Of a stretch of 64,000 nt of DNA, positions 1-64,000 are shown in pieces. Source of the DNA: Flavobacteriales bacterium (GTDB lineage Bacteria > Bacteroidota > Bacteroidia > Flavobacteriales_D > Crocinitomicaceae); contig JAKSBJ010000396.1 in assembly GCA_022361195.1 (NCBI GenBank), positions 1 to 64,000 of the forward strand. Direction: 5' to 3'. Numbering within the stretch: position 1 is the first letter of the stretch; every line of letters begins with the position of its first letter. The position numbers were made by a program, and so were the translations under genes. Under the pieces are notes generated by a model. It had not been told where the DNA came from. It worked only from the letters and a program-made list of their open reading frames with translations, and ran no database searches.

Positions 1-168
1 CAGGGAAATGAAGAAGCAAATTATACCCTCAACATCTATGACCTTGGAGGAAAAGTTGTTCATAGTGAAACTGTCGGTAATTCAGCCAACATTGCCTGGG
101 ATAAAAGTGGCTTCTACCTCATCGAAGTCCCCGAACTAAACCTTCAACAAAAAATTGCAGTTCCCTAA
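1..168 (+). CDS. C-terminal fragment, probable T9SS-sorted secreted protein
   Basis: The window opens inside a reading frame (frame 1) that runs 55 codons to TAA at 166-168. The visible tail reads YTLNIYDLGGKVVHSE and then SGFYLIEVPE, the pattern of alternating strands seen at the end of T9SS type A sorting domains (compare IFNLQGQMV...SGTYIVRLS in the gene at 17234). It would direct a secreted protein across the outer membrane. The final residues QQKIAVP are an acceptable T9SS tail but not a strict match. The body of the protein lies outside the window, so its function is unknown. Confidence 0.6.
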   Translation, partial: QGNEEANYTLNIYDLGGKVVHSETVGNSANIAWDKSGFYLIEVPELNLQQKIAVP

Positions 169-250
169 GACTTATTAACATTTTGATTCCGCCATCACTT
201 GTTAATAAATAATTCTCTGTCTATCTGCAAGACAAACAAGCCCTTTGCCG

Positions 251-258
251 TATATTTG
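251..258 (+). promoter_or_regulatory. -7 promoter box of dnaB
   Basis: TATATTTG matches the Bacteroidota -7 consensus TAnnTTTG exactly. Only five bases separate it from the dnaB ATG, so the transcript is expected to be leaderless or nearly so. Confidence 0.55.
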
Positions 259-263
259 TTAGG

Positions 264-1805
264 ATGAGCGATCAAAAGGACATAAGAACCCAAAATAAGC
301 GAAGTTTAGCATCAGCGTCGTTAAATGCTATTGGAGAGATTGGGAAATTACCGCCACAAGCGGTTGATTTGGAGGAAGCGGTATTGGGAGCAATGCTTTT
401 GGAAAAAAATGCGATCAATGATTCCATTGACATTTTGAAACCAGAGAGTTTCTACAAAATGGAACATCAAAAAATCTTCTCGGTTATTCTAGAACTCTTT
501 GCCAACTCTGAGAGTATTGATATTTTGAGTGTCACCGAACGTCTGCGAAAAAAAGGTGACTTACAAATGGTTGGTGGACCGGGTTATATTGCTCAATTAA
601 CCAATAAAATTGCCTCAGCAGCTCACGTTGAATATCATGCTCGTATCATCGCAGAGAAGTACATTCTTCGTTCGTTAATCGAAGTATCATCAGATGTAAT
701 TAAAAACGCTTACGACGAAACACAGGATGTTTTTAATGTCTTGAATGAGGCGGAAGAAGGTTTGTTTAAAATTGCCGAAGGAAACCTCAAAAAGAGTTAT
801 GCCGTGGTAAAGGACGTTGTTCAGGATGCCATGGAGGAAATTGAAAAGGCAGGAAAAAACCAGGATGGTATTAGTGGTGTTCCAACCGGATTTACTGAGT
901 TGGACAGATTAACCTCTGGTTGGCAAAAATCAGATATGATTGTTTTGGCTGCCCGTCCAGGAATGGGGAAAACGGCCTTTGTACTTTCAATGGCTGCAGG
1001 TTCAGCCATGAAATTTAATCAAGGAGTTGCCATTTTCTCATTGGAGATGTCAAATGTGCAGTTGGTAAAAAGGTTGATGGCCATGGAAACCGGAATTTCT
1101 TCTGAAAAACTGAAGAAAGGATTTACTGATCAAAGTGAGTGGCAAGAACTTCAGGAAAAAGTTCACCGACTTACTCAAGCACCTATTTATGTAGATGATA
1201 CTCCTGCCCTATCCATTTTTGAATTGAGAGCGAAATGTCGTCGTTTAAAAATGCAACACGACATTCAGCTGGTGATTATTGATTATCTCCAATTGATGTC
1301 AGCAGGAACTAAAACGGGTAACCGTGAGCAGGAAATTAGTACCATTTCCCGTTCCATTAAAGAAATTGCAAAAGAAATTAATGTTCCAATTATTGCCTTA
1401 TCTCAGCTCAGCCGATCGGTTGAAACACGTGGAGGTGATAAACGACCAATACTATCCGACCTTCGAGAATCTGGTGCGATTGAGCAGGATGCGGATATGG
1501 TATGTTTCATCTACCGTCCTGAGTATTATGGATTGATTGAAGATGAAAATGGAATGCCAACGGAAGGAATTGGCGAGATTATTGTTGCTAAACACAGAAA
1601 TGGTTCATTGGATACCGTTCGTCTAAGATTTATCAAAGAGTTAACAAAATTTGATAACTTAGATTCATTCGACACTATGGATTATGGTAGTGGTTTTAGT
1701 CCTAATAAGGATTTTGAAGCCAGTGCAGATACCATTACCCTTGGAAGTAAAATGAATGATGACGATGACTTTTTAAGCAACACAAATGATGAAGTCCCTT
1801 TCTAA
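264..1805 (+). CDS. dnaB: Replicative DNA helicase DnaB
   Basis: This is the hexameric 5'-3' helicase that unwinds DNA at the replication fork. At 513 aa it has normal family length. The N-terminal primase-interacting domain (about 30-130, beginning PPQAVDLEEAVLGAMLLE) is followed by the RecA-like motor from about residue 200. Walker A is ARPGMGKTAF, the Walker B region is LVIIDYLQLM, and the DnaB signature DLRESGAIEQDADM precedes the arginine-finger region. No intein is present. The C-terminus is an acidic tail. The ATG at 264 sits five bases after a -7 box. The last 20 bases overlap the next gene, so the two are probably co-transcribed. Confidence 0.97.
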   Translation: MSDQKDIRTQNKRSLASASLNAIGEIGKLPPQAVDLEEAVLGAMLLEKNAINDSIDILKPESFYKMEHQKIFSVILELFANSESIDILSVTERLRKKGDLQMVGGPGYIAQLTNKIASAAHVEYHARIIAEKYILRSLIEVSSDVIKNAYDETQDVFNVLNEAEEGLFKIAEGNLKKSYAVVKDVVQDAMEEIEKAGKNQDGISGVPTGFTELDRLTSGWQKSDMIVLAARPGMGKTAFVLSMAAGSAMKFNQGVAIFSLEMSNVQLVKRLMAMETGISSEKLKKGFTDQSEWQELQEKVHRLTQAPIYVDDTPALSIFELRAKCRRLKMQHDIQLVIIDYLQLMSAGTKTGNREQEISTISRSIKEIAKEINVPIIALSQLSRSVETRGGDKRPILSDLRESGAIEQDADMVCFIYRPEYYGLIEDENGMPTEGIGEIIVAKHRNGSLDTVRLRFIKELTKFDNLDSFDTMDYGSGFSPNKDFEASADTITLGSKMNDDDDFLSNTNDEVPF

Positions 1806-3051
1806 AATTATATTTCTATTCCTTTTTTTGCTGGCTAATAATGCCAAAGCATCCACCATTCTGGTTCCAATGGATGAATCGCAAAAAAATCACCTCAAAG
1901 CCTATGGTGTTGCATATTGGGTTTTAGAAAATGATGTGGTCATGGAGTGGTTATTGAACTACAGAGGAGGAAGCTTTCTTTTTCCTCACCAACAGTTAAT
2001 TGAAGAAGAGCTCATTATTAAAGGTATTAGCTATCAAATTTTACCCGACGTAAAAGTCAAACAAATTAAAGCGCAAATTGCCGATCCGGAAGTAAATATG
2101 GAAGTGGTACAATTAGAAACTGCACCAAAAATTGCTGTTTATACTCCACAAGGAAAACAACCCTGGGATGATGCAGTAACTCTCGTTTTAACCTATGCCG
2201 AAATTCCTTATGAGGAAATTTATGATTCGGCTATTGTAACAGGTGTTTTACCAGATTATGATTGGCTTCACCTACACCATGAAGATTTTACAGGTCAATA
2301 CGGAAAGTTTTATCGTAATTATAAATCTCAGGCTTGGTATCAAAAACAAGTACGAGATAACGAAGCCATGGCTGCCCAATTAGGATTTGACAAAGTTTCT
2401 CAACTGAAGTTGGCAGTAGCTCTAAAAATTAAACAGTATGTCGCCGGAGGCGGTTTCCTTTTTACTATGTGCTCTGGTACCGACAGTTTTGACATTGCTC
2501 TTGCTGCTCAGGAAACGGATATATGTGAACATATGTATGACCATGATCCAGCTGACCCTAACTTTCAAAATGAAATTGATTACGATTACGGATTCGCTTT
2601 TACAGATTATACCATTAGCGATGATCCTTTAGAATATGAATATTCAGATATTGATGGAACTAGGGATCATAGAATACCTGAAAATCAGGACAAATTTTTC
2701 CTATTTGATTTCTCTGCAAAGTGGGATATTGTACCAACCATGCTTTGTCAAAACCACACCAAAGAAATTGATGGTTTTATGGGACAGACAACTGACTTTC
2801 GCACGGAATTCATTAAACCTAACGTACTGATTATGGGGGAGAACAAAGCTCTTGGAACAGCTCGTTATATTCATGGCGAATTAGGTGAAGGTACCTGGAC
2901 ATTTTACGGAGGACATGATCCTGAAGACTATAAGCATTTTGTTGGCGACCCTCCAACTGACTTAAACTTACACCCTAACTCTCCGGGATACAGATTAATT
3001 TTGAACAATATTTTGTTCCCAGCTGCTAAGAAAAAGAAAAGAAAAACGTAA
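1786..3051 (+). CDS. Secreted protein of the dnaB-linked 'asparagine synthetase B' annotated family
   Basis: A 421-aa protein with an N-terminal signal peptide (hydrophobic IIFLFLFLLANNAKAS). Relatives in Flavobacteria are often annotated as asparagine synthetase B, but I see neither the N-terminal Cys glutaminase nor the ATP-pyrophosphatase loop of true AsnB, so that name is probably inherited error. Recognisable stretches are LNYRGGSFLFPH near the start, GGGFLFTMCSGTDSFD in the middle and GEGTWTFYGGHDPEDY near the end. The middle stretch resembles a class I glutamine amidotransferase-like nucleophile elbow with a Cys, which is only a suggestion. Two consecutive ATGs (1786, 1789) can start it. 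It overlaps dnaB by 20 bases. The last 57 bases recur as a non-coding copy at 9651-9707. Confidence 0.7.
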   Translation: MMKSLSKIIFLFLFLLANNAKASTILVPMDESQKNHLKAYGVAYWVLENDVVMEWLLNYRGGSFLFPHQQLIEEELIIKGISYQILPDVKVKQIKAQIADPEVNMEVVQLETAPKIAVYTPQGKQPWDDAVTLVLTYAEIPYEEIYDSAIVTGVLPDYDWLHLHHEDFTGQYGKFYRNYKSQAWYQKQVRDNEAMAAQLGFDKVSQLKLAVALKIKQYVAGGGFLFTMCSGTDSFDIALAAQETDICEHMYDHDPADPNFQNEIDYDYGFAFTDYTISDDPLEYEYSDIDGTRDHRIPENQDKFFLFDFSAKWDIVPTMLCQNHTKEIDGFMGQTTDFRTEFIKPNVLIMGENKALGTARYIHGELGEGTWTFYGGHDPEDYKHFVGDPPTDLNLHPNSPGYRLILNNILFPAAKKKKRKT

Positions 3052-3061
3052 TAAGATAATG

Positions 3062-3069
3062 TAAATTTG
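3062..3069 (+). promoter_or_regulatory. -7 promoter box of the PorE-like gene
   Basis: TAAATTTG is a perfect TAnnTTTG box, four bases from the ATG at 3074. It implies a leaderless transcript starting separately from the dnaB unit. Confidence 0.5.
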
Positions 3070-3073
3070 CAGC

Positions 3074-5434
3074 ATGATAAGAAAACTGCTATTAATTACC
3101 ACAACAAGTCTCTTATTTGCTCTACTAAACACAAATCAAACTTACGCACAAGGCTACAAAATTTTTAGAGCAAGACAACTTTCAGACAAAGGGCAATTTC
3201 AAAAAGCGAAATCATTATATGATAAAGCTTTAATCAAAGATAGTTTACACTACCAAGCCAATATTGAATTGGGGAACTTATACCTTGAATCTTTTCAGCA
3301 ATTTGATAGTGCTTACTATTATTTACACAGAGGTATCAATAACATTTCTAAAGATACCATTTACGACGACTTCTTTAACTACGCTAATGCATTAAGGTTA
3401 ATCGGTAAGTATGATTTAGCCCTGGAGAATTTTCACCTTTTTGAGAATAGTCTTGATACGACAAAGGCTATGAAATTCCCGCTGGATTCATTATTGAATA
3501 CCTACACGAACTACTGCAAAATAGCAAAGCAAATGGAAATAGATAAATCCGTCATTTCCTCAGTTGAAAACATGGATTTTTTCCTGAATACCAAAGAGAG
3601 TGAGTATACCTCTGTTTACTTTGAAGAGGACAGTACGTTAATGTTCAACGCCCGATACAAAGATTTGAAAAAAGAAAAACAATACATGGACAATCAGTAC
3701 ATGGAGAACATTTACATCTTTGATTTCAATGAAAGTGTCGCTTCTACCTATGATGAAGATATTGAACAGGAGAATCATCAAGCCATTGTAAGTAGAATTC
3801 CAAATACAGATTCAGTTATTGTTTTTTACCATAATTTTCTTTGGGTAGGTGCCTTGGAAAATGAACGTTTGGGAGAGTTATCTCGATTACCTGAAACCTT
3901 TTATGAAGGAGACTTTTATTGTCAACGACATGGAATTTATAACACCAATAAAGATTTATTTATCTTTTCAGGAAAGGCAAGTATTTCAGAAGATCTTGAT
4001 TTGTTTTATTCAATAAAAGACGAGCAAGGAAATTGGTCAACACCAGTTCCTTTTGGTCCAAATATCAATACTGCATTTGATGAAGACAGTCCATTTTTAT
4101 CGGCTAATGATAGTACCCTTTATTTTTCTTCAAAAGGACACCATACTTCAGGTGACTATGACATTTATAAGTCTCAAAAAGATGCAGATGGTTGGTCAAC
4201 ACCTGAGCCACTTCCCTACCCTATTAACTCACCAGGTGAGGATATTTATTTTGTTTTGAACTCAGGAGAAAAGTATGGATACTTAAGTTCTAACCGAAGC
4301 GGAGGTTTGGGAATGATGGATATTTATACAGTCTATTTAACTCCAGTTCCTGACTTTAGTTGTCCTCCTTTTGAAAACCCAAATTTGTTGGTTACCATGG
4401 ATATTACCGAAAGTCTTGATTCTAACTCGGTAGATTTAGAGTTTAACTGGAAGTTTGAGGATGGAACCACTGCAAAAGGTGAAGTGGTAGAGAAAGATTT
4501 TGAAACGCCGGGAGAGCACTTCGTTGCTATTGACATTTATGACATTAAAGGCGGACAAACGGAAGTACAAGAAGTAACGGAACTGGTCGTAATTGACTCT
4601 GTGAACTTTATAGGATTTGATTCAGAACCTTACTATTATATGGGAGATACAGTTGTGTTAGACGCCTCAGTATCTTACATGGAAGGATATGAATTGACTA
4701 ACTTTTATTGGATGGTTAGAGATTCCATTTTACCGCTTGATTCAAAACGAATCAGGCTTCCAAATTTATCAGCTGGAGAACATGACATCTCACTACAAAT
4801 ATTCGCTTCAGATGGCGACAACCTAATTTCTTTTTGTCAATACGATACCATTCGTATTCTAACACAATCTGAAACGGATTCTGTGACTAAATCAAATACA
4901 GACACAGATATCATAGCTGTTAACGATTCCGATCAGGATTTATCTGATACCAATCAAACAGATAACAACAATGACTCTGATCAAAGCCAAAATGACAACA
5001 ATACAAGCGACAATGATCACAACAACTCAACATCTGCTGATTCTTTAATGAACTCTAATGGTGTTGTTAATATTAGCTTTGAACCTATTTATTTTGGATT
5101 TGATAAAGCTTACCTTACCAAAACATCCACCAATGATTTGGACAAGTTGGCACAATATTTACTAGAGAACAACACGCACAAAGTAATCATTGTTGGACAT
5201 ACGGACGCTATGGGATCTGAACAATACAATATCCTCTTGTCTCAAAAACGAACAAAAAGTACTGTGAACTACTTAAATAATAAAGGAATCAAATCAAACC
5301 GAATATTTAATATATTAAACAAAGGAGAAAGTGATCCTGCAATGCCAAACATAAAACCTGATGGTACAGACAATCCACAGGGTAGAAAAAAGAACAGACG
5401 AGTTGAATTTATCATTATCAAACCTAAACAATGA
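3074..5434 (+). CDS. PorE-like envelope protein: TPR, PD40 propeller, PKD-like domain, OmpA domain
   Basis: A 786-aa exported protein (signal peptide ending near TYAQ). The order is TPR-type helices (about 25-110), a WD40/PD40-like propeller (about 170-420, motifs DEDSPFLSANDSTLYFSSKG and SSNRSGGLGMMDIY), a PKD-like module (about 430-505), a low-complexity Asn/Asp/Ser/Thr linker (about 596-660) and an OmpA peptidoglycan-binding domain (about 667-786, GHTDAMGS then LSQKR and NRRVEFII). The plan resembles the T9SS protein PorE, but a PKD-like module replaces the carboxypeptidase-regulatory fold and there is no lipobox. It probably bridges an outer-membrane complex and the cell wall. It is a paralogue of the gene at 9719 and overlaps the next gene by ATGA. 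Confidence 0.85.
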   Translation: MIRKLLLITTTSLLFALLNTNQTYAQGYKIFRARQLSDKGQFQKAKSLYDKALIKDSLHYQANIELGNLYLESFQQFDSAYYYLHRGINNISKDTIYDDFFNYANALRLIGKYDLALENFHLFENSLDTTKAMKFPLDSLLNTYTNYCKIAKQMEIDKSVISSVENMDFFLNTKESEYTSVYFEEDSTLMFNARYKDLKKEKQYMDNQYMENIYIFDFNESVASTYDEDIEQENHQAIVSRIPNTDSVIVFYHNFLWVGALENERLGELSRLPETFYEGDFYCQRHGIYNTNKDLFIFSGKASISEDLDLFYSIKDEQGNWSTPVPFGPNINTAFDEDSPFLSANDSTLYFSSKGHHTSGDYDIYKSQKDADGWSTPEPLPYPINSPGEDIYFVLNSGEKYGYLSSNRSGGLGMMDIYTVYLTPVPDFSCPPFENPNLLVTMDITESLDSNSVDLEFNWKFEDGTTAKGEVVEKDFETPGEHFVAIDIYDIKGGQTEVQEVTELVVIDSVNFIGFDSEPYYYMGDTVVLDASVSYMEGYELTNFYWMVRDSILPLDSKRIRLPNLSAGEHDISLQIFASDGDNLISFCQYDTIRILTQSETDSVTKSNTDTDIIAVNDSDQDLSDTNQTDNNNDSDQSQNDNNTSDNDHNNSTSADSLMNSNGVVNISFEPIYFGFDKAYLTKTSTNDLDKLAQYLLENNTHKVIIVGHTDAMGSEQYNILLSQKRTKSTVNYLNNKGIKSNRIFNILNKGESDPAMPNIKPDGTDNPQGRKKNRRVEFIIIKPKQ

Positions 5435-6396
5435 ACACAACTATAAAATGCTTACTATTAACTCTACATATCGCTATTGTACTTCAGCTCAATGCTCAAA
5501 TTGCTCCATCTGAATACGAAAATATTGACTACCTAATCACTTTTGGTAAGGATGCGGACAAAAAGTGGGGAGACGACGATAACGTTCAGGTTCATTTTTT
5601 TGTCATTCCAAAAGAAGAAACTGCTCCTGTCTACATTCGGGTTTATGACCCAGAAACCAGTGGTAAATACGACACTAAAAACAAAGAGTTTAACAGTACA
5701 ACAAAGTATAGAATTTTAGGTGGAGAGGGGGCCTTTTCAACCAAAGCAGCACGGAATATAAATCCTATAAAAGGATACGATAAAGGACGATTAATTTTAT
5801 CTAAAACCTTTGGAAACACTACTCAGTATGACGGAAAGTGGTATTCCTTTGGGCCTATCAACCCCAGTGAAGGTGAATATTCCAAGAAGTTTAAAGGATA
5901 CATTTTTAAAATGATCTGCGAAGGAACTTCAGGAGACGATGGTAATGCTTATAAATATGCTCTAAGCTATTCTAAAACCGAGAATATTCCTGTAGAAAAT
6001 GGTAATATCTTTACCTATGAAATGAGTTTCCACCTCAAGAGTAAAGTAACCTCTACTGCCCACATTTATCCTTTTATTGAAGAAGGCATTATTGCCATTA
6101 CTCAATATAATTTTGATGCTGATGATGATTTAGAAATGAGACTTACTTCAATAGCACGAAAGTTGATTCCTTTAAAAAGTAGTGCAGATGGGCAATGGAT
6201 TTCAAATACGCTTAAAATTTTAGAAAAAGAGGTAAACACTTCTTTGGACTTGCAATTGGTAAAACAATCTGCTTCAGGAAATGATATGGTGGTTCATATT
6301 CTAAACCAATACAAAGAAGCCGTTCCATTATTTTCAATTCCAATTGGAGGTAAGCCTAAATACAAGTATAATGTCAAAGTAAAAACCACTTTTTAA
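5431..6396 (+). CDS. Secreted protein of unknown function
   Basis: A 321-aa protein with a clear signal peptide (LLLTLHIAIVLQLNAQ). I recognise no named domain. The rest looks like beta-rich extracellular sequence, with the stretches VQVHFFVIPKEETAPVYIRVYDPE, FGPINPSEGEYSKKFKGYIF and a C-terminal strand-rich segment. It starts inside the stop codon of the PorE-like gene (ATGA overlap), and the SpoIIE sensor gene begins one base after its stop, so the three are almost certainly translated from one mRNA. Context suggests an envelope partner of the PorE-like protein or of the sensor. That role is inferred. Confidence 0.75.
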   Translation: MNTTIKCLLLTLHIAIVLQLNAQIAPSEYENIDYLITFGKDADKKWGDDDNVQVHFFVIPKEETAPVYIRVYDPETSGKYDTKNKEFNSTTKYRILGGEGAFSTKAARNINPIKGYDKGRLILSKTFGNTTQYDGKWYSFGPINPSEGEYSKKFKGYIFKMICEGTSGDDGNAYKYALSYSKTENIPVENGNIFTYEMSFHLKSKVTSTAHIYPFIEEGIIAITQYNFDADDDLEMRLTSIARKLIPLKSSADGQWISNTLKILEKEVNTSLDLQLVKQSASGNDMVVHILNQYKEAVPLFSIPIGGKPKYKYNVKVKTTF

Positions 6397-6397
6397 A

Positions 6398-9300
6398 ATG
6401 CGTTTTTTAGTTGGTCTTCTTCTTTTACTTTCTTTTTCGGCTAAAGGTCAAACCTATAACTTCAGCCATTTTGACGAAAAAGAGATTGGGGCCAGCTTTA
6501 TCTATGACTTTGACCAAAACAGCAAAAATCATCTTTACATAGCAACTTCAAAAGGACTTGTTCATTACGATGGCTTATCCTTTGATATCAATAGCAATCG
6601 AAAGAGTTTACTGGATGAATTTGTCCATAACATTTACATTGACAGCAAAGATCAAATTTGGATAGCTTATTATAAAGGAGGGTTGTCAATTCAATCAGAA
6701 AAAGGAATTCAACACATCAATGAATCTATTTTTGTAGAAGATTTCTTTGAAGACGAACAAGGTGAAACGCATGTAATTGCTGAGGGAAAAACCTATATCC
6801 TTCATAAAAACAAACTAAGTCCGGTAGAGGAGTTCGACGGAAAAAATAAGATTATTCCAATTGGTAAAGAACAATTCTTGAGTTTGGATGCTCATGGTTA
6901 TTTGAGTTTTATTGATGCTGATGGACGAGAAAAATCTGTTGCAGATTCAGTCCTGGACATTCATGCTAATCACCATAACTATCCTTTCATCTCACTTGGT
7001 GAATCACACATCACAGTTTACAATCCTTCACAAGATGGATATCCCGAAATTGAAATAAGGATATCATTTGATGAAATAGGACTTAAAACTAGAGTTACAT
7101 CTGCTCTTATGACTGAGAGTAAAGTCATTTTGGGAACAGAGGGAGATGGGTTGATCGAAGTTTTTTTAAATCCGGGGTATAAATCCTATTCTATAAAGCG
7201 ATTCACCAAAGAAAACGGCTTGTTAGCTGATCAAATTAATTCACTATTCATTGACTCTGAACAAACTTTATGGATAGGCTCTTACGGTAACGGAATTAGT
7301 TTTTTACCGGCCAATCGTATTTCTACTTTTGGTGTTACAAATAATCAATTAAAAAATCATGTTAACTCCATTGCTTATTTAAAAGGGCAATTGATTTTAG
7401 CCACCAATGATGGTATAAGTTCTCTCAAAGAGCCTGACCGATTCAACTTTGAGGCACTAAAAGGTGTGGAAGTAAGAGAATTAAGTGTCCGGAATGATAC
7501 CCTATGGTTAGGAACAGCAAAAGGCTTGTACTATGTCTATCGTGACAAGCTAGAAGCATTTCAGTTTCCTGATCTTGAGGTGCAACCCAAAATGATTCAT
7601 TGCATTCAGTTCAATGCCTCCTCCATTTATGTTGGAACCAATGATGGCTTGTTTATTTACGATTTTCAAACTAAATCCGCTCTCCATATTACGACTATTG
7701 ATGGTTTGGCTCACAATGTTATTGAGCATTTTATCATTGATGCTAACAGAACTTTTTGGTTTGATTCTCCCAACAGCCCCATTTACTCATATCGAAATCA
7801 AGAGTTTGTTTACCACAAGGATCTTGAAGGATTTAAGTCCTTTAATTTGAGTGACATCATCGAAACTCCTAAAGGAGACATTTGGTTTGCTACCGAAGGA
7901 GATGGAGCATTTTTATATCGAGATGGAGAATTCAGGCAATTTGATCAAAGTATGGGTCTATTGTCCAATTACATCTATTTCATTGAATTCACTCAAGATT
8001 CACAACTCATATTTGCCCATAAAAATGGCCTCAGTGTCCTCAATGAAAATCAGGACAATTTTGAATTTCTAAACAGTGATTACATTCCTGAATTACAATT
8101 CATAAAACCTCATTCGTCCTACTTAAGTCACAGCAATTATCTGTGGATTGGTACAGCAAATGGGAGTGTTAGAATTCCAAAAATCAATCAGCTTGAAGAG
8201 CACTATGTTCCTGATTTATCCTTTAAATCAGTAAACATAAATCATGAACCTTTTCCTATTGGGGAAGACATCCACCTTCCCTACGAAGATTATTATTTAG
8301 AAATTGATTTTGAAGCAATTGTACTCAAATATGCCGAAAGCATCTCTTTTGAATATAAACTCGAAGGATTTGACCAGGAATGGACTAAAGCAACATCTCA
8401 ACAAAGCCTTGCCAGATACCAATCGGTGAAAGATGGGAACTACACTTTCAAAGTTCGTCTGCTACTTAACGGAAATGAGACGGATAAGGAAATACAAATG
8501 AAAATTTTCGTGGAAAGTCCTATGTGGAAAAAGGCCTGGTTTTATGTCATCATCTTTTTCTTTCTTATTCTCCTATTCTTTTCAACCATTTGGGTTATTC
8601 ACAGTCGAAATAAAAAAATTCGCTATCAACTACAAAAAGAAGTTCATCGCCGAACGTTAGACCTTGTTCAAAAGAACTACAAAATCGCTGGAATTAATGC
8701 CGAACTAGAGGAGCTATCTAATCAATATTTAGAAGCTAAAAATACCGCTGAAGAGCAAACTAAATTAATGACCGAATCTATTGACTATGCTCAAAATATT
8801 CAAAAGGTATTGCTTCGTAAAAAAGAGTATAATGATTGGATCAATGTCTTTTCAGAATTCTACCTTCTCTTCAAACCTAAAGACATTGTAAGTGGTGATT
8901 TTTATTGGGGTTATCGAAAAGACAACTACACTTATGTTGTTGTAGCCGATTGTACTGGCCATGGTGTTCCAGGAGCTATGATTTCAATGCTCGGAGCTTC
9001 ATTTTTAGGAGATATCATCCAAAAGGAAACGGAAACTAATATTATTCTGGATGTTCTTAGAGAAAAGATTATCAGTGGATTTGGACAATCAGAAGAATCG
9101 TCACTTTACGACGGAATGGATATTTCTTTATTCCGTTTGAACACAGAAACCTTAGAGTGTCAATTTTCTGCGGCCATGAATCCATTGTTTCTAGTTCGAT
9201 CAAAAGAGTCTCCAGAAGCTTCTTCTGAAATTTTCAAGACCTCTGGTGAGTCTGATACACACAGGGTTTACACTACCCCATCAGACAGACAACCAATTGG

Positions 9301-9568
9301 TTATTATTACAAAATGACTCCCTTTAGAGCATTTAATTTTCAGTTGGTTAAAGGAGATCGAATTTACCTTATGTCCGACGGGTTAGTTGACCAATTTGGA
9401 GACAATGGGAAAGGCAAGTTCAAGAAGAAAAACCTAATCAAATTGATGCTGGAATTGGCTGACAAGAGTGCTGTGGAGCAAAAAGACAGAATTTGGGGGA
9501 CTATGGTAGACTGGATGGGAGAACATGAACAAATTGATGATATCACCTTAATTGGACTGGACATTTAA
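6398..9568 (+). CDS. Membrane sensor: propeller and Y_Y_Y ectodomain with SpoIIE (PP2C) phosphatase
   Basis: A 1056-aa protein with a signal peptide (LLLLLSFSAKGQ) and a periplasmic array of two-component-regulator propeller repeats (about 25-600, e.g. LFIDSEQTLWIGSYGNGISFL). A Y_Y_Y domain follows (about 628-704, YKLEGFDQEWTKA), then one transmembrane helix (about 709-735), a coiled-coil linker and a SpoIIE-type phosphatase (about 800-1056). Metal-binding motifs are visible: KPKDIVSGDFYW, ADCTGHGVPGAM, MSDGLVDQFGD and DDITLIGL. No histidine kinase or DNA-binding output is present. The phosphatase probably acts on a phosphorylated cytoplasmic antagonist of the STAS/anti-sigma type, but none is encoded nearby. 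It lies between two PorE-like paralogues, which suggests monitoring of the secretion machinery or envelope. Confidence 0.88.
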   Translation: MRFLVGLLLLLSFSAKGQTYNFSHFDEKEIGASFIYDFDQNSKNHLYIATSKGLVHYDGLSFDINSNRKSLLDEFVHNIYIDSKDQIWIAYYKGGLSIQSEKGIQHINESIFVEDFFEDEQGETHVIAEGKTYILHKNKLSPVEEFDGKNKIIPIGKEQFLSLDAHGYLSFIDADGREKSVADSVLDIHANHHNYPFISLGESHITVYNPSQDGYPEIEIRISFDEIGLKTRVTSALMTESKVILGTEGDGLIEVFLNPGYKSYSIKRFTKENGLLADQINSLFIDSEQTLWIGSYGNGISFLPANRISTFGVTNNQLKNHVNSIAYLKGQLILATNDGISSLKEPDRFNFEALKGVEVRELSVRNDTLWLGTAKGLYYVYRDKLEAFQFPDLEVQPKMIHCIQFNASSIYVGTNDGLFIYDFQTKSALHITTIDGLAHNVIEHFIIDANRTFWFDSPNSPIYSYRNQEFVYHKDLEGFKSFNLSDIIETPKGDIWFATEGDGAFLYRDGEFRQFDQSMGLLSNYIYFIEFTQDSQLIFAHKNGLSVLNENQDNFEFLNSDYIPELQFIKPHSSYLSHSNYLWIGTANGSVRIPKINQLEEHYVPDLSFKSVNINHEPFPIGEDIHLPYEDYYLEIDFEAIVLKYAESISFEYKLEGFDQEWTKATSQQSLARYQSVKDGNYTFKVRLLLNGNETDKEIQMKIFVESPMWKKAWFYVIIFFFLILLFFSTIWVIHSRNKKIRYQLQKEVHRRTLDLVQKNYKIAGINAELEELSNQYLEAKNTAEEQTKLMTESIDYAQNIQKVLLRKKEYNDWINVFSEFYLLFKPKDIVSGDFYWGYRKDNYTYVVVADCTGHGVPGAMISMLGASFLGDIIQKETETNIILDVLREKIISGFGQSEESSLYDGMDISLFRLNTETLECQFSAAMNPLFLVRSKESPEASSEIFKTSGESDTHRVYTTPSDRQPIGYYYKMTPFRAFNFQLVKGDRIYLMSDGLVDQFGDNGKGKFKKKNLIKLMLELADKSAVEQKDRIWGTMVDWMGEHEQIDDITLIGLDI

Positions 9569-9650
9569 CGCCAATTTATAATCCTTAAAAACAGCTTTTA
9601 AAAAAGCGTTTCTCACCTTTGTCTTAGCTTCAAATTCACTCGATTATCGT

Positions 9651-9707
9651 TTAATTTTGAACAATAATTTTGTTTTCCGCTGCCCAGAAAAAGAAAAGAA
9701 AAACGTA
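9651..9707 (+). repeat. Non-coding copy of the 3' end of the gene at 1786
   Basis: This segment aligns with 2995-3050, the last coding bases of the upstream secreted protein, with about 51 of 56 positions identical and one extra A. The last 21 bases are identical. It is not part of any complete gene here, and the extra base breaks the ancestral frame. Both copies lie directly upstream of a PorE-like gene (ATG 23 bases after the first copy, 11 after this one). It is either the scar of a duplication or a shared upstream promoter element. Confidence 0.75.
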
Positions 9708-9718
9708 GATTCGCAACT

Positions 9719-11923
9719 ATGCGAACTATGAGAGTAATAATTCTACTATTAGCTATTGGTCTCTGCTGTGGAACTGTATACCCCCAAAAAAACGTTAACG
9801 GTCTTTTAAACTCTGCTGAAAAAAACCGAATGGCGTTTAACTTTCCTGAAGCAATCAGAGAGTATAAACAAGTTTTAGCGTCTCAAGCCCAAAACCCTGT
9901 AGCCCTTGACGGCTTGTCCGAAATTTATTTGTTAGATTACCAAATTTTCGACTCGGCACAAGTCTACCTTGAAAAAAGAATAAAATCGTTTAAAGGTGAC
10001 ACCTCTTATGTCACTTACTTCCATTATGCTAACTGCTTACGCTTTCAGGAAAAGCATGAAGAAGCGATTAAGATGTATGACTTCTACCGAAAAAATGGCA
10101 TCAAAAAGCAAAAGAAAGGCGATCCTATGATCATGCTTCTCAATGAGAACATTGAGTTTTGCCAAAATGCAATGCGCAACCGAGAAAGTATTTACATCCC
10201 GTTTGAAGTTGAGAATATGGGATTCTTCATCAACTCTGTTGACCCAGAGTACACTCCGGTTTTTATTGAAGAAGAAAATCTACTCTTATATAATGCTCGT
10301 TATAAGGACTACGACAAAGAGTTGCGGTCAGAAGACAATAAATACTTTGAAAATATCTACTACTTTGATTTGGAAGAATCAGTAGCCTCAACCTATAATC
10401 CTGGAATTGATCAAGAATTTCACCAGGCTGTGGCCAGCAAAGGATACAATAGTGATACAATTATGGTATTCTGGAAAAATAAAGTGTGGATTTCTTCTAT
10501 TGCCATGGACCGTTTGGACTCTTTGGCTCCATTGCCAGATGAAATCGCCTCACCTTTTTATTTCATGCCTCATGCCGTTTTCACGAAGGATCATCAAACC
10601 TTGATTTTCTCGGCACAACATTCCTTAGAAGGAAATTTGGACATTTACATTTCTCATAAAACAGATACGGCTTGGACAACACCTCAACCTATCAGTACTA
10701 AAATTAACACTGGATTTGATGAAGATGGTCCTTTCCTTAGCCCTGATGGGAAAAAGCTTTACTTTTCTTCGAAAGGTCACAATAGTTCGGGTGGATATGA
10801 CTTCTTTGTTTCGGAATTGATAGACGGAGAATGGTCAGCACCACTAAACATGGGATATCCAATGAACTCTGCAGGAGATGACATTTACATTAGTTTCAAA
10901 GAAAATGGTAAAAACGGATTCTTTGCTTCTAACCGTAATGGTGGCTTTGGAGGAATGGACATTTACTCTTTTGGAATGTTAAAGAAAACCGTTCGTGGAA
11001 CTGCTAAGGATGAAAAGGGAAATCTTTTAGCGGGTGTTTTAGTTGAATTAACTGACATGGAAAGTGGTTTAATTAGCTATGAAGAAACAGATGAAAACGG
11101 AGACTATTCTTTCCTGGTAGATCCTGATCGAAAATTTGCCATTTTAGGAACTAAGGAGAAGTATTTTGAAGATAGAACTTCTGTTGACACCGAAACGGAG
11201 AAAGACTACGTAATTGCCAATTTGGCATTGGAAAAGGATCCGGGAATTTCTTTGTATCTGCAAATTAAAGATGCCGAATCAAAAGATCCTATTGATAGTG
11301 TAAAAATCACTTTGCTAGACAATATGGTGGATGTTGAAGAAACCTTCATGACCTCTGAAAATGGAGATATGTTTAAACCACTTGCGGATAAAAAACTACA
11401 AGAAAGAGGTTCGTATAATATCAAAATTGAAAAGGACGGCTACCTTACCAAAACGGTTACTTACAACGTTTTATTTGATAAAGAAGGACGTTATAACATT
11501 CATGAATTTATTGATGTTTCATTAGAGAAAGTGGAGGTTGGAAGTGACCTTACTGATATCATTGACCTTCTCCCTATTTATTTTGATTTGGGAAGGTCAA
11601 ATATTAGACCTGATGCAGCAATTGAGTTAGACAAGATTGTTAAAGTAATGAATGACAACCCCGAAATGATTGTAGAGTTAGGTTCACATACAGATTCAAG
11701 AGGAAATAACCGTTCTAACCAATCTCTGTCGGATAAAAGAGCTAAATCTTCTGCCCAATACATTAAAGAACGTATTAGCAATCCGGAGCGTATTACCGGA
11801 AAAGGGTTTGGGGAATCTAAGTTAGTGAATCACTGTAGTGATGGAGTTAAATGTTCTGAGCTTGAACATCAGGCTAACCGTCGTACAGAATTCATCATCA
11901 TTCAAATGACAAATCCCAAATAG
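9719..11923 (+). CDS. PorE-like envelope protein: TPR, PD40 propeller, carboxypeptidase-regulatory fold, OmpA
   Basis: A 734-aa exported protein and paralogue of the gene at 3074. The N-terminal hydrophobic segment (VIILLLAIGLCC) is a signal; the Cys pair is not a clean lipobox. TPR helices (about 27-140) precede a PD40 propeller (about 170-420, DEDGPFLSPDGKKLYFSSKG and ASNRNGGFGGMDIY). One or two carboxypeptidase-regulatory-like modules follow (about 424-600, VRGTAKDEKGNLLAGVLVEL), then an OmpA domain (about 615-734, SHTDSRGN, LSDKRAKS, NRRTEFII). This is the exact domain order of PorE, the T9SS protein linking the secretion complex to peptidoglycan. A 150-base gap separates it from the sensor gene. 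An imperfect box TAGATTCG ends five bases before the ATG. Confidence 0.87.
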   Translation: MRTMRVIILLLAIGLCCGTVYPQKNVNGLLNSAEKNRMAFNFPEAIREYKQVLASQAQNPVALDGLSEIYLLDYQIFDSAQVYLEKRIKSFKGDTSYVTYFHYANCLRFQEKHEEAIKMYDFYRKNGIKKQKKGDPMIMLLNENIEFCQNAMRNRESIYIPFEVENMGFFINSVDPEYTPVFIEEENLLLYNARYKDYDKELRSEDNKYFENIYYFDLEESVASTYNPGIDQEFHQAVASKGYNSDTIMVFWKNKVWISSIAMDRLDSLAPLPDEIASPFYFMPHAVFTKDHQTLIFSAQHSLEGNLDIYISHKTDTAWTTPQPISTKINTGFDEDGPFLSPDGKKLYFSSKGHNSSGGYDFFVSELIDGEWSAPLNMGYPMNSAGDDIYISFKENGKNGFFASNRNGGFGGMDIYSFGMLKKTVRGTAKDEKGNLLAGVLVELTDMESGLISYEETDENGDYSFLVDPDRKFAILGTKEKYFEDRTSVDTETEKDYVIANLALEKDPGISLYLQIKDAESKDPIDSVKITLLDNMVDVEETFMTSENGDMFKPLADKKLQERGSYNIKIEKDGYLTKTVTYNVLFDKEGRYNIHEFIDVSLEKVEVGSDLTDIIDLLPIYFDLGRSNIRPDAAIELDKIVKVMNDNPEMIVELGSHTDSRGNNRSNQSLSDKRAKSSAQYIKERISNPERITGKGFGESKLVNHCSDGVKCSELEHQANRRTEFIIIQMTNPK

Positions 11924-11959
11924 GATCATCTTTTTTACAACTCGCTTTAACTATTGTAA

Positions 11960-12526
11960 ATGAGCGAAGTCGAAACAAAGTATTTCATTGACCGAAAGGA
12001 TTGGAGAAAATGGCTTGAAGCCAATTTTGAAATCAAAGATGATATTTGGTTAGAATATCCACTTAAAAAAACTGCTAAGCCTCGAATTCTTTATAACGAC
12101 GCCGTTGAAGAAGCCCTTTGTTTTGGATGGATTGACAGTACCGTTAAATCTCTCAATGAAGAAACGACTATTCAACGTTTCTGTAAACGACGGAAGAAAT
12201 CAAGTTTTTCTCAGCCTAATAAAGAGCGTTTAAAATGGCTTCTTGAAAAAGGGATGATTCATAATTCCATTAAAGCCTCTGTGGAGATCATTGTCAATGA
12301 AGATTTTGTTTTCCCTATTGATATACTGAGTCGACTAAAAGCCGATGAAATAGTATGGGAAAACTATCAGCAATTTTCAGATTCCTACAAACGCATTCGT
12401 ATTGCTTATATTGAAAGCTCTCGTAAAAGACCTGAGGAATTTGAAAAAAGGCTAAACAACTTCCTGGCTAAAACCAAAGAAGGCAAGCTCATTAAAGGTT
12501 TTGGTGGGATTGAAAAGTATTATTAA
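11960..12526 (+). CDS. YdeI/OmpD-associated family protein
   Basis: A 188-aa cytoplasmic protein. The N-terminal WRKWLEANF..DDIWLEY and YNDAVEEALCFGWIDST motifs are hallmarks of the YdeI family (members called bacteriocin-protection or OmpD-associated). The C-terminal part carries the usual helical YdeI segment with FEKRLNNFLAKTKEGK. The biochemical function of the family is not established. It is a single gene between the envelope block and convergent rseP. Confidence 0.85.
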   Translation: MSEVETKYFIDRKDWRKWLEANFEIKDDIWLEYPLKKTAKPRILYNDAVEEALCFGWIDSTVKSLNEETTIQRFCKRRKKSSFSQPNKERLKWLLEKGMIHNSIKASVEIIVNEDFVFPIDILSRLKADEIVWENYQQFSDSYKRIRIAYIESSRKRPEEFEKRLNNFLAKTKEGKLIKGFGGIEKYY

Positions 12527-12542
12527 CGTCCTCTTAGTGTAG

Positions 12543-13868
12543 CTAATTACCCGTTATTGCCTTGTAAATATCATTTCCATTGGCATAGAGTAGCAGCGAT
12601 ATCAATAAGATAATTCCGACCATTTGAGCATACTGCATGAATTTGTCTCCCGGTTTTCTTCCAGTAATCATTTCATACAATAAAAACATAATGTGTCCTC
12701 CGTCTAGTGCCGGAATAGGCAAGAAGTTCATAAAGGCCAACATGATTGAAATAAAGGCCGTCATCATCCAAAAGCGATGCCAGTCCCAAGTTGGTGCAAA
12801 TAAACTACCAAAGGCTCCAAAACCTCCAATGCTCGAAGCACCTTTAGAGGTAAACAAAAACTTCAATTGTGCTATGTAATCAGACAAAGTTGTCATTCCA
12901 AGGGAAATCCCACCAGGAATTGACTCACCAAATGAATAGTCTTTGTGTCTGAAATCGTAATAGCTTCTCCAATCTTTAGCATAAAATCCAATACTACCTG
13001 CTGTATCGGTCATTACATTCGATTGCATCAATTCCCCTTCACGATAATAACCCAAGCTTATCTCTTCATTTTTATGCTTCAAAATTTCCTCTCTGAATTC
13101 ATCATAAAAAGTAACATCTATCCCATTAACTGAAACCAAGCTGTCTCCTTTGAGTAATCCTGCTTTATCCGCATTAGATCCACCTTTAATTGTATCAATC
13201 ACTGTATAAAACCGAGGAATAAAGGCTGGCATTGCATCTTGTTGAAACATCTTATAATCGATGTCCTCCGGCAATTGTATTTCTTCTTCCGTTCCATCTA
13301 AATGTCGAACAGTTACTTCGCGGTAATCTCTCAACAATAGCATGGCATTTACATCCATTATATCAAAAGGAACCTCATCTCCAACTTTTAAGATATGATC
13401 TCCATCCTGAAATCCATACTGCTCAAATGTTTCATGAACTGCAAAACCATTTGGAAGATCTTCCATGGTCATATAATCTTCTCCCCAGGTGAATAACACC
13501 AACATATAAATGACAATTCCCACAATTAAGTTCACCACAACTCCCCCAATCATAATAATCAGTCGTTGCCAGGCTGGTTTTGTACGGAATTCCCAAGGTT
13601 GAGGCTCTTGTTTCATTTGATCCGTATCCATCGATTCATCGATCATTCCGGAAATTTTAACATAACCTCCCAACGGAATCCAACCAATTCCCCACTCAGT
13701 ATCTTTTATCTTCTTTTTAAAAAGAGAGAACTTATAATCAAAGAACAAATAGAATTTTTCTACTCTGGTTTTAAACCATCTTGCAGGAAGAAAATGGCCA
13801 AACTCATGTAAAACAATAAGGATAGACAGACTTAAAATTAGTTGGCCCGCTTTTATAAGAAATTCCAT
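12543..13868 (-). CDS. rseP: RIP metalloprotease RseP (site-2 protease)
   Basis: An inner-membrane zinc protease that cuts transmembrane anchors of anti-sigma factors or remnant signal peptides. At 441 aa it has family length. The catalytic HEFGH motif lies at residues 21-25 in the first membrane helix. The second motif, MNFLPIPALDGGH, lies near residue 380 and supplies the third zinc ligand. One or two PDZ-like domains sit between (about 130-290, GSNADKAGLLKGDSLVSVNG). Hydrophobic helices follow around residues 105-125, 375-400 and 415-435. Promoter boxes on its strand are described separately. Confidence 0.95.
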   Translation of the reverse strand: MEFLIKAGQLILSLSILIVLHEFGHFLPARWFKTRVEKFYLFFDYKFSLFKKKIKDTEWGIGWIPLGGYVKISGMIDESMDTDQMKQEPQPWEFRTKPAWQRLIIMIGGVVVNLIVGIVIYMLVLFTWGEDYMTMEDLPNGFAVHETFEQYGFQDGDHILKVGDEVPFDIMDVNAMLLLRDYREVTVRHLDGTEEEIQLPEDIDYKMFQQDAMPAFIPRFYTVIDTIKGGSNADKAGLLKGDSLVSVNGIDVTFYDEFREEILKHKNEEISLGYYREGELMQSNVMTDTAGSIGFYAKDWRSYYDFRHKDYSFGESIPGGISLGMTTLSDYIAQLKFLFTSKGASSIGGFGAFGSLFAPTWDWHRFWMMTAFISIMLAFMNFLPIPALDGGHIMFLLYEMITGRKPGDKFMQYAQMVGIILLISLLLYANGNDIYKAITGN

Positions 13869-13872
13869 TTGT

Positions 13873-13898
13873 CAAAGTAATTTGAAGCCACAAAGATA
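13873..13898 (-). promoter_or_regulatory. -7 boxes upstream of rseP
   Basis: Read on the minus strand, TATCTTTG (13891-13898) is a perfect TAnnTTTG box 22 bases before the ATG. TTACTTTG (13873-13880), a weaker match, lies four bases before it. Either could drive rseP. The first is the better match. Confidence 0.4.
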
Positions 13899-13965
13899 GT
13901 TTTTGTTTTGGGAAAAACTAACTGCAGATGTACAGCTTAATGATCTTTAGACTTTTTTTTGATTT

Positions 13966-14325
13966 TTAATTGTCTTCAGAGAGCTTTACAAGTCCATTTG
14001 TCACAAAATAATTAATGATAGCTTCTTTCATTAAATGCTCTTGTTGCCTTGAATTAATGGCCGGAATGCTTTGAATTTTCTCAAAATGAGGCCATCCATC
14101 TTCATCATTTTTTTCAAATCGATAAATTCCCCATGGCTCCAAAATGGTACAAATGGCAATGTGCATCAAATTCATCTTCTCATCTTTTGAGAATTTTCGA
14201 TACCCCTGCCCCAATTCTTGTACACCAATTAGTAATAGGATTGAATCAACATCCAACCCCTCACCAAACTTTTCTTCTAAATCTTTTACGACTTCTCTGA
14301 ATTTCAATTCAATTTTATGATCCAT
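13966..14325 (-). CDS. Conserved hypothetical protein, 119 aa
   Basis: A small soluble protein without signal peptide or membrane helix, predicted mostly helical. Visible stretches are FREVVKDLEEKFGEG, LLIGVQELGQGYRKFSKDEKMNLMHIAICTIL and GWPHFEKIQSIP. I recall similar uncharacterised proteins in Flavobacteria but can assign no function. It is divergent from cvpA with 77 bases between them. Confidence 0.7.
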   Translation of the reverse strand: MDHKIELKFREVVKDLEEKFGEGLDVDSILLLIGVQELGQGYRKFSKDEKMNLMHIAICTILEPWGIYRFEKNDEDGWPHFEKIQSIPAINSRQQEHLMKEAIINYFVTNGLVKLSEDN

Positions 14326-14389
14326 CTATTTAACAGTTTACTGTTAGAAATAAACACCTGCTAACAGGCCAGCGCACAAAATTCAGAAT

Positions 14390-14397
14390 TATTTTTG
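14390..14397 (+). promoter_or_regulatory. -7 promoter box of the CvpA-family gene
   Basis: TATTTTTG matches TAnnTTTG and ends five bases before the ATG at 14403, the same geometry as dnaB. A second ATG at 14399 is in another frame. Confidence 0.45.
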
Positions 14398-14402
14398 AAT
14401 GG

Positions 14403-14927
14403 ATGAATTATCTGGATATAATATTGGTTGTGCCGCTCATCATTGGAGGTTGGAGAGGATTTAAAAAAGGGTTTATTATTGAGTTATTTACCCTTTTGGC
14501 ATTACTGGTCGGTATTTATGCCGGAATTCATTTTTCGGATTATATGTCTAGTATTCTAAGAGAACATGTTGGAATAACTTCCGAATATCTTCCTGCCATT
14601 TCGTTTACCGTAACATTGTTACTGGTTGGTGCCATGATTTTCTTTGGAGGGAAATTAGTAGAGAAAGGAATCAAATTGATTGCTTTGGGACCGATTAATA
14701 AGTTTACCGGAATGTTTTTTGGAATCACCAAAATGCTCTTTATCTCCAGTGCTTTTTTAGTTATTCTTGAATCGTACGATCAAAGAGGTGACTTTATTCC
14801 TGAAGATCTCAAATCCAATTCACTCCTATACCATCCGGTTAAAAAGGCCTCATTAACAACCATACCGGCTTTAAAGCACAGTGATTTGCTTGTTCAAACC
14901 ACCGACTTTGCTTCAAACTTACCCTAA
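14403..14927 (+). CDS. CvpA family membrane protein
   Basis: A 174-aa integral membrane protein with four predicted helices. It has the CvpA-family opening (MNYLDIILVVPLIIGGWRGFKKGFIIELFTLLALLVG), in which the short loop GWRGFKKGF between helices 1 and 2 is characteristic. E. coli CvpA is needed for colicin V export and envelope homeostasis; the role here is unknown. Its 3' end overlaps the convergent OsmC gene by nine bases. Confidence 0.85.
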   Translation: MNYLDIILVVPLIIGGWRGFKKGFIIELFTLLALLVGIYAGIHFSDYMSSILREHVGITSEYLPAISFTVTLLLVGAMIFFGGKLVEKGIKLIALGPINKFTGMFFGITKMLFISSAFLVILESYDQRGDFIPEDLKSNSLLYHPVKKASLTTIPALKHSDLLVQTTDFASNLP

Positions 14928-15326
14928 GTTCGTAATTACCTTCAAATCTGCTGAAAGGCTATTTGCTACAGGACAGCTCATTGCAATTCGTTCAACTGTT
15001 TGTAGCTCTTGTTCTGAGAAGTTATTTTCCTTAAAATCAAAGTCGATGTGAACCTCAGCTATTCGTCTTGGACCGGAAGCCATCACCTTTTTGACTTCAC
15101 AGCTAATTTCAGATAATTCCCTTCCATTTTTAGAAAAGTGAATTCCAATAATGGTTAACATACAAGAGCACAATGCTGAGGCAACCAAATCAGTTGGAGA
15201 AAAACAACTTCCCTTGCCATTATTATCTACTGGAGCATCTGTATGAACAATTGTTCCTGATTTAAGATGGATCATTTGTGTTTGCAATGATCCCGTATAA
15301 TTGATGTCAAAATTCTTTGATTCCAT
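14919..15326 (-). CDS. OsmC family peroxiredoxin-like protein
   Basis: A 135-aa OsmC/Ohr-fold protein, expected to reduce organic peroxides in the cytoplasm with two active-site cysteines. These appear in ASALCSCMLTIIG (about residue 55) and AMSCPVANSL (about residue 120), at the usual places. The segment SPTDLVASALCSCM is the OsmC family signature. It converges on the CvpA-family gene with a nine-base overlap. Confidence 0.88.
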   Translation of the reverse strand: MESKNFDINYTGSLQTQMIHLKSGTIVHTDAPVDNNGKGSCFSPTDLVASALCSCMLTIIGIHFSKNGRELSEISCEVKKVMASGPRRIAEVHIDFDFKENNFSEQELQTVERIAMSCPVANSLSADLKVITNLG

Positions 15327-15403
15327 ACTATATAGCTGTTATTTCGTTTATTCTTATGTAGAGAGAATTTACTGACTTATGAAAATAGTCGGTGATATTT
15401 CAC

Positions 15404-15411
15404 TAAATTTG
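15404..15411 (+). promoter_or_regulatory. -7 promoter box of the outer-membrane protein gene
   Basis: TAAATTTG is a perfect box six bases before the ATG at 15418, another short-leader or leaderless arrangement. Confidence 0.45.
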
Positions 15412-15417
15412 TTATGA

Positions 15418-16143
15418 ATGCTAAGATACCTTTATATATTCTTTTTGTTGGTTAGCGTAGGAGGATTTTCTCAAGAACATGCAACAGATGACACCAAAAC
15501 ACTGATGCGGAGAGATTTTTCTGTGGGACTACATTTCAATACCAATGGTTGGGGGTTTGGAGCGGATTATGGTTTTCAAAAAAACTATAAGTACAAAAAT
15601 ATTGTTGGATTTGTAGTGAGCAACATTCGACACGAAAAAGAATATAAAATCTTTGGAGCACTCTCCAATTCAAAAGGGTATTACTTTGGGAAATTGAATT
15701 CGCTTGTCGCATTTCGGCCATATTATGGTGGGAAATTGGTGATGTTTAAAGGAGTTAGGGAAAACGGAATAGAAATTTCGGCCAAATGGAGTTTAGGTCC
15801 TTCTGTTGGATTGGTTAAACCTGTTTATTTAAGAATAGATAAATTCAATTTGCCACCTCAGGATGAAAAGTATGATCCTGATGTGCACAATACAAATAAT
15901 ATTACCTCTCGTTCATCCTGGTTTAAAGGTTTGGACGAAGCTTCATTTCGTGTAGGAGCTTTTGGAAAATTTGGCGTTGATTTCAATTTTTCAGGAGCGC
16001 GTAATGGCATCAGTGGCGGGGAAGTTGGTGTAATTCTGGATTATTTTCCTGGAAGGGCAATTGAAATAATGCACAATAATGCCAACAGTAATTTACATAC
16101 CGCCTTATATTTGCAATTCAATTTAGGACAAAAACTTTACTAA
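15418..16143 (+). CDS. Probable outer-membrane beta-barrel protein
   Basis: A 241-aa protein with a short signal peptide ([16 protein letters not shown]) followed by alternating amphipathic strands ([49 protein letters not shown]). The final aromatic residue (Y) fits Bam-dependent outer-membrane barrels. No specific family is recognised. lipA follows 19 bases after the stop, but it has its own -7 box. Confidence 0.7.
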
Positions 16144-16151
16144 CGATAAGG

Positions 16152-16159
16152 TAAATTTG
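16152..16159 (+). promoter_or_regulatory. -7 promoter box of lipA, deciding its start
   Basis: TAAATTTG ends three bases before the ATG at 16163. An in-frame TTG at 16157 would overlap the box, so the ATG is preferred as the lipA start. Confidence 0.45.
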
Positions 16160-16162
16160 AGA

Positions 16163-17029
16163 ATGGAAGTAGATGTTAAGGAAGTAAGCAGAGTTAAAAA
16201 GCCAAAGTGGCTAAGGGTAAAACTGCCTACTGGTGAAAACTATAAAAAAGTTCGATCACTTGTCGACGAACACAAATTACACACAATTTGTGAAAGCGGT
16301 AATTGCCCTAATATGGGGGAATGCTGGGGAGAAGGTACTGCTACCTTCATGATTCTTGGAAACATTTGTACCCGTTCGTGCGGATTTTGTGCCGTAGCAA
16401 CCGGAAAACCTTTGGAAGCGGATCCTTTTGAGCCAGGTAAAGTAGCCCAATCTGTTAAATTAATGCAGGTAAAACATGCCGTTATCACTTCTGTAGATCG
16501 TGATGATTTACCCGATGGTGGTTCGGAGACCTGGGCTATGACAGTGCGAGCAATTCGTCGTCAAAGTCCACAAACTACCATGGAAACTTTAATTCCTGAT
16601 TTTGCTGGAAAGTGGGAAAATCTTCAAAATATCATCGATGTTGCTCCTGAAATTGTTTCGCACAACCTTGAAACAGTTCGTCGACTCACTAAACAAGTTA
16701 GAATTCAAGCTAAGTACGATCGGAGTTTAGAAGTATTGATGCGTCTCAAAAAAGGAGGGATGAAAACCAAATCAGGTATCATGCTAGGCTTAGGAGAAAC
16801 CGAAGAGGAAATTTATGAAACCATTGATGACCTCAGCAACGTTTCTTGTGATATTTTAACCATGGGACAGTATTTACAACCCACTCCTAATCACCTCCCA
16901 GTAGCCGAATTTGTTCCACCGCAAAAGTTTGATGAGTATAAGGAATATGCCCTCAAAAAAGGATTCAGATTCGTTGAAAGCGGCCCTCTCGTTCGTTCAT
17001 CTTACCATGCTGAGAAACATCTCTTTTAA
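16163..17029 (+). CDS. lipA: Lipoyl synthase
   Basis: A radical SAM enzyme that inserts two sulfur atoms into octanoyl-protein to make the lipoyl cofactor of pyruvate and 2-oxoglutarate dehydrogenases. With the ATG at 16163 it is 288 aa. The auxiliary-cluster motif [13 protein letters not shown], the radical [11 protein letters not shown] and the C-terminal RSSYHA serine motif are all present. The frame is open to a TTG at 16157, but the ATG is more likely and fits the promoter spacing. Confidence 0.96.
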
Positions 17030-17079
17030 TTAGATGTGTATAAAATATCCGAATCTTGTCATTGGATGATATAAATAAT

Positions 17080-17102
17080 CTAAGAACTTCTTAGTATATT
17101 AG
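17080..17102 (+). promoter_or_regulatory. Palindrome abutting a -7 box, upstream of the T9SS cargo gene
   Basis: A perfect interrupted palindrome, CTAAGAA-C-TTCTTAG (17080-17094), directly abuts TATATTAG (17095-17102), a TAnnTTAG-type -7 box. The palindrome occupies the spacer and -33 side of the promoter, as an operator would. The leader to the ATG at 17234 would be about 125-130 bases. Confidence 0.4.
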
Positions 17103-17233
17103 TGCCGTTTATGTAGTGTAATCAATTGATTCCGCCACTTTAAACTAAACTTTTAAAACCACATTATTGGCAAAGCGACTTAGGGACCACTAAATCACCA
17201 AGAAACCTAAACGCTTGAAAATTAATAAGTAAT

Positions 17234-20200
17234 ATGAAAAAATCAGTACTAATTGGGAGCCTTTCTGTAGTTACTCTGGGAGCCGGACTTATGTGTTCGA
17301 CGATGACCTCAAAGCAAGAAGGAGCTTACCACGAAAGAACATCTAATCTTCATGAGGCAGCAACTGCTAACTTATATCTTGAAGAGATGTACAGAATGAA
17401 AGGAGATTTTTCTGGTGAAAAATATCAGAAAGCAGCTTCTCAATTCAATCGTTTAGATCAAAACAGAAGTACCATGTCATGGATCGATAAAGGTCCGGAT
17501 AACATTGGTGGACGAACACGTGCCATTGTTGTTGACAAAGATGACATTAACCACCTTTGGGCTGGTTCTGTTTCTGGTGGATTATTTGAGTCTAACAACC
17601 GTGCTGGTACTTGGAAAAAGGTAGAAACCTTCACTGAAGAACTTGGGGTTTCATCGATGTGTCAAACTCCTGGCGCTGGTCAACTTTTTGTTTCAACAGG
17701 ACATCAAAGAGAAGGTTCTATTACAAGTGAAGGAAGTGGGTCTCAAGGAGGAGCTTCTATCTACAAGCAATTAGCTGATGGAACTTTTGAATTAATTTCA
17801 GGAACAAATACGTATAGCTATGTTAATGAGCTAAAATGTGATACCTTAAACGACATTGTGTGGTATGTTTGTTCTAATGGTCTTTTCACTTACAACCCTG
17901 CAACAGACGAAAAAGACAACAAATTGTCTGGAGCTGTTACAGCGATGGATATTTCTCCTGATGGGCAGGTAATTGTTGCTGCTGCAACAGGATTTAAAAC
18001 ACACGTTTCGACCAATGGTGGTGCTAGTTTTACAGATGTTTCAGGAACTGATGCTGGACAAATCATTAGCGGTGGTGTCGGACGAATTGAATATGCTATT
18101 TCTAAAGAAAAAGTGGATGGAAAATATCAAATCTATGCTTCTTTATCGACAAACGGAGGTTTGTTAAAAGGAGTGTGGAGATCTACAAACGACGGATCAA
18201 CCTGGGAGGAAATCGCTCCTGAAAACAATGGTGATCCTGGATCGTTAGCTCCATTTACTTCTGGTGGATCAGGACAAGGTAACTACAACAACATTATTAC
18301 AGTTGTCCCTGGTGCTCCTGAAAGAATCTTATTAGGTGGTATTGATGTTTACTCTTGGGCAAGTACAGGAAACTGGACACAAGTTTCTCAATGGTTCTTG
18401 CACCCAACTAACTTCCAGTATGTACATGCTGACAACCATGAAATGGTATGGGATGATTTAGGAAGACTTTACATTGGTAACGATGGTGGTATTTCTTACT
18501 CAGATAACGCTCAATACACAACATTCCCTACTTTCGTTCAAGCGAACAGAGGATATAACGTTACTCAATTCTATCACTCAAGCTTCTCTGCTCACGGTGA
18601 TGTAATTGGTGGTGCTCAGGATAATGGTACAACTGCTAACTATCACACTGGAACAACTTGGCAAGAACACAAAGAAGTGAGCGGTGGTGACGGATTTGGA
18701 TGTGCAATGTCTTTCATCAACAGAAACATTTTATTCTCTACAATCTACTTCTCTTCTATCGAACGATCGAATGACAGAGGTAACAATATGCTTGAATTCT
18801 ATCCAGAAGCTTTAGAAGATCAATTTGGATGTAATGTTGGAGCTACTGACGGTACTGGATGTGGACAGTTCAACACTAAGATTAAATTATGGGAAGATCC
18901 GAATGATGAGAATTCAGAAGATTCAATTTCATACATTCCTTCTCAAGGGTACAGCGCTGGAGAAATCATTGAAATTCCTTCTGCAACTTCTCAAACATTC
19001 ATTGAGTACGAAACTCCTACTGACGTAGTATATGATGACACAGTAAACTTTGACCCATCAGAAACAACTGAAGATACAGTTATTACTACAATCGATCCAG
19101 GAGCAACTGAATACAACCTTGACATTGTTAACTATACTCACGTTTATGGTGGACCAGCAATTTCAGATGGTGATTCATTGTACTTAATTGACCTTGATAC
19201 AACGATTGTAATTGCTTCATGGACAACTATTGATCACTATTGGGCAACAAACCCATTACGTCCTGGGAAAATCTATGACATGGGTAATGAACCTCAAGAC
19301 TATAATGTTCCTTGGGATACATTGTTAGTACAAGATCATTACCAATCATGGTTTGCTTTAGGTGTTGGAGGAACAATGGGTGTTTGGATGACACGTAACG
19401 CATTAAGATTCTCTGCTGAAGAAGATAACTGGATTAAAGTTATGGCAGAACCTTCAATGGGAACTGTTTCAGTAATGGAATTCTCAAGAGATGGTGATCA
19501 CTTGTTCGTAGGAACTTATGACGGTCAATTATGGAGATTAAGTGGATTTAACGATGTTTATTCACCAGTTGCTCACGACCCTACAATCTTAGGATTTGAA
19601 GGAGATAGTTTAATTGACTACGATAGAGGTCACTATGCAACAACTATTGAAGAAATTGGAACTTTCCCTGGTCCAGTATTAGGATTGGCTCCAGGACCAA
19701 TTGGAGATCCTGATCACCTTGTAGTAACAATTGGTGGATCTAGCGGTCAGGTTCGTGAGTCTGTAAATGCAACAGGAGCTTCAGTTAGCTTTGGTAACAT
19801 CACTCCTTCAAGTATTGGTGGAGAGCCATCTATTCCTATCTCAATGCCTTACTACTCAGCAGTAATTGACAGAGATGATCCAAGTATCATTTTAGTTGGA
19901 ACTGAGTTTGGTGTAATTCTATCTGAAGATGGAGGTTCATCTTGGACTAACTGTTCAGGAGACTTCGGAAAAACTCCTGTATATGATATGGGACAAAACT
20001 GGAGAACTTACGATGAAGGATGTATCAAGCCTGGTTCGATTTACATCGGAACACACGGTAGAGGTATTTGGAGTACAGATGCTTACTTGAACTTACCAAC
20101 TGATCAGGATAACTTAAATCCAACTAAGTTTATCCCTAACATCAACATCTACCCTAACCCAATGCAAGATAACGGAACTATCGAGTTTGACCTTCAGTCA

Positions 20201-20386
20201 GATTCTGATGTAACAGTTCAAATCTTCAACTTGCAAGGGCAAATGGTTAGAGTAATCAACGAAAAAGGAATGAGCCAAGGTAAAAACAACCTTACCTTTG
20301 GAGCTTCTGACCTTCCAAGCGGAACTTACATTGTAAGACTATCAGCTGGGGAAATGGTTGAGACCTCTAAATTTATTAAGCACTAG
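17234..20386 (+). CDS. Large secreted BNR/propeller protein with T9SS type A sorting domain
   Basis: A 1050-aa cargo. The N-terminal hydrophobic segment (SVLIGSLSVVTLGAGLMC) is a signal peptide; the Cys could be a lipobox but is a poor match. Sialidase/VPS10-like propeller repeats fill much of the chain (about 60-530 and 780-960): WIDKGPDNIGGRTRAIVVD, WAGSVSGGLFES, WRSTNDGSTWEEI and ILVGTEFGVILSEDGGSSW. An insert of about 620-760 is rich in Asp/Thr. Residues 972-1050 are the sorting domain (NIYPNPMQDNGTIEF ... LPSGTYIVRLSAGEMVETSKFIKH). It is likely cell-surface attached or released, with unknown ligand or substrate. It stands alone between its own promoter region and a strong terminator. Confidence 0.88.
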   Translation: MKKSVLIGSLSVVTLGAGLMCSTMTSKQEGAYHERTSNLHEAATANLYLEEMYRMKGDFSGEKYQKAASQFNRLDQNRSTMSWIDKGPDNIGGRTRAIVVDKDDINHLWAGSVSGGLFESNNRAGTWKKVETFTEELGVSSMCQTPGAGQLFVSTGHQREGSITSEGSGSQGGASIYKQLADGTFELISGTNTYSYVNELKCDTLNDIVWYVCSNGLFTYNPATDEKDNKLSGAVTAMDISPDGQVIVAAATGFKTHVSTNGGASFTDVSGTDAGQIISGGVGRIEYAISKEKVDGKYQIYASLSTNGGLLKGVWRSTNDGSTWEEIAPENNGDPGSLAPFTSGGSGQGNYNNIITVVPGAPERILLGGIDVYSWASTGNWTQVSQWFLHPTNFQYVHADNHEMVWDDLGRLYIGNDGGISYSDNAQYTTFPTFVQANRGYNVTQFYHSSFSAHGDVIGGAQDNGTTANYHTGTTWQEHKEVSGGDGFGCAMSFINRNILFSTIYFSSIERSNDRGNNMLEFYPEALEDQFGCNVGATDGTGCGQFNTKIKLWEDPNDENSEDSISYIPSQGYSAGEIIEIPSATSQTFIEYETPTDVVYDDTVNFDPSETTEDTVITTIDPGATEYNLDIVNYTHVYGGPAISDGDSLYLIDLDTTIVIASWTTIDHYWATNPLRPGKIYDMGNEPQDYNVPWDTLLVQDHYQSWFALGVGGTMGVWMTRNALRFSAEEDNWIKVMAEPSMGTVSVMEFSRDGDHLFVGTYDGQLWRLSGFNDVYSPVAHDPTILGFEGDSLIDYDRGHYATTIEEIGTFPGPVLGLAPGPIGDPDHLVVTIGGSSGQVRESVNATGASVSFGNITPSSIGGEPSIPISMPYYSAVIDRDDPSIILVGTEFGVILSEDGGSSWTNCSGDFGKTPVYDMGQNWRTYDEGCIKPGSIYIGTHGRGIWSTDAYLNLPTDQDNLNPTKFIPNINIYPNPMQDNGTIEFDLQSDSDVTVQIFNLQGQMVRVINEKGMSQGKNNLTFGASDLPSGTYIVRLSAGEMVETSKFIKH

Positions 20387-20406
20387 AATTAATTAGTATA
20401 ATTTAA

Positions 20407-20437
20407 AAAGCCCGGTCAGTTTTGACCGGGCTTTTTT
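20407..20437 (+). terminator. Rho-independent terminator
   Basis: A 12-bp perfect stem (AAAGCCCGGTCA / TGACCGGGCTTT) with a four-base loop GTTT and a run of T residues, 20 bases after the T9SS cargo stop. Confidence 0.95.
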
Positions 20438-20441
20438 TGTT

Positions 20442-20861
20442 GGTACTTTAAGTTATAGCTGATTAAATAACTCTTATTCTGCTGTTAGCAATTGCTTCTT
20501 TTATTTATAGCGAATTGGTAAGTACTCTTACGATTATGTGTTCTGTCAACACTAAAAATGAACGGAACAAGACTTCTCAAAAAAGATAGGGGCTACAATG
20601 ACACCACAATATATCAGTCATTAAATACCAAACAATGACAAAACTTAGAACAAACTTTTGATTCAAACTGTTTTTGGACACTTCCGATTTCGGCTAACAA
20701 AATTTGTATGAATCCAGTTGTATTACCGTAGAAACTCATAATCTGGAGGCATAAAACCCAAGGAGTAATAACATCACAAAGTCTCAAGACAGTAGCCAAA
20801 CGAATGTACCGGCTTTAGGACCATTTGTAATTTCATTGAGAAAATCCCAGCTAAATAAATA
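20442..20861 (+). other. Intergenic region without a supported gene
   Basis: About 420 bases between a terminator and the convergent CAP gene. Short minus-strand open frames exist here (longest 61 codons, 20614-20799), but their sequence is Cys- and Phe-rich with no recognisable domain or promoter spacing. A decayed gene is possible but cannot be shown. Confidence 0.5.
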
Positions 20862-21380
20862 TTAAAAAGGCTTTTCCCCTAGCTTATTTCCTTTAGGATC
20901 ATAGACGCACACCCATATTTCATCACCATTATCACATTTTCGTCTCCCTGCTCCTACATGAGTTGTCTCTTTCCAGATTATTTGCGTGTAATGCTCAAAC
21001 ATGTCCCCTTTTTCCTCCGAAAAAGTAGAGTCTGACTTATCAAAATACTTCTTTTCCTTTGCCCAAAAGTTAACTACCTCATCCTCGGATCGTTTAGAAA
21101 CGGTCCAGTACATGTTTTCGCCATAAGCTCCATTGCTTTTAAAAACACTACAACTTGTTGCAAGAGAATCTGCCCACATCTGAGCGTAATCAGCCAATTC
21201 TACAGACCATTCAATCGGTGGGACTCCAACGGCCTCCCGTAAAGCATTGTGTGCTTTCACCAATTTTTCCTGGTTAATTTTTGGTCTTTTATCCTTGTCA
21301 GCATGCCCAATAGAAGATGCCTTAAAAGAAAAGGCAACAAAAGTCAAAAGAATACTTATGCCAATCAGGAATTTCTTCAT
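20862..21380 (-). CDS. Secreted CAP (SCP/PR-1) domain protein
   Basis: A 172-aa exported protein (signal peptide FLIGISILLTFVAFSFKASS). The rest is one CAP domain with the family motifs: LVKAHNALREAVGVPPIEW, YGENMYW, HYTQIIWKETTHVGAG and WVCVYDPKGN. The histidines and glutamates of the CAP cavity are present. The biochemical function of bacterial CAP proteins is mostly unknown. Its ATG overlaps the stop of the upstream gene by one base (TAATG), indicating coupled translation. Confidence 0.92.
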   Translation of the reverse strand: MKKFLIGISILLTFVAFSFKASSIGHADKDKRPKINQEKLVKAHNALREAVGVPPIEWSVELADYAQMWADSLATSCSVFKSNGAYGENMYWTVSKRSEDEVVNFWAKEKKYFDKSDSTFSEEKGDMFEHYTQIIWKETTHVGAGRRKCDNGDEIWVCVYDPKGNKLGEKPF

Positions 21381-22360
21381 TATTTGTTCTCCAGATAATA
21401 TTCGTACGCATCAATAATATCCAAATACGTGCCATCAAAGCCTGCTTCCATTATTTTCGTCAAATAAGACTCCTCATTACCATAAATTAATTGCTTCCAT
21501 TCCCGCTCCCAATAAAACACTTTATAGTTACCTCTCCACTTCTTATTTTCAGCATAAACCCAAGAAGGGCGTTCTTTTTTCTTATTCCAATCCTCTTTCC
21601 AATAATAGCGATAATCCTCTGCTTCGCCAATGCTCATATAACACAAAACCAAACGTGTACCTCCATTCGCCTTGGTTTTAAGTAAATTCACATCTTCGGC
21701 AGTCAAAGCCTCTTCATTAAAGAACAAGTCGACAATCAATAAATCATAATTGGTTTCACCCATTTTAGCAACAAAATCATCTTTGGAGGCATGTTTCTTA
21801 TCCGGATTTATCAAATACAGGAAATTCTGAGCCTGAGATAACTCCTCAACATCTTCATCATTTTCATGATAAGGTTTAGCTGGGTAATCTGGGATTCCGA
21901 TCAACTTTCTATCAGGAGAAGCAAACGAAATGTATGATTTAACATTGTTATTCTCATAAGACTTGGTGATCTTTTCTTCTGAAGAGCAATAATCGGTTAC
22001 GAGAACCTCCTTTCCATTTTCTTCCAATACATCTAAAAAGGATGATAATATATCCATGTCCTCTTCACTCGTTGCCTTATTTAATTGATCAAAACCAAAA
22101 AAGAGATCTTCCTGCCCTTGTCCATCTATAGCATTGATGTATTCCATATCCAAAACACCATTTGAATGATGATCGTCCGTAATCAAACGAACTCCATTTT
22201 GAGGAACAATTAAAAAAGAAGGATTAACAGCTTTAGCCTCAGCCGAAATTTCCTTGACAAATGCTCTCATCTCAGCAGCATAATCGACAGCTGGAATTTC
22301 TTTTTTCTTACAACTGAAAAGAAAAATAGCAAATGCGAAAAAAAGAAACGATCTTTTCAT
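21380..22360 (-). CDS. Lipoprotein with TM1410/GH114-like (endo-alpha-1,4-polygalactosaminidase-type) domain
   Basis: A 326-aa lipoprotein: signal FLFFAFAIFLFSC gives a lipidated Cys. The C-terminal half matches the TM1410/GH114 barrel, with NYDLLIVDLFF, RLVLCYMSIGEAEDYRYYW, PSWV and EAGFDGTYLDIIDAYEYY. These are the family's conserved barrel-end acids. Relatives cleave galactosamine-containing exopolysaccharide, but the substrate here is unknown. It is the first gene of a two-gene unit with the CAP protein. Confidence 0.82.
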   Translation of the reverse strand: MKRSFLFFAFAIFLFSCKKKEIPAVDYAAEMRAFVKEISAEAKAVNPSFLIVPQNGVRLITDDHHSNGVLDMEYINAIDGQGQEDLFFGFDQLNKATSEEDMDILSSFLDVLEENGKEVLVTDYCSSEEKITKSYENNNVKSYISFASPDRKLIGIPDYPAKPYHENDEDVEELSQAQNFLYLINPDKKHASKDDFVAKMGETNYDLLIVDLFFNEEALTAEDVNLLKTKANGGTRLVLCYMSIGEAEDYRYYWKEDWNKKKERPSWVYAENKKWRGNYKVFYWEREWKQLIYGNEESYLTKIMEAGFDGTYLDIIDAYEYYLENK

Positions 22361-22388
22361 AACAATAGGGCTTCAATAGCAAGTTCAA

Positions 22389-22396
22389 CAAAATTA
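22389..22396 (-). promoter_or_regulatory. -7 promoter box of the GH114/CAP operon
   Basis: On the minus strand this reads TAATTTTG, a perfect TAnnTTTG match, 28 bases before the ATG at 22360. Confidence 0.4.
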
Positions 22397-22522
22397 AGGC
22401 TCAGAGACTAAAAATGAGGGAAATGTTTTTCACATTTTATGCACTAACACAAGCATTGTTCCGAACGATTTTCCCTTTGCAAGAAAATAAAGACAGAATT
22501 TCGCATATCCTAAGCTATTCCT

Positions 22523-22530
22523 TACATTTG
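22523..22530 (+). promoter_or_regulatory. -7 promoter box of pheT
   Basis: TACATTTG matches TAnnTTTG and lies 43 bases before the pheT ATG, giving a normal-length leader. Confidence 0.4.
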
Positions 22531-22573
22531 TCTCGCTTTTTAAAGTACATTAACAGCAACAGAATTTCAACCT

Positions 22574-24997
22574 ATGAAGATTTCGTATAATTGGTTAAAA
22601 AACTACCTTGATTTTGATCTTGAGCCAGAAGAAACGGCTAAAATTCTTACTGATACCGGCCTTGAAGTGGAAGGATTAGAAAAAGTGGAGACAATCAAGG
22701 GAGGCTTAGAAGGAGTTGTTATTGGTGAGGTTTTAACCAAGGAAAAACATCCTGATGCTGATCGTTTAAATGTGACGACAGTGGATGTTGCTAGTGGTGA
22801 GCCTTTACAAATTGTTTGTGGAGCTCCAAATGTAGAAGCCGGACAAAAAGTAGTAGTTGCTACACCTGGCTGTACTTTATATCCTGATCCTGAAAAAGGA
22901 TTCAAAATCAAAAAATCCAAAATTCGTGGTGTTGAATCTAACGGAATGATTTGTGCCGAGGATGAATTGGGCTTGGGAGAATCACATGATGGAATTATGG
23001 TATTAGAAGATTCCGTTCAGGTTGGAATGCCAGCTCGGGATTATTTTAAAATTGAAGATGATTATTTGATTGAAATTGGCTTAACTCCAAATCGAGCCGA
23101 TGCCATGGGACATATAGGTGTTGCTAGAGACTTAAAGGCTTATTTAAATTATCATAAAGGACAAAGTCTTCAATTAAATATTGATGATACAACCTTTTCG
23201 GAAGGAGAAAAAATCATTAATCTTACTGTTGAAAATGAAGTCGCTTGCCCTCGCTATTCAGGAGTGATTGTTTCTGGCGTTAAAGTGGCCGATTCACCAG
23301 ACTGGTTACAAAACAAATTGAGAGTAATTGGATTAAACCCAATCAACAATATTGTCGACATCACCAACTTTGTGATGTTTGAAAGTGGGAATCCACTTCA
23401 TGCCTTTGATTTGACCAAAACGGGGGGAGACATTGTCGTAAGAAATGCTCGAAAAGGAGAAAAAATTGTTGGACTAGACGAAGTAGAAAGAGAATTATCT
23501 GAAAATGATCTGATGATTTGTAACAAAGACGTTCCTATGTGTATTGCAGGAGTTTTTGGAGGATTAGATTCAGGAGTTCAGGATTCTACCACGGATATTT
23601 TCCTTGAAGCAGCTTACTTTAATCCTGTAAGTGTTCGAAAAACAGCAAAACGTCATACTTTAAATACCGATTCTTCTTTCCGTTTTGAGAGAGGTGTTGA
23701 TCCTAACAATGTGTCTTATGCATTGAATAGAGCAGCAAAACTTATTGCTGAAGTGGCAGGTGGAACCATTGAAAAAGTGGTGGATCATTATCCAAATAAA
23801 ATTGAAGATTTTGAGGTTGATTTCAACTTTGATCGTTGTAGAAAACTAGCTGGAATTACTATTTCAGATGAAGAAATTCTATCCATTTTAAACGAACTGG
23901 ATATTACTGAAATCAGCAAAGAGGAATCTCAATCAAAAGTAAAAGTTCCAGCTTACAGAGTAGATGTGCAACGCGAAGCTGATGTTGTGGAAGAAGTACT
24001 TCGTATTTATGGATTCAACAATGTAGCCTTACCTGAAAAATTGAATACTTCCATCTCTTACCGTTCAAATCCGGATAGAGAAAAACTTTATAATACCGTA
24101 GCGGATTTATTGACCAATAATGGTTTTTCAGAAATCATGAACAATTCCCTTACCTCCTCAGCACTATGGAGTAAATTAAACAGTGGTTCGTTTAATGCGG
24201 AAGAAGATGTTGCCATTTTAAATCCTTTATCGCAAGAATTGGATGTAATGCGTCAAACTTTACTTCCAGGAGGATTAAAGAGTATTGAATACAATCAAAA
24301 CCGTCAGTTTCCTGATCTCAAGTTCTTTGAATTTGGATCAGTTTACAAAAAGTCCAATGAAGAATATCAAGAGAATGGTAGACTAGGAATTTGGATCAGT
24401 GGTAAAAAAGCTAAAGAAAATTGGTCTGTTGGTCAGGACAAAGCTAACTTCTACACCTTAAAAGGGGTTATTGAAGCTCTTTTAGGCAAGCTTGGAATTG
24501 ATAAAGCAGTTAATCTTGATGAGACTGAGGTTGATCTTTTTGAATATGGTTACCAACTGAGTATTACACGTCAGCTTGTTGGTGAATTTGGATTAGTTCA
24601 GCCAAAAATCGCTAAGAAATTTGGTTTAAAGGGTGATGTATTTTATGCTGATTTAGATTGGGATAAAATTGTTGACCTATCTGTTTTGAATAAGATTACG
24701 GCTAAACCATTGCCTAAAACGCAATTTGCCAGACGGGATTTCTCTTTGTTACTGAATGAATCTGTTGAGTTCTCGGCTATTGAAAAAATAGCATACAAAG
24801 TCGATAAAAAGATTTTGAAAGAAGTTGGACTCTTTGACGTGTATCAAGGGAAAAATCTCGAAAAGGGCAAAAAATCCTATGCTGTTTCTTTCACATTCCA
24901 GGATGATGAAAAAACCTTAAAGGATAAGCAGTTGGATGCAATTATGGATAACATCCGTAAAAAACTAGAAACTGAACTTGGCGCTGAACTAAGATAA
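22574..24997 (+). CDS. pheT: Phenylalanine-tRNA ligase beta subunit
   Basis: The 807-aa beta subunit of the alpha2-beta2 enzyme that charges tRNA-Phe. The N-terminal EMAP/tRNA-binding domain (about 40-150, VVIGEVLTKEKHPDADRLNVTTV) is followed by B3/B4 (editing region, about 210-385), B5 (about 400-475), the core catalytic-like domain and the C-terminal anticodon-binding FDX-ACB domain (about 710-807, PLPKTQFARRDFSLLLNE). The alpha subunit gene is not in the window. Its stop abuts the convergent glycosyltransferase stop. Confidence 0.97.
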   Translation: MKISYNWLKNYLDFDLEPEETAKILTDTGLEVEGLEKVETIKGGLEGVVIGEVLTKEKHPDADRLNVTTVDVASGEPLQIVCGAPNVEAGQKVVVATPGCTLYPDPEKGFKIKKSKIRGVESNGMICAEDELGLGESHDGIMVLEDSVQVGMPARDYFKIEDDYLIEIGLTPNRADAMGHIGVARDLKAYLNYHKGQSLQLNIDDTTFSEGEKIINLTVENEVACPRYSGVIVSGVKVADSPDWLQNKLRVIGLNPINNIVDITNFVMFESGNPLHAFDLTKTGGDIVVRNARKGEKIVGLDEVERELSENDLMICNKDVPMCIAGVFGGLDSGVQDSTTDIFLEAAYFNPVSVRKTAKRHTLNTDSSFRFERGVDPNNVSYALNRAAKLIAEVAGGTIEKVVDHYPNKIEDFEVDFNFDRCRKLAGITISDEEILSILNELDITEISKEESQSKVKVPAYRVDVQREADVVEEVLRIYGFNNVALPEKLNTSISYRSNPDREKLYNTVADLLTNNGFSEIMNNSLTSSALWSKLNSGSFNAEEDVAILNPLSQELDVMRQTLLPGGLKSIEYNQNRQFPDLKFFEFGSVYKKSNEEYQENGRLGIWISGKKAKENWSVGQDKANFYTLKGVIEALLGKLGIDKAVNLDETEVDLFEYGYQLSITRQLVGEFGLVQPKIAKKFGLKGDVFYADLDWDKIVDLSVLNKITAKPLPKTQFARRDFSLLLNESVEFSAIEKIAYKVDKKILKEVGLFDVYQGKNLEKGKKSYAVSFTFQDDEKTLKDKQLDAIMDNIRKKLETELGAELR

Positions 24998-26140
24998 TTA
25001 TTTCAAGGCTTCTTTAAAATCGTTGATTTTTTGCTGGGCGATAACTTCCCAAATAAATTGCTCCTTTACCAATCTTAAAGATTGCTTTTTATAGTCTTCT
25101 AGTTGGGTCGAATTGAGCTGAATTATTTTTTCTATAGCAGATTGAATTAGCTTAGGTTCTGGTGTTGGAAGCAAAATTCCGTTAGCATCAATCATTCGTG
25201 AAACAGCTCCAACGTCTGTACCCATAATTGCTAATCCTCTTGCCATAGCCTCCAAAATCACAGTTGGCATTCCCTCTGAGTGAGAAGGACACAATAAACA
25301 ATCTGACTCATCTAAGATTGCTTTAATTTTTTCGGCATCCCGAATCTCACCATGATAATGAATACGATCGTCCTTTAATTGAACCTCAGTAGGAATTGGA
25401 CCTACAAACTGTACGTTAAACCTTTTGCTTTTATCCTCCAATAAAACTTCCAAAGCCTTATTCAACTCCTCAATTCCCTTTCTGCGCTCATTCCGCCCCA
25501 CAAAAACAAATTTCCGCTCCTCTCCTATTGATGAAACCTCAGATCGAATCCAATCAGCTTTAATTCCATTTGATTGTGATATAATTCGATCCTTAGCTAC
25601 TCCTAAATTCTGAATAATACGATTTATCTGCCCACCAAATGAATACACATAGTCAGCTTCATTCACCATCCATTTCACTGTCTTCTTAAACAAGACATAT
25701 TCAGCTTTCACCCTTAAAGATGGCGGTTTTTGGTACATCTCAAATCCATGAAAATTCACAAAAATGGGTAGCGAAATTTCTCCTGCCACTTTCATTTTCA
25801 AAAAATGCCATGCAGTAAATCCTTGTGCATAAATCAAATCATAGGAGCCCATTTCTTCTCTAACAGCCTGATAAATGCTTTTGGAATAAGCTTTATTCTC
25901 TCGGATATAATGACCTGGAAAAGGATCTGTTTTGGGAAAGTCAATTTGAATTTCCTTTAGCTTTTCAGTTTCAGTAAATTGTTCTTTGAATTTTTCGGCA
26001 CTATAACCTTTCCCTCCTGGATGAACCACATCAATGGATAATCCCTTTTTCAACAATAAATCACAGAGTATTAAAGAATGTTTTTGCATTCCTCCTAATT
26101 GAAAAGGATGAACTCCGTCTGTTAAAAAGAGTATTCTCAT
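24998..26140 (-). CDS. Glycosyltransferase family 4 protein
   Basis: A 380-aa GT-B fold enzyme. The N-terminal domain begins RILFLTDGVHPFQLGGMQKHS (acceptor side, with the GG loop). The C-terminal nucleotide-sugar domain carries FVFVGRNERRKGIEEL, CLLCPSHSEGMPTVILEAMARG (the EX7E motif) and GTDVGAVSRMI. It probably adds a sugar to a surface polysaccharide or glycolipid; donor and acceptor are unknown. It is a single gene, tail to tail with pheT. Confidence 0.9.
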   Translation of the reverse strand: MRILFLTDGVHPFQLGGMQKHSLILCDLLLKKGLSIDVVHPGGKGYSAEKFKEQFTETEKLKEIQIDFPKTDPFPGHYIRENKAYSKSIYQAVREEMGSYDLIYAQGFTAWHFLKMKVAGEISLPIFVNFHGFEMYQKPPSLRVKAEYVLFKKTVKWMVNEADYVYSFGGQINRIIQNLGVAKDRIISQSNGIKADWIRSEVSSIGEERKFVFVGRNERRKGIEELNKALEVLLEDKSKRFNVQFVGPIPTEVQLKDDRIHYHGEIRDAEKIKAILDESDCLLCPSHSEGMPTVILEAMARGLAIMGTDVGAVSRMIDANGILLPTPEPKLIQSAIEKIIQLNSTQLEDYKKQSLRLVKEQFIWEVIAQQKINDFKEALK

Positions 26141-26203
26141 GAGGCTTAATTCGTACTATTTGAAAGCGAAAATACAGATATTATCTCAGTATTTTTTATC
26201 CAT

Positions 26204-26232
26204 AAAAAAAGCACTCCCAAAAGAGTGCTTTT
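26204..26232 (-). terminator. Rho-independent terminator of the DUF4197 gene
   Basis: On the minus strand, AAAAGCACTC pairs with GAGTGCTTTT around a six-base loop and is followed by a T run. It lies 21 bases after the DUF4197 stop. Confidence 0.9.
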
Positions 26233-26252
26233 CATTTTATACTGTTTTGTTT

Positions 26253-27008
26253 TTAGTCCAATAGTGAACCAAATACTTTTTTCAAAAGGTCAGTTACCTG
26301 AGCAACAGGATCTTTTCTGATTTTCTTTTCTTCTTGTTTTACCAAATAAAACAATCCAGAAATTCCTTTGTCTGTTACATACTGATCTAAATCTGTATTC
26401 ACCTGATCTTTTCCAGTAACCTTAGCTACTTTATTATATCCAGTAGCAACAGGATCCCAAAGTGAAGCCAATTTTACAGTTTCGATTGCATCATGAACAA
26501 CTGGTTTAAACGCAGATGTCAAAGCAGGAGTAGTTGTTTTCTTTAAATAGTTAGTCGCAGCATCATCTGGTCCATTTAAAATCTCAAAACCATCTGTCAC
26601 GCTCATTCCTTTAATAGCATCTACGAAAATTGGAGCTGCTTTTTTAGATGCTTCCTCTGCTGCGCGATTAAAAGTCACCTCAATCTTATCAACCTCTTCT
26701 TTGAACATTGGTTTATCGTTTGCCCATTCCTTCACCTTAATTGCTTCTTGTGGCCATGGAATACGAATAATATCATTTTTGTTGAAGCCATCCACTTTCG
26801 AAGCCAAATCCGCCCCTTTTTGAATACCAATGGTTAAAGCTTCTTTCAAACCTGCAATCACTTCGTCATTTGTCAAAGATGGTTTTGAACTTCCTCCACC
26901 ATCACCAGATCCAGTGTTTACAACATCTTCTGCTACCTGATTTAACACATCACAAGATGGTAACAACATGATCGAACAAATTCCAAACAGTAATCCAATT
27001 TTCTTCAT
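26253..27008 (-). CDS. DUF4197 lipoprotein
   Basis: A 251-aa lipoprotein (LFGICSIMLLPSC lipobox) followed by a Gly/Ser linker and a DUF4197 domain (about 45-251). Typical DUF4197 stretches include VIAGLKEALTIGIQKGADLASK, FNKNDIIRIPWPQEA, ATNYLKKTTTPALTSAFKPVV and GLFYLVKQEEKKIRKDP. The family is widespread in Gram-negatives with no established activity. It is a single gene with its own -7 box and terminator. Confidence 0.9.
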   Translation of the reverse strand: MKKIGLLFGICSIMLLPSCDVLNQVAEDVVNTGSGDGGGSSKPSLTNDEVIAGLKEALTIGIQKGADLASKVDGFNKNDIIRIPWPQEAIKVKEWANDKPMFKEEVDKIEVTFNRAAEEASKKAAPIFVDAIKGMSVTDGFEILNGPDDAATNYLKKTTTPALTSAFKPVVHDAIETVKLASLWDPVATGYNKVAKVTGKDQVNTDLDQYVTDKGISGLFYLVKQEEKKIRKDPVAQVTDLLKKVFGSLLD

Positions 27009-27030
27009 TTTCTTATCTTTTTATTCTCGT

Positions 27031-27038
27031 CAAACTTA
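27031..27038 (-). promoter_or_regulatory. -7 promoter box of the DUF4197 gene
   Basis: The minus strand reads TAAGTTTG, a perfect TAnnTTTG match, 22 bases before the ATG. Confidence 0.45.
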
Positions 27039-27101
27039 ATCATTTCTTATCCTTAATCAAATAGAATACCAAACATAAATTCATGTATCTTTAACAGCCA
27101 T

Positions 27102-28337
27102 ATGAAAGCCGCAATTATTACCATTGGAGACGAAATTTTAATTGGACAAACTATTGATACCAACTCGGCATGGATTGGACACCACTTGCATCAACTAGGA
27201 ATCGAAATTATCGAAAACTGTAGTATTCAAGACAAAGCCCAGGAAATTCGAGAAACTGTTGATCGTCTCTTCAAAAAATCCAACTTTATTATTGTTACCG
27301 GCGGATTAGGCCCTACCAATGACGATATTACCAAAGAAACTTTAACTGACTATTTTGGGGATGAGCTGAAAATGAATGAAAAGGTATTGGGTAAAATTGA
27401 AGATTACTTTAAAAAGGCAAATAAACCCATGCTAGAGGTTCATAAAAGCCAGGCTTTATTACCATCACAAGCACGCGTTCTAGAAAATTCTTTAGGAACC
27501 GCTGCAGGAATGTGGTTTAAAGATGGAGAAAAGAACCTGATCTCACTTCCTGGTGTTCCTTATGAAATGAGACAGTTAATTACAGATACACTTCCAGTCA
27601 TTCAGGAAGAGTTTAATATTGCGGCCTATTATCAGCGTACAGTTCATTTTCAAGGAATTGTTGAATCTACTCTGGCCGATGAAAATTCCGAATTTGAAAA
27701 AGAATGTCGCGCGCAGGGAATAGGAATGGCCTATTTGCCTTCGGTAGGAATTGTCCGTATTAGATTAACCGGAAAGCCTGAGCAAAAAGAAGAAATAGAT
27801 CAACGAATCGAACAAATTGGCTCTAAATATCCTAAATACTGTTTTGGCTATGATGATATTAATTTAGCACAAGCTGTAGGAGATTTGCTCAGTACTAAAA
27901 ATGTCACTGTTGGTACAGTGGAAAGTTGTACTTCGGGAGCATTAGCAGCCAAAATAACATCCATCTCGGGTTCTTCCAATTACTTTATGGGGTCAATTGT
28001 TTCTTATGCCAACCGCATTAAAAGTGATATGGTGGGCGTTTCTACGGATGATTTGATTCAGTATGGAGCCGTTAGTCAACAAGTTGTTGAATCTATGGCC
28101 AAAAATGGACGAAAAAAGCTCAACGTAGACTATTGTATCTCCACTTCTGGAATTGCTGGTCCGGGAGGAGGCACTCCTGAAAAGCCTGTTGGAACAATAT
28201 GGATTGCAGTTGATAGCGAAAAAGGGACATTTAGTCGTTGTTTTAACTTTAGGCACAACAGAGAGCGAAACCTCGAATCTACAGTCGTTTACGCCATGAA
28301 TTTTCTACGAAGAGTGATGCTCGATCTACAATCTTAA
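27102..28337 (+). CDS. cinA: CinA family protein (nicotinamide-nucleotide amidohydrolase)
   Basis: A 411-aa full-length CinA. The N-terminal MoaB/MogA-like COG1058 domain (about 1-170, ITIGDEILIGQTIDTNSAWI, FIIVTGGLGPTNDD) is associated with ADP-ribose pyrophosphatase activity. The C-terminal PncC domain (about 255-405, TVGTVESCTSGALAAKITSISGSS, STSGIAGPGGGTPEKPVGTIWIA) deamidates nicotinamide mononucleotide for NAD recycling. A near-consensus box TATCTTTA (27086-27093) lies eight bases before the ATG. Confidence 0.95.
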   Translation: MKAAIITIGDEILIGQTIDTNSAWIGHHLHQLGIEIIENCSIQDKAQEIRETVDRLFKKSNFIIVTGGLGPTNDDITKETLTDYFGDELKMNEKVLGKIEDYFKKANKPMLEVHKSQALLPSQARVLENSLGTAAGMWFKDGEKNLISLPGVPYEMRQLITDTLPVIQEEFNIAAYYQRTVHFQGIVESTLADENSEFEKECRAQGIGMAYLPSVGIVRIRLTGKPEQKEEIDQRIEQIGSKYPKYCFGYDDINLAQAVGDLLSTKNVTVGTVESCTSGALAAKITSISGSSNYFMGSIVSYANRIKSDMVGVSTDDLIQYGAVSQQVVESMAKNGRKKLNVDYCISTSGIAGPGGGTPEKPVGTIWIAVDSEKGTFSRCFNFRHNRERNLESTVVYAMNFLRRVMLDLQS

Positions 28338-28450
28338 GCCTCTTGATAAAATTTCTTTGTATTTTTACTTCGGATAATTTGTAAAACCAGAAAATAGTTA
28401 GTTACTTTGCACTCCAATTTTGGAACAGTAGTATTTTAACACTTTAAGAA

Positions 28451-28687
28451 ATGTCTAAAGTTTGTCAGTTAACAGGGAAGAAAGTAATGAGCGGAAATAA
28501 CGTTTCTCACGCATTGAATAGAACGCGTAGAAAATTCTATCCTAACCTCATTAAGAAGACTTTTTATATTCCCGAAGAAGATAGCTACATTACACTTAAA
28601 ATTAGTACTTCTGCTTTGAGAACAATCAATAAGAAAGGAATTTCTGCTTGTTTAAAAGAAGCTAGAGCTAAAGGATTTTTGAAGTAA
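28451..28687 (+). CDS. rpmB: 50S ribosomal protein L28
   Basis: A 78-aa ribosomal protein, recognised by VCQLTGKKVMSGNNVSHALNRTRRKF and the basic C-terminus ending in KGFLK. It is the first gene of the rpmB-rpmG-DUF4295-ftsY-rimO string, typical of Bacteroidota. The leader is at least 50 bases, which would allow regulation, but no clear structure was identified. Confidence 0.97.
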   Translation: MSKVCQLTGKKVMSGNNVSHALNRTRRKFYPNLIKKTFYIPEEDSYITLKISTSALRTINKKGISACLKEARAKGFLK

Positions 28688-28740
28688 ATAAAGAACCGGA
28701 CAGAGATTTTTTAATCTGACGTCTTTCATCTTATAGAACG

Positions 28741-28923
28741 ATGGCAAAAAAAGGAAATAGAATTCAAGTTATTTTGGAGTGCACAGAGCACAAAGATTCT
28801 GGTATGCCAGGAACTTCCAGATATGTAACAACTAAGAACAGAAAAAACACTCCTGACAGAATGGAATTGAAGAAATACAATCCAATCTTGAAGAAAATGA
28901 CTGTTCATAAAGAAATTAAATAA
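28741..28923 (+). CDS. rpmG: 50S ribosomal protein L33
   Basis: A 60-aa protein with the L33 pattern [16 protein letters not shown] and [21 protein letters not shown]. Only one Cys remains of the zinc ribbon, so it is the zinc-independent form. It is 53 bases after rpmB. Confidence 0.96.
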
Positions 28924-28931
28924 TTTAGACC

Positions 28932-29087
28932 ATGGCTAAGAAGACAGTTGCAAGTTTACAAACCGGTGGTGGAAAAGAACATACGAAGTGTATCAAAATG
29001 ATCAAGAACGAAAAATCTGGATCGTACACTTTCAAAGAAGAAATGGTTCACAATGACCACGTAAAAGATTGGTTCGCGAAGAATTAA
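28932..29087 (+). CDS. DUF4295 small protein linked to L33
   Basis: A 51-aa basic protein starting MAKKTVASLQTGGGKEHTKC and ending in KDWFAKN. It begins eight bases after rpmG. Its size, lysine content and position between rpmG and ftsY match DUF4295, a family I know only from Bacteroidota in this location. It is probably ribosome-associated, but the function is unproven. Confidence 0.88.
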   Translation: MAKKTVASLQTGGGKEHTKCIKMIKNEKSGSYTFKEEMVHNDHVKDWFAKN

Positions 29088-29159
29088 TCTTTTTGAATAT
29101 GAAAATATTTATTGAATAGCTTCTTCCCTATTAGGAAGGAGCTTTTTACATTTATTGAT

Positions 29160-30113
29160 ATGGGGATTTTTAGCATTTTCTCAAAAGAGAAAAAAGAGAG
29201 TCTCGACAAGGGACTTGAAAAAACCAAGCAGAGCTTTTTATCCAAGCTTACACGTACGGTTGTTGGTAAATCATCTGTTGATGCAGATGTTTTGGATGAA
29301 TTGGAAGAAGTATTGATTACCTCTGATGTTGGTGTTGAGACCACTTTAAAAATCATTGAGCGAATTGAGAAAAGAGTAGCTCGTGACAAATATGTGGGAA
29401 CCGAAGAATTGAACAACATCCTTAAAGAAGAGATTGCTGGTTTATTGGAAGAAAACAATACCAATGATCTTAACGAAGTGGTTATTCCTGAAACCAAAGA
29501 CAAACCTTACGTCATAATGGTTGTAGGAGTAAATGGGGTTGGTAAAACAACCACCATTGGTAAACTTTCTCACCAATTAAAAAACAGCGGTAAAAAGGTT
29601 GTTCTTGGTGCAGCAGATACTTTCCGTGCTGCTGCAGTTGATCAATTAATCATTTGGTCAGAGCGAGTGGGTGTTCCAATTGTACAACAAGGAATGGGAG
29701 CAGACCCTGCCTCGGTGGCTTTTGATACTTTACAATCAGCTAAAGCTCAAGGAGCGGATGTAGCAATCATTGATACTGCGGGTCGTTTGCACAACAAGGT
29801 GAACTTGATGAACGAGCTTAGCAAGATTAAAAAAGTAATGAGCAAGGTTGTTCCGGATGCTCCACATGAAATTTTATTGGTGTTGGATGGTTCAACCGGA
29901 CAAAATGCCTTTGAACAGGCCAAACAATTCTCATTGGCAACAGAAATCAATGCTTTGGCTATTACAAAACTAGATGGTACAGCAAAAGGTGGAGTTGTCA
30001 TTGGAATTTCAGATCAAATGAAAATTCCGGTTAAATACATCGGAGTTGGAGAAGGAATAGAAGATTTACAGGTATTTAATAAGAAAGAGTTTGTTGACTC
30101 GCTCTTTAACTAG
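29160..30113 (+). CDS. ftsY: Signal recognition particle receptor FtsY
   Basis: The SRP receptor GTPase that docks ribosomes translating membrane proteins. The frame is open from a TTG at 29112, but the conserved start is the ATG at 29160, giving 317 aa beginning MGIFSIFSKEKKESLDKGL. It has a short N domain without the long acidic A domain of E. coli FtsY. G-domain motifs are GVNGVGKTTTIGKL, AADTFRAAAVDQL, DTAGRLHNK and TKLDGTAKGG. rimO starts three bases after its stop. Confidence 0.96.
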   Translation: MGIFSIFSKEKKESLDKGLEKTKQSFLSKLTRTVVGKSSVDADVLDELEEVLITSDVGVETTLKIIERIEKRVARDKYVGTEELNNILKEEIAGLLEENNTNDLNEVVIPETKDKPYVIMVVGVNGVGKTTTIGKLSHQLKNSGKKVVLGAADTFRAAAVDQLIIWSERVGVPIVQQGMGADPASVAFDTLQSAKAQGADVAIIDTAGRLHNKVNLMNELSKIKKVMSKVVPDAPHEILLVLDGSTGQNAFEQAKQFSLATEINALAITKLDGTAKGGVVIGISDQMKIPVKYIGVGEGIEDLQVFNKKEFVDSLFN

Positions 30114-30115
30114 GA

Positions 30116-31423
30116 ATGAAGACCAAAACACTTAAAAAGAATAAGGTAAACGTTGTTACCCTGGGATGTTCTAAAAACATCTTTGACAGTGAATTGATGA
30201 TGGCTCAACTAAAGGCGAATAAATTCACCGTTGAGCATGAGGCAAAACAGGATGATTCTGAAATTGTCATCATTAATACCTGTGGATTTATCGACAACGC
30301 CAAGCAAGAATCTATCGATACCATTATTCGATATGCGGATGCTAAGGCTGAAGGTTTGGTAGAAAAAGTTTATGTGACGGGATGTTTATCTGAGCGGTAC
30401 AAAGAAGATCTCCAACATGAAATTCCAGAAGTAGATGGTTATTTTGGAACACGTGACTTACCTCGTTTATTAAAGACTTTAAAAGCTGATTATAAAAAAG
30501 AGTTGGTAGGAGAACGTTTATTAACGACTCCCTCTCACTTTGCTTATTTCAAGATTGCTGAAGGTTGTGATCGCCCTTGTGCTTTCTGTGCCATTCCATT
30601 GATGAGAGGAAAGCACGTTTCCACTCCTATGGAGCAGTTGGTGGATAATGCCAAAAGTCTTGCCGATAAAGGTGTTAAAGAGTTGATGTTGATTGCTCAA
30701 GACTTGACATATTATGGTCTTGACATCTACAAAAAACGAAACCTGGCAGAACTACTAGACAAGCTTGCCGATGTTAATGGTATTGATTGGATTCGTTTGC
30801 ATTATGCTTTTCCTTCGGGATTCCCAATGGACGTTTTGGATGTCATGAAAGACCGAGAGAACATATGTAACTATCTGGATATGCCTCTTCAACATGGTTC
30901 TACAAAAATTTTGAAGTCCATGAAACGAGGAATTACGCGTGAAAAAACGGAAGAATTGGTTCATAAGATCCGCGAAAAAGTTCCGGGAATAGCGCTTAGA
31001 ACAACTTTAATTTCTGGTTTTCCAGGTGAAACAGAAGAAGATTTTCAGGAAATGTATGACTGGGTTGAGCGTTCGCGTTTTGAGCGTTTGGGGATCTTTA
31101 CCTACTCTCATGAAGAGAATACTTCTGCTTACATTTTAGAAAATGATGTTCCTGATGAAATCAAGCAAGAGCGTGCCGATACCATTATGGATTTACAATC
31201 GGGGATTTCTTATGAATTGAATCAAGCTAAAGTTGGACAGACGTTTAAAGTCTTATTTGATAAAGTAGAAGCTGATTACTTAATTGGTCGCTCTGAGTTT
31301 GATTCACCCGAAGTGGATAATGAAATTGTCGTTAAGGGAGGACCAAAAGAACTCATTGGTCAATTTGGACAAGTAAAAATCACCAAAGCCGACCATTACG
31401 ACCTTTACGGAGATCTAGTTTAG
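30116..31423 (+). CDS. rimO: Ribosomal protein S12 methylthiotransferase RimO
   Basis: A 435-aa radical SAM methylthiotransferase that modifies Asp of ribosomal protein S12. The N-terminal UPF0004 domain supplies three cluster cysteines (TLGCSKNIFDSE, NTCGFID, TGCLSERY). The radical SAM motif is CDRPCAFC (about residue 150). A C-terminal TRAM domain (about 370-435) is present. The MxxLGCSKNxxDSE type of opening separates RimO from MiaB. It is the last gene of the ribosomal string and nearly touches a convergent gene. Confidence 0.95.
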   Translation: MKTKTLKKNKVNVVTLGCSKNIFDSELMMAQLKANKFTVEHEAKQDDSEIVIINTCGFIDNAKQESIDTIIRYADAKAEGLVEKVYVTGCLSERYKEDLQHEIPEVDGYFGTRDLPRLLKTLKADYKKELVGERLLTTPSHFAYFKIAEGCDRPCAFCAIPLMRGKHVSTPMEQLVDNAKSLADKGVKELMLIAQDLTYYGLDIYKKRNLAELLDKLADVNGIDWIRLHYAFPSGFPMDVLDVMKDRENICNYLDMPLQHGSTKILKSMKRGITREKTEELVHKIREKVPGIALRTTLISGFPGETEEDFQEMYDWVERSRFERLGIFTYSHEENTSAYILENDVPDEIKQERADTIMDLQSGISYELNQAKVGQTFKVLFDKVEADYLIGRSEFDSPEVDNEIVVKGGPKELIGQFGQVKITKADHYDLYGDLV

Positions 31424-31424
31424 A

Positions 31425-32114
31425 TTACTGGACAGACTTAACAATCATGGTTATTAAAAAGGCTAAGATTAGCCCTAAATTTGCCATGGTATAGAGATAC
31501 CAGGCCAAAATTCCATCACCTACATCAAAATCATAAATATGCAGTAAAACAGCTGCTAAAATGGATATTATAGAAAGTCCAAGTGCTATAAGAAAAGTCC
31601 ATGGTCCTAAAATAAAATTAAAGACCAAGGCTATAATAAAATAGCACAGTACGGCCAATACACAAATGACGGTATAAAAGATTCGAGACATTTCGTCTTG
31701 AAAGTCAACAGCCGAAGGATGCTCTGTCACTTCCTCATCTGAAACTATCTCAACCGGACTCACTTCTTCTAGATCACTGTCTTCATGCTCATTATCTTCT
31801 TCAAAAGTTCTAAAAACATCACTCCCCTCCTCTTCTAATTGTACTTCTTCAAGATCAGGCTCATATTCAGGAAAGCTAACTTCTTCTGCATTAGCTTCCT
31901 CCGCGAAAGTGGTTTCTTCAAGCTCCTCGCTTTCTTCACTAGGCACATAGTTTACCGTTTGATCATCTTCTTTTGATGTCTCAGAATCTTCAAACTTCTG
32001 AGATAATTTTCCTTTTAAGAACTTTTGTTTATTGAAATTCTGAAAACGAGAAACTTTACAGGAAGTAAATATCAATCCCAAAAAGGCCAAAAGAATGATC
32101 CTATTTTTCATCAT
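31425..32114 (-). CDS. Acidic lipoprotein/membrane protein of unknown function
   Basis: A 229-aa protein. A lipobox-like signal (ILLAFLGLIFTSC) is followed by about 110 residues rich in Glu, Asp, Ser and Val, then three hydrophobic helices (about 140-170, 170-195, 205-228). A lipobox plus C-terminal inner-membrane helices is odd topology. The acidic stretch is probably disordered. I recognise no family. Two successive ATGs (32114, 32111) are possible starts. Confidence 0.65.
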   Translation of the reverse strand: MMKNRIILLAFLGLIFTSCKVSRFQNFNKQKFLKGKLSQKFEDSETSKEDDQTVNYVPSEESEELEETTFAEEANAEEVSFPEYEPDLEEVQLEEEGSDVFRTFEEDNEHEDSDLEEVSPVEIVSDEEVTEHPSAVDFQDEMSRIFYTVICVLAVLCYFIIALVFNFILGPWTFLIALGLSIISILAAVLLHIYDFDVGDGILAWYLYTMANLGLILAFLITMIVKSVQ

Positions 32115-32183
32115 AACAATGAAGATAAAAGTATTCTTTAAAACTTTGGTAAATGATTAAATCATTCTTAATCAAGAGTGTAA

Positions 32184-33011
32184 TTAAGAAGACTCATACA
32201 ACTTCTGCAACTCTGCCCATTCAGTCCAGGAACCATCATAAACATACTTGCTTTCATATCCCGCAATTCGGCTAGCCAATAATACTATACAAGCAGTTAA
32301 ACCTGAGCCACAGCTAAATACCATTTCTTTTTCATTGCCCCTTTTAAGATCAAAAATTTCCCGGAGTTCTAATTCAGATTTATACTTACCATTCTCCAAA
32401 AGTTGAGCATAAGGAATACTAATGGAATTTCTAATATGCCCACTTTTCAGATGTTTTCGAGGTTCATTGGCAGTTCCATTAAAACGTCCCTCCGAACGAG
32501 CATCAACCACTTGAAATAATTCCGAATTTAAGTTGCTCAAGATATCCTCATAACTTTTGACAAACTCCTTTTGAAATTGAGCTTTAAAGTCCCCTCTTAC
32601 ATGCTCTTTAACCTTTCTATCTTCAGTTAAATAGCCATGATTAATCCATTCAGAAAGTCCTCCGTTTAAAACAGAGATATTTTCGTGGCCCATAGCTTTG
32701 AACCCCCACCAAACTCTTGGGCTGGAATAAATTCCCATATTGTCAAACACCACAATTTTTGAGGCTTGATTGATTCCCAGCTTCCTGCATTCAGCTTCAA
32801 ATTGTTGTTCGGAAGGAATTGTATTTGGGAATGGGCTATTTTGGTCCGAAAACTTATTTTTCAAATCAAAATACCGAGCAGTTGGAATGCTTAGATTTTT
32901 GTGGCTTGAATTTTTACCTTCTGCAGTAGATTTTAAACTTGCGTCCAACAAAACCAGATTCTCATCATCGAGGTTCTGATGCAACCACTTTACTGAGACT
33001 AAATCCGTCAT
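32184..33011 (-). CDS. Sulfurtransferase, two-domain rhodanese (SseA-type)
   Basis: A 275-aa protein with tandem rhodanese domains (about 1-130 and 150-275). The active-site loop CGSGLTA in the second domain follows the CG[ST]G[VL]TA pattern of 3-mercaptopyruvate sulfurtransferases rather than the CRxGxR[ST] of thiosulfate enzymes, so mercaptopyruvate is the likelier donor. SVKWLHQNL and VVDARSEGRF are usual landmarks. It overlaps the upstream gene by one base (TAATG). Confidence 0.9.
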   Translation of the reverse strand: MTDLVSVKWLHQNLDDENLVLLDASLKSTAEGKNSSHKNLSIPTARYFDLKNKFSDQNSPFPNTIPSEQQFEAECRKLGINQASKIVVFDNMGIYSSPRVWWGFKAMGHENISVLNGGLSEWINHGYLTEDRKVKEHVRGDFKAQFQKEFVKSYEDILSNLNSELFQVVDARSEGRFNGTANEPRKHLKSGHIRNSISIPYAQLLENGKYKSELELREIFDLKRGNEKEMVFSCGSGLTACIVLLASRIAGYESKYVYDGSWTEWAELQKLYESS

Positions 33012-33757
33012 TAGGATTCTTTATCCCCTTCCTCTTCTTCCGTTACATCCTCATAGTCCGTCCATTCAGGATCATTTTGTTGTTTTTCACGGAACTGTTC
33101 AAAAGGATTAGCCCCTCCCTGAAAATGGAAGTTACCACTCACATTAGGACCTCCTCCTCCCTTGGACAAAATAGACTCTCCATTGAGCAAAGCTCCTATC
33201 ACATTAGCAGCTCGCATAATAATGGTAATTAAGAAGAAAAAAGCAATGATTTTAAAGATCCAACCAATAATTGCAGCCTCATAAATACTCACCACTGACT
33301 CTGTAAACCAATTGATCACAAAATTGTCTACCATCCAAGGCAATAACAAACAAGCCACAAAATAAACAACTGACCCAAGTAATAAGAAACGTTCTACTTT
33401 GATATCTAGTGGAGGAGAATAAAAACGGCCAAACATGGCATTTTTAGCCAATTGACTCACCATTGTTCTATTTTGAAGCTTTCCAAGTAAATATAAAGCC
33501 AAAACAATGGCTCCAATTACAATGTGGGAAACACTCCCCTTTTCACCCGATTCGGTTTGATAGGCCAAAATATAATTAGCTGTTACAGAAACCAAGAGGA
33601 AGTATTTCACAATTCGCAACACATACACTTCAGCCTGTTTTCCTTGCTGTCTGGCCGGAGGACTTAGTATTTTCAATCCCATCATCATCAATCCCCAGAT
33701 AAAACCGAAAATGGAGAAGATAACTCCCAAAACAAATATAAATTCTAATACTTCCAT
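33011..33757 (-). CDS. Multi-pass membrane protein of unknown function
   Basis: A 248-aa protein with about five hydrophobic helices (about 5-30, 48-65, 78-95, 120-145, 160-185) and a cytosolic acidic tail ending DYEDVTEEEEGDKES. No named family is recognised. It is translationally coupled to the sulfurtransferase and has a -7 box 13 bases upstream. Confidence 0.7.
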   Translation of the reverse strand: MEVLEFIFVLGVIFSIFGFIWGLMMMGLKILSPPARQQGKQAEVYVLRIVKYFLLVSVTANYILAYQTESGEKGSVSHIVIGAIVLALYLLGKLQNRTMVSQLAKNAMFGRFYSPPLDIKVERFLLLGSVVYFVACLLLPWMVDNFVINWFTESVVSIYEAAIIGWIFKIIAFFFLITIIMRAANVIGALLNGESILSKGGGGPNVSGNFHFQGGANPFEQFREKQQNDPEWTDYEDVTEEEEGDKES

Positions 33758-33770
33758 ACTGTGATTACCA

Positions 33771-33778
33771 CAAAATTA
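33771..33778 (-). promoter_or_regulatory. -7 promoter box of the membrane protein/sulfurtransferase operon
   Basis: The minus strand reads TAATTTTG, a perfect TAnnTTTG box, 13 bases before the ATG at 33757. Confidence 0.4.
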
Positions 33779-33832
33779 GTGCAAATCCGACCAAAATACT
33801 TTTTTTATGACAAAAAGGCGACATTCTGTCAT

Positions 33833-34339
33833 TTACACTTTTGTTTTCACCTTTGACCATTCCTTAATCTGCCAGTTTGTATAGGCTGTTGCAACATGAT
33901 TGCCTTCAATATCATGTAAAACAATCTCACAACGTACATACACTTTCTCCTCTGTTTTAAGTGGATTTCGTATGTGTTCATCGGTCCAGGAATCATTGGC
34001 CTCAAAAGTTGCTACAACATCCTTTTTAGCCTGATAATGAAACTTTACATCAATGGATTCCATAATGAGACGATAATCTTGATTTCCTAATTTAGTGATG
34101 AGCAAAAAACCCGATGCAAATTCGGCAGCTGTTGCCAATCCACAAGCATGAATCCCTTTAATATGATTCAGATTCTTTCGTTTATAAGGAATGATTGTCT
34201 TAACTTCATCATCTCCAATCTCTAGTAACTTAATTCCATGTGGACGATTAAACGGAATCATTCTACTCAGTCCAAAATTGAGTTTTTTCAATCCAAAAGA
34301 AGAGGCTTTAGCCTGCTGAATATAGTTGTCAAAATTCAT
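33833..34339 (-). CDS. DUF4442 hotdog-fold protein (thioesterase-like)
   Basis: A hotdog-fold protein related to acyl-CoA thioesterases. Visible landmarks are IPFNRPHGIKLLEIGDDEV, KNLNHIKGIHACGLATAAEFASGFLLI (the central hotdog helix with HxxAxxxAAEFA) and VKFHYQAKKDVVATFEA. The frame extends to a GTG at 34381, but the ATG at 34339 (MNFDNYIQQAKAS) is the more likely start, giving 168 aa. Substrate is unknown. Confidence 0.82.
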   Translation of the reverse strand: MNFDNYIQQAKASSFGLKKLNFGLSRMIPFNRPHGIKLLEIGDDEVKTIIPYKRKNLNHIKGIHACGLATAAEFASGFLLITKLGNQDYRLIMESIDVKFHYQAKKDVVATFEANDSWTDEHIRNPLKTEEKVYVRCEIVLHDIEGNHVATAYTNWQIKEWSKVKTKV

Positions 34340-34442
34340 TAAAATCCTATTTATTACTTCATTTCCATCGCTTCTTTTCACCAGCTGGCCATCTATTTGG
34401 CCCTACTAACAAATTTCGACAAACTTCTTCATAAAACAATAT

Positions 34443-34450
34443 TATCTTTG
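34443..34450 (+). promoter_or_regulatory. -7 promoter box of the S46 peptidase gene
   Basis: TATCTTTG is a perfect TAnnTTTG box, 25 bases before the ATG. Confidence 0.4.
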
Positions 34451-34475
34451 CCCAGATCGAAATAAACACTATCAA

Positions 34476-36614
34476 ATGAGAAAACTAGCCGCTATTTTTA
34501 CCCTCTTCCTGGGTATTCATACCTCTGTATCAGCCGTTGAAGGAATGTGGATCCCTTCTTTAATTGACATGTTCCACTCGGATATGGTTACCTACGGTTT
34601 AAAACTGAATGCCGACGAAATTTATTCAACCAATCAGGCCAGTCTAAAAGATGCAATCGTACAATTTAATGGAGGTTGTACAGCTGAGATAGTTTCAGAT
34701 CAAGGCTTAATTCTAACCAACCACCACTGTGGTTTTGATGCCATTCAAAAGCATTCATCATTAGAACATGATTATTTAAGAGATGGTTTTTGGGCTAAGA
34801 ACTTTAATGAAGAACTGGCTTGTCCTTGGTTAAGAGTCACTTTTGTAAGAGAAATTAGAGATGTAACCGAAGATGTTTTAGCCGGTGTTACAGAAAGCAT
34901 GTCTTCTGAGAAAATAAACATGCTCATCAAAGAAAACATTGCCAAGTTAGAGGAGGATGCCACAAGTAACAATAGTCACATTAAAGCCAAAATAAAACCC
35001 TTTAATTTGGGGAACGAATATTATATGTTGATTACCGAAGATTATAATGATATCAGATTGGTGGGAACACCTCCTTCGGCCATTGGAAAATACGGAGGAG
35101 ATACCGACAACTGGGTTTGGCCTAGACATACGGGAGATTTTTCAGTATTTCGTATTTATGCCAATCAAAACAACGAATCGGCTAAATATTCAGAAGACAA
35201 TCAACCTTACAAACCAGCTCATTCTTTACCAATTAGCTGCAAGCCTAAGAAGAGTGGAGACTTTACCATGATTTACGGATTTCCTGGTCATACAGATCAA
35301 CATTATGCATCTGGGAAATTGAAATTTTACATGGAGACTGAACGTCCGGCACGTATCAAAATGCGTCAAAAAACTTTGGACATCATTAAACCTGCCATGA
35401 ATGCCAATCAGTTGACCAAAATTCAATACGCTTCTAAACAAGCTCGAATTGCAAATGCATGGAAAAAGTGGATTGGTCAAATTGGAGGGTTAAAACAACT
35501 CAATGCTTTGTCTAAAAAACAAAACTTTGAAGAAGAATACATGGCCAAAGCAGCCGAAAAAACCGATTGGAAAAAGAATTACTATGGTGTAGTTGCAGAT
35601 TTAAACAAACTGCAAGCGCAAAACGAAAAATACGAACTAGCGCGGGCAATGTTCATTGAGTACTTTTATGTCGGAGCTGAAATTATTCGATTCTCAAATG
35701 ACTTTGAAGAGCTAGCTTTTTCTTCAGACAAACTAGAAAGTGAAGGAAAACTGGATGAAGCCGTCAACAAATTATTAAGACGATCTAAAAACTTTTACAA
35801 GAACTACAATGCAGATTTAGACATGCAGATTTTAACTGCTACTACCCCAGTTTATTTAGAATATACAAGTGCTGACCTTATTCCTGATGGTCTAAACCAA
35901 AATTGGGAAAATATTGTCAATGATATTCAAGAGAATTCAGTATTTAGAGATTCATCAACACTTCAACCACTTTTGGAAAATTGGGGTAAAAAGTCAATTA
36001 AAAAACTTCAAAAAGATCCAGCACTACTTTACTCTATGAAGTTGATGAATGCCTACCGCATGAAAGTGGCACCTAAATATGCTGCTTTTGTCAATGAAGA
36101 GGAGAAATTAATGAAACGTTATGTTGGAGGGATGTTAGAAATGTTCCCTGATAAGAAGATTTGGGCAGACGCCAATTCAACTCTCCGTATTGCCTATGGA
36201 AAGTTAGAAGGTTCTGCTCCGCATGATGGAATGCAATATCTGCACTACACCACTATTGATGGAATTATGCAAAAATACGATCCGGAAAATCCAGATTTTG
36301 TTTTGACCGATCGTTTTATTGAACTTTATAAAAAAGGTGACTTTGGAGATTATTTGCAGGACGATGAATTATGGGTTTGTTTTACTGCCTCTAATCATAC
36401 TACTGGTGGTAACTCCGGGAGTCCATGTATTGATGCCGAGGGGAATTTGATTGGAATCAATTTTGACCGAAGCTGGGAAAGTACCATGAGTGATTTCATG
36501 TTTGATGAATCGCGTTGTCGTAACATCATCGTGGATATTCGCTATGTTTTATGGGTAATTGATAAATATGGAGAAGCCAGTCACCTGGTAGACGAGATGA
36601 ATATCGTCAAATAG
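34476..36614 (+). CDS. S46 family dipeptidyl-peptidase, DPP11-like specificity
   Basis: A 712-aa periplasmic serine exopeptidase (signal peptide AAIFTLFLGIHTSVSA) that removes dipeptides from peptide N-termini. The chymotrypsin-like triad is visible: LTNHHCGFDAIQ (His), GGDTDNWVWPRHTGDF (Asp) and TTGGNSGSPCIDAEGNLIG (Ser). The following INFDRSWE has Arg (about residue 665) where DPP7 has Gly; in known DPP11 enzymes this Arg selects acidic P1 residues, so Asp/Glu specificity is expected. This suggests peptide scavenging. The next gene, a PKD lipoprotein, starts 18 bases downstream. Confidence 0.93.
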   Translation: MRKLAAIFTLFLGIHTSVSAVEGMWIPSLIDMFHSDMVTYGLKLNADEIYSTNQASLKDAIVQFNGGCTAEIVSDQGLILTNHHCGFDAIQKHSSLEHDYLRDGFWAKNFNEELACPWLRVTFVREIRDVTEDVLAGVTESMSSEKINMLIKENIAKLEEDATSNNSHIKAKIKPFNLGNEYYMLITEDYNDIRLVGTPPSAIGKYGGDTDNWVWPRHTGDFSVFRIYANQNNESAKYSEDNQPYKPAHSLPISCKPKKSGDFTMIYGFPGHTDQHYASGKLKFYMETERPARIKMRQKTLDIIKPAMNANQLTKIQYASKQARIANAWKKWIGQIGGLKQLNALSKKQNFEEEYMAKAAEKTDWKKNYYGVVADLNKLQAQNEKYELARAMFIEYFYVGAEIIRFSNDFEELAFSSDKLESEGKLDEAVNKLLRRSKNFYKNYNADLDMQILTATTPVYLEYTSADLIPDGLNQNWENIVNDIQENSVFRDSSTLQPLLENWGKKSIKKLQKDPALLYSMKLMNAYRMKVAPKYAAFVNEEEKLMKRYVGGMLEMFPDKKIWADANSTLRIAYGKLEGSAPHDGMQYLHYTTIDGIMQKYDPENPDFVLTDRFIELYKKGDFGDYLQDDELWVCFTASNHTTGGNSGSPCIDAEGNLIGINFDRSWESTMSDFMFDESRCRNIIVDIRYVLWVIDKYGEASHLVDEMNIVK

Positions 36615-36632
36615 TACTAAACGAAATAGGAT

Positions 36633-36953
36633 ATGAAGCAACAACTTAGTTATTTTTTGATTTTTAGTTTTCTGTTGTTGCTTTCATCTTGTAAAGACGA
36701 TCCAGCACCACTTGCCAATGCTGATTTTTATGCAGATGGTGATGGCTGCACGGCCTCCTGTAAAGTTCATTTTTACGACCAATCCAAAAATGCAGTAAAA
36801 TGGCAATGGAGTTTTGGGAATGGATTCAGTTCCACCAAACCAAACGACTCCACTGCCTATGCTAACGGGGGTGTATACAATGTAAAGCTCATTGTATGGA
36901 ACAAAGACGATGTCGCAGACTCTATTCTTAAAACGATCACAATTAACGAATAG
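36633..36953 (+). CDS. Small PKD-domain lipoprotein
   Basis: A 106-aa lipoprotein (FLLLLSSC lipobox) that is essentially one PKD domain: VHFYDQSKNAVKWQWSFGNG, then GGVYNVKLIVWNK. The two extra cysteines (DGCTASCKV) may form a disulfide. It lies 18 bases after the peptidase stop and is probably in the same mRNA. Function is unknown. Confidence 0.82.
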   Translation: MKQQLSYFLIFSFLLLLSSCKDDPAPLANADFYADGDGCTASCKVHFYDQSKNAVKWQWSFGNGFSSTKPNDSTAYANGGVYNVKLIVWNKDDVADSILKTITINE

Positions 36954-37027
36954 CTTTTAAAGCTTAGTTTTTGCAAACTACGTAAGTAAATTATTTTCAA
37001 ACGTCTTATCTAAAAAATCAATTTAGT

Positions 37028-37576
37028 ATGAAACATCAAGAATATCTGGATTTAGTTGAAGAGCTTTTAGCTGAAAACAAAACCACAGGGGATGACCACT
37101 CAGAATCCATGATTCATTACACAAAAATGAACTTCCAACGTATGAAACGTTGGCAAACTAAGGGGCAATTGGATGAAAAAACCATTGAAAAAATTAAAGG
37201 GATTAAAGCTCCTCAAAAATGGGTGGTTTTAACTGAAGGATGGTGTGGAGATGCTGCGCACTCAGTTCCTTTTATTGCAAAGATGGCAGAAGCTAATCCA
37301 AATATTTCGTTAGAAGTAAAGTTGCGGGATGAAAACCTGGATTTGATGGACCAATATTTAACAAACGGTGGTCGATCAATTCCAAAACTCATTGCTTTTG
37401 ACGAAACTGGAAATGAGCTGTTCAATTGGGGGCCTCGTCCTGCTCAAATGCAAGAATTTGTATTGGAATCAAAAGAGAACGAAGTTCCTTATTCTGAATA
37501 CAATGTTGGTCTGCAAAAAATCTACAATGCGGATAAAGGACAATCTATTCAAAAAGAGATAATAGAAAAGTTTTAA
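37028..37576 (+). CDS. Thioredoxin-fold protein with a single active-site Cys
   Basis: A 182-aa cytoplasmic protein. WVVLTEGWCGDAAHSVPFIAKMAE occupies the thioredoxin active-site position but reads WCGDA, so only the N-terminal Cys of CxxC is kept. ISLEVKLRDENLDLMDQYLTNGGRSIPKLIAFD supplies the strand and cis-proline region. A one-Cys site suggests a monothiol or glutathione-type reaction, or a chaperone, rather than classic disulfide exchange. Its stop overlaps the convergent gene stop. Confidence 0.85.
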   Translation: MKHQEYLDLVEELLAENKTTGDDHSESMIHYTKMNFQRMKRWQTKGQLDEKTIEKIKGIKAPQKWVVLTEGWCGDAAHSVPFIAKMAEANPNISLEVKLRDENLDLMDQYLTNGGRSIPKLIAFDETGNELFNWGPRPAQMQEFVLESKENEVPYSEYNVGLQKIYNADKGQSIQKEIIEKF

Positions 37577-37833
37577 TCCTCGATCGGTAATTCGGTTTCT
37601 TCTTCTTTCTCCTTTTTCTCGTCCTCAGCGGCGACTTGAGCAAGCAGAAGAGCCATCAATGCTACAAACAGGAGAATGAAAAACAATTTCCTATCCCGAT
37701 AAATAGGTTTCTTTGGTCGTTTGACTACGCGATCATACTCGTGTGTCAAACGACTAAAGTCTTTATAGGAAGCTATCGTTTCTTTTGATGGCAACCTGAC
37801 ATTCTCCGTTCTATTTATCTTATACTTTCTCAT
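37573..37833 (-). CDS. Small single-pass membrane protein coupled to the sigma factor frame
   Basis: An 86-aa protein with a basic cytoplasmic N-terminus, one transmembrane helix (about 53-70, LFFILLFVALMALLLAQVA) and an acidic Glu/Lys tail. The frame opens upstream at a GTG (37845), but the ATG at 37833 overlaps the sigma stop as ATGA and is preferred. Its position directly after a sigma factor would suit an anti-sigma factor, yet it lacks a zinc-binding anti-sigma motif. The role is unknown. Confidence 0.68.
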   Translation of the reverse strand: MRKYKINRTENVRLPSKETIASYKDFSRLTHEYDRVVKRPKKPIYRDRKLFFILLFVALMALLLAQVAAEDEKKEKEEETELPIED

Positions 37834-38393
37834 TTCGCTCCCCACTCTTTTTTGAGTTTATCCAGAATACGGTATAATCTCATTTTAGCGTTGGCTTCCG
37901 TAATATTATAAAATTCAGCTATCTCCTTAAAAGAATATTGCATAAAAAATCGCAGATCAATAATTTCTGCATATTCAGGTTTTATCACACTTAGCATTTC
38001 AATCAACCGCTCCTGATCTTCTTCCTTTTCAATTTTCCCTACCTCTATTTCCTGCATTAAATCCTTAACATGCTTTTCCTGAATTTCAACATAAAACATC
38101 TTTTTCTGCTTTCTGAAATACAGGTTTACCTCATTAGAAGCTATGCGGTATAACCAAGCTCCAAATGGAATTCCTCTATCCTCATATTTGTGGATATTAA
38201 ACATAGCCTTTAACATGGCATCCTGACAAATATCTCCTGCGGCAGATTCATCTCCCACTCGTTTAAAGATGAATAAATAAATCTGTTCAAATTACCGATC
38301 ATACAAAGCCGAAAAGGCATTTCTATCTTTCTTGGCTTTAGCTATTAACTGTTGGTCGGTAATGGTTATATGTCGGCTTTTATTTTCCTGCAA
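37830..38393 (-). pseudogene. ECF-type sigma-70 factor interrupted by an in-frame stop codon
   Basis: Region 2 begins upstream of the obvious open frame. From a TTG at 38393 the frame reads ...QQLIAKAKKDRNAFSALYDR, then TAA (38292-38294), then FEQIYLFIFKRVGDESAAGDICQD in the same frame. The stop falls where sigma factors usually carry Tyr (LYDRYF). After it, region 2 continues (AWLYRIASNEVNLYFRKQKK), followed by region 4 (IKPEYAEIIDLRFFMQYSFKEIAEFYNITEANAKMRLYRIL). A GTG at 38258 could restart translation and give a 142-aa protein lacking region 2.1. This may be a fresh pseudogene, a sequencing error, or a stop that is tolerated. Confidence 0.8.
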
Positions 38394-38442
38394 GCTTTTA
38401 ACTTATCTACTTATGAAATACAAAGTTTCTTCAATAGTAACA

Positions 38443-38937
38443 TTATTTTTTTGCTAATCGCTTTTGTAATTCATCCATCACCTCCTCAATAGATAAATAT
38501 GTATTGGCTCTAACCTTAGCAAAATTAGACTCTTCTAAGAATTCTACATGCGTTATTCCTTCTTCTGTTTGCGGAACTAATTTTCCCTCTCCACTATCGC
38601 TTAACCAATACCAATAAGTCTTCTTCAAAACTTTTTTCCCCTTATACTCATAAGTATGCCAGGTATCAATTAGATGTTTTATGATTTGAGGCGCCATCAC
38701 GCCACACTCTTCTTCAATTTCCCGAATGCCTCCCAACTCAGGCGATTCCCCTTTTTCTAACTTCCCTTTTGGAATATCCCACAAACCATTTCGCTTGATG
38801 AATAAAAAGGATTTTTTCCGCTGTACAATTCCGCCAGCAGCCTCAATAAACTGATGATCACTAAATTCTGTCAGCAGTTCTTTTTCCGTTTTAAATTCAA
38901 ACTTTTTAGGAAGGTTATCGATAAAAACTTTATACAT
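38443..38937 (-). CDS. Nudix hydrolase
   Basis: A 164-aa protein with a complete Nudix box (GKLEKGESPELGGIREIEEECGV, about residues 77-99; G-x5-E-x7-RE-x2-EE-x-G-x pattern satisfied), which hydrolyses a nucleoside diphosphate linked to another group. The N-terminal 40 residues precede the fold (AAGGIVQRKKSFLFIKRNGLWDIP). The substrate cannot be predicted. It is divergent from pyrE with only nine bases between the start codons. Confidence 0.92.
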   Translation of the reverse strand: MYKVFIDNLPKKFEFKTEKELLTEFSDHQFIEAAGGIVQRKKSFLFIKRNGLWDIPKGKLEKGESPELGGIREIEEECGVMAPQIIKHLIDTWHTYEYKGKKVLKKTYWYWLSDSGEGKLVPQTEEGITHVEFLEESNFAKVRANTYLSIEEVMDELQKRLAKK

Positions 38938-38965
38938 TTGTCTCCTATGATTTTGAACAAAGATA
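38933..38965. promoter_or_regulatory. Overlapping divergent promoters of the Nudix gene and pyrE
   Basis: Plus strand TACATTTG (38933-38940) lies six bases before the pyrE ATG and inside the first Nudix codons. Minus strand TATCTTTG (38958-38965) lies inside the first pyrE codons, 20 bases before the Nudix ATG. The two promoters face away from each other across about 33 bp and must compete. Confidence 0.5.
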
Positions 38966-39588
38966 AGGCCCTAAAAATAGCAGATTTTTTGCTTCAGATA
39001 AAAGCAATTAAACTACAACCCGAAGAGCCGTTTACTTGGGCCAGTGGATGGAATTCACCTATCTATTGTGACAATCGTAAAACCCTTTCTTACCCTTCTA
39101 TTCGTACAGCAATTCGTCAAACTTTTGCAGAACAAATCAAAGAACGATACGAGAGTGTCGAAGTGATTGCAGGTGTTGCAACAGGTGGTATTGCTATTGG
39201 TGCTTTGGTCGCCGAAGAACTAGGTTTACCGTTTATTTATGTTCGTTCTTCAGCTAAGGCTCACGGACTTGGAAACCAAATTGAAGGAGATTACCAGGAG
39301 GGACAGCGATGTGTGGTTATTGAAGATTTAATTTCAACTGGTGGAAGTAGCTTAAAAGCAGTTGAAGCTTTGCGAGAGTCAGGAATAAACGTTCTTGGTT
39401 TATCGGCAATTTTCACTTACGGATTTGAACGTGCTCAAAAGAATTTTGAAGAAGCAAAATGTGATTATTTCACCCTTTGTGATTACGATCATATGATTGA
39501 GCAAGCTGTCAATTCAAATTACATTTCTGAACATCTGCTGGACTCCTTAAGAAGTTGGAAAATTAACCCTGAAAGCTGGAAAAAATAA
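38947..39588 (+). CDS. pyrE: Orotate phosphoribosyltransferase
   Basis: Converts orotate and PRPP to orotidine monophosphate in pyrimidine synthesis. The frame is open from 38854, but that would overlap the divergent Nudix gene; the ATG at 38947 gives 213 aa, the family length. It starts MILNKDKALKIADFLLQI. FTWASGWNSPIYCDNR, the loop VRSSAKAHGLGNQIEG and the PRPP motif VVIEDLISTGGSS are diagnostic. Its stop overlaps the next ATG (TAATG). Confidence 0.95.
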   Translation: MILNKDKALKIADFLLQIKAIKLQPEEPFTWASGWNSPIYCDNRKTLSYPSIRTAIRQTFAEQIKERYESVEVIAGVATGGIAIGALVAEELGLPFIYVRSSAKAHGLGNQIEGDYQEGQRCVVIEDLISTGGSSLKAVEALRESGINVLGLSAIFTYGFERAQKNFEEAKCDYFTLCDYDHMIEQAVNSNYISEHLLDSLRSWKINPESWKK

Positions 39589-39998
39589 TGGCAACCGTAA
39601 TTGAAAGTGAAAAAGTAAAAGTTGGAGCAACTCCTGAAAAAGTTTTCAAATTTTTAGAAGACTTTAATAATATGGATAAACTCCTTCCTCAAGATAAAAT
39701 CTCTGATTGGGAATCTGATTTTGACCGTTGTTCTTTTAAAATTCAAAATGCAGCAGTTATCCCATTAGTAAAGGAATCAGTAGAACCACATTCAAAAATT
39801 AATATTGTTAGTGGTGACAAAGCTCCATTTAAGTTTACCCTTGTTGCACATATTAAAGAAGTTGAAGGTGGGACCGAAGCTTATTTGATTTTTGAGGGAG
39901 ACATCAATCCTTTCTTGAAAATGATGGTAATGAAGCCATTGACCAACCTCTTCAACTTCATGGCAGAAAGGTTGCAACGTATTTTTGAATTAATCTAA
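39588..39998 (+). CDS. SRPBCC (START-like) family protein
   Basis: A 136-aa protein with the SRPBCC helix-grip pattern: VKVGATPEKVFKFLEDFNNMDKLLP at the start and PFLKMMVMKPLTNLFNFMAERLQRIFEL as the long C-terminal helix. Such proteins bind hydrophobic ligands. It is translationally coupled to pyrE, and its 3' end overlaps convergent birA by nine bases. Confidence 0.82.
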   Translation: MATVIESEKVKVGATPEKVFKFLEDFNNMDKLLPQDKISDWESDFDRCSFKIQNAAVIPLVKESVEPHSKINIVSGDKAPFKFTLVAHIKEVEGGTEAYLIFEGDINPFLKMMVMKPLTNLFNFMAERLQRIFELI

Positions 39999-40736
39999 AA
40001 TCATCTTAAGCTCACCCATTTGGTAAGCTTTAATTTCTAATTGCTCGTTTTGCAATAATAAACGGCCTGATTTATCTATGCCTAAAATTGTGGCTGCAAA
40101 CGTTTTATCCTCCTGAGTAAATTTAAACTGCTTATCTTTTCCAAAGAGTAAGGATAAATAGCTTTGCTTTAAATAGTCCAATTCTCCATTCATTAAACGA
40201 TCAAGATAAAAATCGAGATAGGCGAACAATTGTAATTCAACATCCACTATTTCTGCCGCGAATCCTGCTTCTAACACAATGGATGTAGCACTTAGCCCTT
40301 CTTCAAACTCTCTTTGCATCACGTTTAGTCCTACTCCTATAATTGACGATTCAATGCGATGTCCTTGAAGTTGATTTTCAATCAAAATTCCACAAATCTT
40401 CTTTCGATCCACCAAAACATCATTGGGCCATTTAATTTCTGATTGGATTTTAAAATCGGCCAATAACCTGTGAATAGAGAGTGAGGCTATCATATTTAAA
40501 TAAAAAATATGCTCTACCTCCAGGCGGGGATAAACGATAAAAGATGCCGTTAAATTCAAATTTGCGCCACTTTGCCATACTCTGCCACGCTGCCCTCTGC
40601 CGTCTGTCTGTCTTTTTGTCAGAATTGTTGTACCACTTTGTACTTTTTCTGATTTAATCAAATTGGCAGCATAATTGTTTGTAGAATCTACAGAGTTTAA
40701 ATGAATCAGATTGCGCTGTAATCTTTTATAATTCAT
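39990..40736 (-). CDS. birA: Biotin--[acetyl-CoA-carboxylase] ligase
   Basis: Activates biotin with ATP and transfers it to the biotin carrier protein of acetyl-CoA carboxylase. The frame is open to 40817, but MNYKRLQRNLIHLNSVDSTNNYAANL starts at 40736. On the minus strand, CACATTTG, a one-mismatch -7 box, ends five bases before this ATG, and the longer version would run into the divergent rsfS gene. That gives 248 aa with the catalytic GRGQRGRVW loop, SEIKWPNDVLVDRKKICGILIE and the small C-terminal domain. No N-terminal helix-turn-helix is present, so it is not a repressor. Confidence 0.93.
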   Translation of the reverse strand: MNYKRLQRNLIHLNSVDSTNNYAANLIKSEKVQSGTTILTKRQTDGRGQRGRVWQSGANLNLTASFIVYPRLEVEHIFYLNMIASLSIHRLLADFKIQSEIKWPNDVLVDRKKICGILIENQLQGHRIESSIIGVGLNVMQREFEEGLSATSIVLEAGFAAEIVDVELQLFAYLDFYLDRLMNGELDYLKQSYLSLLFGKDKQFKFTQEDKTFAATILGIDKSGRLLLQNEQLEIKAYQMGELKMILD

Positions 40737-40783
40737 AGAAACAAATGTGCTCATTTTCTTAGGGAAATGATATAAAAAAAGTT

Positions 40784-40791
40784 TAGTTTTG
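40784..40791 (+). promoter_or_regulatory. -7 promoter box of rsfS
   Basis: TAGTTTTG matches TAnnTTTG, 18 bases before the rsfS ATG and 47 bases from the divergent birA start. Confidence 0.45.
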
Positions 40792-40809
40792 TGAACCAAA
40801 CAGAAATAT

Positions 40810-41193
40810 ATGCTCAAATCCGTTGAGGAAAAAGATGTATCGACAAAAATATTGATCGACTCTATTATAGATGGAATTCAAGATATTAAAGGAAAGGACA
40901 TAGTTGTTCTTGACCTCTCACACCTTCCGAATGCGGTAACGGATTATTTCATTATTTGCAGCGGTGATTCTAATACTCAGGTAGAAGGTATTTGTAATTC
41001 TGTGTTAAAAAAGACAAGTAAAGAATTGAAAGAAAAGCCGTGGCATAAAGAAGGAATGAATAATTCGGAATGGATTCTCCTCGATTATGTCAATGTGGTA
41101 GTTCATATCTTCTACAGAAATATTAGAGAGTTTTACAATTTGGAAGATTTGTGGGCAGATGCTCAAAGACAAGACATTCCAAATCTTGATTAA
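40810..41193 (+). CDS. rsfS: Ribosome silencing factor RsfS
   Basis: A 127-aa RsfS/YbeB-type protein that binds ribosomal protein L14 (uL14) and blocks subunit joining in poor nutrient conditions. Signature regions are DIVVLDLSHLPNAVTDYFIICSGDSNTQVEGI, PWHKEG and WILLDYVNVVVHIFYRNIREFYNLEDLWADA. It leads the rsfS-ftsH-DUF2007-cdsA run; ftsH starts seven bases later. Confidence 0.96.
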   Translation: MLKSVEEKDVSTKILIDSIIDGIQDIKGKDIVVLDLSHLPNAVTDYFIICSGDSNTQVEGICNSVLKKTSKELKEKPWHKEGMNNSEWILLDYVNVVVHIFYRNIREFYNLEDLWADAQRQDIPNLD

Positions 41194-41199
41194 AAAATT

Positions 41200-43368
41200 A
41201 TGGCAGACAAAGCAGGAAAGAAGAAGGGATTTAACGCATATTGGATTTATGCGATTATAGCAGTATTGTTAATCAGTTTCAATCTGTTTTCTCTTAGAGG
41301 AAAATCAGTCGATATCGACGTTAATGATTTTTACACATTAGCCGAACATGGTTATGTAGAAAAATTGATGATCATCAAAAACGAAGAAATTGGAGAGGTA
41401 TACCTTAAACAAGATTCGTTAGATGCCATCAAAGCATTAGATGATAAATATTCTGGATTAAGAAAAAAAGAAGGTTTAACAGGTAAATCTCCAGACCTTG
41501 AATTTGTAACTCCGGAATTGAGTTCGTTCGAAGAAGATATAAAAGAGTTGGAAGCTCACCTTTCAGAAAAAGGAGAGAATTACACTTTCTCTATTGATAG
41601 AGATACTCGTACCGATTGGGCTGGTGGAATTTTAAGTTGGTTATTGTTCCCAGTTATCTTAATTGTATTCTGGATATTCATTATGCGAAGAATGTCCGGT
41701 GGAGCTGGCGGCGGCGGTGGCGGCGGAAACATCTTCAACATTGGAAAATCAAAGGCAAAAGTTTTTGAAAAAGGAAAAGGAACCAATACAACATTCTCAG
41801 ATGTAGCTGGATTAGAAGGAGCAAAAGAAGAAGTTGAAGAAATTGTTGACTTCCTTAAAAATCCAAAAAAATATACCGAGCTAGGAGCTAAAATTCCTAA
41901 AGGGGCTCTTTTAGTAGGCCCTCCGGGAACAGGTAAAACCTTATTAGCGAAAGCCGTTGCAGGAGAAGCAAAAGTTCCGTTTTTCTCACTTTCAGGATCG
42001 GACTTTGTTGAGATGTTTGTGGGAGTTGGAGCTTCACGTGTAAGAGATTTGTTTAAGCAGGCGAAGGAAAAAGCGCCTTCTATTATCTTTATTGATGAGA
42101 TTGATGCCATTGGACGTGCACGAGGTAAAAATGTAAACATGGGATCGAACGATGAGCGTGAAAACACCTTGAATCAGCTCTTGACAGAGATGGATGGTTT
42201 TGGAACCAATTCAGGAGTTATCATCTTAGCGGCTACTAACCGTGCAGATGTTTTAGACTCAGCCTTAATGAGAGCAGGACGTTTTGATCGTCAGATCTAT
42301 GTAGACATGCCAGATTTGAACGAACGAAAAGAAATTTTCAACGTTCACCTAAAGCCTTTAAAATTAGAAAAGGAATTGGATGTTGATTTCCTATCGCGTC
42401 AAACACCTGGATTCTCTGGAGCCGATATTGCTAATATCTGTAATGAGGCGGCCCTAATTGCAGCAAGAAAGAAAAAGAAGTTCGTTGCTAAACAAGACTT
42501 CCTTGATGCAGTTGACCGTATTGTAGGAGGATTAGAGAAAAAGAACAAAATCATTACACAAGAGGAGAAAAAAACCATCGCTTTCCACGAAGCAGGTCAC
42601 GCAACTACTTCATGGTTATTAGAGCATGCTTACCCACTTGTTAAGGTCACTATTGTACCTCGAGGAAGATCATTAGGAGCAGCTTGGTATTTACCAGAAG
42701 AGCGTCAGATTACAACAACTGAACAGTTATTGGATGAAATGTGCTCGGCTTTAGGAGGACGTGCTGCAGAGGAGATCATGTTTGGAAAAATTTCTACCGG
42801 AGCTTTGAGCGATTTGGAAAAAGTAACTAAACAAGCTTATGCCATGGTTTCTATCTATGGTTTAAGTGAAAAATTAGGTAACATCTCCTATTACGATCCT
42901 CAAGGACAATCCGCTTTCCAAAAACCATATTCGGAAGAGAGAGCAAAATTGATTGATGCTGAAGTAACTCGAATTATCGAAGAACAGTATCAACGTGCCT
43001 TGAAAATTCTTACCGAAAATAAGGACAAGTTGACTCAGTTAGCTGAAGTACTCTTGGAAAAAGAGGTTATCTTCAAAGACAACCTAATCAAGATTTTTGG
43101 AAAGAGACAGTGGGATAAAGAAGAAGCATTAAAAGAAGCTACTACAGCTGAAATTATCGAAGAAACAAAAGAAGAAGTTTCAGCTGAAAAAAGTGCTTCA
43201 GCCGAAATTAAAATCGGAGCTTCTACTAACACTAACCTTTACGAAGGGTCTAGCTTGGATGCTCAAAAAAATACTTCTGTTGAGAATGAAGCTACTTCTG
43301 AGCCTAGTTCGGATGATACTGAAAATGATAATACTCCATCAACAGAAGACACCAACGAAAAGCTATAA
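41200..43368 (+). CDS. ftsH: ATP-dependent zinc metalloprotease FtsH
   Basis: A 722-aa membrane-bound AAA+ protease that degrades membrane and regulatory proteins. Two transmembrane helices (about 13-30 and 143-160) flank a periplasmic domain. A glycine run (GGAGGGGGGG, about 169-178), encoded by an unusually GC-rich repeat at 41699-41731, precedes the AAA module: Walker A GPPGTGKT, Walker [35 protein letters not shown]. The zinc site is HEAGH, with a later Asp in the family position ([10 protein letters not shown]). The C-terminal 60-70 residues are rich in Glu/Ser/Thr, longer and more acidic than in E. coli. Confidence 0.97.
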
Positions 43369-43572
43369 ATGGAAAACCGGGTAAAAATATATACAACCGA
43401 TAAAGTTTATTTAGCTGAAGTAATTAAAGGTAATTTAGAAGCGAGTGGAATTGATACACTCATCTTAAATCAAAAAGATTCTTCTTATCAGGCCTTTGGT
43501 TATATTGAACTTTATGTAAAACCTGAAGACGAGGAGAGAGCCAGAGAGATCATTGCCGAAACCAATGAATAA
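43369..43572 (+). CDS. DUF2007 domain protein
   Basis: A 67-aa protein matching DUF2007 (also called putative signal transducing protein): VKIYTTDKVYLAEVIKGNLEASGIDTLILNQ, then YIELYVKPEDEERAREII. It starts directly after the ftsH stop and overlaps cdsA by eight bases. The fold is a small ferredoxin-like domain of unknown role. Confidence 0.88.
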   Translation: MENRVKIYTTDKVYLAEVIKGNLEASGIDTLILNQKDSSYQAFGYIELYVKPEDEERAREIIAETNE

Positions 43573-44395
43573 CTTTTGGCAACGCCTTACAACCGGGGCC
43601 TTATTTACGGGCCTGTTGGTTTGTAGTATCATTTTATCAGGATGGTACCTTCATTTAATGATGGGGCTATTAGCTTTCCTTTCCCTACAGGAGTTTTATA
43701 AACTATTCGAAAAGTCAGCTTATAAACCGGATGCTATTTTAGGTCCAATATTAGGTGTATTGATCTACTCCTTTTTCATTTACGATTTACAAAATTACCT
43801 AAGGGAAGAAAGCACATCGTGGACCATTGTTCTGCTATTGTTGTCCTTCCCTTTAATTGCAATTAGTGAGCTTTACCGTAAAAAGAAAACTCCTTTTCAA
43901 AACATGGGAATCACCATTTTAGGAATTTTCTATCTGCTGACACCATTTGTTCTAATCAACTTATTGGCCATTAATCCAGAAGAAAAAAACGTGATTGACC
44001 AAATTTGGCCGGTTCTGGCTATTTTCCTAATCGTTTGGTCGAATGATACCTTCGCTTATTTAATTGGAAAACAATGGGGAAAAAGGAGATTATTTGAACG
44101 AATTTCTCCAAAAAAAAGTTGGGAAGGTTTTTGGGGAGGATTTCTATTTGCCATTATATGTGGTAACATTATCGCCTTTTTTACCAATGAGGCCTACGTC
44201 CAATATACAGTCTATGCAATCATTATTTCGGTAATGGGTACCATTGGTGATTTGATTGAATCAATGCTCAAACGAAGTCTTAATGTAAAAGATTCAGGTA
44301 AGATCTTACCAGGTCATGGTGGAATCCTGGATCGATTAGATGCGGTTCTCTTTGCTATCCCGTTTATCTACATCTGTCACTTTTATCTATTCTGA
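43565..44395 (+). CDS. cdsA: Phosphatidate cytidylyltransferase
   Basis: Makes CDP-diacylglycerol from CTP and phosphatidic acid for phospholipid synthesis. The frame opens at a TTG (43553), but the ATG at 43565 (MNNFWQRLTTGALFTGLLV) is preferred, giving 276 aa with about eight membrane helices. The CdsA signature is seen at the C-terminus: SVMGTIGDLIESMLKRSLNVKDSGKILPGHGGILDRLDA. SNDTFAYLIGKQWGKRRLFERISPKKSWEGFWGG is the preceding conserved loop. Confidence 0.95.
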   Translation: MNNFWQRLTTGALFTGLLVCSIILSGWYLHLMMGLLAFLSLQEFYKLFEKSAYKPDAILGPILGVLIYSFFIYDLQNYLREESTSWTIVLLLLSFPLIAISELYRKKKTPFQNMGITILGIFYLLTPFVLINLLAINPEEKNVIDQIWPVLAIFLIVWSNDTFAYLIGKQWGKRRLFERISPKKSWEGFWGGFLFAIICGNIIAFFTNEAYVQYTVYAIIISVMGTIGDLIESMLKRSLNVKDSGKILPGHGGILDRLDAVLFAIPFIYICHFYLF

Positions 44396-44512
44396 ATAGC
44401 TAAAAACCACCCCCTTAAAGTTAACTTTCCATCACCCTTTCGTTAACTTATTCACAATTTTCATCTTTTTTAAACTATCTGAGCTTTTCTTTAAAAAAAA
44501 CCCTTTTCTATA

Positions 44513-44544
44513 GGCAACCTTTTATATAATTTAGAGTCTTAGAG
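44513..44544 (+). promoter_or_regulatory. Conserved promoter block of the first cassette copy
   Basis: This 32-base block aligns without gaps to 47980-48011 before the second copy. It includes TAATTTAG (44527-44534), a TAnnTTAG-type -7 box, followed by AGTCTTAGAG. Downstream, GATTTCAG (44558-44565) and CTGAAATC (44574-44581) form an inverted repeat. A further box TACCTTTG (44587-44594) lies four bases before the ATG. Confidence 0.45.
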
Positions 44545-44598
44545 TTAATTAAACAACGATTTCAGCTCCAAACCTGAAATCTTAAATACCTTTGTCGA

Positions 44599-44961
44599 AT
44601 GAGACATTTGAAAAAACTATTATTAATTGCCCTATTCTCTGGTTCAGTGAGTATTTACGCTCAAGATTGGGATGAGGGAATCACATTTAGTTCGGCAACC
44701 ATTAGCGAAAGCTATTGCGTAGAATTAGATCCAACACAACCTGTTGCCGAATGGTATTCAATGGACATTTCTGAATTTGGTTTTACAGATGAAACAATTG
44801 CCAGAAATCAATTTCTTCAACGTTCTAATAATCTTGTTTCTTTCAACATCAATTTTGAAGAGCAGATTGCTTACGCGCGAATTCATTTGGATAGAACTCC
44901 AGAACCAAAAGACATTGTTTGGTGGAATGAATACCTAGCAAGTCTTTGTGCTGCAGAATAA
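44599..44961 (+). CDS. Small secreted protein, first copy of the duplicated cassette
   Basis: A 120-aa exported protein (signal peptide LLLIALFSGSVSIYAQ). The mature part carries two cysteines, both kept in the paralogue at 48101 (SYCVELDP near the start, SLCAAE at the end), and the conserved core EFGFTDETIARNQFLQRSNNL and YARIHLDRTPEPKDIVWWNEYL. The two copies are roughly 60-65% identical by eye. I recognise no family. It is always paired with the large T9SS protein downstream (35-base gap here), so it may be a partner or chaperone for it. Confidence 0.78.
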   Translation: MRHLKKLLLIALFSGSVSIYAQDWDEGITFSSATISESYCVELDPTQPVAEWYSMDISEFGFTDETIARNQFLQRSNNLVSFNINFEEQIAYARIHLDRTPEPKDIVWWNEYLASLCAAE

Positions 44962-44996
44962 TTACACATTAATAAGATAACACACAATAAGCCATA

Positions 44997-47786
44997 ATGA
45001 AAGCAATAAATAATTTGAAATTAGCCGCTTTAGGAATTCTTTTCCCGGCTTCCTTTTCATTTGGACAATATGCTGATATCGTTCCTGAAACTGCTGCCGG
45101 TGGTGGTGGATTCATGGTCGGTGAAGCAGTTGAACTTGGAATTAACTGGGGAGGACACGAGGGAACCTGGAATGAGGGACCTCCTTATTGCCCTAACTCA
45201 CGTGGTGCTACTTTCAATCCGGAAGTAGAGCATGGATTTGTCTCAAATCCAGCTATGGACGGATGGGGAGATTACGATGGGGATTTCTTTTCACCAGGAA
45301 CACCTGAAAACGGATTTGGACTGGAATTGGGTGGTGTAAACTACTCTAACAACGCTAATAATGCCGATTGGACTTCAGGACTTCCAACTCAAGAAGAGAT
45401 TCCAGGAGACCTAATTGGTTTTAATATTGATGGAGATTGTATGGAAGTTGAATGGGAAGGGTCTATTAACGGAATCGACGTTAATGTTCTTTACCGTCTT
45501 ACTTATACAGAACTTTATTATACTACCAAAGTTACTTTAACAAACACCAATCCAACAGATGAATTGGATGTTTATTATTATCGTAACCTTGACCCTGACA
45601 ATAACCAGCCTATTGGTTGGGGATTCGTAACAACCAATACCGTTCAGGCACAACCTGATGTTGATTGTGAAATTGCTTTAGTAAGTGCTGAACAATCTAA
45701 CCTTTGGGATAACTACTTTGGTTTGGGTGCTGTTGGACCCGATTTTAGAGTAACTTATGGAGGTTTTACAAATCGTGACGCTTCTGATATTTGGAATGCC
45801 GCTCCGCCATTCACAGGAACTGAAGGTTCTACTGCTGTAGGAGATCAAGGTATTTCATTAGCTTATTACATTGACAACTTAGAAGCAGGAACTTCTGAAG
45901 AATTTCAGTTTGCTGTAATTATGAGTGGTGATGATGTAGATGCGGCTCTTTCAAACCTTTACTATTTCGATTACGACGGTGGTGGAGGTGTTATCGACGA
46001 ATGTAATCCAGTAGTTGATACGGTTGAAATTTGTCCTGGTGGTTCAACTGAAATCACTGTTGATGGACCTTCAGCTGCAGCTTATGACTGGGTTTGGACT
46101 CCTGACACTGACCTAACAACTGATACGGGACCTACTACTACTGCTTCGCCAATTGTTACAACAACTTATACCGTAACAGGAACTCCTACTGCCGCATGTT
46201 TGGCAAGTGAAATTTCTAAAGATATTGTAGTTTATATTGCTTCTCCTCCTGCAGGACCAGATTCAGCAGACGTTATTTGTAACTCACTAGCTGATTTGGA
46301 TTTGACAGATTACTTGATTCCAGATGTTGGAGCCGGAACTTGGGAAGAAACAACAACACCTGCTTCAGGTACATTTGATCCTACATCAGGAGTATTTACT
46401 TCTCTTGACGTTCCTGAAGGTATTTATACTTTCGATTACATCGCTGCTGGTGAAGATGGATGTCCGGATGATACAATGGAAGTTGCCATTACTGTAAACC
46501 AAGCTGTAACAGCTGGTGAAGATAATGTTGCTGCTCTTTGTAATGATCTTGGAGAAACGATTGACCTGAATACATTATTAATTGATGCTGATGCAGGTGG
46601 AATTTGGGATGAAACATCAGGTTCATTAGCATTTGATCCAATTACCGGAGTATTTAATGCCGAAGGACTTCCTGGAGGTGATTATACATTTACTTACACT
46701 GTAAATGCAGTATTACCTTGTATGTTGGATGTCTCTGACTTCACAGTAACAGTGAATGAAATTCCTCCAGTTGTAGCAAATGCTGCTGGTGACTTTGAAA
46801 TCTGTGAATTGGATGCAGCTGTTTTAACTGGATCAGGAGGAATGCCTGGAACAATTTATACTTGGGATAATGGAGTGACAGATGGAACATCATTTAATCC
46901 TGCAGTTGGAACTGTGAATTATACAGTAACCGCTACAGACCCTAATGGTTGTGTGAACACAGATGATGTTGAAATTACGGTTAATCCAAAACCTACCATT
47001 ACACTAACTCCAGATGAAACAATTGGATGTACTCCATTTGAAGTTCAGTTTACTTCAACTTCATTCCCTGAAGCCGCAAGTTGTAACTGGTCATTCGGTG
47101 ATGGCGGTGGATCTAACAACTGTGGAGCTGTGAGTTATACTTATGAAGAAGAAGGAATCTTTGACGTAGGATTATTTGTAACGGATGTCAACGGATGTTA
47201 TAATTCTATTCTTGTAGAAGATTTAATCGAAGTAGATGCTACTCCAATTGCATCATTTAGCTACAATCCTCAGGAATCATTCGTTTTTGACCCAGATGTA
47301 ACTTTTGAAAATGCTTCAGTTTTTGCTGATACATATCAATGGAACTTTGGTGATAATACAGGATATAACACGGATGAAAATCCAACGCATAGTTTCCCTA
47401 CTACAAGTGGAAATAAAGTTTACACTGTTGAGTTGACAGCTTTCAATTCACTTGGATGTACAGATGTGGCAACAGCTAAGATCACAATCAAAGATCCAAT
47501 CATTTTCTACATGCCTAACATCTTTACTCCTGACGGAGATGATTACAATGAAACCTTCCAACCAGTATTCTATTCGGGAGTTGACCCTTATGATTTCCAT
47601 ATGGTTATCTTCAACCGTTATGGTGAAATCATTTTTGAATCATATGATTACTCTAAAGGATGGGATGGTACTTATGGAAGTAGAGGAATAGTTGAGGATG
47701 GAACATATGTGTGGCAGTTAGAGTTCAGAGAAACAGCTTCTGACAAACGTCACATTCACCAAGGACACGTTAGTATATTGCGATAA
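44997..47786 (+). CDS. Large T9SS type B (gliding-motility C-terminal) protein, first copy
   Basis: A 929-aa secreted protein. After a signal peptide (LGILFPASFSFGQ) comes a conserved N-terminal module (about 25-338, including GINWGGHEGTW, DGDFFSPGTPENGFGLELGG and YYYRNLDPDNNQPIGWGF). A Thr/Pro-rich region with Ig-like repeats follows (TTTYTVTGTPTAACL), then PKD domains (about 664-735 and 745-830, CNWSFGDGGG and YQWNFGDNTG). The C-terminal about 90 residues are the type B sorting domain (MPNIFTPDGDDYNETFQP, FNRYGEIIFES, GWDGTYGSRG). It is likely surface-attached or released adhesin-like material. It is paralogous to 48503-51286. Confidence 0.85.
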   Translation: MKAINNLKLAALGILFPASFSFGQYADIVPETAAGGGGFMVGEAVELGINWGGHEGTWNEGPPYCPNSRGATFNPEVEHGFVSNPAMDGWGDYDGDFFSPGTPENGFGLELGGVNYSNNANNADWTSGLPTQEEIPGDLIGFNIDGDCMEVEWEGSINGIDVNVLYRLTYTELYYTTKVTLTNTNPTDELDVYYYRNLDPDNNQPIGWGFVTTNTVQAQPDVDCEIALVSAEQSNLWDNYFGLGAVGPDFRVTYGGFTNRDASDIWNAAPPFTGTEGSTAVGDQGISLAYYIDNLEAGTSEEFQFAVIMSGDDVDAALSNLYYFDYDGGGGVIDECNPVVDTVEICPGGSTEITVDGPSAAAYDWVWTPDTDLTTDTGPTTTASPIVTTTYTVTGTPTAACLASEISKDIVVYIASPPAGPDSADVICNSLADLDLTDYLIPDVGAGTWEETTTPASGTFDPTSGVFTSLDVPEGIYTFDYIAAGEDGCPDDTMEVAITVNQAVTAGEDNVAALCNDLGETIDLNTLLIDADAGGIWDETSGSLAFDPITGVFNAEGLPGGDYTFTYTVNAVLPCMLDVSDFTVTVNEIPPVVANAAGDFEICELDAAVLTGSGGMPGTIYTWDNGVTDGTSFNPAVGTVNYTVTATDPNGCVNTDDVEITVNPKPTITLTPDETIGCTPFEVQFTSTSFPEAASCNWSFGDGGGSNNCGAVSYTYEEEGIFDVGLFVTDVNGCYNSILVEDLIEVDATPIASFSYNPQESFVFDPDVTFENASVFADTYQWNFGDNTGYNTDENPTHSFPTTSGNKVYTVELTAFNSLGCTDVATAKITIKDPIIFYMPNIFTPDGDDYNETFQPVFYSGVDPYDFHMVIFNRYGEIIFESYDYSKGWDGTYGSRGIVEDGTYVWQLEFRETASDKRHIHQGHVSILR

Positions 47787-47807
47787 ACAATTATCTAATT
47801 CATATAT

Positions 47808-47845
47808 AAAAAAAAGCCGTTCCGAATTTCGGAGCGGCTTTTTTT
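47808..47845 (+). terminator. Rho-independent terminator after the first cassette
   Basis: GCCGTTCCGA pairs with TCGGAGCGGC (one G-T wobble), flanked by A and T runs, 22 bases after the stop of the large gene. Confidence 0.93.
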
Positions 47846-47979
47846 ATTTCCATTCGATTTTCACTTGAATTAGGGCAATAATTAGGAAAATAACAAGACG
47901 TTAATTTTTAATCTAAAACGCTCTAATTCAGTTAATAATTTAGCTTTCTAATAATCTTCCAAAAAAAATTCATTTTGCA

Positions 47980-48011
47980 GGCAACCATTTCAGTATTTTA
48001 GAGTCTTAAAG
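47980..48011 (+). promoter_or_regulatory. Conserved promoter block of the second cassette copy
   Basis: This aligns ungapped with 44513-44544 (about three quarters identical, both starting GGCAACC and ending with TTTAGAGTCTTA plus three bases). It includes TATTTTAG (47994-48001), a TAnnTTAG-type -7 box. The leader to the ATG at 48101 is about 90-95 bases. Confidence 0.45.
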
Positions 48012-48100
48012 ACAAAAGTGAAAAAAATTACTTGCTACTGGATTTCAGCTTTTTGCCCATAATTCAGAGCAGTTACAACTTAATCATCAAACCAAACTAA

Positions 48101-48466
48101 ATGAAGAATTTGAAAAAATTTGCTCTTGTTTGTTTCTTTTTCGGCTCATTATCCTCTTTTTCACAAGATTGGAAGGATGGAATCGAATTTTCAACGGCAA
48201 CAGTTAGCGCTGATTATTGCGTTATCCTTGATCCGACAAAACCAGTAGCTGAGTGGTACGAAATGGATATCACCGACTTTGGTTTTACTGATGAAACAAC
48301 CGCAAGAAATCAATTTTTACAACGATCAAACAATCTGATTTCTTACAACGTTGATTTAAGTGAACAAAAAGCTTACGCTCGTGTTCATCTTGACAGAACT
48401 CCAACACCTCAGGATATTGTTTGGTGGAATAATTATTTGTCAACCTTGTGTACTTCAACTGATTAA
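48101..48466 (+). CDS. Small secreted protein, second copy of the duplicated cassette
   Basis: A 121-aa paralogue of the gene at 44599, with signal peptide FALVCFFFGSLSSFSQ. It conserves both cysteines (DYCVILDP, TLCTSTD) and the core FGFTDETTARNQFLQRSNN and ARVHLDRTP. It is followed after 36 bases by the large paralogue. Function is unknown. Confidence 0.78.
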   Translation: MKNLKKFALVCFFFGSLSSFSQDWKDGIEFSTATVSADYCVILDPTKPVAEWYEMDITDFGFTDETTARNQFLQRSNNLISYNVDLSEQKAYARVHLDRTPTPQDIVWWNNYLSTLCTSTD

Positions 48467-48502
48467 TCAGTGAGGAACCTCAAACATAAAAGAGATCTTA
48501 AA

Positions 48503-51286
48503 ATGAAATCAATTAAACTTTTAAAGCTAAGTGTTCTAACATTGCTCCTTCCGACATCTGTGTCGTTTGGACAATTTGTGGACATTTTACCTGAAACAGC
48601 TGCCAGTGGTGGTGGTTACATGGTTGGAGACGTGGTTGAACTTGGAATTAACTGGGGAGGTCACGAAGGAACTTGGGACGCAGGTGCTCCGTGGTGTCCA
48701 AATGAAAGAGGTGCAACCTTTAATCCTGAAGTACAAGTAGGATTCGTTGCTAATCCGGCTGATGATGGCTGGGGGAACTACGACGGTGACTTCTTTTCAC
48801 CTGGAACACCAGAAAATGGTTTTGGTTTGGAATTAGGAGGAGTTAACTACTCTAATAACGCCAACAATGCCGATTGGACTTCTGGTCTACCAACACAAGA
48901 AGAAATTCCGGGAGATTTGATCGGATTTAGTGTTGAAGGAGATTGTATGGAAGTAGAATGGGAAGGAGCAATTAACGGTATTCAGGTTAATGTTCTTTAT
49001 AAACTCGTTTCTACGGAGCTTTACTACACAACTAAAGTAACACTTACCAATACAAATCCAACGGACGAATTGGATGTTTACTATTACAGAAATCTTGACC
49101 CGGATAACAATCAGCCTATCGGATGGGGATTCGTTACGACGAACACTATTCAGGAACAACCTGACGTTGATTGTGAAATGGCATTAGTAAGTGCTGAGCA
49201 ATCTAACCTTTGGGATAACTACTTTGGTTTAGGAGCTCTTGGTGAAAACTTCCGTGTAACTTATGGAGGATTTACTAATAGAGATGCTTCTGATATTTGG
49301 ACTGGAGCTGCCCCTTTTATTCAGGCCGAAGGTTCTACCTCAGTTGGTGACCAGGGAATTTCATTAGCTTATTACATTGATAACTTAGAAGCTGGGACTT
49401 CAGAAGAATTTCAATTTGCGGTAATTATGAGTGGAGATGATGTAGATGCTGCTATCTCTAACTTATACTACTTCGACTACGATGGTGGTGGGGGTGTTAT
49501 CGACGAATGTACTCCAGTTGTTGATACCGTAGAAATTTGTCCAGGTGGTTCTGCCAACATTACAGTTGACGGACCTTCTGCAGCGGATTATACATGGGTA
49601 TGGACTCCTGATACTGATCTTACAACTGACACAGGACCAACAACTGTTGCTTCTCCTCCGGTTACAACAACTTATACCGTAACAGGAACTCCTACAGCTG
49701 CATGTTTATCAACTACGATTGAAAAACAAATTGTAGTAGAGATTCTTTCTCCACCTGCAGGACCAGATACAGTAGGTGTTACTTGTAACGATGCTGGATC
49801 TATTGTTAACCTTTCAGATTATTTAATTGATGAGGTTGGAGTAGGATTCTGGGAAGAAACAAACGTTCCTGCAACAGGAGGATTTGACGGAGACAGTACT
49901 TTTGTTCCGGATGGAATTACTGCAGGAGACTATACATGGAACTATATTGTTTTAGGAATTGACGGATGTCCAAATGATACCTTAGGATTAACATTAACAG
50001 TTTCTCAAGAGGTAACAGCAGGTTTAGATAGTACAACTCAAATCTGTCAGTCTGAGACAATTGATTTGAATACATTATTAAACGGAGCTGATCCAGGAGG
50101 AACTTGGTCTGAAACTACTTTCAGTGGAGGATTTGATCCTTCGGGAACATTTGATCCGGCAACCACAGGAATTGGTTCATTTGGATTTACTTATACCGTA
50201 GCTGGAACAGATCCTTGCCCGGATGACGAAGCTAACTTCGTAGTAACTGTTCTTGCAAACCCTGTAATTACTATTTACGCAGATGATGATGATCAGGAAC
50301 TTTGTGACACTGATCCTATCACACTAACGGCCTCAGGTGCTGGTACAAGTGGTACTTACGTTTGGGATAACGGTATCATGAACGGAGAAACATTTGTACA
50401 GGATGTTGGAACTGTTAACTATACTGTAGTTGGAACAGACGAAAATGGATGCTTCGCCTCTAACTCAATGGATGTAATTGTTCACCCAATTCCAACAGTT
50501 GATATCATTACTACTGATAGCATTGGTTGTGATCCTTTCCACACTACTTTCACTGGAATTGTAAGTGAAGCTACTGATGAATGTTTATGGTCATTCGGAG
50601 ACGGTGGAGAGTCAAGAGTATGTGGATTAGTTGAACATACTTATGAGCAACCAGGAGTATATACAGTAAGCTACGAAATCACAGATATTCACGGATGTGT
50701 TAATTCAGCAACTAACGTTGATTACATTACAGTAATTAAAACTCCAGAAGCTGCATTCTCATGGAGCCCTTGGGTAGCGGTTGTTGAAGATACTGAGATT
50801 GAATTTGAGAACGAATCTGAATTCAGTACACATTACGAATGGGATTTCGGAGATAACTCACCTATTAACTACGAAGTAGATCCTACTCATGAATTCCCAC
50901 CTGAAGTTGGAGACGTTGAGTACTACGTGACTTTAACTGCCTTGAATGATATTGGATGTTCAGACGTTACACATCATGTAATTGAAGTAAAAGATATTAT
51001 CATCTTCTACATTCCTAACATCTTTACACCAGATGGAGATCAATTTAATGAGACCTTTAAACCTCAATTCTTCTCAGGTATTGATATCTACGATTTCCAC
51101 ATGATTATCTACAACCGTTACGGTGAAATCTTGTTCGAGTCGTTTGATACAGAGTCTGGATGGGATGGAACTTATGGAAGCAGAGGATTGATCCAGGATG
51201 GAACATATGTCTGGCAAATCGAATTCAAAGAAAATATGTCTGATAAGCGTCACACGCACACGGGACATGTTTCAATCATGAGATAA
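48503..51286 (+). CDS. Large T9SS type B (gliding-motility C-terminal) protein, second copy
   Basis: The frame extends to a GTG at 48470, but the ATG at 48503 begins a proper signal peptide (MKSIKLLKLSVLTLLLPTSVSF, written here as a segment of residues 1-22), giving 927 aa. The N-terminal module (about 25-338) and the C-terminal sorting domain (IPNIFTPDGDQFNETFKP, FESFDTESGWDGTYGSRG) are closely similar to the first copy. The middle Ig-like/PKD region is clearly diverged. It therefore has the same secretion and likely the same assembly route, but perhaps a different binding partner. Confidence 0.85.
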   Translation: MKSIKLLKLSVLTLLLPTSVSFGQFVDILPETAASGGGYMVGDVVELGINWGGHEGTWDAGAPWCPNERGATFNPEVQVGFVANPADDGWGNYDGDFFSPGTPENGFGLELGGVNYSNNANNADWTSGLPTQEEIPGDLIGFSVEGDCMEVEWEGAINGIQVNVLYKLVSTELYYTTKVTLTNTNPTDELDVYYYRNLDPDNNQPIGWGFVTTNTIQEQPDVDCEMALVSAEQSNLWDNYFGLGALGENFRVTYGGFTNRDASDIWTGAAPFIQAEGSTSVGDQGISLAYYIDNLEAGTSEEFQFAVIMSGDDVDAAISNLYYFDYDGGGGVIDECTPVVDTVEICPGGSANITVDGPSAADYTWVWTPDTDLTTDTGPTTVASPPVTTTYTVTGTPTAACLSTTIEKQIVVEILSPPAGPDTVGVTCNDAGSIVNLSDYLIDEVGVGFWEETNVPATGGFDGDSTFVPDGITAGDYTWNYIVLGIDGCPNDTLGLTLTVSQEVTAGLDSTTQICQSETIDLNTLLNGADPGGTWSETTFSGGFDPSGTFDPATTGIGSFGFTYTVAGTDPCPDDEANFVVTVLANPVITIYADDDDQELCDTDPITLTASGAGTSGTYVWDNGIMNGETFVQDVGTVNYTVVGTDENGCFASNSMDVIVHPIPTVDIITTDSIGCDPFHTTFTGIVSEATDECLWSFGDGGESRVCGLVEHTYEQPGVYTVSYEITDIHGCVNSATNVDYITVIKTPEAAFSWSPWVAVVEDTEIEFENESEFSTHYEWDFGDNSPINYEVDPTHEFPPEVGDVEYYVTLTALNDIGCSDVTHHVIEVKDIIIFYIPNIFTPDGDQFNETFKPQFFSGIDIYDFHMIIYNRYGEILFESFDTESGWDGTYGSRGLIQDGTYVWQIEFKENMSDKRHTHTGHVSIMR

Positions 51287-51304
51287 AAAAGTTAAATAAT
51301 ACTT

Positions 51305-51342
51305 AAAAACAGCCTTTTGAATATCAAAAGGCTGTTTTTTTT
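51305..51342 (+). terminator. Rho-independent terminator after the second cassette
   Basis: A 16-bp stem (AAAAACAGCCTTTTGA with TCAAAAGGCTGTTTTT) with a three-base loop and trailing T run, 18 bases after the stop. Confidence 0.95.
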
Positions 51343-51398
51343 GCCAGATATTCAGTATCTTGGAGAAACGAAAGTCGAATTATAAAACACGAATCAAG

Positions 51399-51611
51399 AT
51401 GAAAAAATTATTTCTAGCGGTTGCATTAACAGCTTTTGTAGGTGGAGTTTCAATGAACACTTACGCACAGGATAAAGAAAAAAAGAATACAACAACAAAA
51501 ACGACTACAAAGAAGAAGTCTTGTAGTAGCAAGTCTTGTTGCAAGAAGAAATCAAGTAGCAAAACTGGTGAGAAGAAAGAATCTTCTACCACTAAAAAGA
51601 CTACGAAATAA
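51399..51611 (+). CDS. Small secreted Lys/Ser/Thr/Cys-rich protein
   Basis: A frame open from a TTG at 51360, but the ATG at 51399 starts a clear signal peptide (MKKLFLAVALTAFVGGVSMN). That gives 70 aa, ending after about 25 residues in a low-complexity basic tail (NTTTKTTTKKK, then CSSKSCC, then KKESSTTKK). Three cysteines in CSSKSCC could bind metal or form disulfides. No family is recognised. The predicted mature protein is very basic and probably disordered. It has its own terminator. Confidence 0.6.
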   Translation: MKKLFLAVALTAFVGGVSMNTYAQDKEKKNTTTKTTTKKKSCSSKSCCKKKSSSKTGEKKESSTTKKTTK

Positions 51612-51631
51612 AACATTCCATTTTACGGAAA

Positions 51632-51665
51632 TAAAAAAAGAGCAGTTTTCACTGCTCTTTTTTTG
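51632..51665 (+). terminator. Bidirectional rho-independent terminator
   Basis: AAAAAAAGAGCAGT pairs with ACTGCTCTTTTTTT around TTTC. It follows the small secreted gene on the plus strand and also lies downstream of the minus-strand arsM gene, so it can end both. Confidence 0.92.
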
Positions 51666-51698
51666 TGTTCAAATTTTGATTATAAACAATCTCGTATT

Positions 51699-52667
51699 TT
51701 AACAACAACCTCCTCCGTCGTAGAAGTAAGTTGATTCCGAAATATAAATATCTGATCGTCCCAAGTTCTTCAACGCTCCTGCTGTTTTATCACAAACTGA
51801 AAGCGGTTGATTATTGAGTAGGGTATGCCCTTTTTTATCATCAAATAATTCCTCATCTCCATAATAAATGGCTGTTTTTCCAGTAAAAACACATGGTCCA
51901 TCCTCCGGCATTGGATCTTTGATCGCACATACCTCAACACTTTCAATGAAAATTGGTTTATCCGTATCATAATGCTTTGGATCTAACAAACGATAAGGAC
52001 GCTTTGCCCTAATCTCAATCGTTCCAAAACCAACAGAAGTAATTAAATCAATATAATCCTTTAATGGTAAGGCTCCACTTAAACAAAGTGCTCTTAAATG
52101 ATCATCATTTTTAAGTGATTCTGGCATAGGATCATTCGAAATAGGATCCGACAAAACCAAACGTCCATTTGGTTTTAAAACCCGATACATCTCTTCTAAG
52201 GCTTTTTTAAGATCTTCTATCTTAAAGATATTAAAAAGACAATTTTGAGCAGCTACATCGACACTCTCATCCTCAATTGGTAAGTTTAGTGCATCACCTT
52301 TTACCAAACGAACAAAATCTGATTTAAACCACGGATTTAATTCTTCTGCTTCTTTAAAATTCTTTTTGGAGGCTTCTAGCATTTCATCCACTACATCTAC
52401 TCCAATTACTCCCCCTTCTTTACGGGAAAAGTATGAAAACTGTAGCAACTCCATTCCCCCTCCTACTCCAACATACAATACTGTTGGATCATTAACCAAA
52501 TCTTTTGAATTTACTGTACTTCCGCACCCATAATTCATTTCCTGCATGATTTTAGGTACTTCCAAACCAGGTAAAGCCCAAATTGGGGTAACCGTACAGC
52601 ACAAACCTACATCAGGTGTTAATGCTGCTTCTTTATACAGTTGATTTGTCGCTTCTAGATAACTCAT
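51699..52667 (-). CDS. arsM: Arsenite methyltransferase ArsM, arsenosugar type
   Basis: A 322-aa SAM-dependent methyltransferase. The SAM motif VLYVGVGGGMELL lies at about 63-75, with ARSM-like acidic and post motifs (GVDVVDEML, VKGDALNLPIEDESVDV, LKPNGRLVLSDP). Cysteines at about 23-24 (LCC), 48 (GCG), 143 (QNC) and 195 (LCL) would bind As(III), and the protein ends GGGCC. This family is found with ArsS and TIGR04282-type glycosyltransferases and is thought to methylate arsenite on the path to arsenosugars. It overlaps the upstream glycosyltransferase gene by 35 bases, so it is the last gene of the operon. Confidence 0.85.
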   Translation of the reverse strand: MSYLEATNQLYKEAALTPDVGLCCTVTPIWALPGLEVPKIMQEMNYGCGSTVNSKDLVNDPTVLYVGVGGGMELLQFSYFSRKEGGVIGVDVVDEMLEASKKNFKEAEELNPWFKSDFVRLVKGDALNLPIEDESVDVAAQNCLFNIFKIEDLKKALEEMYRVLKPNGRLVLSDPISNDPMPESLKNDDHLRALCLSGALPLKDYIDLITSVGFGTIEIRAKRPYRLLDPKHYDTDKPIFIESVEVCAIKDPMPEDGPCVFTGKTAIYYGDEELFDDKKGHTLLNNQPLSVCDKTAGALKNLGRSDIYISESTYFYDGGGCC

Positions 52668-53271
52668 ATAATTCTTTGAATTTATTTGAAATTGAGGATG
52701 CTTTTAAATCCTCGATGGTGTCTATATCATTTAACGTTTTGAGTAAAACCACAGATCGATTTTGCTCATTTAAATCCGTTAAAGTCTCTTCTAATAATCC
52801 TGAAGTGCTCCAGGATTTATTTTCAAAAATGGTAGGAATGAGTTCATTCATTCCCAATAAATAATAACCTCCGTCCTCAGCTGGGCCAAAAACAGTTTCT
52901 TTTTCGTTTAACTTTTCAAAAGCCAACTCAATAACCGCTTTATTCAAATCAGGTAAATCAGATCCTATTCCAACTACCTGATCATATCCTTTATCAAAGG
53001 CCATTTGAAAAGCTCTCTTCATTCGTTCCCCCAAATCGGCTCCTTCTTGAACGTATTTAGTATCACCAGCCCATTTAGTATCTATAATTACATCTGAGAA
53101 ATAGATCAAACGATCAACATTTGGGACCGATTGACTCTCCTTTTCAGTAATTCCAACTAAATGTTTATAAACTTCAAAAGCGGCTTCATCCCCTACAGTT
53201 TTTGCCAATCGGGTTTTTACCTTGCCCAATCGTATATTCTTTACAAACACAATTAATGCCTTCTTCTTCAT
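52633..53271 (-). CDS. TIGR04282-type arsenosugar biosynthesis glycosyltransferase
   Basis: A 212-aa GT-A-like protein (DUF2064). It begins ALIVFVKNIRLGKVKTRLAKTVG, followed by DLGERMKRAFQMAF, VVGIGSDLPDLNKAVIELAF and FGPAEDGGYYLLG, which are the family landmarks. It is thought to act in joining the sugar part of arsenosugars, by association rather than direct proof. It sits between the rhodanese and ArsM. Confidence 0.88.
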   Translation of the reverse strand: MKKKALIVFVKNIRLGKVKTRLAKTVGDEAAFEVYKHLVGITEKESQSVPNVDRLIYFSDVIIDTKWAGDTKYVQEGADLGERMKRAFQMAFDKGYDQVVGIGSDLPDLNKAVIELAFEKLNEKETVFGPAEDGGYYLLGMNELIPTIFENKSWSTSGLLEETLTDLNEQNRSVVLLKTLNDIDTIEDLKASSISNKFKELYELSRSDKSTV

Positions 53272-53272
53272 C

Positions 53273-53779
53273 TCAATAAACCGCGTTTCCTTTCTTCAAC
53301 CACTTTCCCCACTCTTTGGAATAAACATGAACATTTTTGGTTTCGGTACCATTTTTATACAATGGGTATCCTTTATTAACCCACTCTATAATTCCGCCAT
53401 AAAGGTTATAAACCTTTTTGTAGCCTGCCTTTTGAATTTTTTCTCCGATAGATTCGCTCCTTGCACCAATCGTACAATAAACCACGATCATTTCACCTTT
53501 AGGAATATGACTGATTTTGCTCTTTTTATAATTAACGAATCCAACATGCATAGCTCCTTTAAGGGTAGAAACCTCAAATTCCACTTTTTTCCGCGTATCC
53601 AAAAGGTGAATTTTCTCTCCTTTTAGCATTTTAGCATAAAGCGTTTTAGGGTGAATCTGTGGAACCGTGTTCTTATAATATTCCTGCAACATTTCATCAT
53701 ACTCGGTCTGTGAAATTGACGAATACGGACTTCCTATAAAAAGGAAAATGAGCAGTATTAAATTCAGGAGTTTTTTCAT
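53273..53779 (-). CDS. Exported rhodanese-like protein in the arsenosugar operon
   Basis: A 168-aa protein with a signal peptide (NLILLIFLFIGSPYSSIS) and one rhodanese domain (about 40-140). The active loop EMIVVYCTIGARSESIG has the persulfide Cys, six-residue loop and Arg of sulfur-carrying rhodaneses, so it should be active in the periplasm. Its tail adds Tyr/Trp/Lys-rich sequence. It lies one base before the TIGR04282-type gene and three after arsS. Sulfur transfer to an arsenic or thiol intermediate is possible but inferred. Confidence 0.88.
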   Translation of the reverse strand: MKKLLNLILLIFLFIGSPYSSISQTEYDEMLQEYYKNTVPQIHPKTLYAKMLKGEKIHLLDTRKKVEFEVSTLKGAMHVGFVNYKKSKISHIPKGEMIVVYCTIGARSESIGEKIQKAGYKKVYNLYGGIIEWVNKGYPLYKNGTETKNVHVYSKEWGKWLKKGNAVY

Positions 53780-53782
53780 GGA

Positions 53783-54808
53783 CTAAATCAAAGATCCCTG
53801 ACAGCTAGAACCTTCTCCCGCTGTACAACCAAAACAATGATTATTTAAAACAATACTTCTTTCATTCAGTTCGGCTGAATCAAAATCACGAATATTCTTT
53901 GAAGCATTTACAGCTACTGGTAATTTGAGCATTTGATTAAAATCGCAATCGTATAAATCACCATTCCAATCAACCGAAATTGTATTTCTACACATTACTT
54001 CACCAGCCGCAACTGGATTAAAACTTTGAGCCAACAACATCATATAATCTTCGTATCTATCAATATTTAATAAATACTCTAAATAACGAGCAATAGGAAG
54101 ATTAGTAATCGTATAAAGGTTATTGAATTCAATATCAAAATCCTCCTTCAATCTCACTTTATAATCCTGTTCTAACTTTTGTTGATTAGGTGCTACAGCC
54201 GGTCCCCCTGGATTAAATACTAGATGTAATGGTAATCCTTCCTCTTTTCCGTATCCCAACTCATTGAGACGTTGTAAGGCTTTAATAGACTTGTTAAAAA
54301 CACCATCTCCTCTTTGTTTATCAGTATTAGCCTCAGTGTAACAAGGCAAAGAAGAAATCACTGTAACTCCATGTTTTTTAAACAATTCAGGATAGCTTTT
54401 AAACTTCCCTTCAACCAAAATAGTTAAGTTGGAACGAACAATAATTTCCACTTCTCTCTTCGACAACTCTTCCAATAACCACTCAAAATGAGGATTCATT
54501 TCTGGAGCTCCTCCAGTTAAATCAACCGTATTTACAGATGTCTCATCTACCACTCTCAAACAATGCTCTAACACTTCTTTTGAGGTAATTTCCTTACGAT
54601 AAGGTGAAGCATCAACGTGACAATGCACACATTGTTGATTGCACATGTAACCTACATTGATTTGCAGAATCTCCAACTCTTTTGGCTTAAGTGGAAACAA
54701 ACCTGTTTCCTTCATCTTTTGAGCAAAAGATGGCCGTTCCTCTCCCGTCTTAGATAATACACTTATCTGCTCTTGCGGACTCAATTTTGATACTAATACT
54801 TTATTCAT
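53783..54808 (-). CDS. arsS: Arsenosugar biosynthesis radical SAM protein ArsS
   Basis: A 341-aa radical SAM enzyme (TIGR04167 type). The cluster cysteines are 56, 60 and 63 in VGYMCNQQCVHCHVDASP. The C-terminal Cys-rich domain (DUF3641) ends CFGCTAGEGSSCQGSLI. Some family members carry selenocysteine in the C-terminal part; here the positions read Cys and no in-frame UGA was seen. ArsS is proposed to transfer the adenosyl group to dimethylarsinous acid on the way to arsenosugars. It overlaps the upstream DUF547 gene by eight bases. Confidence 0.88.
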   Translation of the reverse strand: MNKVLVSKLSPQEQISVLSKTGEERPSFAQKMKETGLFPLKPKELEILQINVGYMCNQQCVHCHVDASPYRKEITSKEVLEHCLRVVDETSVNTVDLTGGAPEMNPHFEWLLEELSKREVEIIVRSNLTILVEGKFKSYPELFKKHGVTVISSLPCYTEANTDKQRGDGVFNKSIKALQRLNELGYGKEEGLPLHLVFNPGGPAVAPNQQKLEQDYKVRLKEDFDIEFNNLYTITNLPIARYLEYLLNIDRYEDYMMLLAQSFNPVAAGEVMCRNTISVDWNGDLYDCDFNQMLKLPVAVNASKNIRDFDSAELNERSIVLNNHCFGCTAGEGSSCQGSLI

Positions 54809-55538
54809 TCAAAGACCAATTATATGGTAGGTATTCAATTTTAGCTTTTGGACTGATTTTTACCTTAGAATACTTGTTGAGGTAATCAATTAATCCTTTA
54901 TCTCCTTTGATAAAGTCTTCTTTATACCACTCAAATATTTTAGAGATTTTAATCTTGTTCTCCGTAATGACATTCTTTTTGGGATCATTGATAAAGATTC
55001 TGGCCATTTTACTCATTTTTGAGCTAACGTTCTCTTCTGTAAAGGCAGAGTTCATCAATTTAGGACAAGAGTAAGATGCACAATTGATGGCAAAGTGAAT
55101 ACGGGCATCTCCCATCTTTCTTAAGATATCATTCTCAATTTGTCTTAAAGTATATGTTTTTGATCCCAATTTGGCCATTTTAAAATCCCAAATTTCTTTT
55201 CCACTAAACGAAATATCATTTACCGACTTTACAGGATACTTGGTCAAAACAAACTTGATACAGTAAGCATTGTAAGCATTGATATAGTAAGCCTTTTTTG
55301 CATTTCTACTCCAATCAGATGCTGGTGCATGATCCCTCAATTCTGTTAGATAAGAATCAAGTGTATCCATCTTTGGTTTCATTCCCTTATAGTTAACCTT
55401 ACCACTAGTTGTCACATATTTTTTCAAAAAGCGATCCCATATTGAATGGTCAGGTTGTTCAGAAGCAAATAGGTTTGCTCCAATTAATCCAAATACTGCT
55501 AATAAAATTATTTTCTTCATTTTTTCATTCATTTTCAT
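54801..55538 (-). CDS. DUF547 secreted protein, first gene of the arsenosugar operon
   Basis: A 245-aa exported protein (signal peptide IILLAVFGLIGANLFASE). DUF547 spans about 60-190, with the hallmarks NAKKAYYINAYNAYCIKFVL, LRQIENDILRKMGDARIHFAINCASYSCPKL and FEWYKEDFI. The function of the domain is unknown. Other in-frame ATGs (55532, 55520) are possible starts; the last begins exactly at the signal peptide MKKIILLAV. A near-consensus box TAATTCTG lies upstream on its strand. Confidence 0.85.
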   Translation of the reverse strand: MKMNEKMKKIILLAVFGLIGANLFASEQPDHSIWDRFLKKYVTTSGKVNYKGMKPKMDTLDSYLTELRDHAPASDWSRNAKKAYYINAYNAYCIKFVLTKYPVKSVNDISFSGKEIWDFKMAKLGSKTYTLRQIENDILRKMGDARIHFAINCASYSCPKLMNSAFTEENVSSKMSKMARIFINDPKKNVITENKIKISKIFEWYKEDFIKGDKGLIDYLNKYSKVKISPKAKIEYLPYNWSLNE

Positions 55539-55652
55539 CGAATGCCAGAATTAGATCGAATGATCAATCACTTTCTTACAGACTTTTTTAATTGATTTAC
55601 AAACAAGAATCAAACCACTTAAAGATAAACAAATAAGATTTGCCTACCAATA

Positions 55653-56213
55653 CTATTGATTTTCAAACTTTTTCACTCCATTTACATGAACGTATGCATG
55701 CAATGGAATATCTGCTTCATGAATATCTGAAATTTTTTGGATTGGTGGATAAAAACCTAAACCAATGAACTGGCAATTTTGTTTGCACGATTTCAAAAAG
55801 CGATCATAAAAACCAGCTCCATACCCCACTCTGTTTCCCTCTTCATCGACAGCTAAGAGTGGAACCAAGACAATATCCATTACATCAGCTGTTACTTCTT
55901 CACCATAAGTAGGCTCGGGAATCCCCCATTCAGAAATCTGTAATTGATCTCGATTTTCATATTTAATATGAACCAAACTTTGATCTTTTTGAACAATGGG
56001 TAAATAAAAGTTAGCTTTATTTTGATCCAAAATATCCCAGGTCAAAACTTCATTAAATCGCTCAATTGGTAGAAAAACACTCACCTCTTTTCCTTCTAAA
56101 CTCACAATCTCTAACAAACGACTACAAATTGTCTTTGACCATTCGTTTCGCAAATCAGACGTTAATTCGTGACGTTTCTCTTTAAATATTTTACGAATTT
56201 CCTTTTTGAGCAT
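55653..56213 (-). CDS. 5-formyltetrahydrofolate cyclo-ligase
   Basis: A 186-aa enzyme of folate metabolism that converts 5-formyltetrahydrofolate to methenyltetrahydrofolate with ATP. Landmarks are the N-terminal LKKEIRKIFKEKRHELTSD and the ATP-binding DIVLVPLLAVDEEGNRVGYGAGFYDRFL (about 110-137). It starts at the stop of the TauE/SafE-family gene (TAATG overlap). Confidence 0.94.
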   Translation of the reverse strand: MLKKEIRKIFKEKRHELTSDLRNEWSKTICSRLLEIVSLEGKEVSVFLPIERFNEVLTWDILDQNKANFYLPIVQKDQSLVHIKYENRDQLQISEWGIPEPTYGEEVTADVMDIVLVPLLAVDEEGNRVGYGAGFYDRFLKSCKQNCQFIGLGFYPPIQKISDIHEADIPLHAYVHVNGVKKFENQ

Positions 56214-56989
56214 TATTTATTCAATAAACCAGATGCCAATGCCAATCCAAAAACTAGCATCGCCACTGAAACAAATAAAGTTAAACCTTTAATTTTTATT
56301 TTTTTGAGTAGTAACTTACCACTAATTGCTCCAACAACTGCAGCTACTAATGAAAATACAATTAGCTCCCACCTATTAGCTAATCCTTGAAAATTATAGG
56401 TTGAAAAATAGACTGATGTTCTAACAACATCCACAATGAGTGCAATAACAATTCCGGTAGCGATAAAAACCTCTTTTTGCAATTGGTACTTAATTAAAAA
56501 GGCCGAGCGTAAAGCTCCCTGATGCCCTGAAAGTCCCCCAAAAAAACCGCTAATAGCTCCACCTACCCACAACGATTGTTTCGAAAAAGCCAAACTCCAT
56601 TTAGGTACTAATTCAATTAAGGCAAATACAATTAAAATAGCTCCAAAAATGACATTAAGTAAATAAACACTGAACGTCTTTTCTCCTATTTGATAGGCTG
56701 TTAAGGGGAAATCTTCAAACTGATCCAATAAAATAGCTCCAACAAAGGCCGCTGGAATTGCAGCTAATCCAAAAGGAGTCACAACCTTCCAATCCACGCT
56801 CTTTTTCATGAGCATGAATTTGAAGACATTATTCAAAAAATGAACAATAGCTGTAGCCGCAATAGCCAACATCAAATCCTGAAACAGGAGGTAAAAAACC
56901 GGCCAAAGGAGCGTTCCTAAACCAAAGCCAGAAAAGAAAGTTAACCAACTAGCAGTGAAGGAAACCAAAATGAGTAAGAAAATTTCCAT
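56213..56989 (-). CDS. Sulfite exporter TauE/SafE family membrane protein
   Basis: A frame open from a TTG at 56995, but the ATG at 56989 (MEIFLLILVSFTASWLTFFSGF) is the natural start, giving 258 aa with about eight helices. The family opening LTFFSGFGLGTLL and the mid-protein GGLSGHQGALRSAFLIKY are consistent with TauE/SafE (YfcA-like) anion exporters. The transported substrate is unknown; sulfite or organosulfonate is only the family name. Confidence 0.88.
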   Translation of the reverse strand: MEIFLLILVSFTASWLTFFSGFGLGTLLWPVFYLLFQDLMLAIAATAIVHFLNNVFKFMLMKKSVDWKVVTPFGLAAIPAAFVGAILLDQFEDFPLTAYQIGEKTFSVYLLNVIFGAILIVFALIELVPKWSLAFSKQSLWVGGAISGFFGGLSGHQGALRSAFLIKYQLQKEVFIATGIVIALIVDVVRTSVYFSTYNFQGLANRWELIVFSLVAAVVGAISGKLLLKKIKIKGLTLFVSVAMLVFGLALASGLLNK

Positions 56990-56998
56990 TCCCAAACT

Positions 56999-57289
56999 TT
57001 ACATGCCTGGAATAATTCCTTTGGCTGATTGGGCCATTTCCATTTCTTTTGTTCGATTTGCAGCTTCCAGGGCACGATTTCCAGCAGTGATGATCAAGCT
57101 AATTAGCTCATCTCCCTGGATATCTCCTTTTACCCGGATATCGGTAATAACACCGTTCCCGTTTACTTCAACTCTCACATCTCCATCTCTGGCTTCACCA
57201 ACCATTTTAATGTGATTAAGTCGTTCTTTTACTTCCTCTACTTGTTGTTGCATTTCCTGCAACTTTTTCATCATTCCGTTACCAAACAT
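56999..57289 (-). CDS. YbaB/EbfC family nucleoid-associated protein
   Basis: A 96-aa protein beginning MFGNGMMKKLQEMQQQVEEVKERL (coiled coil), with the YbaB core VNGNGVITDIRVKGDIQGDELISLIITAGNRALEAA. The family forms tweezer-like dimers that bind DNA. It is a lone gene here, nine bases before the TauE/SafE-family ATG. The minus-strand box TATTTTTG (57319-57326) lies 29 bases upstream of its ATG. Confidence 0.94.
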   Translation of the reverse strand: MFGNGMMKKLQEMQQQVEEVKERLNHIKMVGEARDGDVRVEVNGNGVITDIRVKGDIQGDELISLIITAGNRALEAANRTKEMEMAQSAKGIIPGM

Positions 57290-57373
57290 GATTGAATCTT
57301 TACGTTAAATATTCACAACAAAAATAAATAATAGTAGGCGCAAATACTATATTTATCGCCAAAATACAAATTC

Positions 57374-58183
57374 ATGCAATCAATCATAGAAGAAGCCTGG
57401 AATAACAGGGAGATGTTGGAACAAGCAGAAGTTCAACAAGCAATTAATGAAGTTATTGCCCAATTGGACAGCGGGCAATTGAGAGTTGCCGAACCATTAG
57501 CTGATGGAAATTGGCAAGTAAACGAGTGGGTAAAAAAGGCTGTCGTCATGTATTTTCCTATTCGTAAAATGGAAACAATTGAGGTTGGACCTTTTGAGTT
57601 CCATGATAAAATGGCCTTAAAAACCAATTATGCTGAAAAAGGGGTTAGAGTTGTTCCTCATGCTATTGCTCGTTACGGAGCTTATGTTTCCAGTGGTGTA
57701 ATCATGATGCCTTCTTATGTTAATATTGGAGCTTATGTGGATTCAGGAACAATGGTAGATACCTGGGCTACGGTTGGTTCATGTGCTCAAATAGGAAAAA
57801 ATGTTCACCTCAGTGGAGGAGTTGGAATTGGTGGAGTTTTGGAGCCATTACAGGCTGCTCCGGTAATTATTGAGGACAATGCTTTTATTGGTTCGAGATG
57901 TATTGTTGTAGAAGGTGTGAGAGTTGGAAAAGAAGCTGTTTTAGGAGCAAATGTCGTTTTGACAATGTCGACTAAAATCATTGATGTCACAGGAGACGAG
58001 CCGGTTGAAATGAAAGGATATGTTCCTGAGCGATCAGTTGTAATTCCGGGATCTTATACTAAAAAATTCTCCGCGGGAGATTATCAGGTCCCTTGTGCTT
58101 TAATTATTGGAAAACGAAAAGAATCGACTGATAAGAAGACTTCTTTAAATGATGCTTTGAGAGAAAACGATGTAGCGGTTTAA
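57374..58183 (+). CDS. dapD: 2,3,4,5-tetrahydropyridine-2,6-dicarboxylate N-succinyltransferase
   Basis: A 269-aa left-handed beta-helix acyltransferase of the lysine/diaminopimelate pathway. It starts SIIEEAWNNREMLEQAEVQQAINEV (helical N-domain). Hexapeptide repeats run from about 105 to 215, including YVNIGAYVDSGTMVDTWATVGSCAQIGKNVHLSGGVGIGGVLEPLQAAPVI (shown as the region 116-165). The succinyl-pathway reading is favoured over acetyl by this pattern. The stop overlaps a convergent gene stop. Confidence 0.95.
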   Translation: MQSIIEEAWNNREMLEQAEVQQAINEVIAQLDSGQLRVAEPLADGNWQVNEWVKKAVVMYFPIRKMETIEVGPFEFHDKMALKTNYAEKGVRVVPHAIARYGAYVSSGVIMMPSYVNIGAYVDSGTMVDTWATVGSCAQIGKNVHLSGGVGIGGVLEPLQAAPVIIEDNAFIGSRCIVVEGVRVGKEAVLGANVVLTMSTKIIDVTGDEPVEMKGYVPERSVVIPGSYTKKFSAGDYQVPCALIIGKRKESTDKKTSLNDALRENDVAV

Positions 58184-58380
58184 GCCACTACCTCATCTTT
58201 CATACATTGTTCATCGGGACGCGCCCCACAAACACTGCAAGATTCCCCTTCGGCATTAAGAACAGGATTATTACTGGCACAAGTTCCAGCAAATTGACCT
58301 CCTTTTTTAGCCCAGATTTTAACTGCAATCCCGGCAAATCCCAACCCTAAAAGACCAATGGCTATTAATGCTAATTTCAT
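58180..58380 (-). CDS. Small membrane protein with a Cys-rich tail
   Basis: A 66-aa protein with one N-terminal helix (LALIAIGLLGLGFAGIAVKIW) and a tail containing five cysteines (GTCASNN, SCSVCGARPDEQC). I recall similar conserved short proteins in Flavobacteria, annotated only as membrane or secreted protein. The CxxC pair suggests metal binding. Its stop overlaps the dapD stop. Confidence 0.72.
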   Translation of the reverse strand: MKLALIAIGLLGLGFAGIAVKIWAKKGGQFAGTCASNNPVLNAEGESCSVCGARPDEQCMKDEVVA

Positions 58381-58425
58381 AATTAAAGAATCTTATTAGA
58401 TAACAAAGGTATAAGCTTTTTAAAC

Positions 58426-58461
58426 AAAAAAAACCGGTTTGTTAAACAAACCGGTTTTTTT
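58426..58461 (-). terminator. Rho-independent terminator
   Basis: AACCGGTTTGTT and AACAAACCGG form a near-perfect stem with A/T runs on both sides. It lies after the minus-strand gene ending at 58481 and upstream of the small membrane protein gene. Confidence 0.93.
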
Positions 58462-58480
58462 ATATCGTATTTGAAACAGA

Positions 58481-58912
58481 TTATTTCAAATTTTTCAATT
58501 GCATTCCAAAAGCTACAATAAACCCGATTGACGCTAATGCGCTTACAAGATTTAACCATTCAGAAGCTCCCATCAATAGTAGTAAAGCCCAAATACCTGT
58601 AACAATTGCATAGAGAATAAATCCGGATTTTTGCCCTTTATTCATTTTAATGGCTCCTACTATACCTAGTATGTTTAATACTAGCATCACTAGTAAAATA
58701 ACCACTAATAGGACAACTAATCCCGTTGGATCAGCAACTGGAATTACATCATTTAACATATCAACCATCATGTTAATTGCTAAAAGTCCAATTAAGATTA
58801 ATAATGACCATAAACTAGATCCAATAATGCTCAAAATAGCTAGTGTTTTAACGGCTTGAGGTGTTTCTCCTGCCGAATGGGCATCTCCCACGTCGATAAT
58901 ATCATCACTCAT
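58481..58912 (-). CDS. Four-helix membrane protein of unknown function
   Basis: A 143-aa protein with a soluble N-terminal segment of about 20 residues (SDDIIDVGDAHSAGETPQAV) and four hydrophobic helices (about 20-52, 62-88, 95-113, 118-138). No named family is recognised. It shares an unusual upstream leader with the neighbouring gene at 59412 (see findings). Confidence 0.72.
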   Translation of the reverse strand: MSDDIIDVGDAHSAGETPQAVKTLAILSIIGSSLWSLLILIGLLAINMMVDMLNDVIPVADPTGLVVLLVVILLVMLVLNILGIVGAIKMNKGQKSGFILYAIVTGIWALLLLMGASEWLNLVSALASIGFIVAFGMQLKNLK

Positions 58913-58918
58913 AATAAA

Positions 58919-58935
58919 ATAGATTAGGTTTTAAA
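58919..58935 (-). promoter_or_regulatory. Shared 17-base leader motif, first copy
   Basis: The 17 bases are identical to 59420-59436, at the same distance from the start codon. Homology without gaps extends about 45 bases. The minus-strand reading is TTTAAAACCTAATCTAT. Its role, as leader element or promoter part, is unknown. Confidence 0.5.
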
Positions 58936-58993
58936 TTTCGTCCAAGATATAAAAAATATCCTTCCTTGATATTTACGTATTCAGGCGGGAAAT

Positions 58994-59029
58994 AAAAAAG
59001 CCGTCTCGAAATCTCGAGACGGCTTTTTT
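58994..59029 (-). terminator. Rho-independent terminator of the DUF5684-like gene
   Basis: A 16-base stem (AAAAAAGCCGTCTCGA with TCGAGACGGCTTTTTT) around a four-base loop. It lies 23 bases after the minus-strand stop at 59053. Confidence 0.95.
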
Positions 59030-59052
59030 ATTGTGTTTTTTTAATCTTTCAA

Positions 59053-59412
59053 TTAAGCATCCAAAAGCTCATCAGAGCTAGCGGTGTTTCCTTGATATTG
59101 AGCGCTTCCAAAACCAAGCATTGGCCAGAAAATAATTCCTAAAAAGGCCAAACCGATTCCAAATCCAGCATCTTTTCCGAATTGCTTAGCAATTTCGATG
59201 AAAAGTAAGATTGCGAATACAAGACTCACAATTGGAATCAAGAACATTACTAACCACCATGCTGGTTTCTTAGCGATAACGGTCATAATGTAAATGTTGT
59301 AGATAGGTACAATTGCAGCCCATCCAGGTTGTCCGGCTTTTTCAAATACTTTCCAGACTGAAGCGATCAAAAATACAATGATTGCAAGATAAAGAATTAA
59401 TACTACTAGCAT
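59053..59412 (-). CDS. DUF5684-like small membrane protein
   Basis: A 119-aa protein with three to four helices and the pattern VWKVFEKAGQPGWAAIVPIYNIYIM, then KKPAWWLVMFLIPIVSLVFAILLFIEIAKQFGKDAGFGIGLAFLGIIFWPMLGFG (residues 49-103). The GxPGWxxxxPxYNxYxx motif is typical of DUF5684. It may sit beside a signal peptidase or glycine-rich protein in other genomes, but the function is unknown. Confidence 0.82.
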   Translation of the reverse strand: MLVVLILYLAIIVFLIASVWKVFEKAGQPGWAAIVPIYNIYIMTVIAKKPAWWLVMFLIPIVSLVFAILLFIEIAKQFGKDAGFGIGLAFLGIIFWPMLGFGSAQYQGNTASSDELLDA

Positions 59413-59419
59413 AATTTTT

Positions 59420-59436
59420 ATAGATTAGGTTTTAAA
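59420..59436 (-). promoter_or_regulatory. Shared 17-base leader motif, second copy
   Basis: Second copy of the motif at 58919-58935, also with a fixed offset to its ATG. Ungapped similarity continues to about 59459, including an AATATAAAAAAT-type stretch. Confidence 0.5.
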
Positions 59437-59613
59437 CTCGCATCGAATATAAAAAATTAATTGGTAGAAAAACCAATCTTAAGTCGATTAAATTTTAATT
59501 CAACTACACATATTTAGCATCTGTCTAAAAACAGCATGTAGTTGGCACTAAAAAGATTTTTTTTGAGTAAAGATAGACCGTTATGTGATTAAATGAGTTA
59601 AAAAAGGCTGGTC

Positions 59614-60351
59614 CTACAACTTAATGAACTCACCACTCCCATTACCTTCTCTGCTTAATAAGAAATAATTTCCTGAATAATAAACATCACCAGTCCCCTC
59701 TAATTTTAGCAATACTGAACTCCCCACTAAATTGATATATAAATCGGCTGTTGAATTTTGAAAGAGGAACAAACTAGCAGCATTAAAATTACTTGCATCG
59801 GCAAATCCATTGTTCTGGATCTTGACTTCTGCACGATTTGCTGAACCACTAAGTTTATAATCTCCCGCCCCATGTGAGACATTAATTCGTAAAAAGTTAA
59901 GGTCTACATCCAGCACAGCACTTCCTCCTCCATTTCGCATTTCAAAAAAGAGTGAATCACCTGTAATTGTCTCTTCAAAAATAACAGAGTCACTTGGTTC
60001 AACATGAATGTCTTTAAAATGTGGATAATGAATTTCAACCTCTATTTTTTTATCCGAATCCCTTAAAAAATTGCAACTGTTTGTGTTTTTAACGGTCGTC
60101 ACATAGTTATCAGTCATTACCTCTACCTTACCAATAACATTAGATCCACCTTTGACCACAATTTTACGACTGTCATCTTGAAAAAAACGATACTTAAGAT
60201 TTTTATAGAGTTGAAAAGAATTCACCGAATCCAACGGAATTTCAAGTTCAGCCATTTCTCCATAAGATTTCCAGCACGAACGTTCCTCAGCCTTTTTACA
60301 AGCCATTAGCGTAAACATCATCAATGCTATGAATCCAATTAATCTTTTCAT
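59614..60351 (-). CDS. DUF2807 (GIN domain) lipoprotein
   Basis: A 245-aa lipoprotein (FIALMMFTLMAC lipobox). The mature part is a right-handed beta-helix-like DUF2807 domain with repeated short strands (KVEVMTDNYVTTVKN, IHVEPSDSVIFEE, LRINVSHGAGDYKLSGSANRAEVKIQNNG). The domain is common in Bacteroidota and of unknown ligand. Its ATG overlaps the stop of the upstream gene by one base. Confidence 0.87.
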   Translation of the reverse strand: MKRLIGFIALMMFTLMACKKAEERSCWKSYGEMAELEIPLDSVNSFQLYKNLKYRFFQDDSRKIVVKGGSNVIGKVEVMTDNYVTTVKNTNSCNFLRDSDKKIEVEIHYPHFKDIHVEPSDSVIFEETITGDSLFFEMRNGGGSAVLDVDLNFLRINVSHGAGDYKLSGSANRAEVKIQNNGFADASNFNAASLFLFQNSTADLYINLVGSSVLLKLEGTGDVYYSGNYFLLSREGNGSGEFIKL

Positions 60352-61442
60352 TATCGATCTAAAAATCGTACTCCTATTCCAAACTCTATATAATCTGCCT
60401 TCCCAAAATGAGCTTTTATTCCTACCAGACCATAGAGGTACTTATTAAATAAATAGCGATAACCAATTCGGTTATAGACATTTCCTGAATGGTTGATTTT
60501 ATTCAGGAGATAATACCCCACATTAATAAATATCTCTGTTTTATGTAAACGAACTGTAGAGCCTGTAAACAATCCCCATTGAATTGTTTCGGCAGAAGTA
60601 AATCCTTCATCAGGAAAAAAATAACGATTGGATTCATTATAAATCAAGTCCGTTCCTACATCCCACTTCCATTTGTTTCCCAAAGCAAAAGAGTAATACC
60701 CTTGCAATGCAATAACCGGATAGGATTTAGGCAAATTTTGTCCGGCCAAATTCTGCCGACTACTTCCAATTCCAGTAAAAGCAAAAGTTGAATTCAATTT
60801 TTCTTTCTTTACTTCAGGAGCAATACTTTCCTTAAGTGGCACCTCTCTTTCATCAAAGTTATATCCTATTGTAAAATCTAAATAAGGAGTATTTAATCCC
60901 AAATTAGGTTGAAGAAGTGCTGCATTGGAAAAATGAGTAATCCCAATTCCCATTCCCAAATGAATTGGTCCTAGATGCTTTTTATATGCCAACTGAACAT
61001 CAATCACAGCATTAATGTGACTACCAATTGCATTGTTTTTAGGATTATTCAAAGGATCATACTTTTTGCTGATGTAAGCTACCCCACTTCCAAATCTCAA
61101 ATCCAAAAATCCATATTTAGGTGAAGCAACCAACGGTTGTGAATAATGCTGAAAAACACCAATGGTTTGTCCTAAAACTGATCGATAACCAAAATCCTGA
61201 AACAAAATAGACAATCCGGAAACAGGCATTCTCAAATCCTTCCAACTCTCCTGCTCTTTTCGCTGTTTTGAAAACTCCAGTTCAAATCCGTAATTGTTGT
61301 TTTGTATTAAGTGAGACATAATTGCCCGATGAGCAATGAGATATCCCCCTCTTGACTTGAGACTAATGGAAGTTGGTTTATAAAACTGTGAAAAACCTCC
61401 CCATGAAAGTGCTAGAAATAAAAGAAGAGATATTAACTTCAC
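60351..61442 (-). CDS. Acyloxyacyl hydrolase-like outer-membrane protein (PagL-like)
   Basis: A 363-aa barrel-like protein with signal peptide (ISLLLFLALSWGGFS). The motif GITHFSNAALLQPNLGLN (about 170-190) matches the His-Ser site of lipid A 3-O-deacylase/acyloxyacyl hydrolase family proteins, which trim lipid A acyl chains in the outer membrane. It is longer than PagL, which is about 170 aa, and the extra C-terminal half continues barrel-like strands. The start is a GTG; no upstream ATG fits. Confidence 0.85.
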   Translation of the reverse strand: MKLISLLLFLALSWGGFSQFYKPTSISLKSRGGYLIAHRAIMSHLIQNNNYGFELEFSKQRKEQESWKDLRMPVSGLSILFQDFGYRSVLGQTIGVFQHYSQPLVASPKYGFLDLRFGSGVAYISKKYDPLNNPKNNAIGSHINAVIDVQLAYKKHLGPIHLGMGIGITHFSNAALLQPNLGLNTPYLDFTIGYNFDEREVPLKESIAPEVKKEKLNSTFAFTGIGSSRQNLAGQNLPKSYPVIALQGYYSFALGNKWKWDVGTDLIYNESNRYFFPDEGFTSAETIQWGLFTGSTVRLHKTEIFINVGYYLLNKINHSGNVYNRIGYRYLFNKYLYGLVGIKAHFGKADYIEFGIGVRFLDR

Positions 61443-61471
61443 AAGCTTAAAATTCAGTACAAAATCTGCAC

Positions 61472-61479
61472 TAATTTAG
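61472..61479 (+). promoter_or_regulatory. -7 box of mazG (TAnnTTAG variant)
   Basis: TAATTTAG lies four bases before the mazG ATG, with the same geometry as the dnaB and lipA boxes but the TTAG ending seen before the secreted-protein cassettes. Confidence 0.35.
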
Positions 61480-61483
61480 AAAA

Positions 61484-62254
61484 ATGAATGACAAACTAAA
61501 AGCCTTCCAACGCTTGTTGGATATAATGGACGATTTGCGAGAAAAATGTCCATGGGATAAAAAGCAAACATTAGAATCGCTTCGTCATTTGACTATTGAG
61601 GAGACTTATGAGTTGGCTGATGCTATTATCGCTAATGATTTAGAAGAACTCAAAGGAGAAATTGGTGATTTGATGCTGCACATGGTTTTTTACTCTAAAA
61701 TAGCCTCTGAAAAAGGTGCTTTTGATGTAGCAGACGTCTTAAATGCCATTTGCGACAAATTGGTTCATCGGCATCCACATATTTATGGAGACGTTGAAGT
61801 AAAAGATGAAGAAGAGGTAAAAGCCAACTGGGAAAAACTGAAACTGAAAGAAGGTAAAAAGTCAGTTTTAGAAGGAGTTCCCAAATCACTTCCTGCCCTG
61901 GTAAAAGCTACTCGAATTCAGGATAAAGTAAAAGGAATTGGATTTGAATGGGATAACCGCGAGCAAGTTTGGGCCAAGGTTGAAGAAGAGATAGCGGAAT
62001 TTCATGAAGAAGTAAAAAGTGGCGATAAAGCCAAAATTGAAGAAGAATTTGGTGATGTGTTATTTTCATTGATCAATTATGCTCGCTGGATTGATGTTAA
62101 TCCTGAAGACGCTTTAGCTCGTACCAATCAAAAATTCATTCGTCGTTTTCAGTGGATGGAGGAAGAAACCAAAAAAGATGGTAAATCCATTTCTGATATG
62201 CCTTTAAGTGAAATGGATCAATATTGGGAACGTTCAAAAAAACTAGATAAATGA
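61484..62254 (+). CDS. mazG: Nucleoside triphosphate pyrophosphohydrolase MazG
   Basis: A 256-aa double-domain MazG that hydrolyses NTPs and dNTPs to monophosphates and pyrophosphate. It starts LDIMDDLREKCPWDKKQTLESLRHLTIEETYELADAI, the classic MazG EExxE motif, and the second EEEIAEF...EEEFGDVLFSLINYARW copy lies around residues 160-205. The stop overlaps the next gene as ATGA. Confidence 0.95.
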   Translation: MNDKLKAFQRLLDIMDDLREKCPWDKKQTLESLRHLTIEETYELADAIIANDLEELKGEIGDLMLHMVFYSKIASEKGAFDVADVLNAICDKLVHRHPHIYGDVEVKDEEEVKANWEKLKLKEGKKSVLEGVPKSLPALVKATRIQDKVKGIGFEWDNREQVWAKVEEEIAEFHEEVKSGDKAKIEEEFGDVLFSLINYARWIDVNPEDALARTNQKFIRRFQWMEEETKKDGKSISDMPLSEMDQYWERSKKLDK

Positions 62255-62427
62255 GTGGTAAAGAAGCCTTCATTTGGGTATTAGGAATTTCACTGCTTAT
62301 CGGACTACTCAGTGGGTTACTGGTTAAACGATCCGGATACTCCTTTTGGCGTTATTTTGTTACCGGATTTATTGCCTCCTGTGGAATTTTAGGAATAGCC
62401 TATAACTTATTAAGGGATTACTTTTAA
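62251..62427 (+). CDS. Small two-helix membrane protein
   Basis: A 58-aa protein, missed by length filters. It begins MSGKEAFIWVLGISLLIGLL and has helices at about 6-26 and 33-52 (FVTGFIASCGILGIAYNLL). Its ATG overlaps the mazG stop as ATGA, and mutA follows 12 bases after its stop. The overlap and spacing support translation. No family is recognised. Confidence 0.65.
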   Translation: MSGKEAFIWVLGISLLIGLLSGLLVKRSGYSFWRYFVTGFIASCGILGIAYNLLRDYF

Positions 62428-62439
62428 CTTTGATCTCCA

Positions 62440-63780
62440 ATGGAAAAACTCTTTAAGGAATTTAATGCTGTCAGTTATTCGGAATGGCTTGAAAAAATTC
62501 AGAAAGACCTGAAAGGAAAGCCGCTCGAGATACTCGACAATCAGTTAGAATCGGATATTGAAATTAAAGCGTATCATCATCCGGAACATTATCAACTCAA
62601 TGACGCAGATTTTTTAAGAAATCTCACCAAAGAAACTGCTGATTGGAAGATCAGAACCGAATTTTTGGCCTCTGACTCAAACAATCTTGTTTTAAACTAC
62701 CTCAATGAAGGAGTTAACTCATTGGGGTTAGTATATACTTCAACTGAGCAGTTTCAGGAACAAACCAAAGAGGTGATGTTTGAACATATTGATGCAGACA
62801 TTCGCTTTGAAAGTTCAGCTACTGCTTGTGAATTTGAAGGAACATCAACTCAAATTTTGAATTTTGATGTGATTGGCATGAATGCCAAAAAGGGGAATTG
62901 GAACCTTTCTTTAGACGATTTTTACGTTTTTTTCCAAAAACAGAGTAAACATAAAACACTTTGGATTTCGGGATATAACTACGGATGGAGTGGCGCCTCT
63001 ACAGCTCTTGAACTAGGGCTTAGTTTAGCCCACCTCAATGAGTACATCCATCTTTTACGTTCTAAAGATGTTTCATTAGAAGAGATTAATAATAAGTTAG
63101 TCGTTGAACTATCTGTTAATGATAACTACTTTTTAAATATTGCCAAATTCAGAGCAATTCGTTCATTGATAGCTTTATTATTTGAAGGATATGACTCTGA
63201 CTATTCGGGCAAAGGAATTCAATTAATTGGAAAGACTAATTTACGTCACCTTTGTGTAAATGATCGCAATACCAATTTGCTTCGTCAAACCACTCAGTGT
63301 ATGTCTGCCATCATTGGCGGCTGCGACACCGTAACAGTTGATACGCTGAGAAACGCTGACGGAAGCCCTGTTGAAAATGAACGTCGTTTGGCTAAAAATA
63401 TCCAACACATTCTCAAAGAAGAATCTTATTTGGATAAAGTCATTGACGCTTCGGCTGGAGCATATGCTATTGAGAACTTGACAGATCAACTCATTGAAAA
63501 AGCCTGGAATATCTTTTTGGAATTAGAAAAGAAAAATGGCTTGATTGCTGCAATCAAAACAAATTGGGTTACGCAACAAATCGAGAATGACCGTAAACGT
63601 ATGACTGAGTTTTTAAACAGCGAAAAATCTACCTTGTTAGGAATTAATAAATTTCAAAGTACGTTAGAAGATTGGACTGCGATTGAATCACATCAATCAT
63701 CAGGCTCGGGTGAATTTGAAGCTTTAAGTGAATTTAGACTGGAGAGTGTTTACAAACAAAAGCAATTAAGCAATGGATAG
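62440..63780 (+). CDS. mutA: Methylmalonyl-CoA mutase small (beta) subunit
   Basis: A 446-aa non-catalytic subunit of the B12 enzyme that interconverts methylmalonyl-CoA and succinyl-CoA. It starts KLFKEFNAVSYSEWLEKIQKDLKG and has the mutase-barrel pattern WISGYNYGWSGASTALELGLSLAHLNEYI, then RLAKNIQHILKEESYLDKVIDASAGAYAIENLT (residues about 316-348). It lacks the B12-binding domain, as Bacteroidota small subunits usually do. It overlaps mutB by eight bases. Confidence 0.93.
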   Translation: MEKLFKEFNAVSYSEWLEKIQKDLKGKPLEILDNQLESDIEIKAYHHPEHYQLNDADFLRNLTKETADWKIRTEFLASDSNNLVLNYLNEGVNSLGLVYTSTEQFQEQTKEVMFEHIDADIRFESSATACEFEGTSTQILNFDVIGMNAKKGNWNLSLDDFYVFFQKQSKHKTLWISGYNYGWSGASTALELGLSLAHLNEYIHLLRSKDVSLEEINNKLVVELSVNDNYFLNIAKFRAIRSLIALLFEGYDSDYSGKGIQLIGKTNLRHLCVNDRNTNLLRQTTQCMSAIIGGCDTVTVDTLRNADGSPVENERRLAKNIQHILKEESYLDKVIDASAGAYAIENLTDQLIEKAWNIFLELEKKNGLIAAIKTNWVTQQIENDRKRMTEFLNSEKSTLLGINKFQSTLEDWTAIESHQSSGSGEFEALSEFRLESVYKQKQLSNG

Positions 63781-64000
63781 AGTAAAATTTGACCACATTT
63801 CCATCCAACGAAAAAGTTCGGAAAAAGGAACAAAAAAAGAGTCTTTTGTTACAGCCGAGTCCATTGCACTTAGCAATTACTTTGACCAGGAAGACTTAAA
63901 GAATACAGAACATCTACAATTTGTTTCAGGAATAGCTCCTAACAGCAGAGGTCCCTATTCTACCATGTATACCATTCGTCCGTGGACGATTCGACAATAT
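63773..64000 (+). CDS. mutB: Methylmalonyl-CoA mutase large subunit, N-terminal part
   Basis: The frame starts inside the mutA stop region and runs off the window. The first 76 residues include FVTAESIALSNYF and SRGPYSTMYTIRPWTIRQY, the conserved entry of the alpha subunit's substrate-binding barrel. The catalytic and cobalamin-binding parts lie outside the window. mutA-mutB overlap is standard. Confidence 0.92.
   Translation, partial: MDRVKFDHISIQRKSSEKGTKKESFVTAESIALSNYFDQEDLKNTEHLQFVSGIAPNSRGPYSTMYTIRPWTIRQY

Follow-up and report, generated by a model that had tools for sequence, protein, structure and literature searches.

The window analyzed here is a stretch of 64,000 nucleotides of a Flavobacteriales bacterium (contig JAKSBJ010000396.1). 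An ECF sigma factor frame lies on its minus strand, between a NUDIX hydrolase gene and a gene for a small membrane protein. The genes and features of this locus are as follows:

37573 to 37833, minus strand: gene for an 86-aa single-span membrane protein, overlapping the sigma stop codon (ATGA); a small membrane gene is conserved beside the orthologs
37830 to 38393, minus strand: ECF sigma frame from TTG start to TGA stop, with a TAA inside; matched by Pfam Sigma70_r2 and Sigma70_r4_2 and by the NCBIfam sigma70-ECF superfamily
38256 to 38258, minus strand: GTG, proposed restart codon; another codon in most orthologs, unconserved as a start
38292 to 38294, minus strand: in-frame TAA of the sigma frame, within region 2.1, read directly; Tyr in most other distinct orthologs, a stop in none
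38391 to 38393, minus strand: likely TTG start codon; in-frame TTG similarly placed in most sequences compared
38418 to 38422, minus strand: -10-like element TGTAT with a putative promoter role, at a fixed distance from the next element
38433 to 38442, minus strand: promoter-like element TGTTACTATT (TGTTACTTTT in relatives)
38443 to 38937, minus strand: NUDIX hydrolase gene, directly upstream (Pfam NUDIX, 1.6e-13)

Direct reading of the sequence showed that the sigma frame starts with TTG at 38393 and runs for 33 codons, the last of which is CGG, before it meets the TAA. The context of this stop is LYDR*FEQ. Past the TAA, the same frame remains open (FEQIYLFIFKRVGDE...) up to the TGA at 37830-37832, with regions 2 and 4 intact 3' of the stop. 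The interrupted frame described in the initial annotation, including its downstream part overlapped by the 86-aa membrane gene, was thus found at exactly these positions.

For domain searches, the TAA was read as X in the sigma product. The matches to Sigma70_r2 (1.1e-13) and Sigma70_r4_2 (6.5e-9) lie across and after the TAA, and the product scored 83.8 bits against the 42.9-bit cut-off of the sigma70-ECF superfamily (TIGR02937). As expected of an ECF sigma factor, the protein of ~190 aa contains only regions 2 and 4 of sigma-70. The full-length open frame of such a factor is present in the other orthologs, whereas in the window it is broken by the TAA after codon 33. Group 4 (ECF) sigma-70 factors such as Bacillus SigW, SigY, and the BldN-type proteins (TIGR02952) resemble the window protein in regions 2 and 4, in their size of ~188 aa, and in the adjoining gene for a small membrane protein; the match to the SigW structure 5wuq in the PDB had an E-value of 1.6e-14. 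The window protein nevertheless falls below the cut-offs of the named ECF equivalog families shown, including that of BldN, where it reached 108.7 bits against the curated 206.45. It also differs from the SigW/SigY/BldN-type factors in the conserved TTG start of its family and in a partner with no known anti-sigma domain.

The codon at the stop position was compared with 41 other distinct orthologs of at least 45% identity, from genomes that all lie outside the genus of the window genome. A Tyr codon (TAT or TAC) is present in 39 of them, AAT (Asn) in one, and CAC (His) in one, so the stop indeed replaces the usual Tyr, as had been proposed. The frame aligns to orthologs on both sides of the stop, with identities of up to 72%; the best orthologs are ~70%–72% identical across the sigma frame. 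Because the frame aligns to orthologs both before and after the stop, and because the stop position is occupied by Tyr in nearly all of them, a chance frame is unlikely.

A match at an E-value of 1e-30 or better was obtained in 213 of 240 genomes of the bacterial family, many of these matches being to a paralogous factor. Among the matches listed, only the window copy has a genuine internal stop. Three further genomes (G034, G014, and G109) had been marked as containing one TAA and were rejected as broken copies, as their alignments appear to cross the normal gene end. In G034 (ortholog L011), the TAA is the ordinary end of the gene; the alignment of G014 ends in the same way, and that of G109, judged from the alignment and not from its sequence, appears to do so too.

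Among 11 near orthologs, 72 alignment columns are invariant. The window sequence deviates from them at two, namely at the stop and at one Leu-to-Ile replacement, and other single orthologs deviate at 0 to 7. Apart from the stop, the predicted sigma protein is therefore as constrained as its relatives. The fourfold sites differ from those of near relatives at 61%–83%, i.e., they are near saturation. Since so few invariant columns have changed despite this divergence, the stop is either very young or a base error; an error would leave the same pattern of constraint. With ~0.6 neutral substitutions per site, a real stop would be estimated to have arisen within about the last 5% of the branch. The TAA, its absence from the relatives, and the intact, constrained remainder of the frame were all observed directly.

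The window genome is a 5.4-Mb draft in 404 contigs, and the stop site lies well inside a contig of 122 kb. No internal stops were found in more than 100 other domains of this genome, which comprised 36 other sigma region 2 domains, ABC transporter domains, and 71 response regulators. The genome therefore seems poor in stops, false or true. Even so, one error within 5.4 Mb is easy to have. Elsewhere in the window, the gap at 28338-29111 was considered as a second broken gene and rejected, as it contains intact genes for ribosomal L28 and L33 and a DUF4295 protein. These genes, which fall below the minimum length used for the ORF list, precede an ftsY-like gene that encodes SRP54 GTPase and N domains.

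The stop codon of the NUDIX gene abuts the promoter-like element. In 22 orthologs carrying this element, GTTACTTT is invariant, and a short A/T element follows it at constant spacing; the two look like a -35 and -10 pair. The pair at 38418-38442 is thus probably an ECF-type promoter, as judged from its conservation. One base of the window element departs from all 22 relatives; two other orthologs also carry one odd base there. In the -10-like region, all 22 orthologs have T at column 23 and either A or C at column 21, in contrast to the T of the window at the latter column. When this pattern was used to search five genomes for a regulon, the hits did not exceed those of a reversed control, which may mean that there are few targets or that the pattern is incomplete.

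The start codon was examined in 36 sequences that carry the promoter-like element, the window included (orthologs L003-L017 and L111-L140). An in-frame TTG lies 31-75 bases from the element in 33 of them, and in 30 it is the only usual start. This indicates that the TTG start is a trait of the family, and the TTG at 38393 is likely the start of the window gene. Such a start perhaps keeps the sigma factor scarce.

The membrane gene occurs as a single copy in the window genome. In relatives, a single-span membrane protein of 66-120 aa is likewise encoded next to the sigma gene, often overlapping its stop codon. ECF sigma factors usually, though not universally, share their operon with a cognate anti-sigma factor. 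The 86-aa protein matched no Pfam or NCBIfam family, and hence no anti-sigma domain known to these databases. Larger membrane proteins are encoded beside paralogous ECF factors of the same bacterial family (L026 and L028-L031). They share with the small partner a short N-terminal tail before the membrane span, whereas the large outer domain is absent from the small partner. The resemblance between the tails is weak (48 profile columns, hhalign E-value of 7e-4, probability of 26%), and on this basis the small membrane protein is probably a sigma-binding partner. Together, the sigma factor and this protein appear to form an uncharacterized conserved pair.

We favor, at somewhat better than even confidence, the view that a conserved ECF sigma gene has recently acquired a nonsense mutation. 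Translation from the TTG would end after codon 33 without reaching the helices that contact RNA polymerase and DNA, so that no functional sigma factor would result. The overlapping membrane gene would probably be translated less, as its coupling to the sigma gene would be lost. That the product is lost, that the partner is affected, and that the base itself is real are inferences. The locus shows an in-frame stop in a gene that is intact in relatives, as a nonsense pseudogene would. It thereby resembles bacterial regulator genes inactivated by one nonsense mutation, in which the remaining frame is also intact. The odd base in the promoter-like element would fit early decay, a weak sign given the two other orthologs with a single odd base at this element. 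Loss would nevertheless be unusual, because the rest of the gene, its start codon, and its membrane partner are intact, as is the gene in the other family members listed. The main competitor, which we regard as a serious though distinctly less probable explanation, is a base error in an intact gene, which could have entered the 404-contig draft during sequencing or assembly or through mixed strains. A single base separates the TAA from the Tyr codons found in the relatives, and no other clear lesion is seen in this otherwise constrained gene, whose family is intact elsewhere; all of this would suit an error. The lack of stops in the other domains sampled argues that such errors are infrequent in this genome; the position of the site deep within its contig and the separate odd base in the promoter-like element also count against this explanation. 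Both a very recent loss and a single-base error had been put forward in the initial annotation, and both still stand.

Explanations in which the stop is real and the protein is still made fared worse. It is improbable that low-level UAA readthrough or a downstream restart yields enough sigma factor, although the frame 3' of the stop is still constrained and the conserved TTG start suggests a family that works at low expression. The stop is absent from all relatives, and no suppressor tRNA with a stop-reading anticodon is among the tRNAs found in the genome, a set that is incomplete, as expected of a draft. The RNA around the stop folds no better than shuffled sequences (z of 0.14 and -1.0), i.e., nothing unusual suggests a stimulatory structure, and the UAA is followed by U, which makes a strong stop in Escherichia coli. 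Restart at the GTG at 38258, as the initial annotation had suggested, is unlikely: GTG occupies this position in only 7 of the 42 orthologs, and the short product would match Sigma70_r2 only from position 18 of 71, lacking the first 17 profile positions. We give still less weight to a tolerated stop, with a sigma factor that is needed only in traces, as the TTG start already hints, and is supplied by rare readthrough or restart in a gene that still works. Programmed recoding, or an altered genetic code with TAA read as Tyr, has in its favor that the stop falls exactly on a conserved residue. It is highly improbable, as the other domains sampled in the genome contain no in-frame TAA, no matching tRNA was found, and the stop is conserved in 0 of 41 orthologs. 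The interrupted frame is a genuine feature of the sequence, and its cause is most likely ordinary, either a nonsense allele of young age or an erroneous base, rather than a novel mode of decoding.

Provided that the base is real, a sigma factor kept intact by the relatives has been knocked out naturally in the window genome, and a comparison of close strains could reveal the roles of this factor and of the small membrane protein beside it. The conserved pair and the TTG start merit follow-up more than the stop itself. With its conserved TTG start, shared promoter-like element, and tiny membrane partner, this ECF sigma family appears uncharacterized, as our literature searches, which were limited in extent, returned nothing directly on it.
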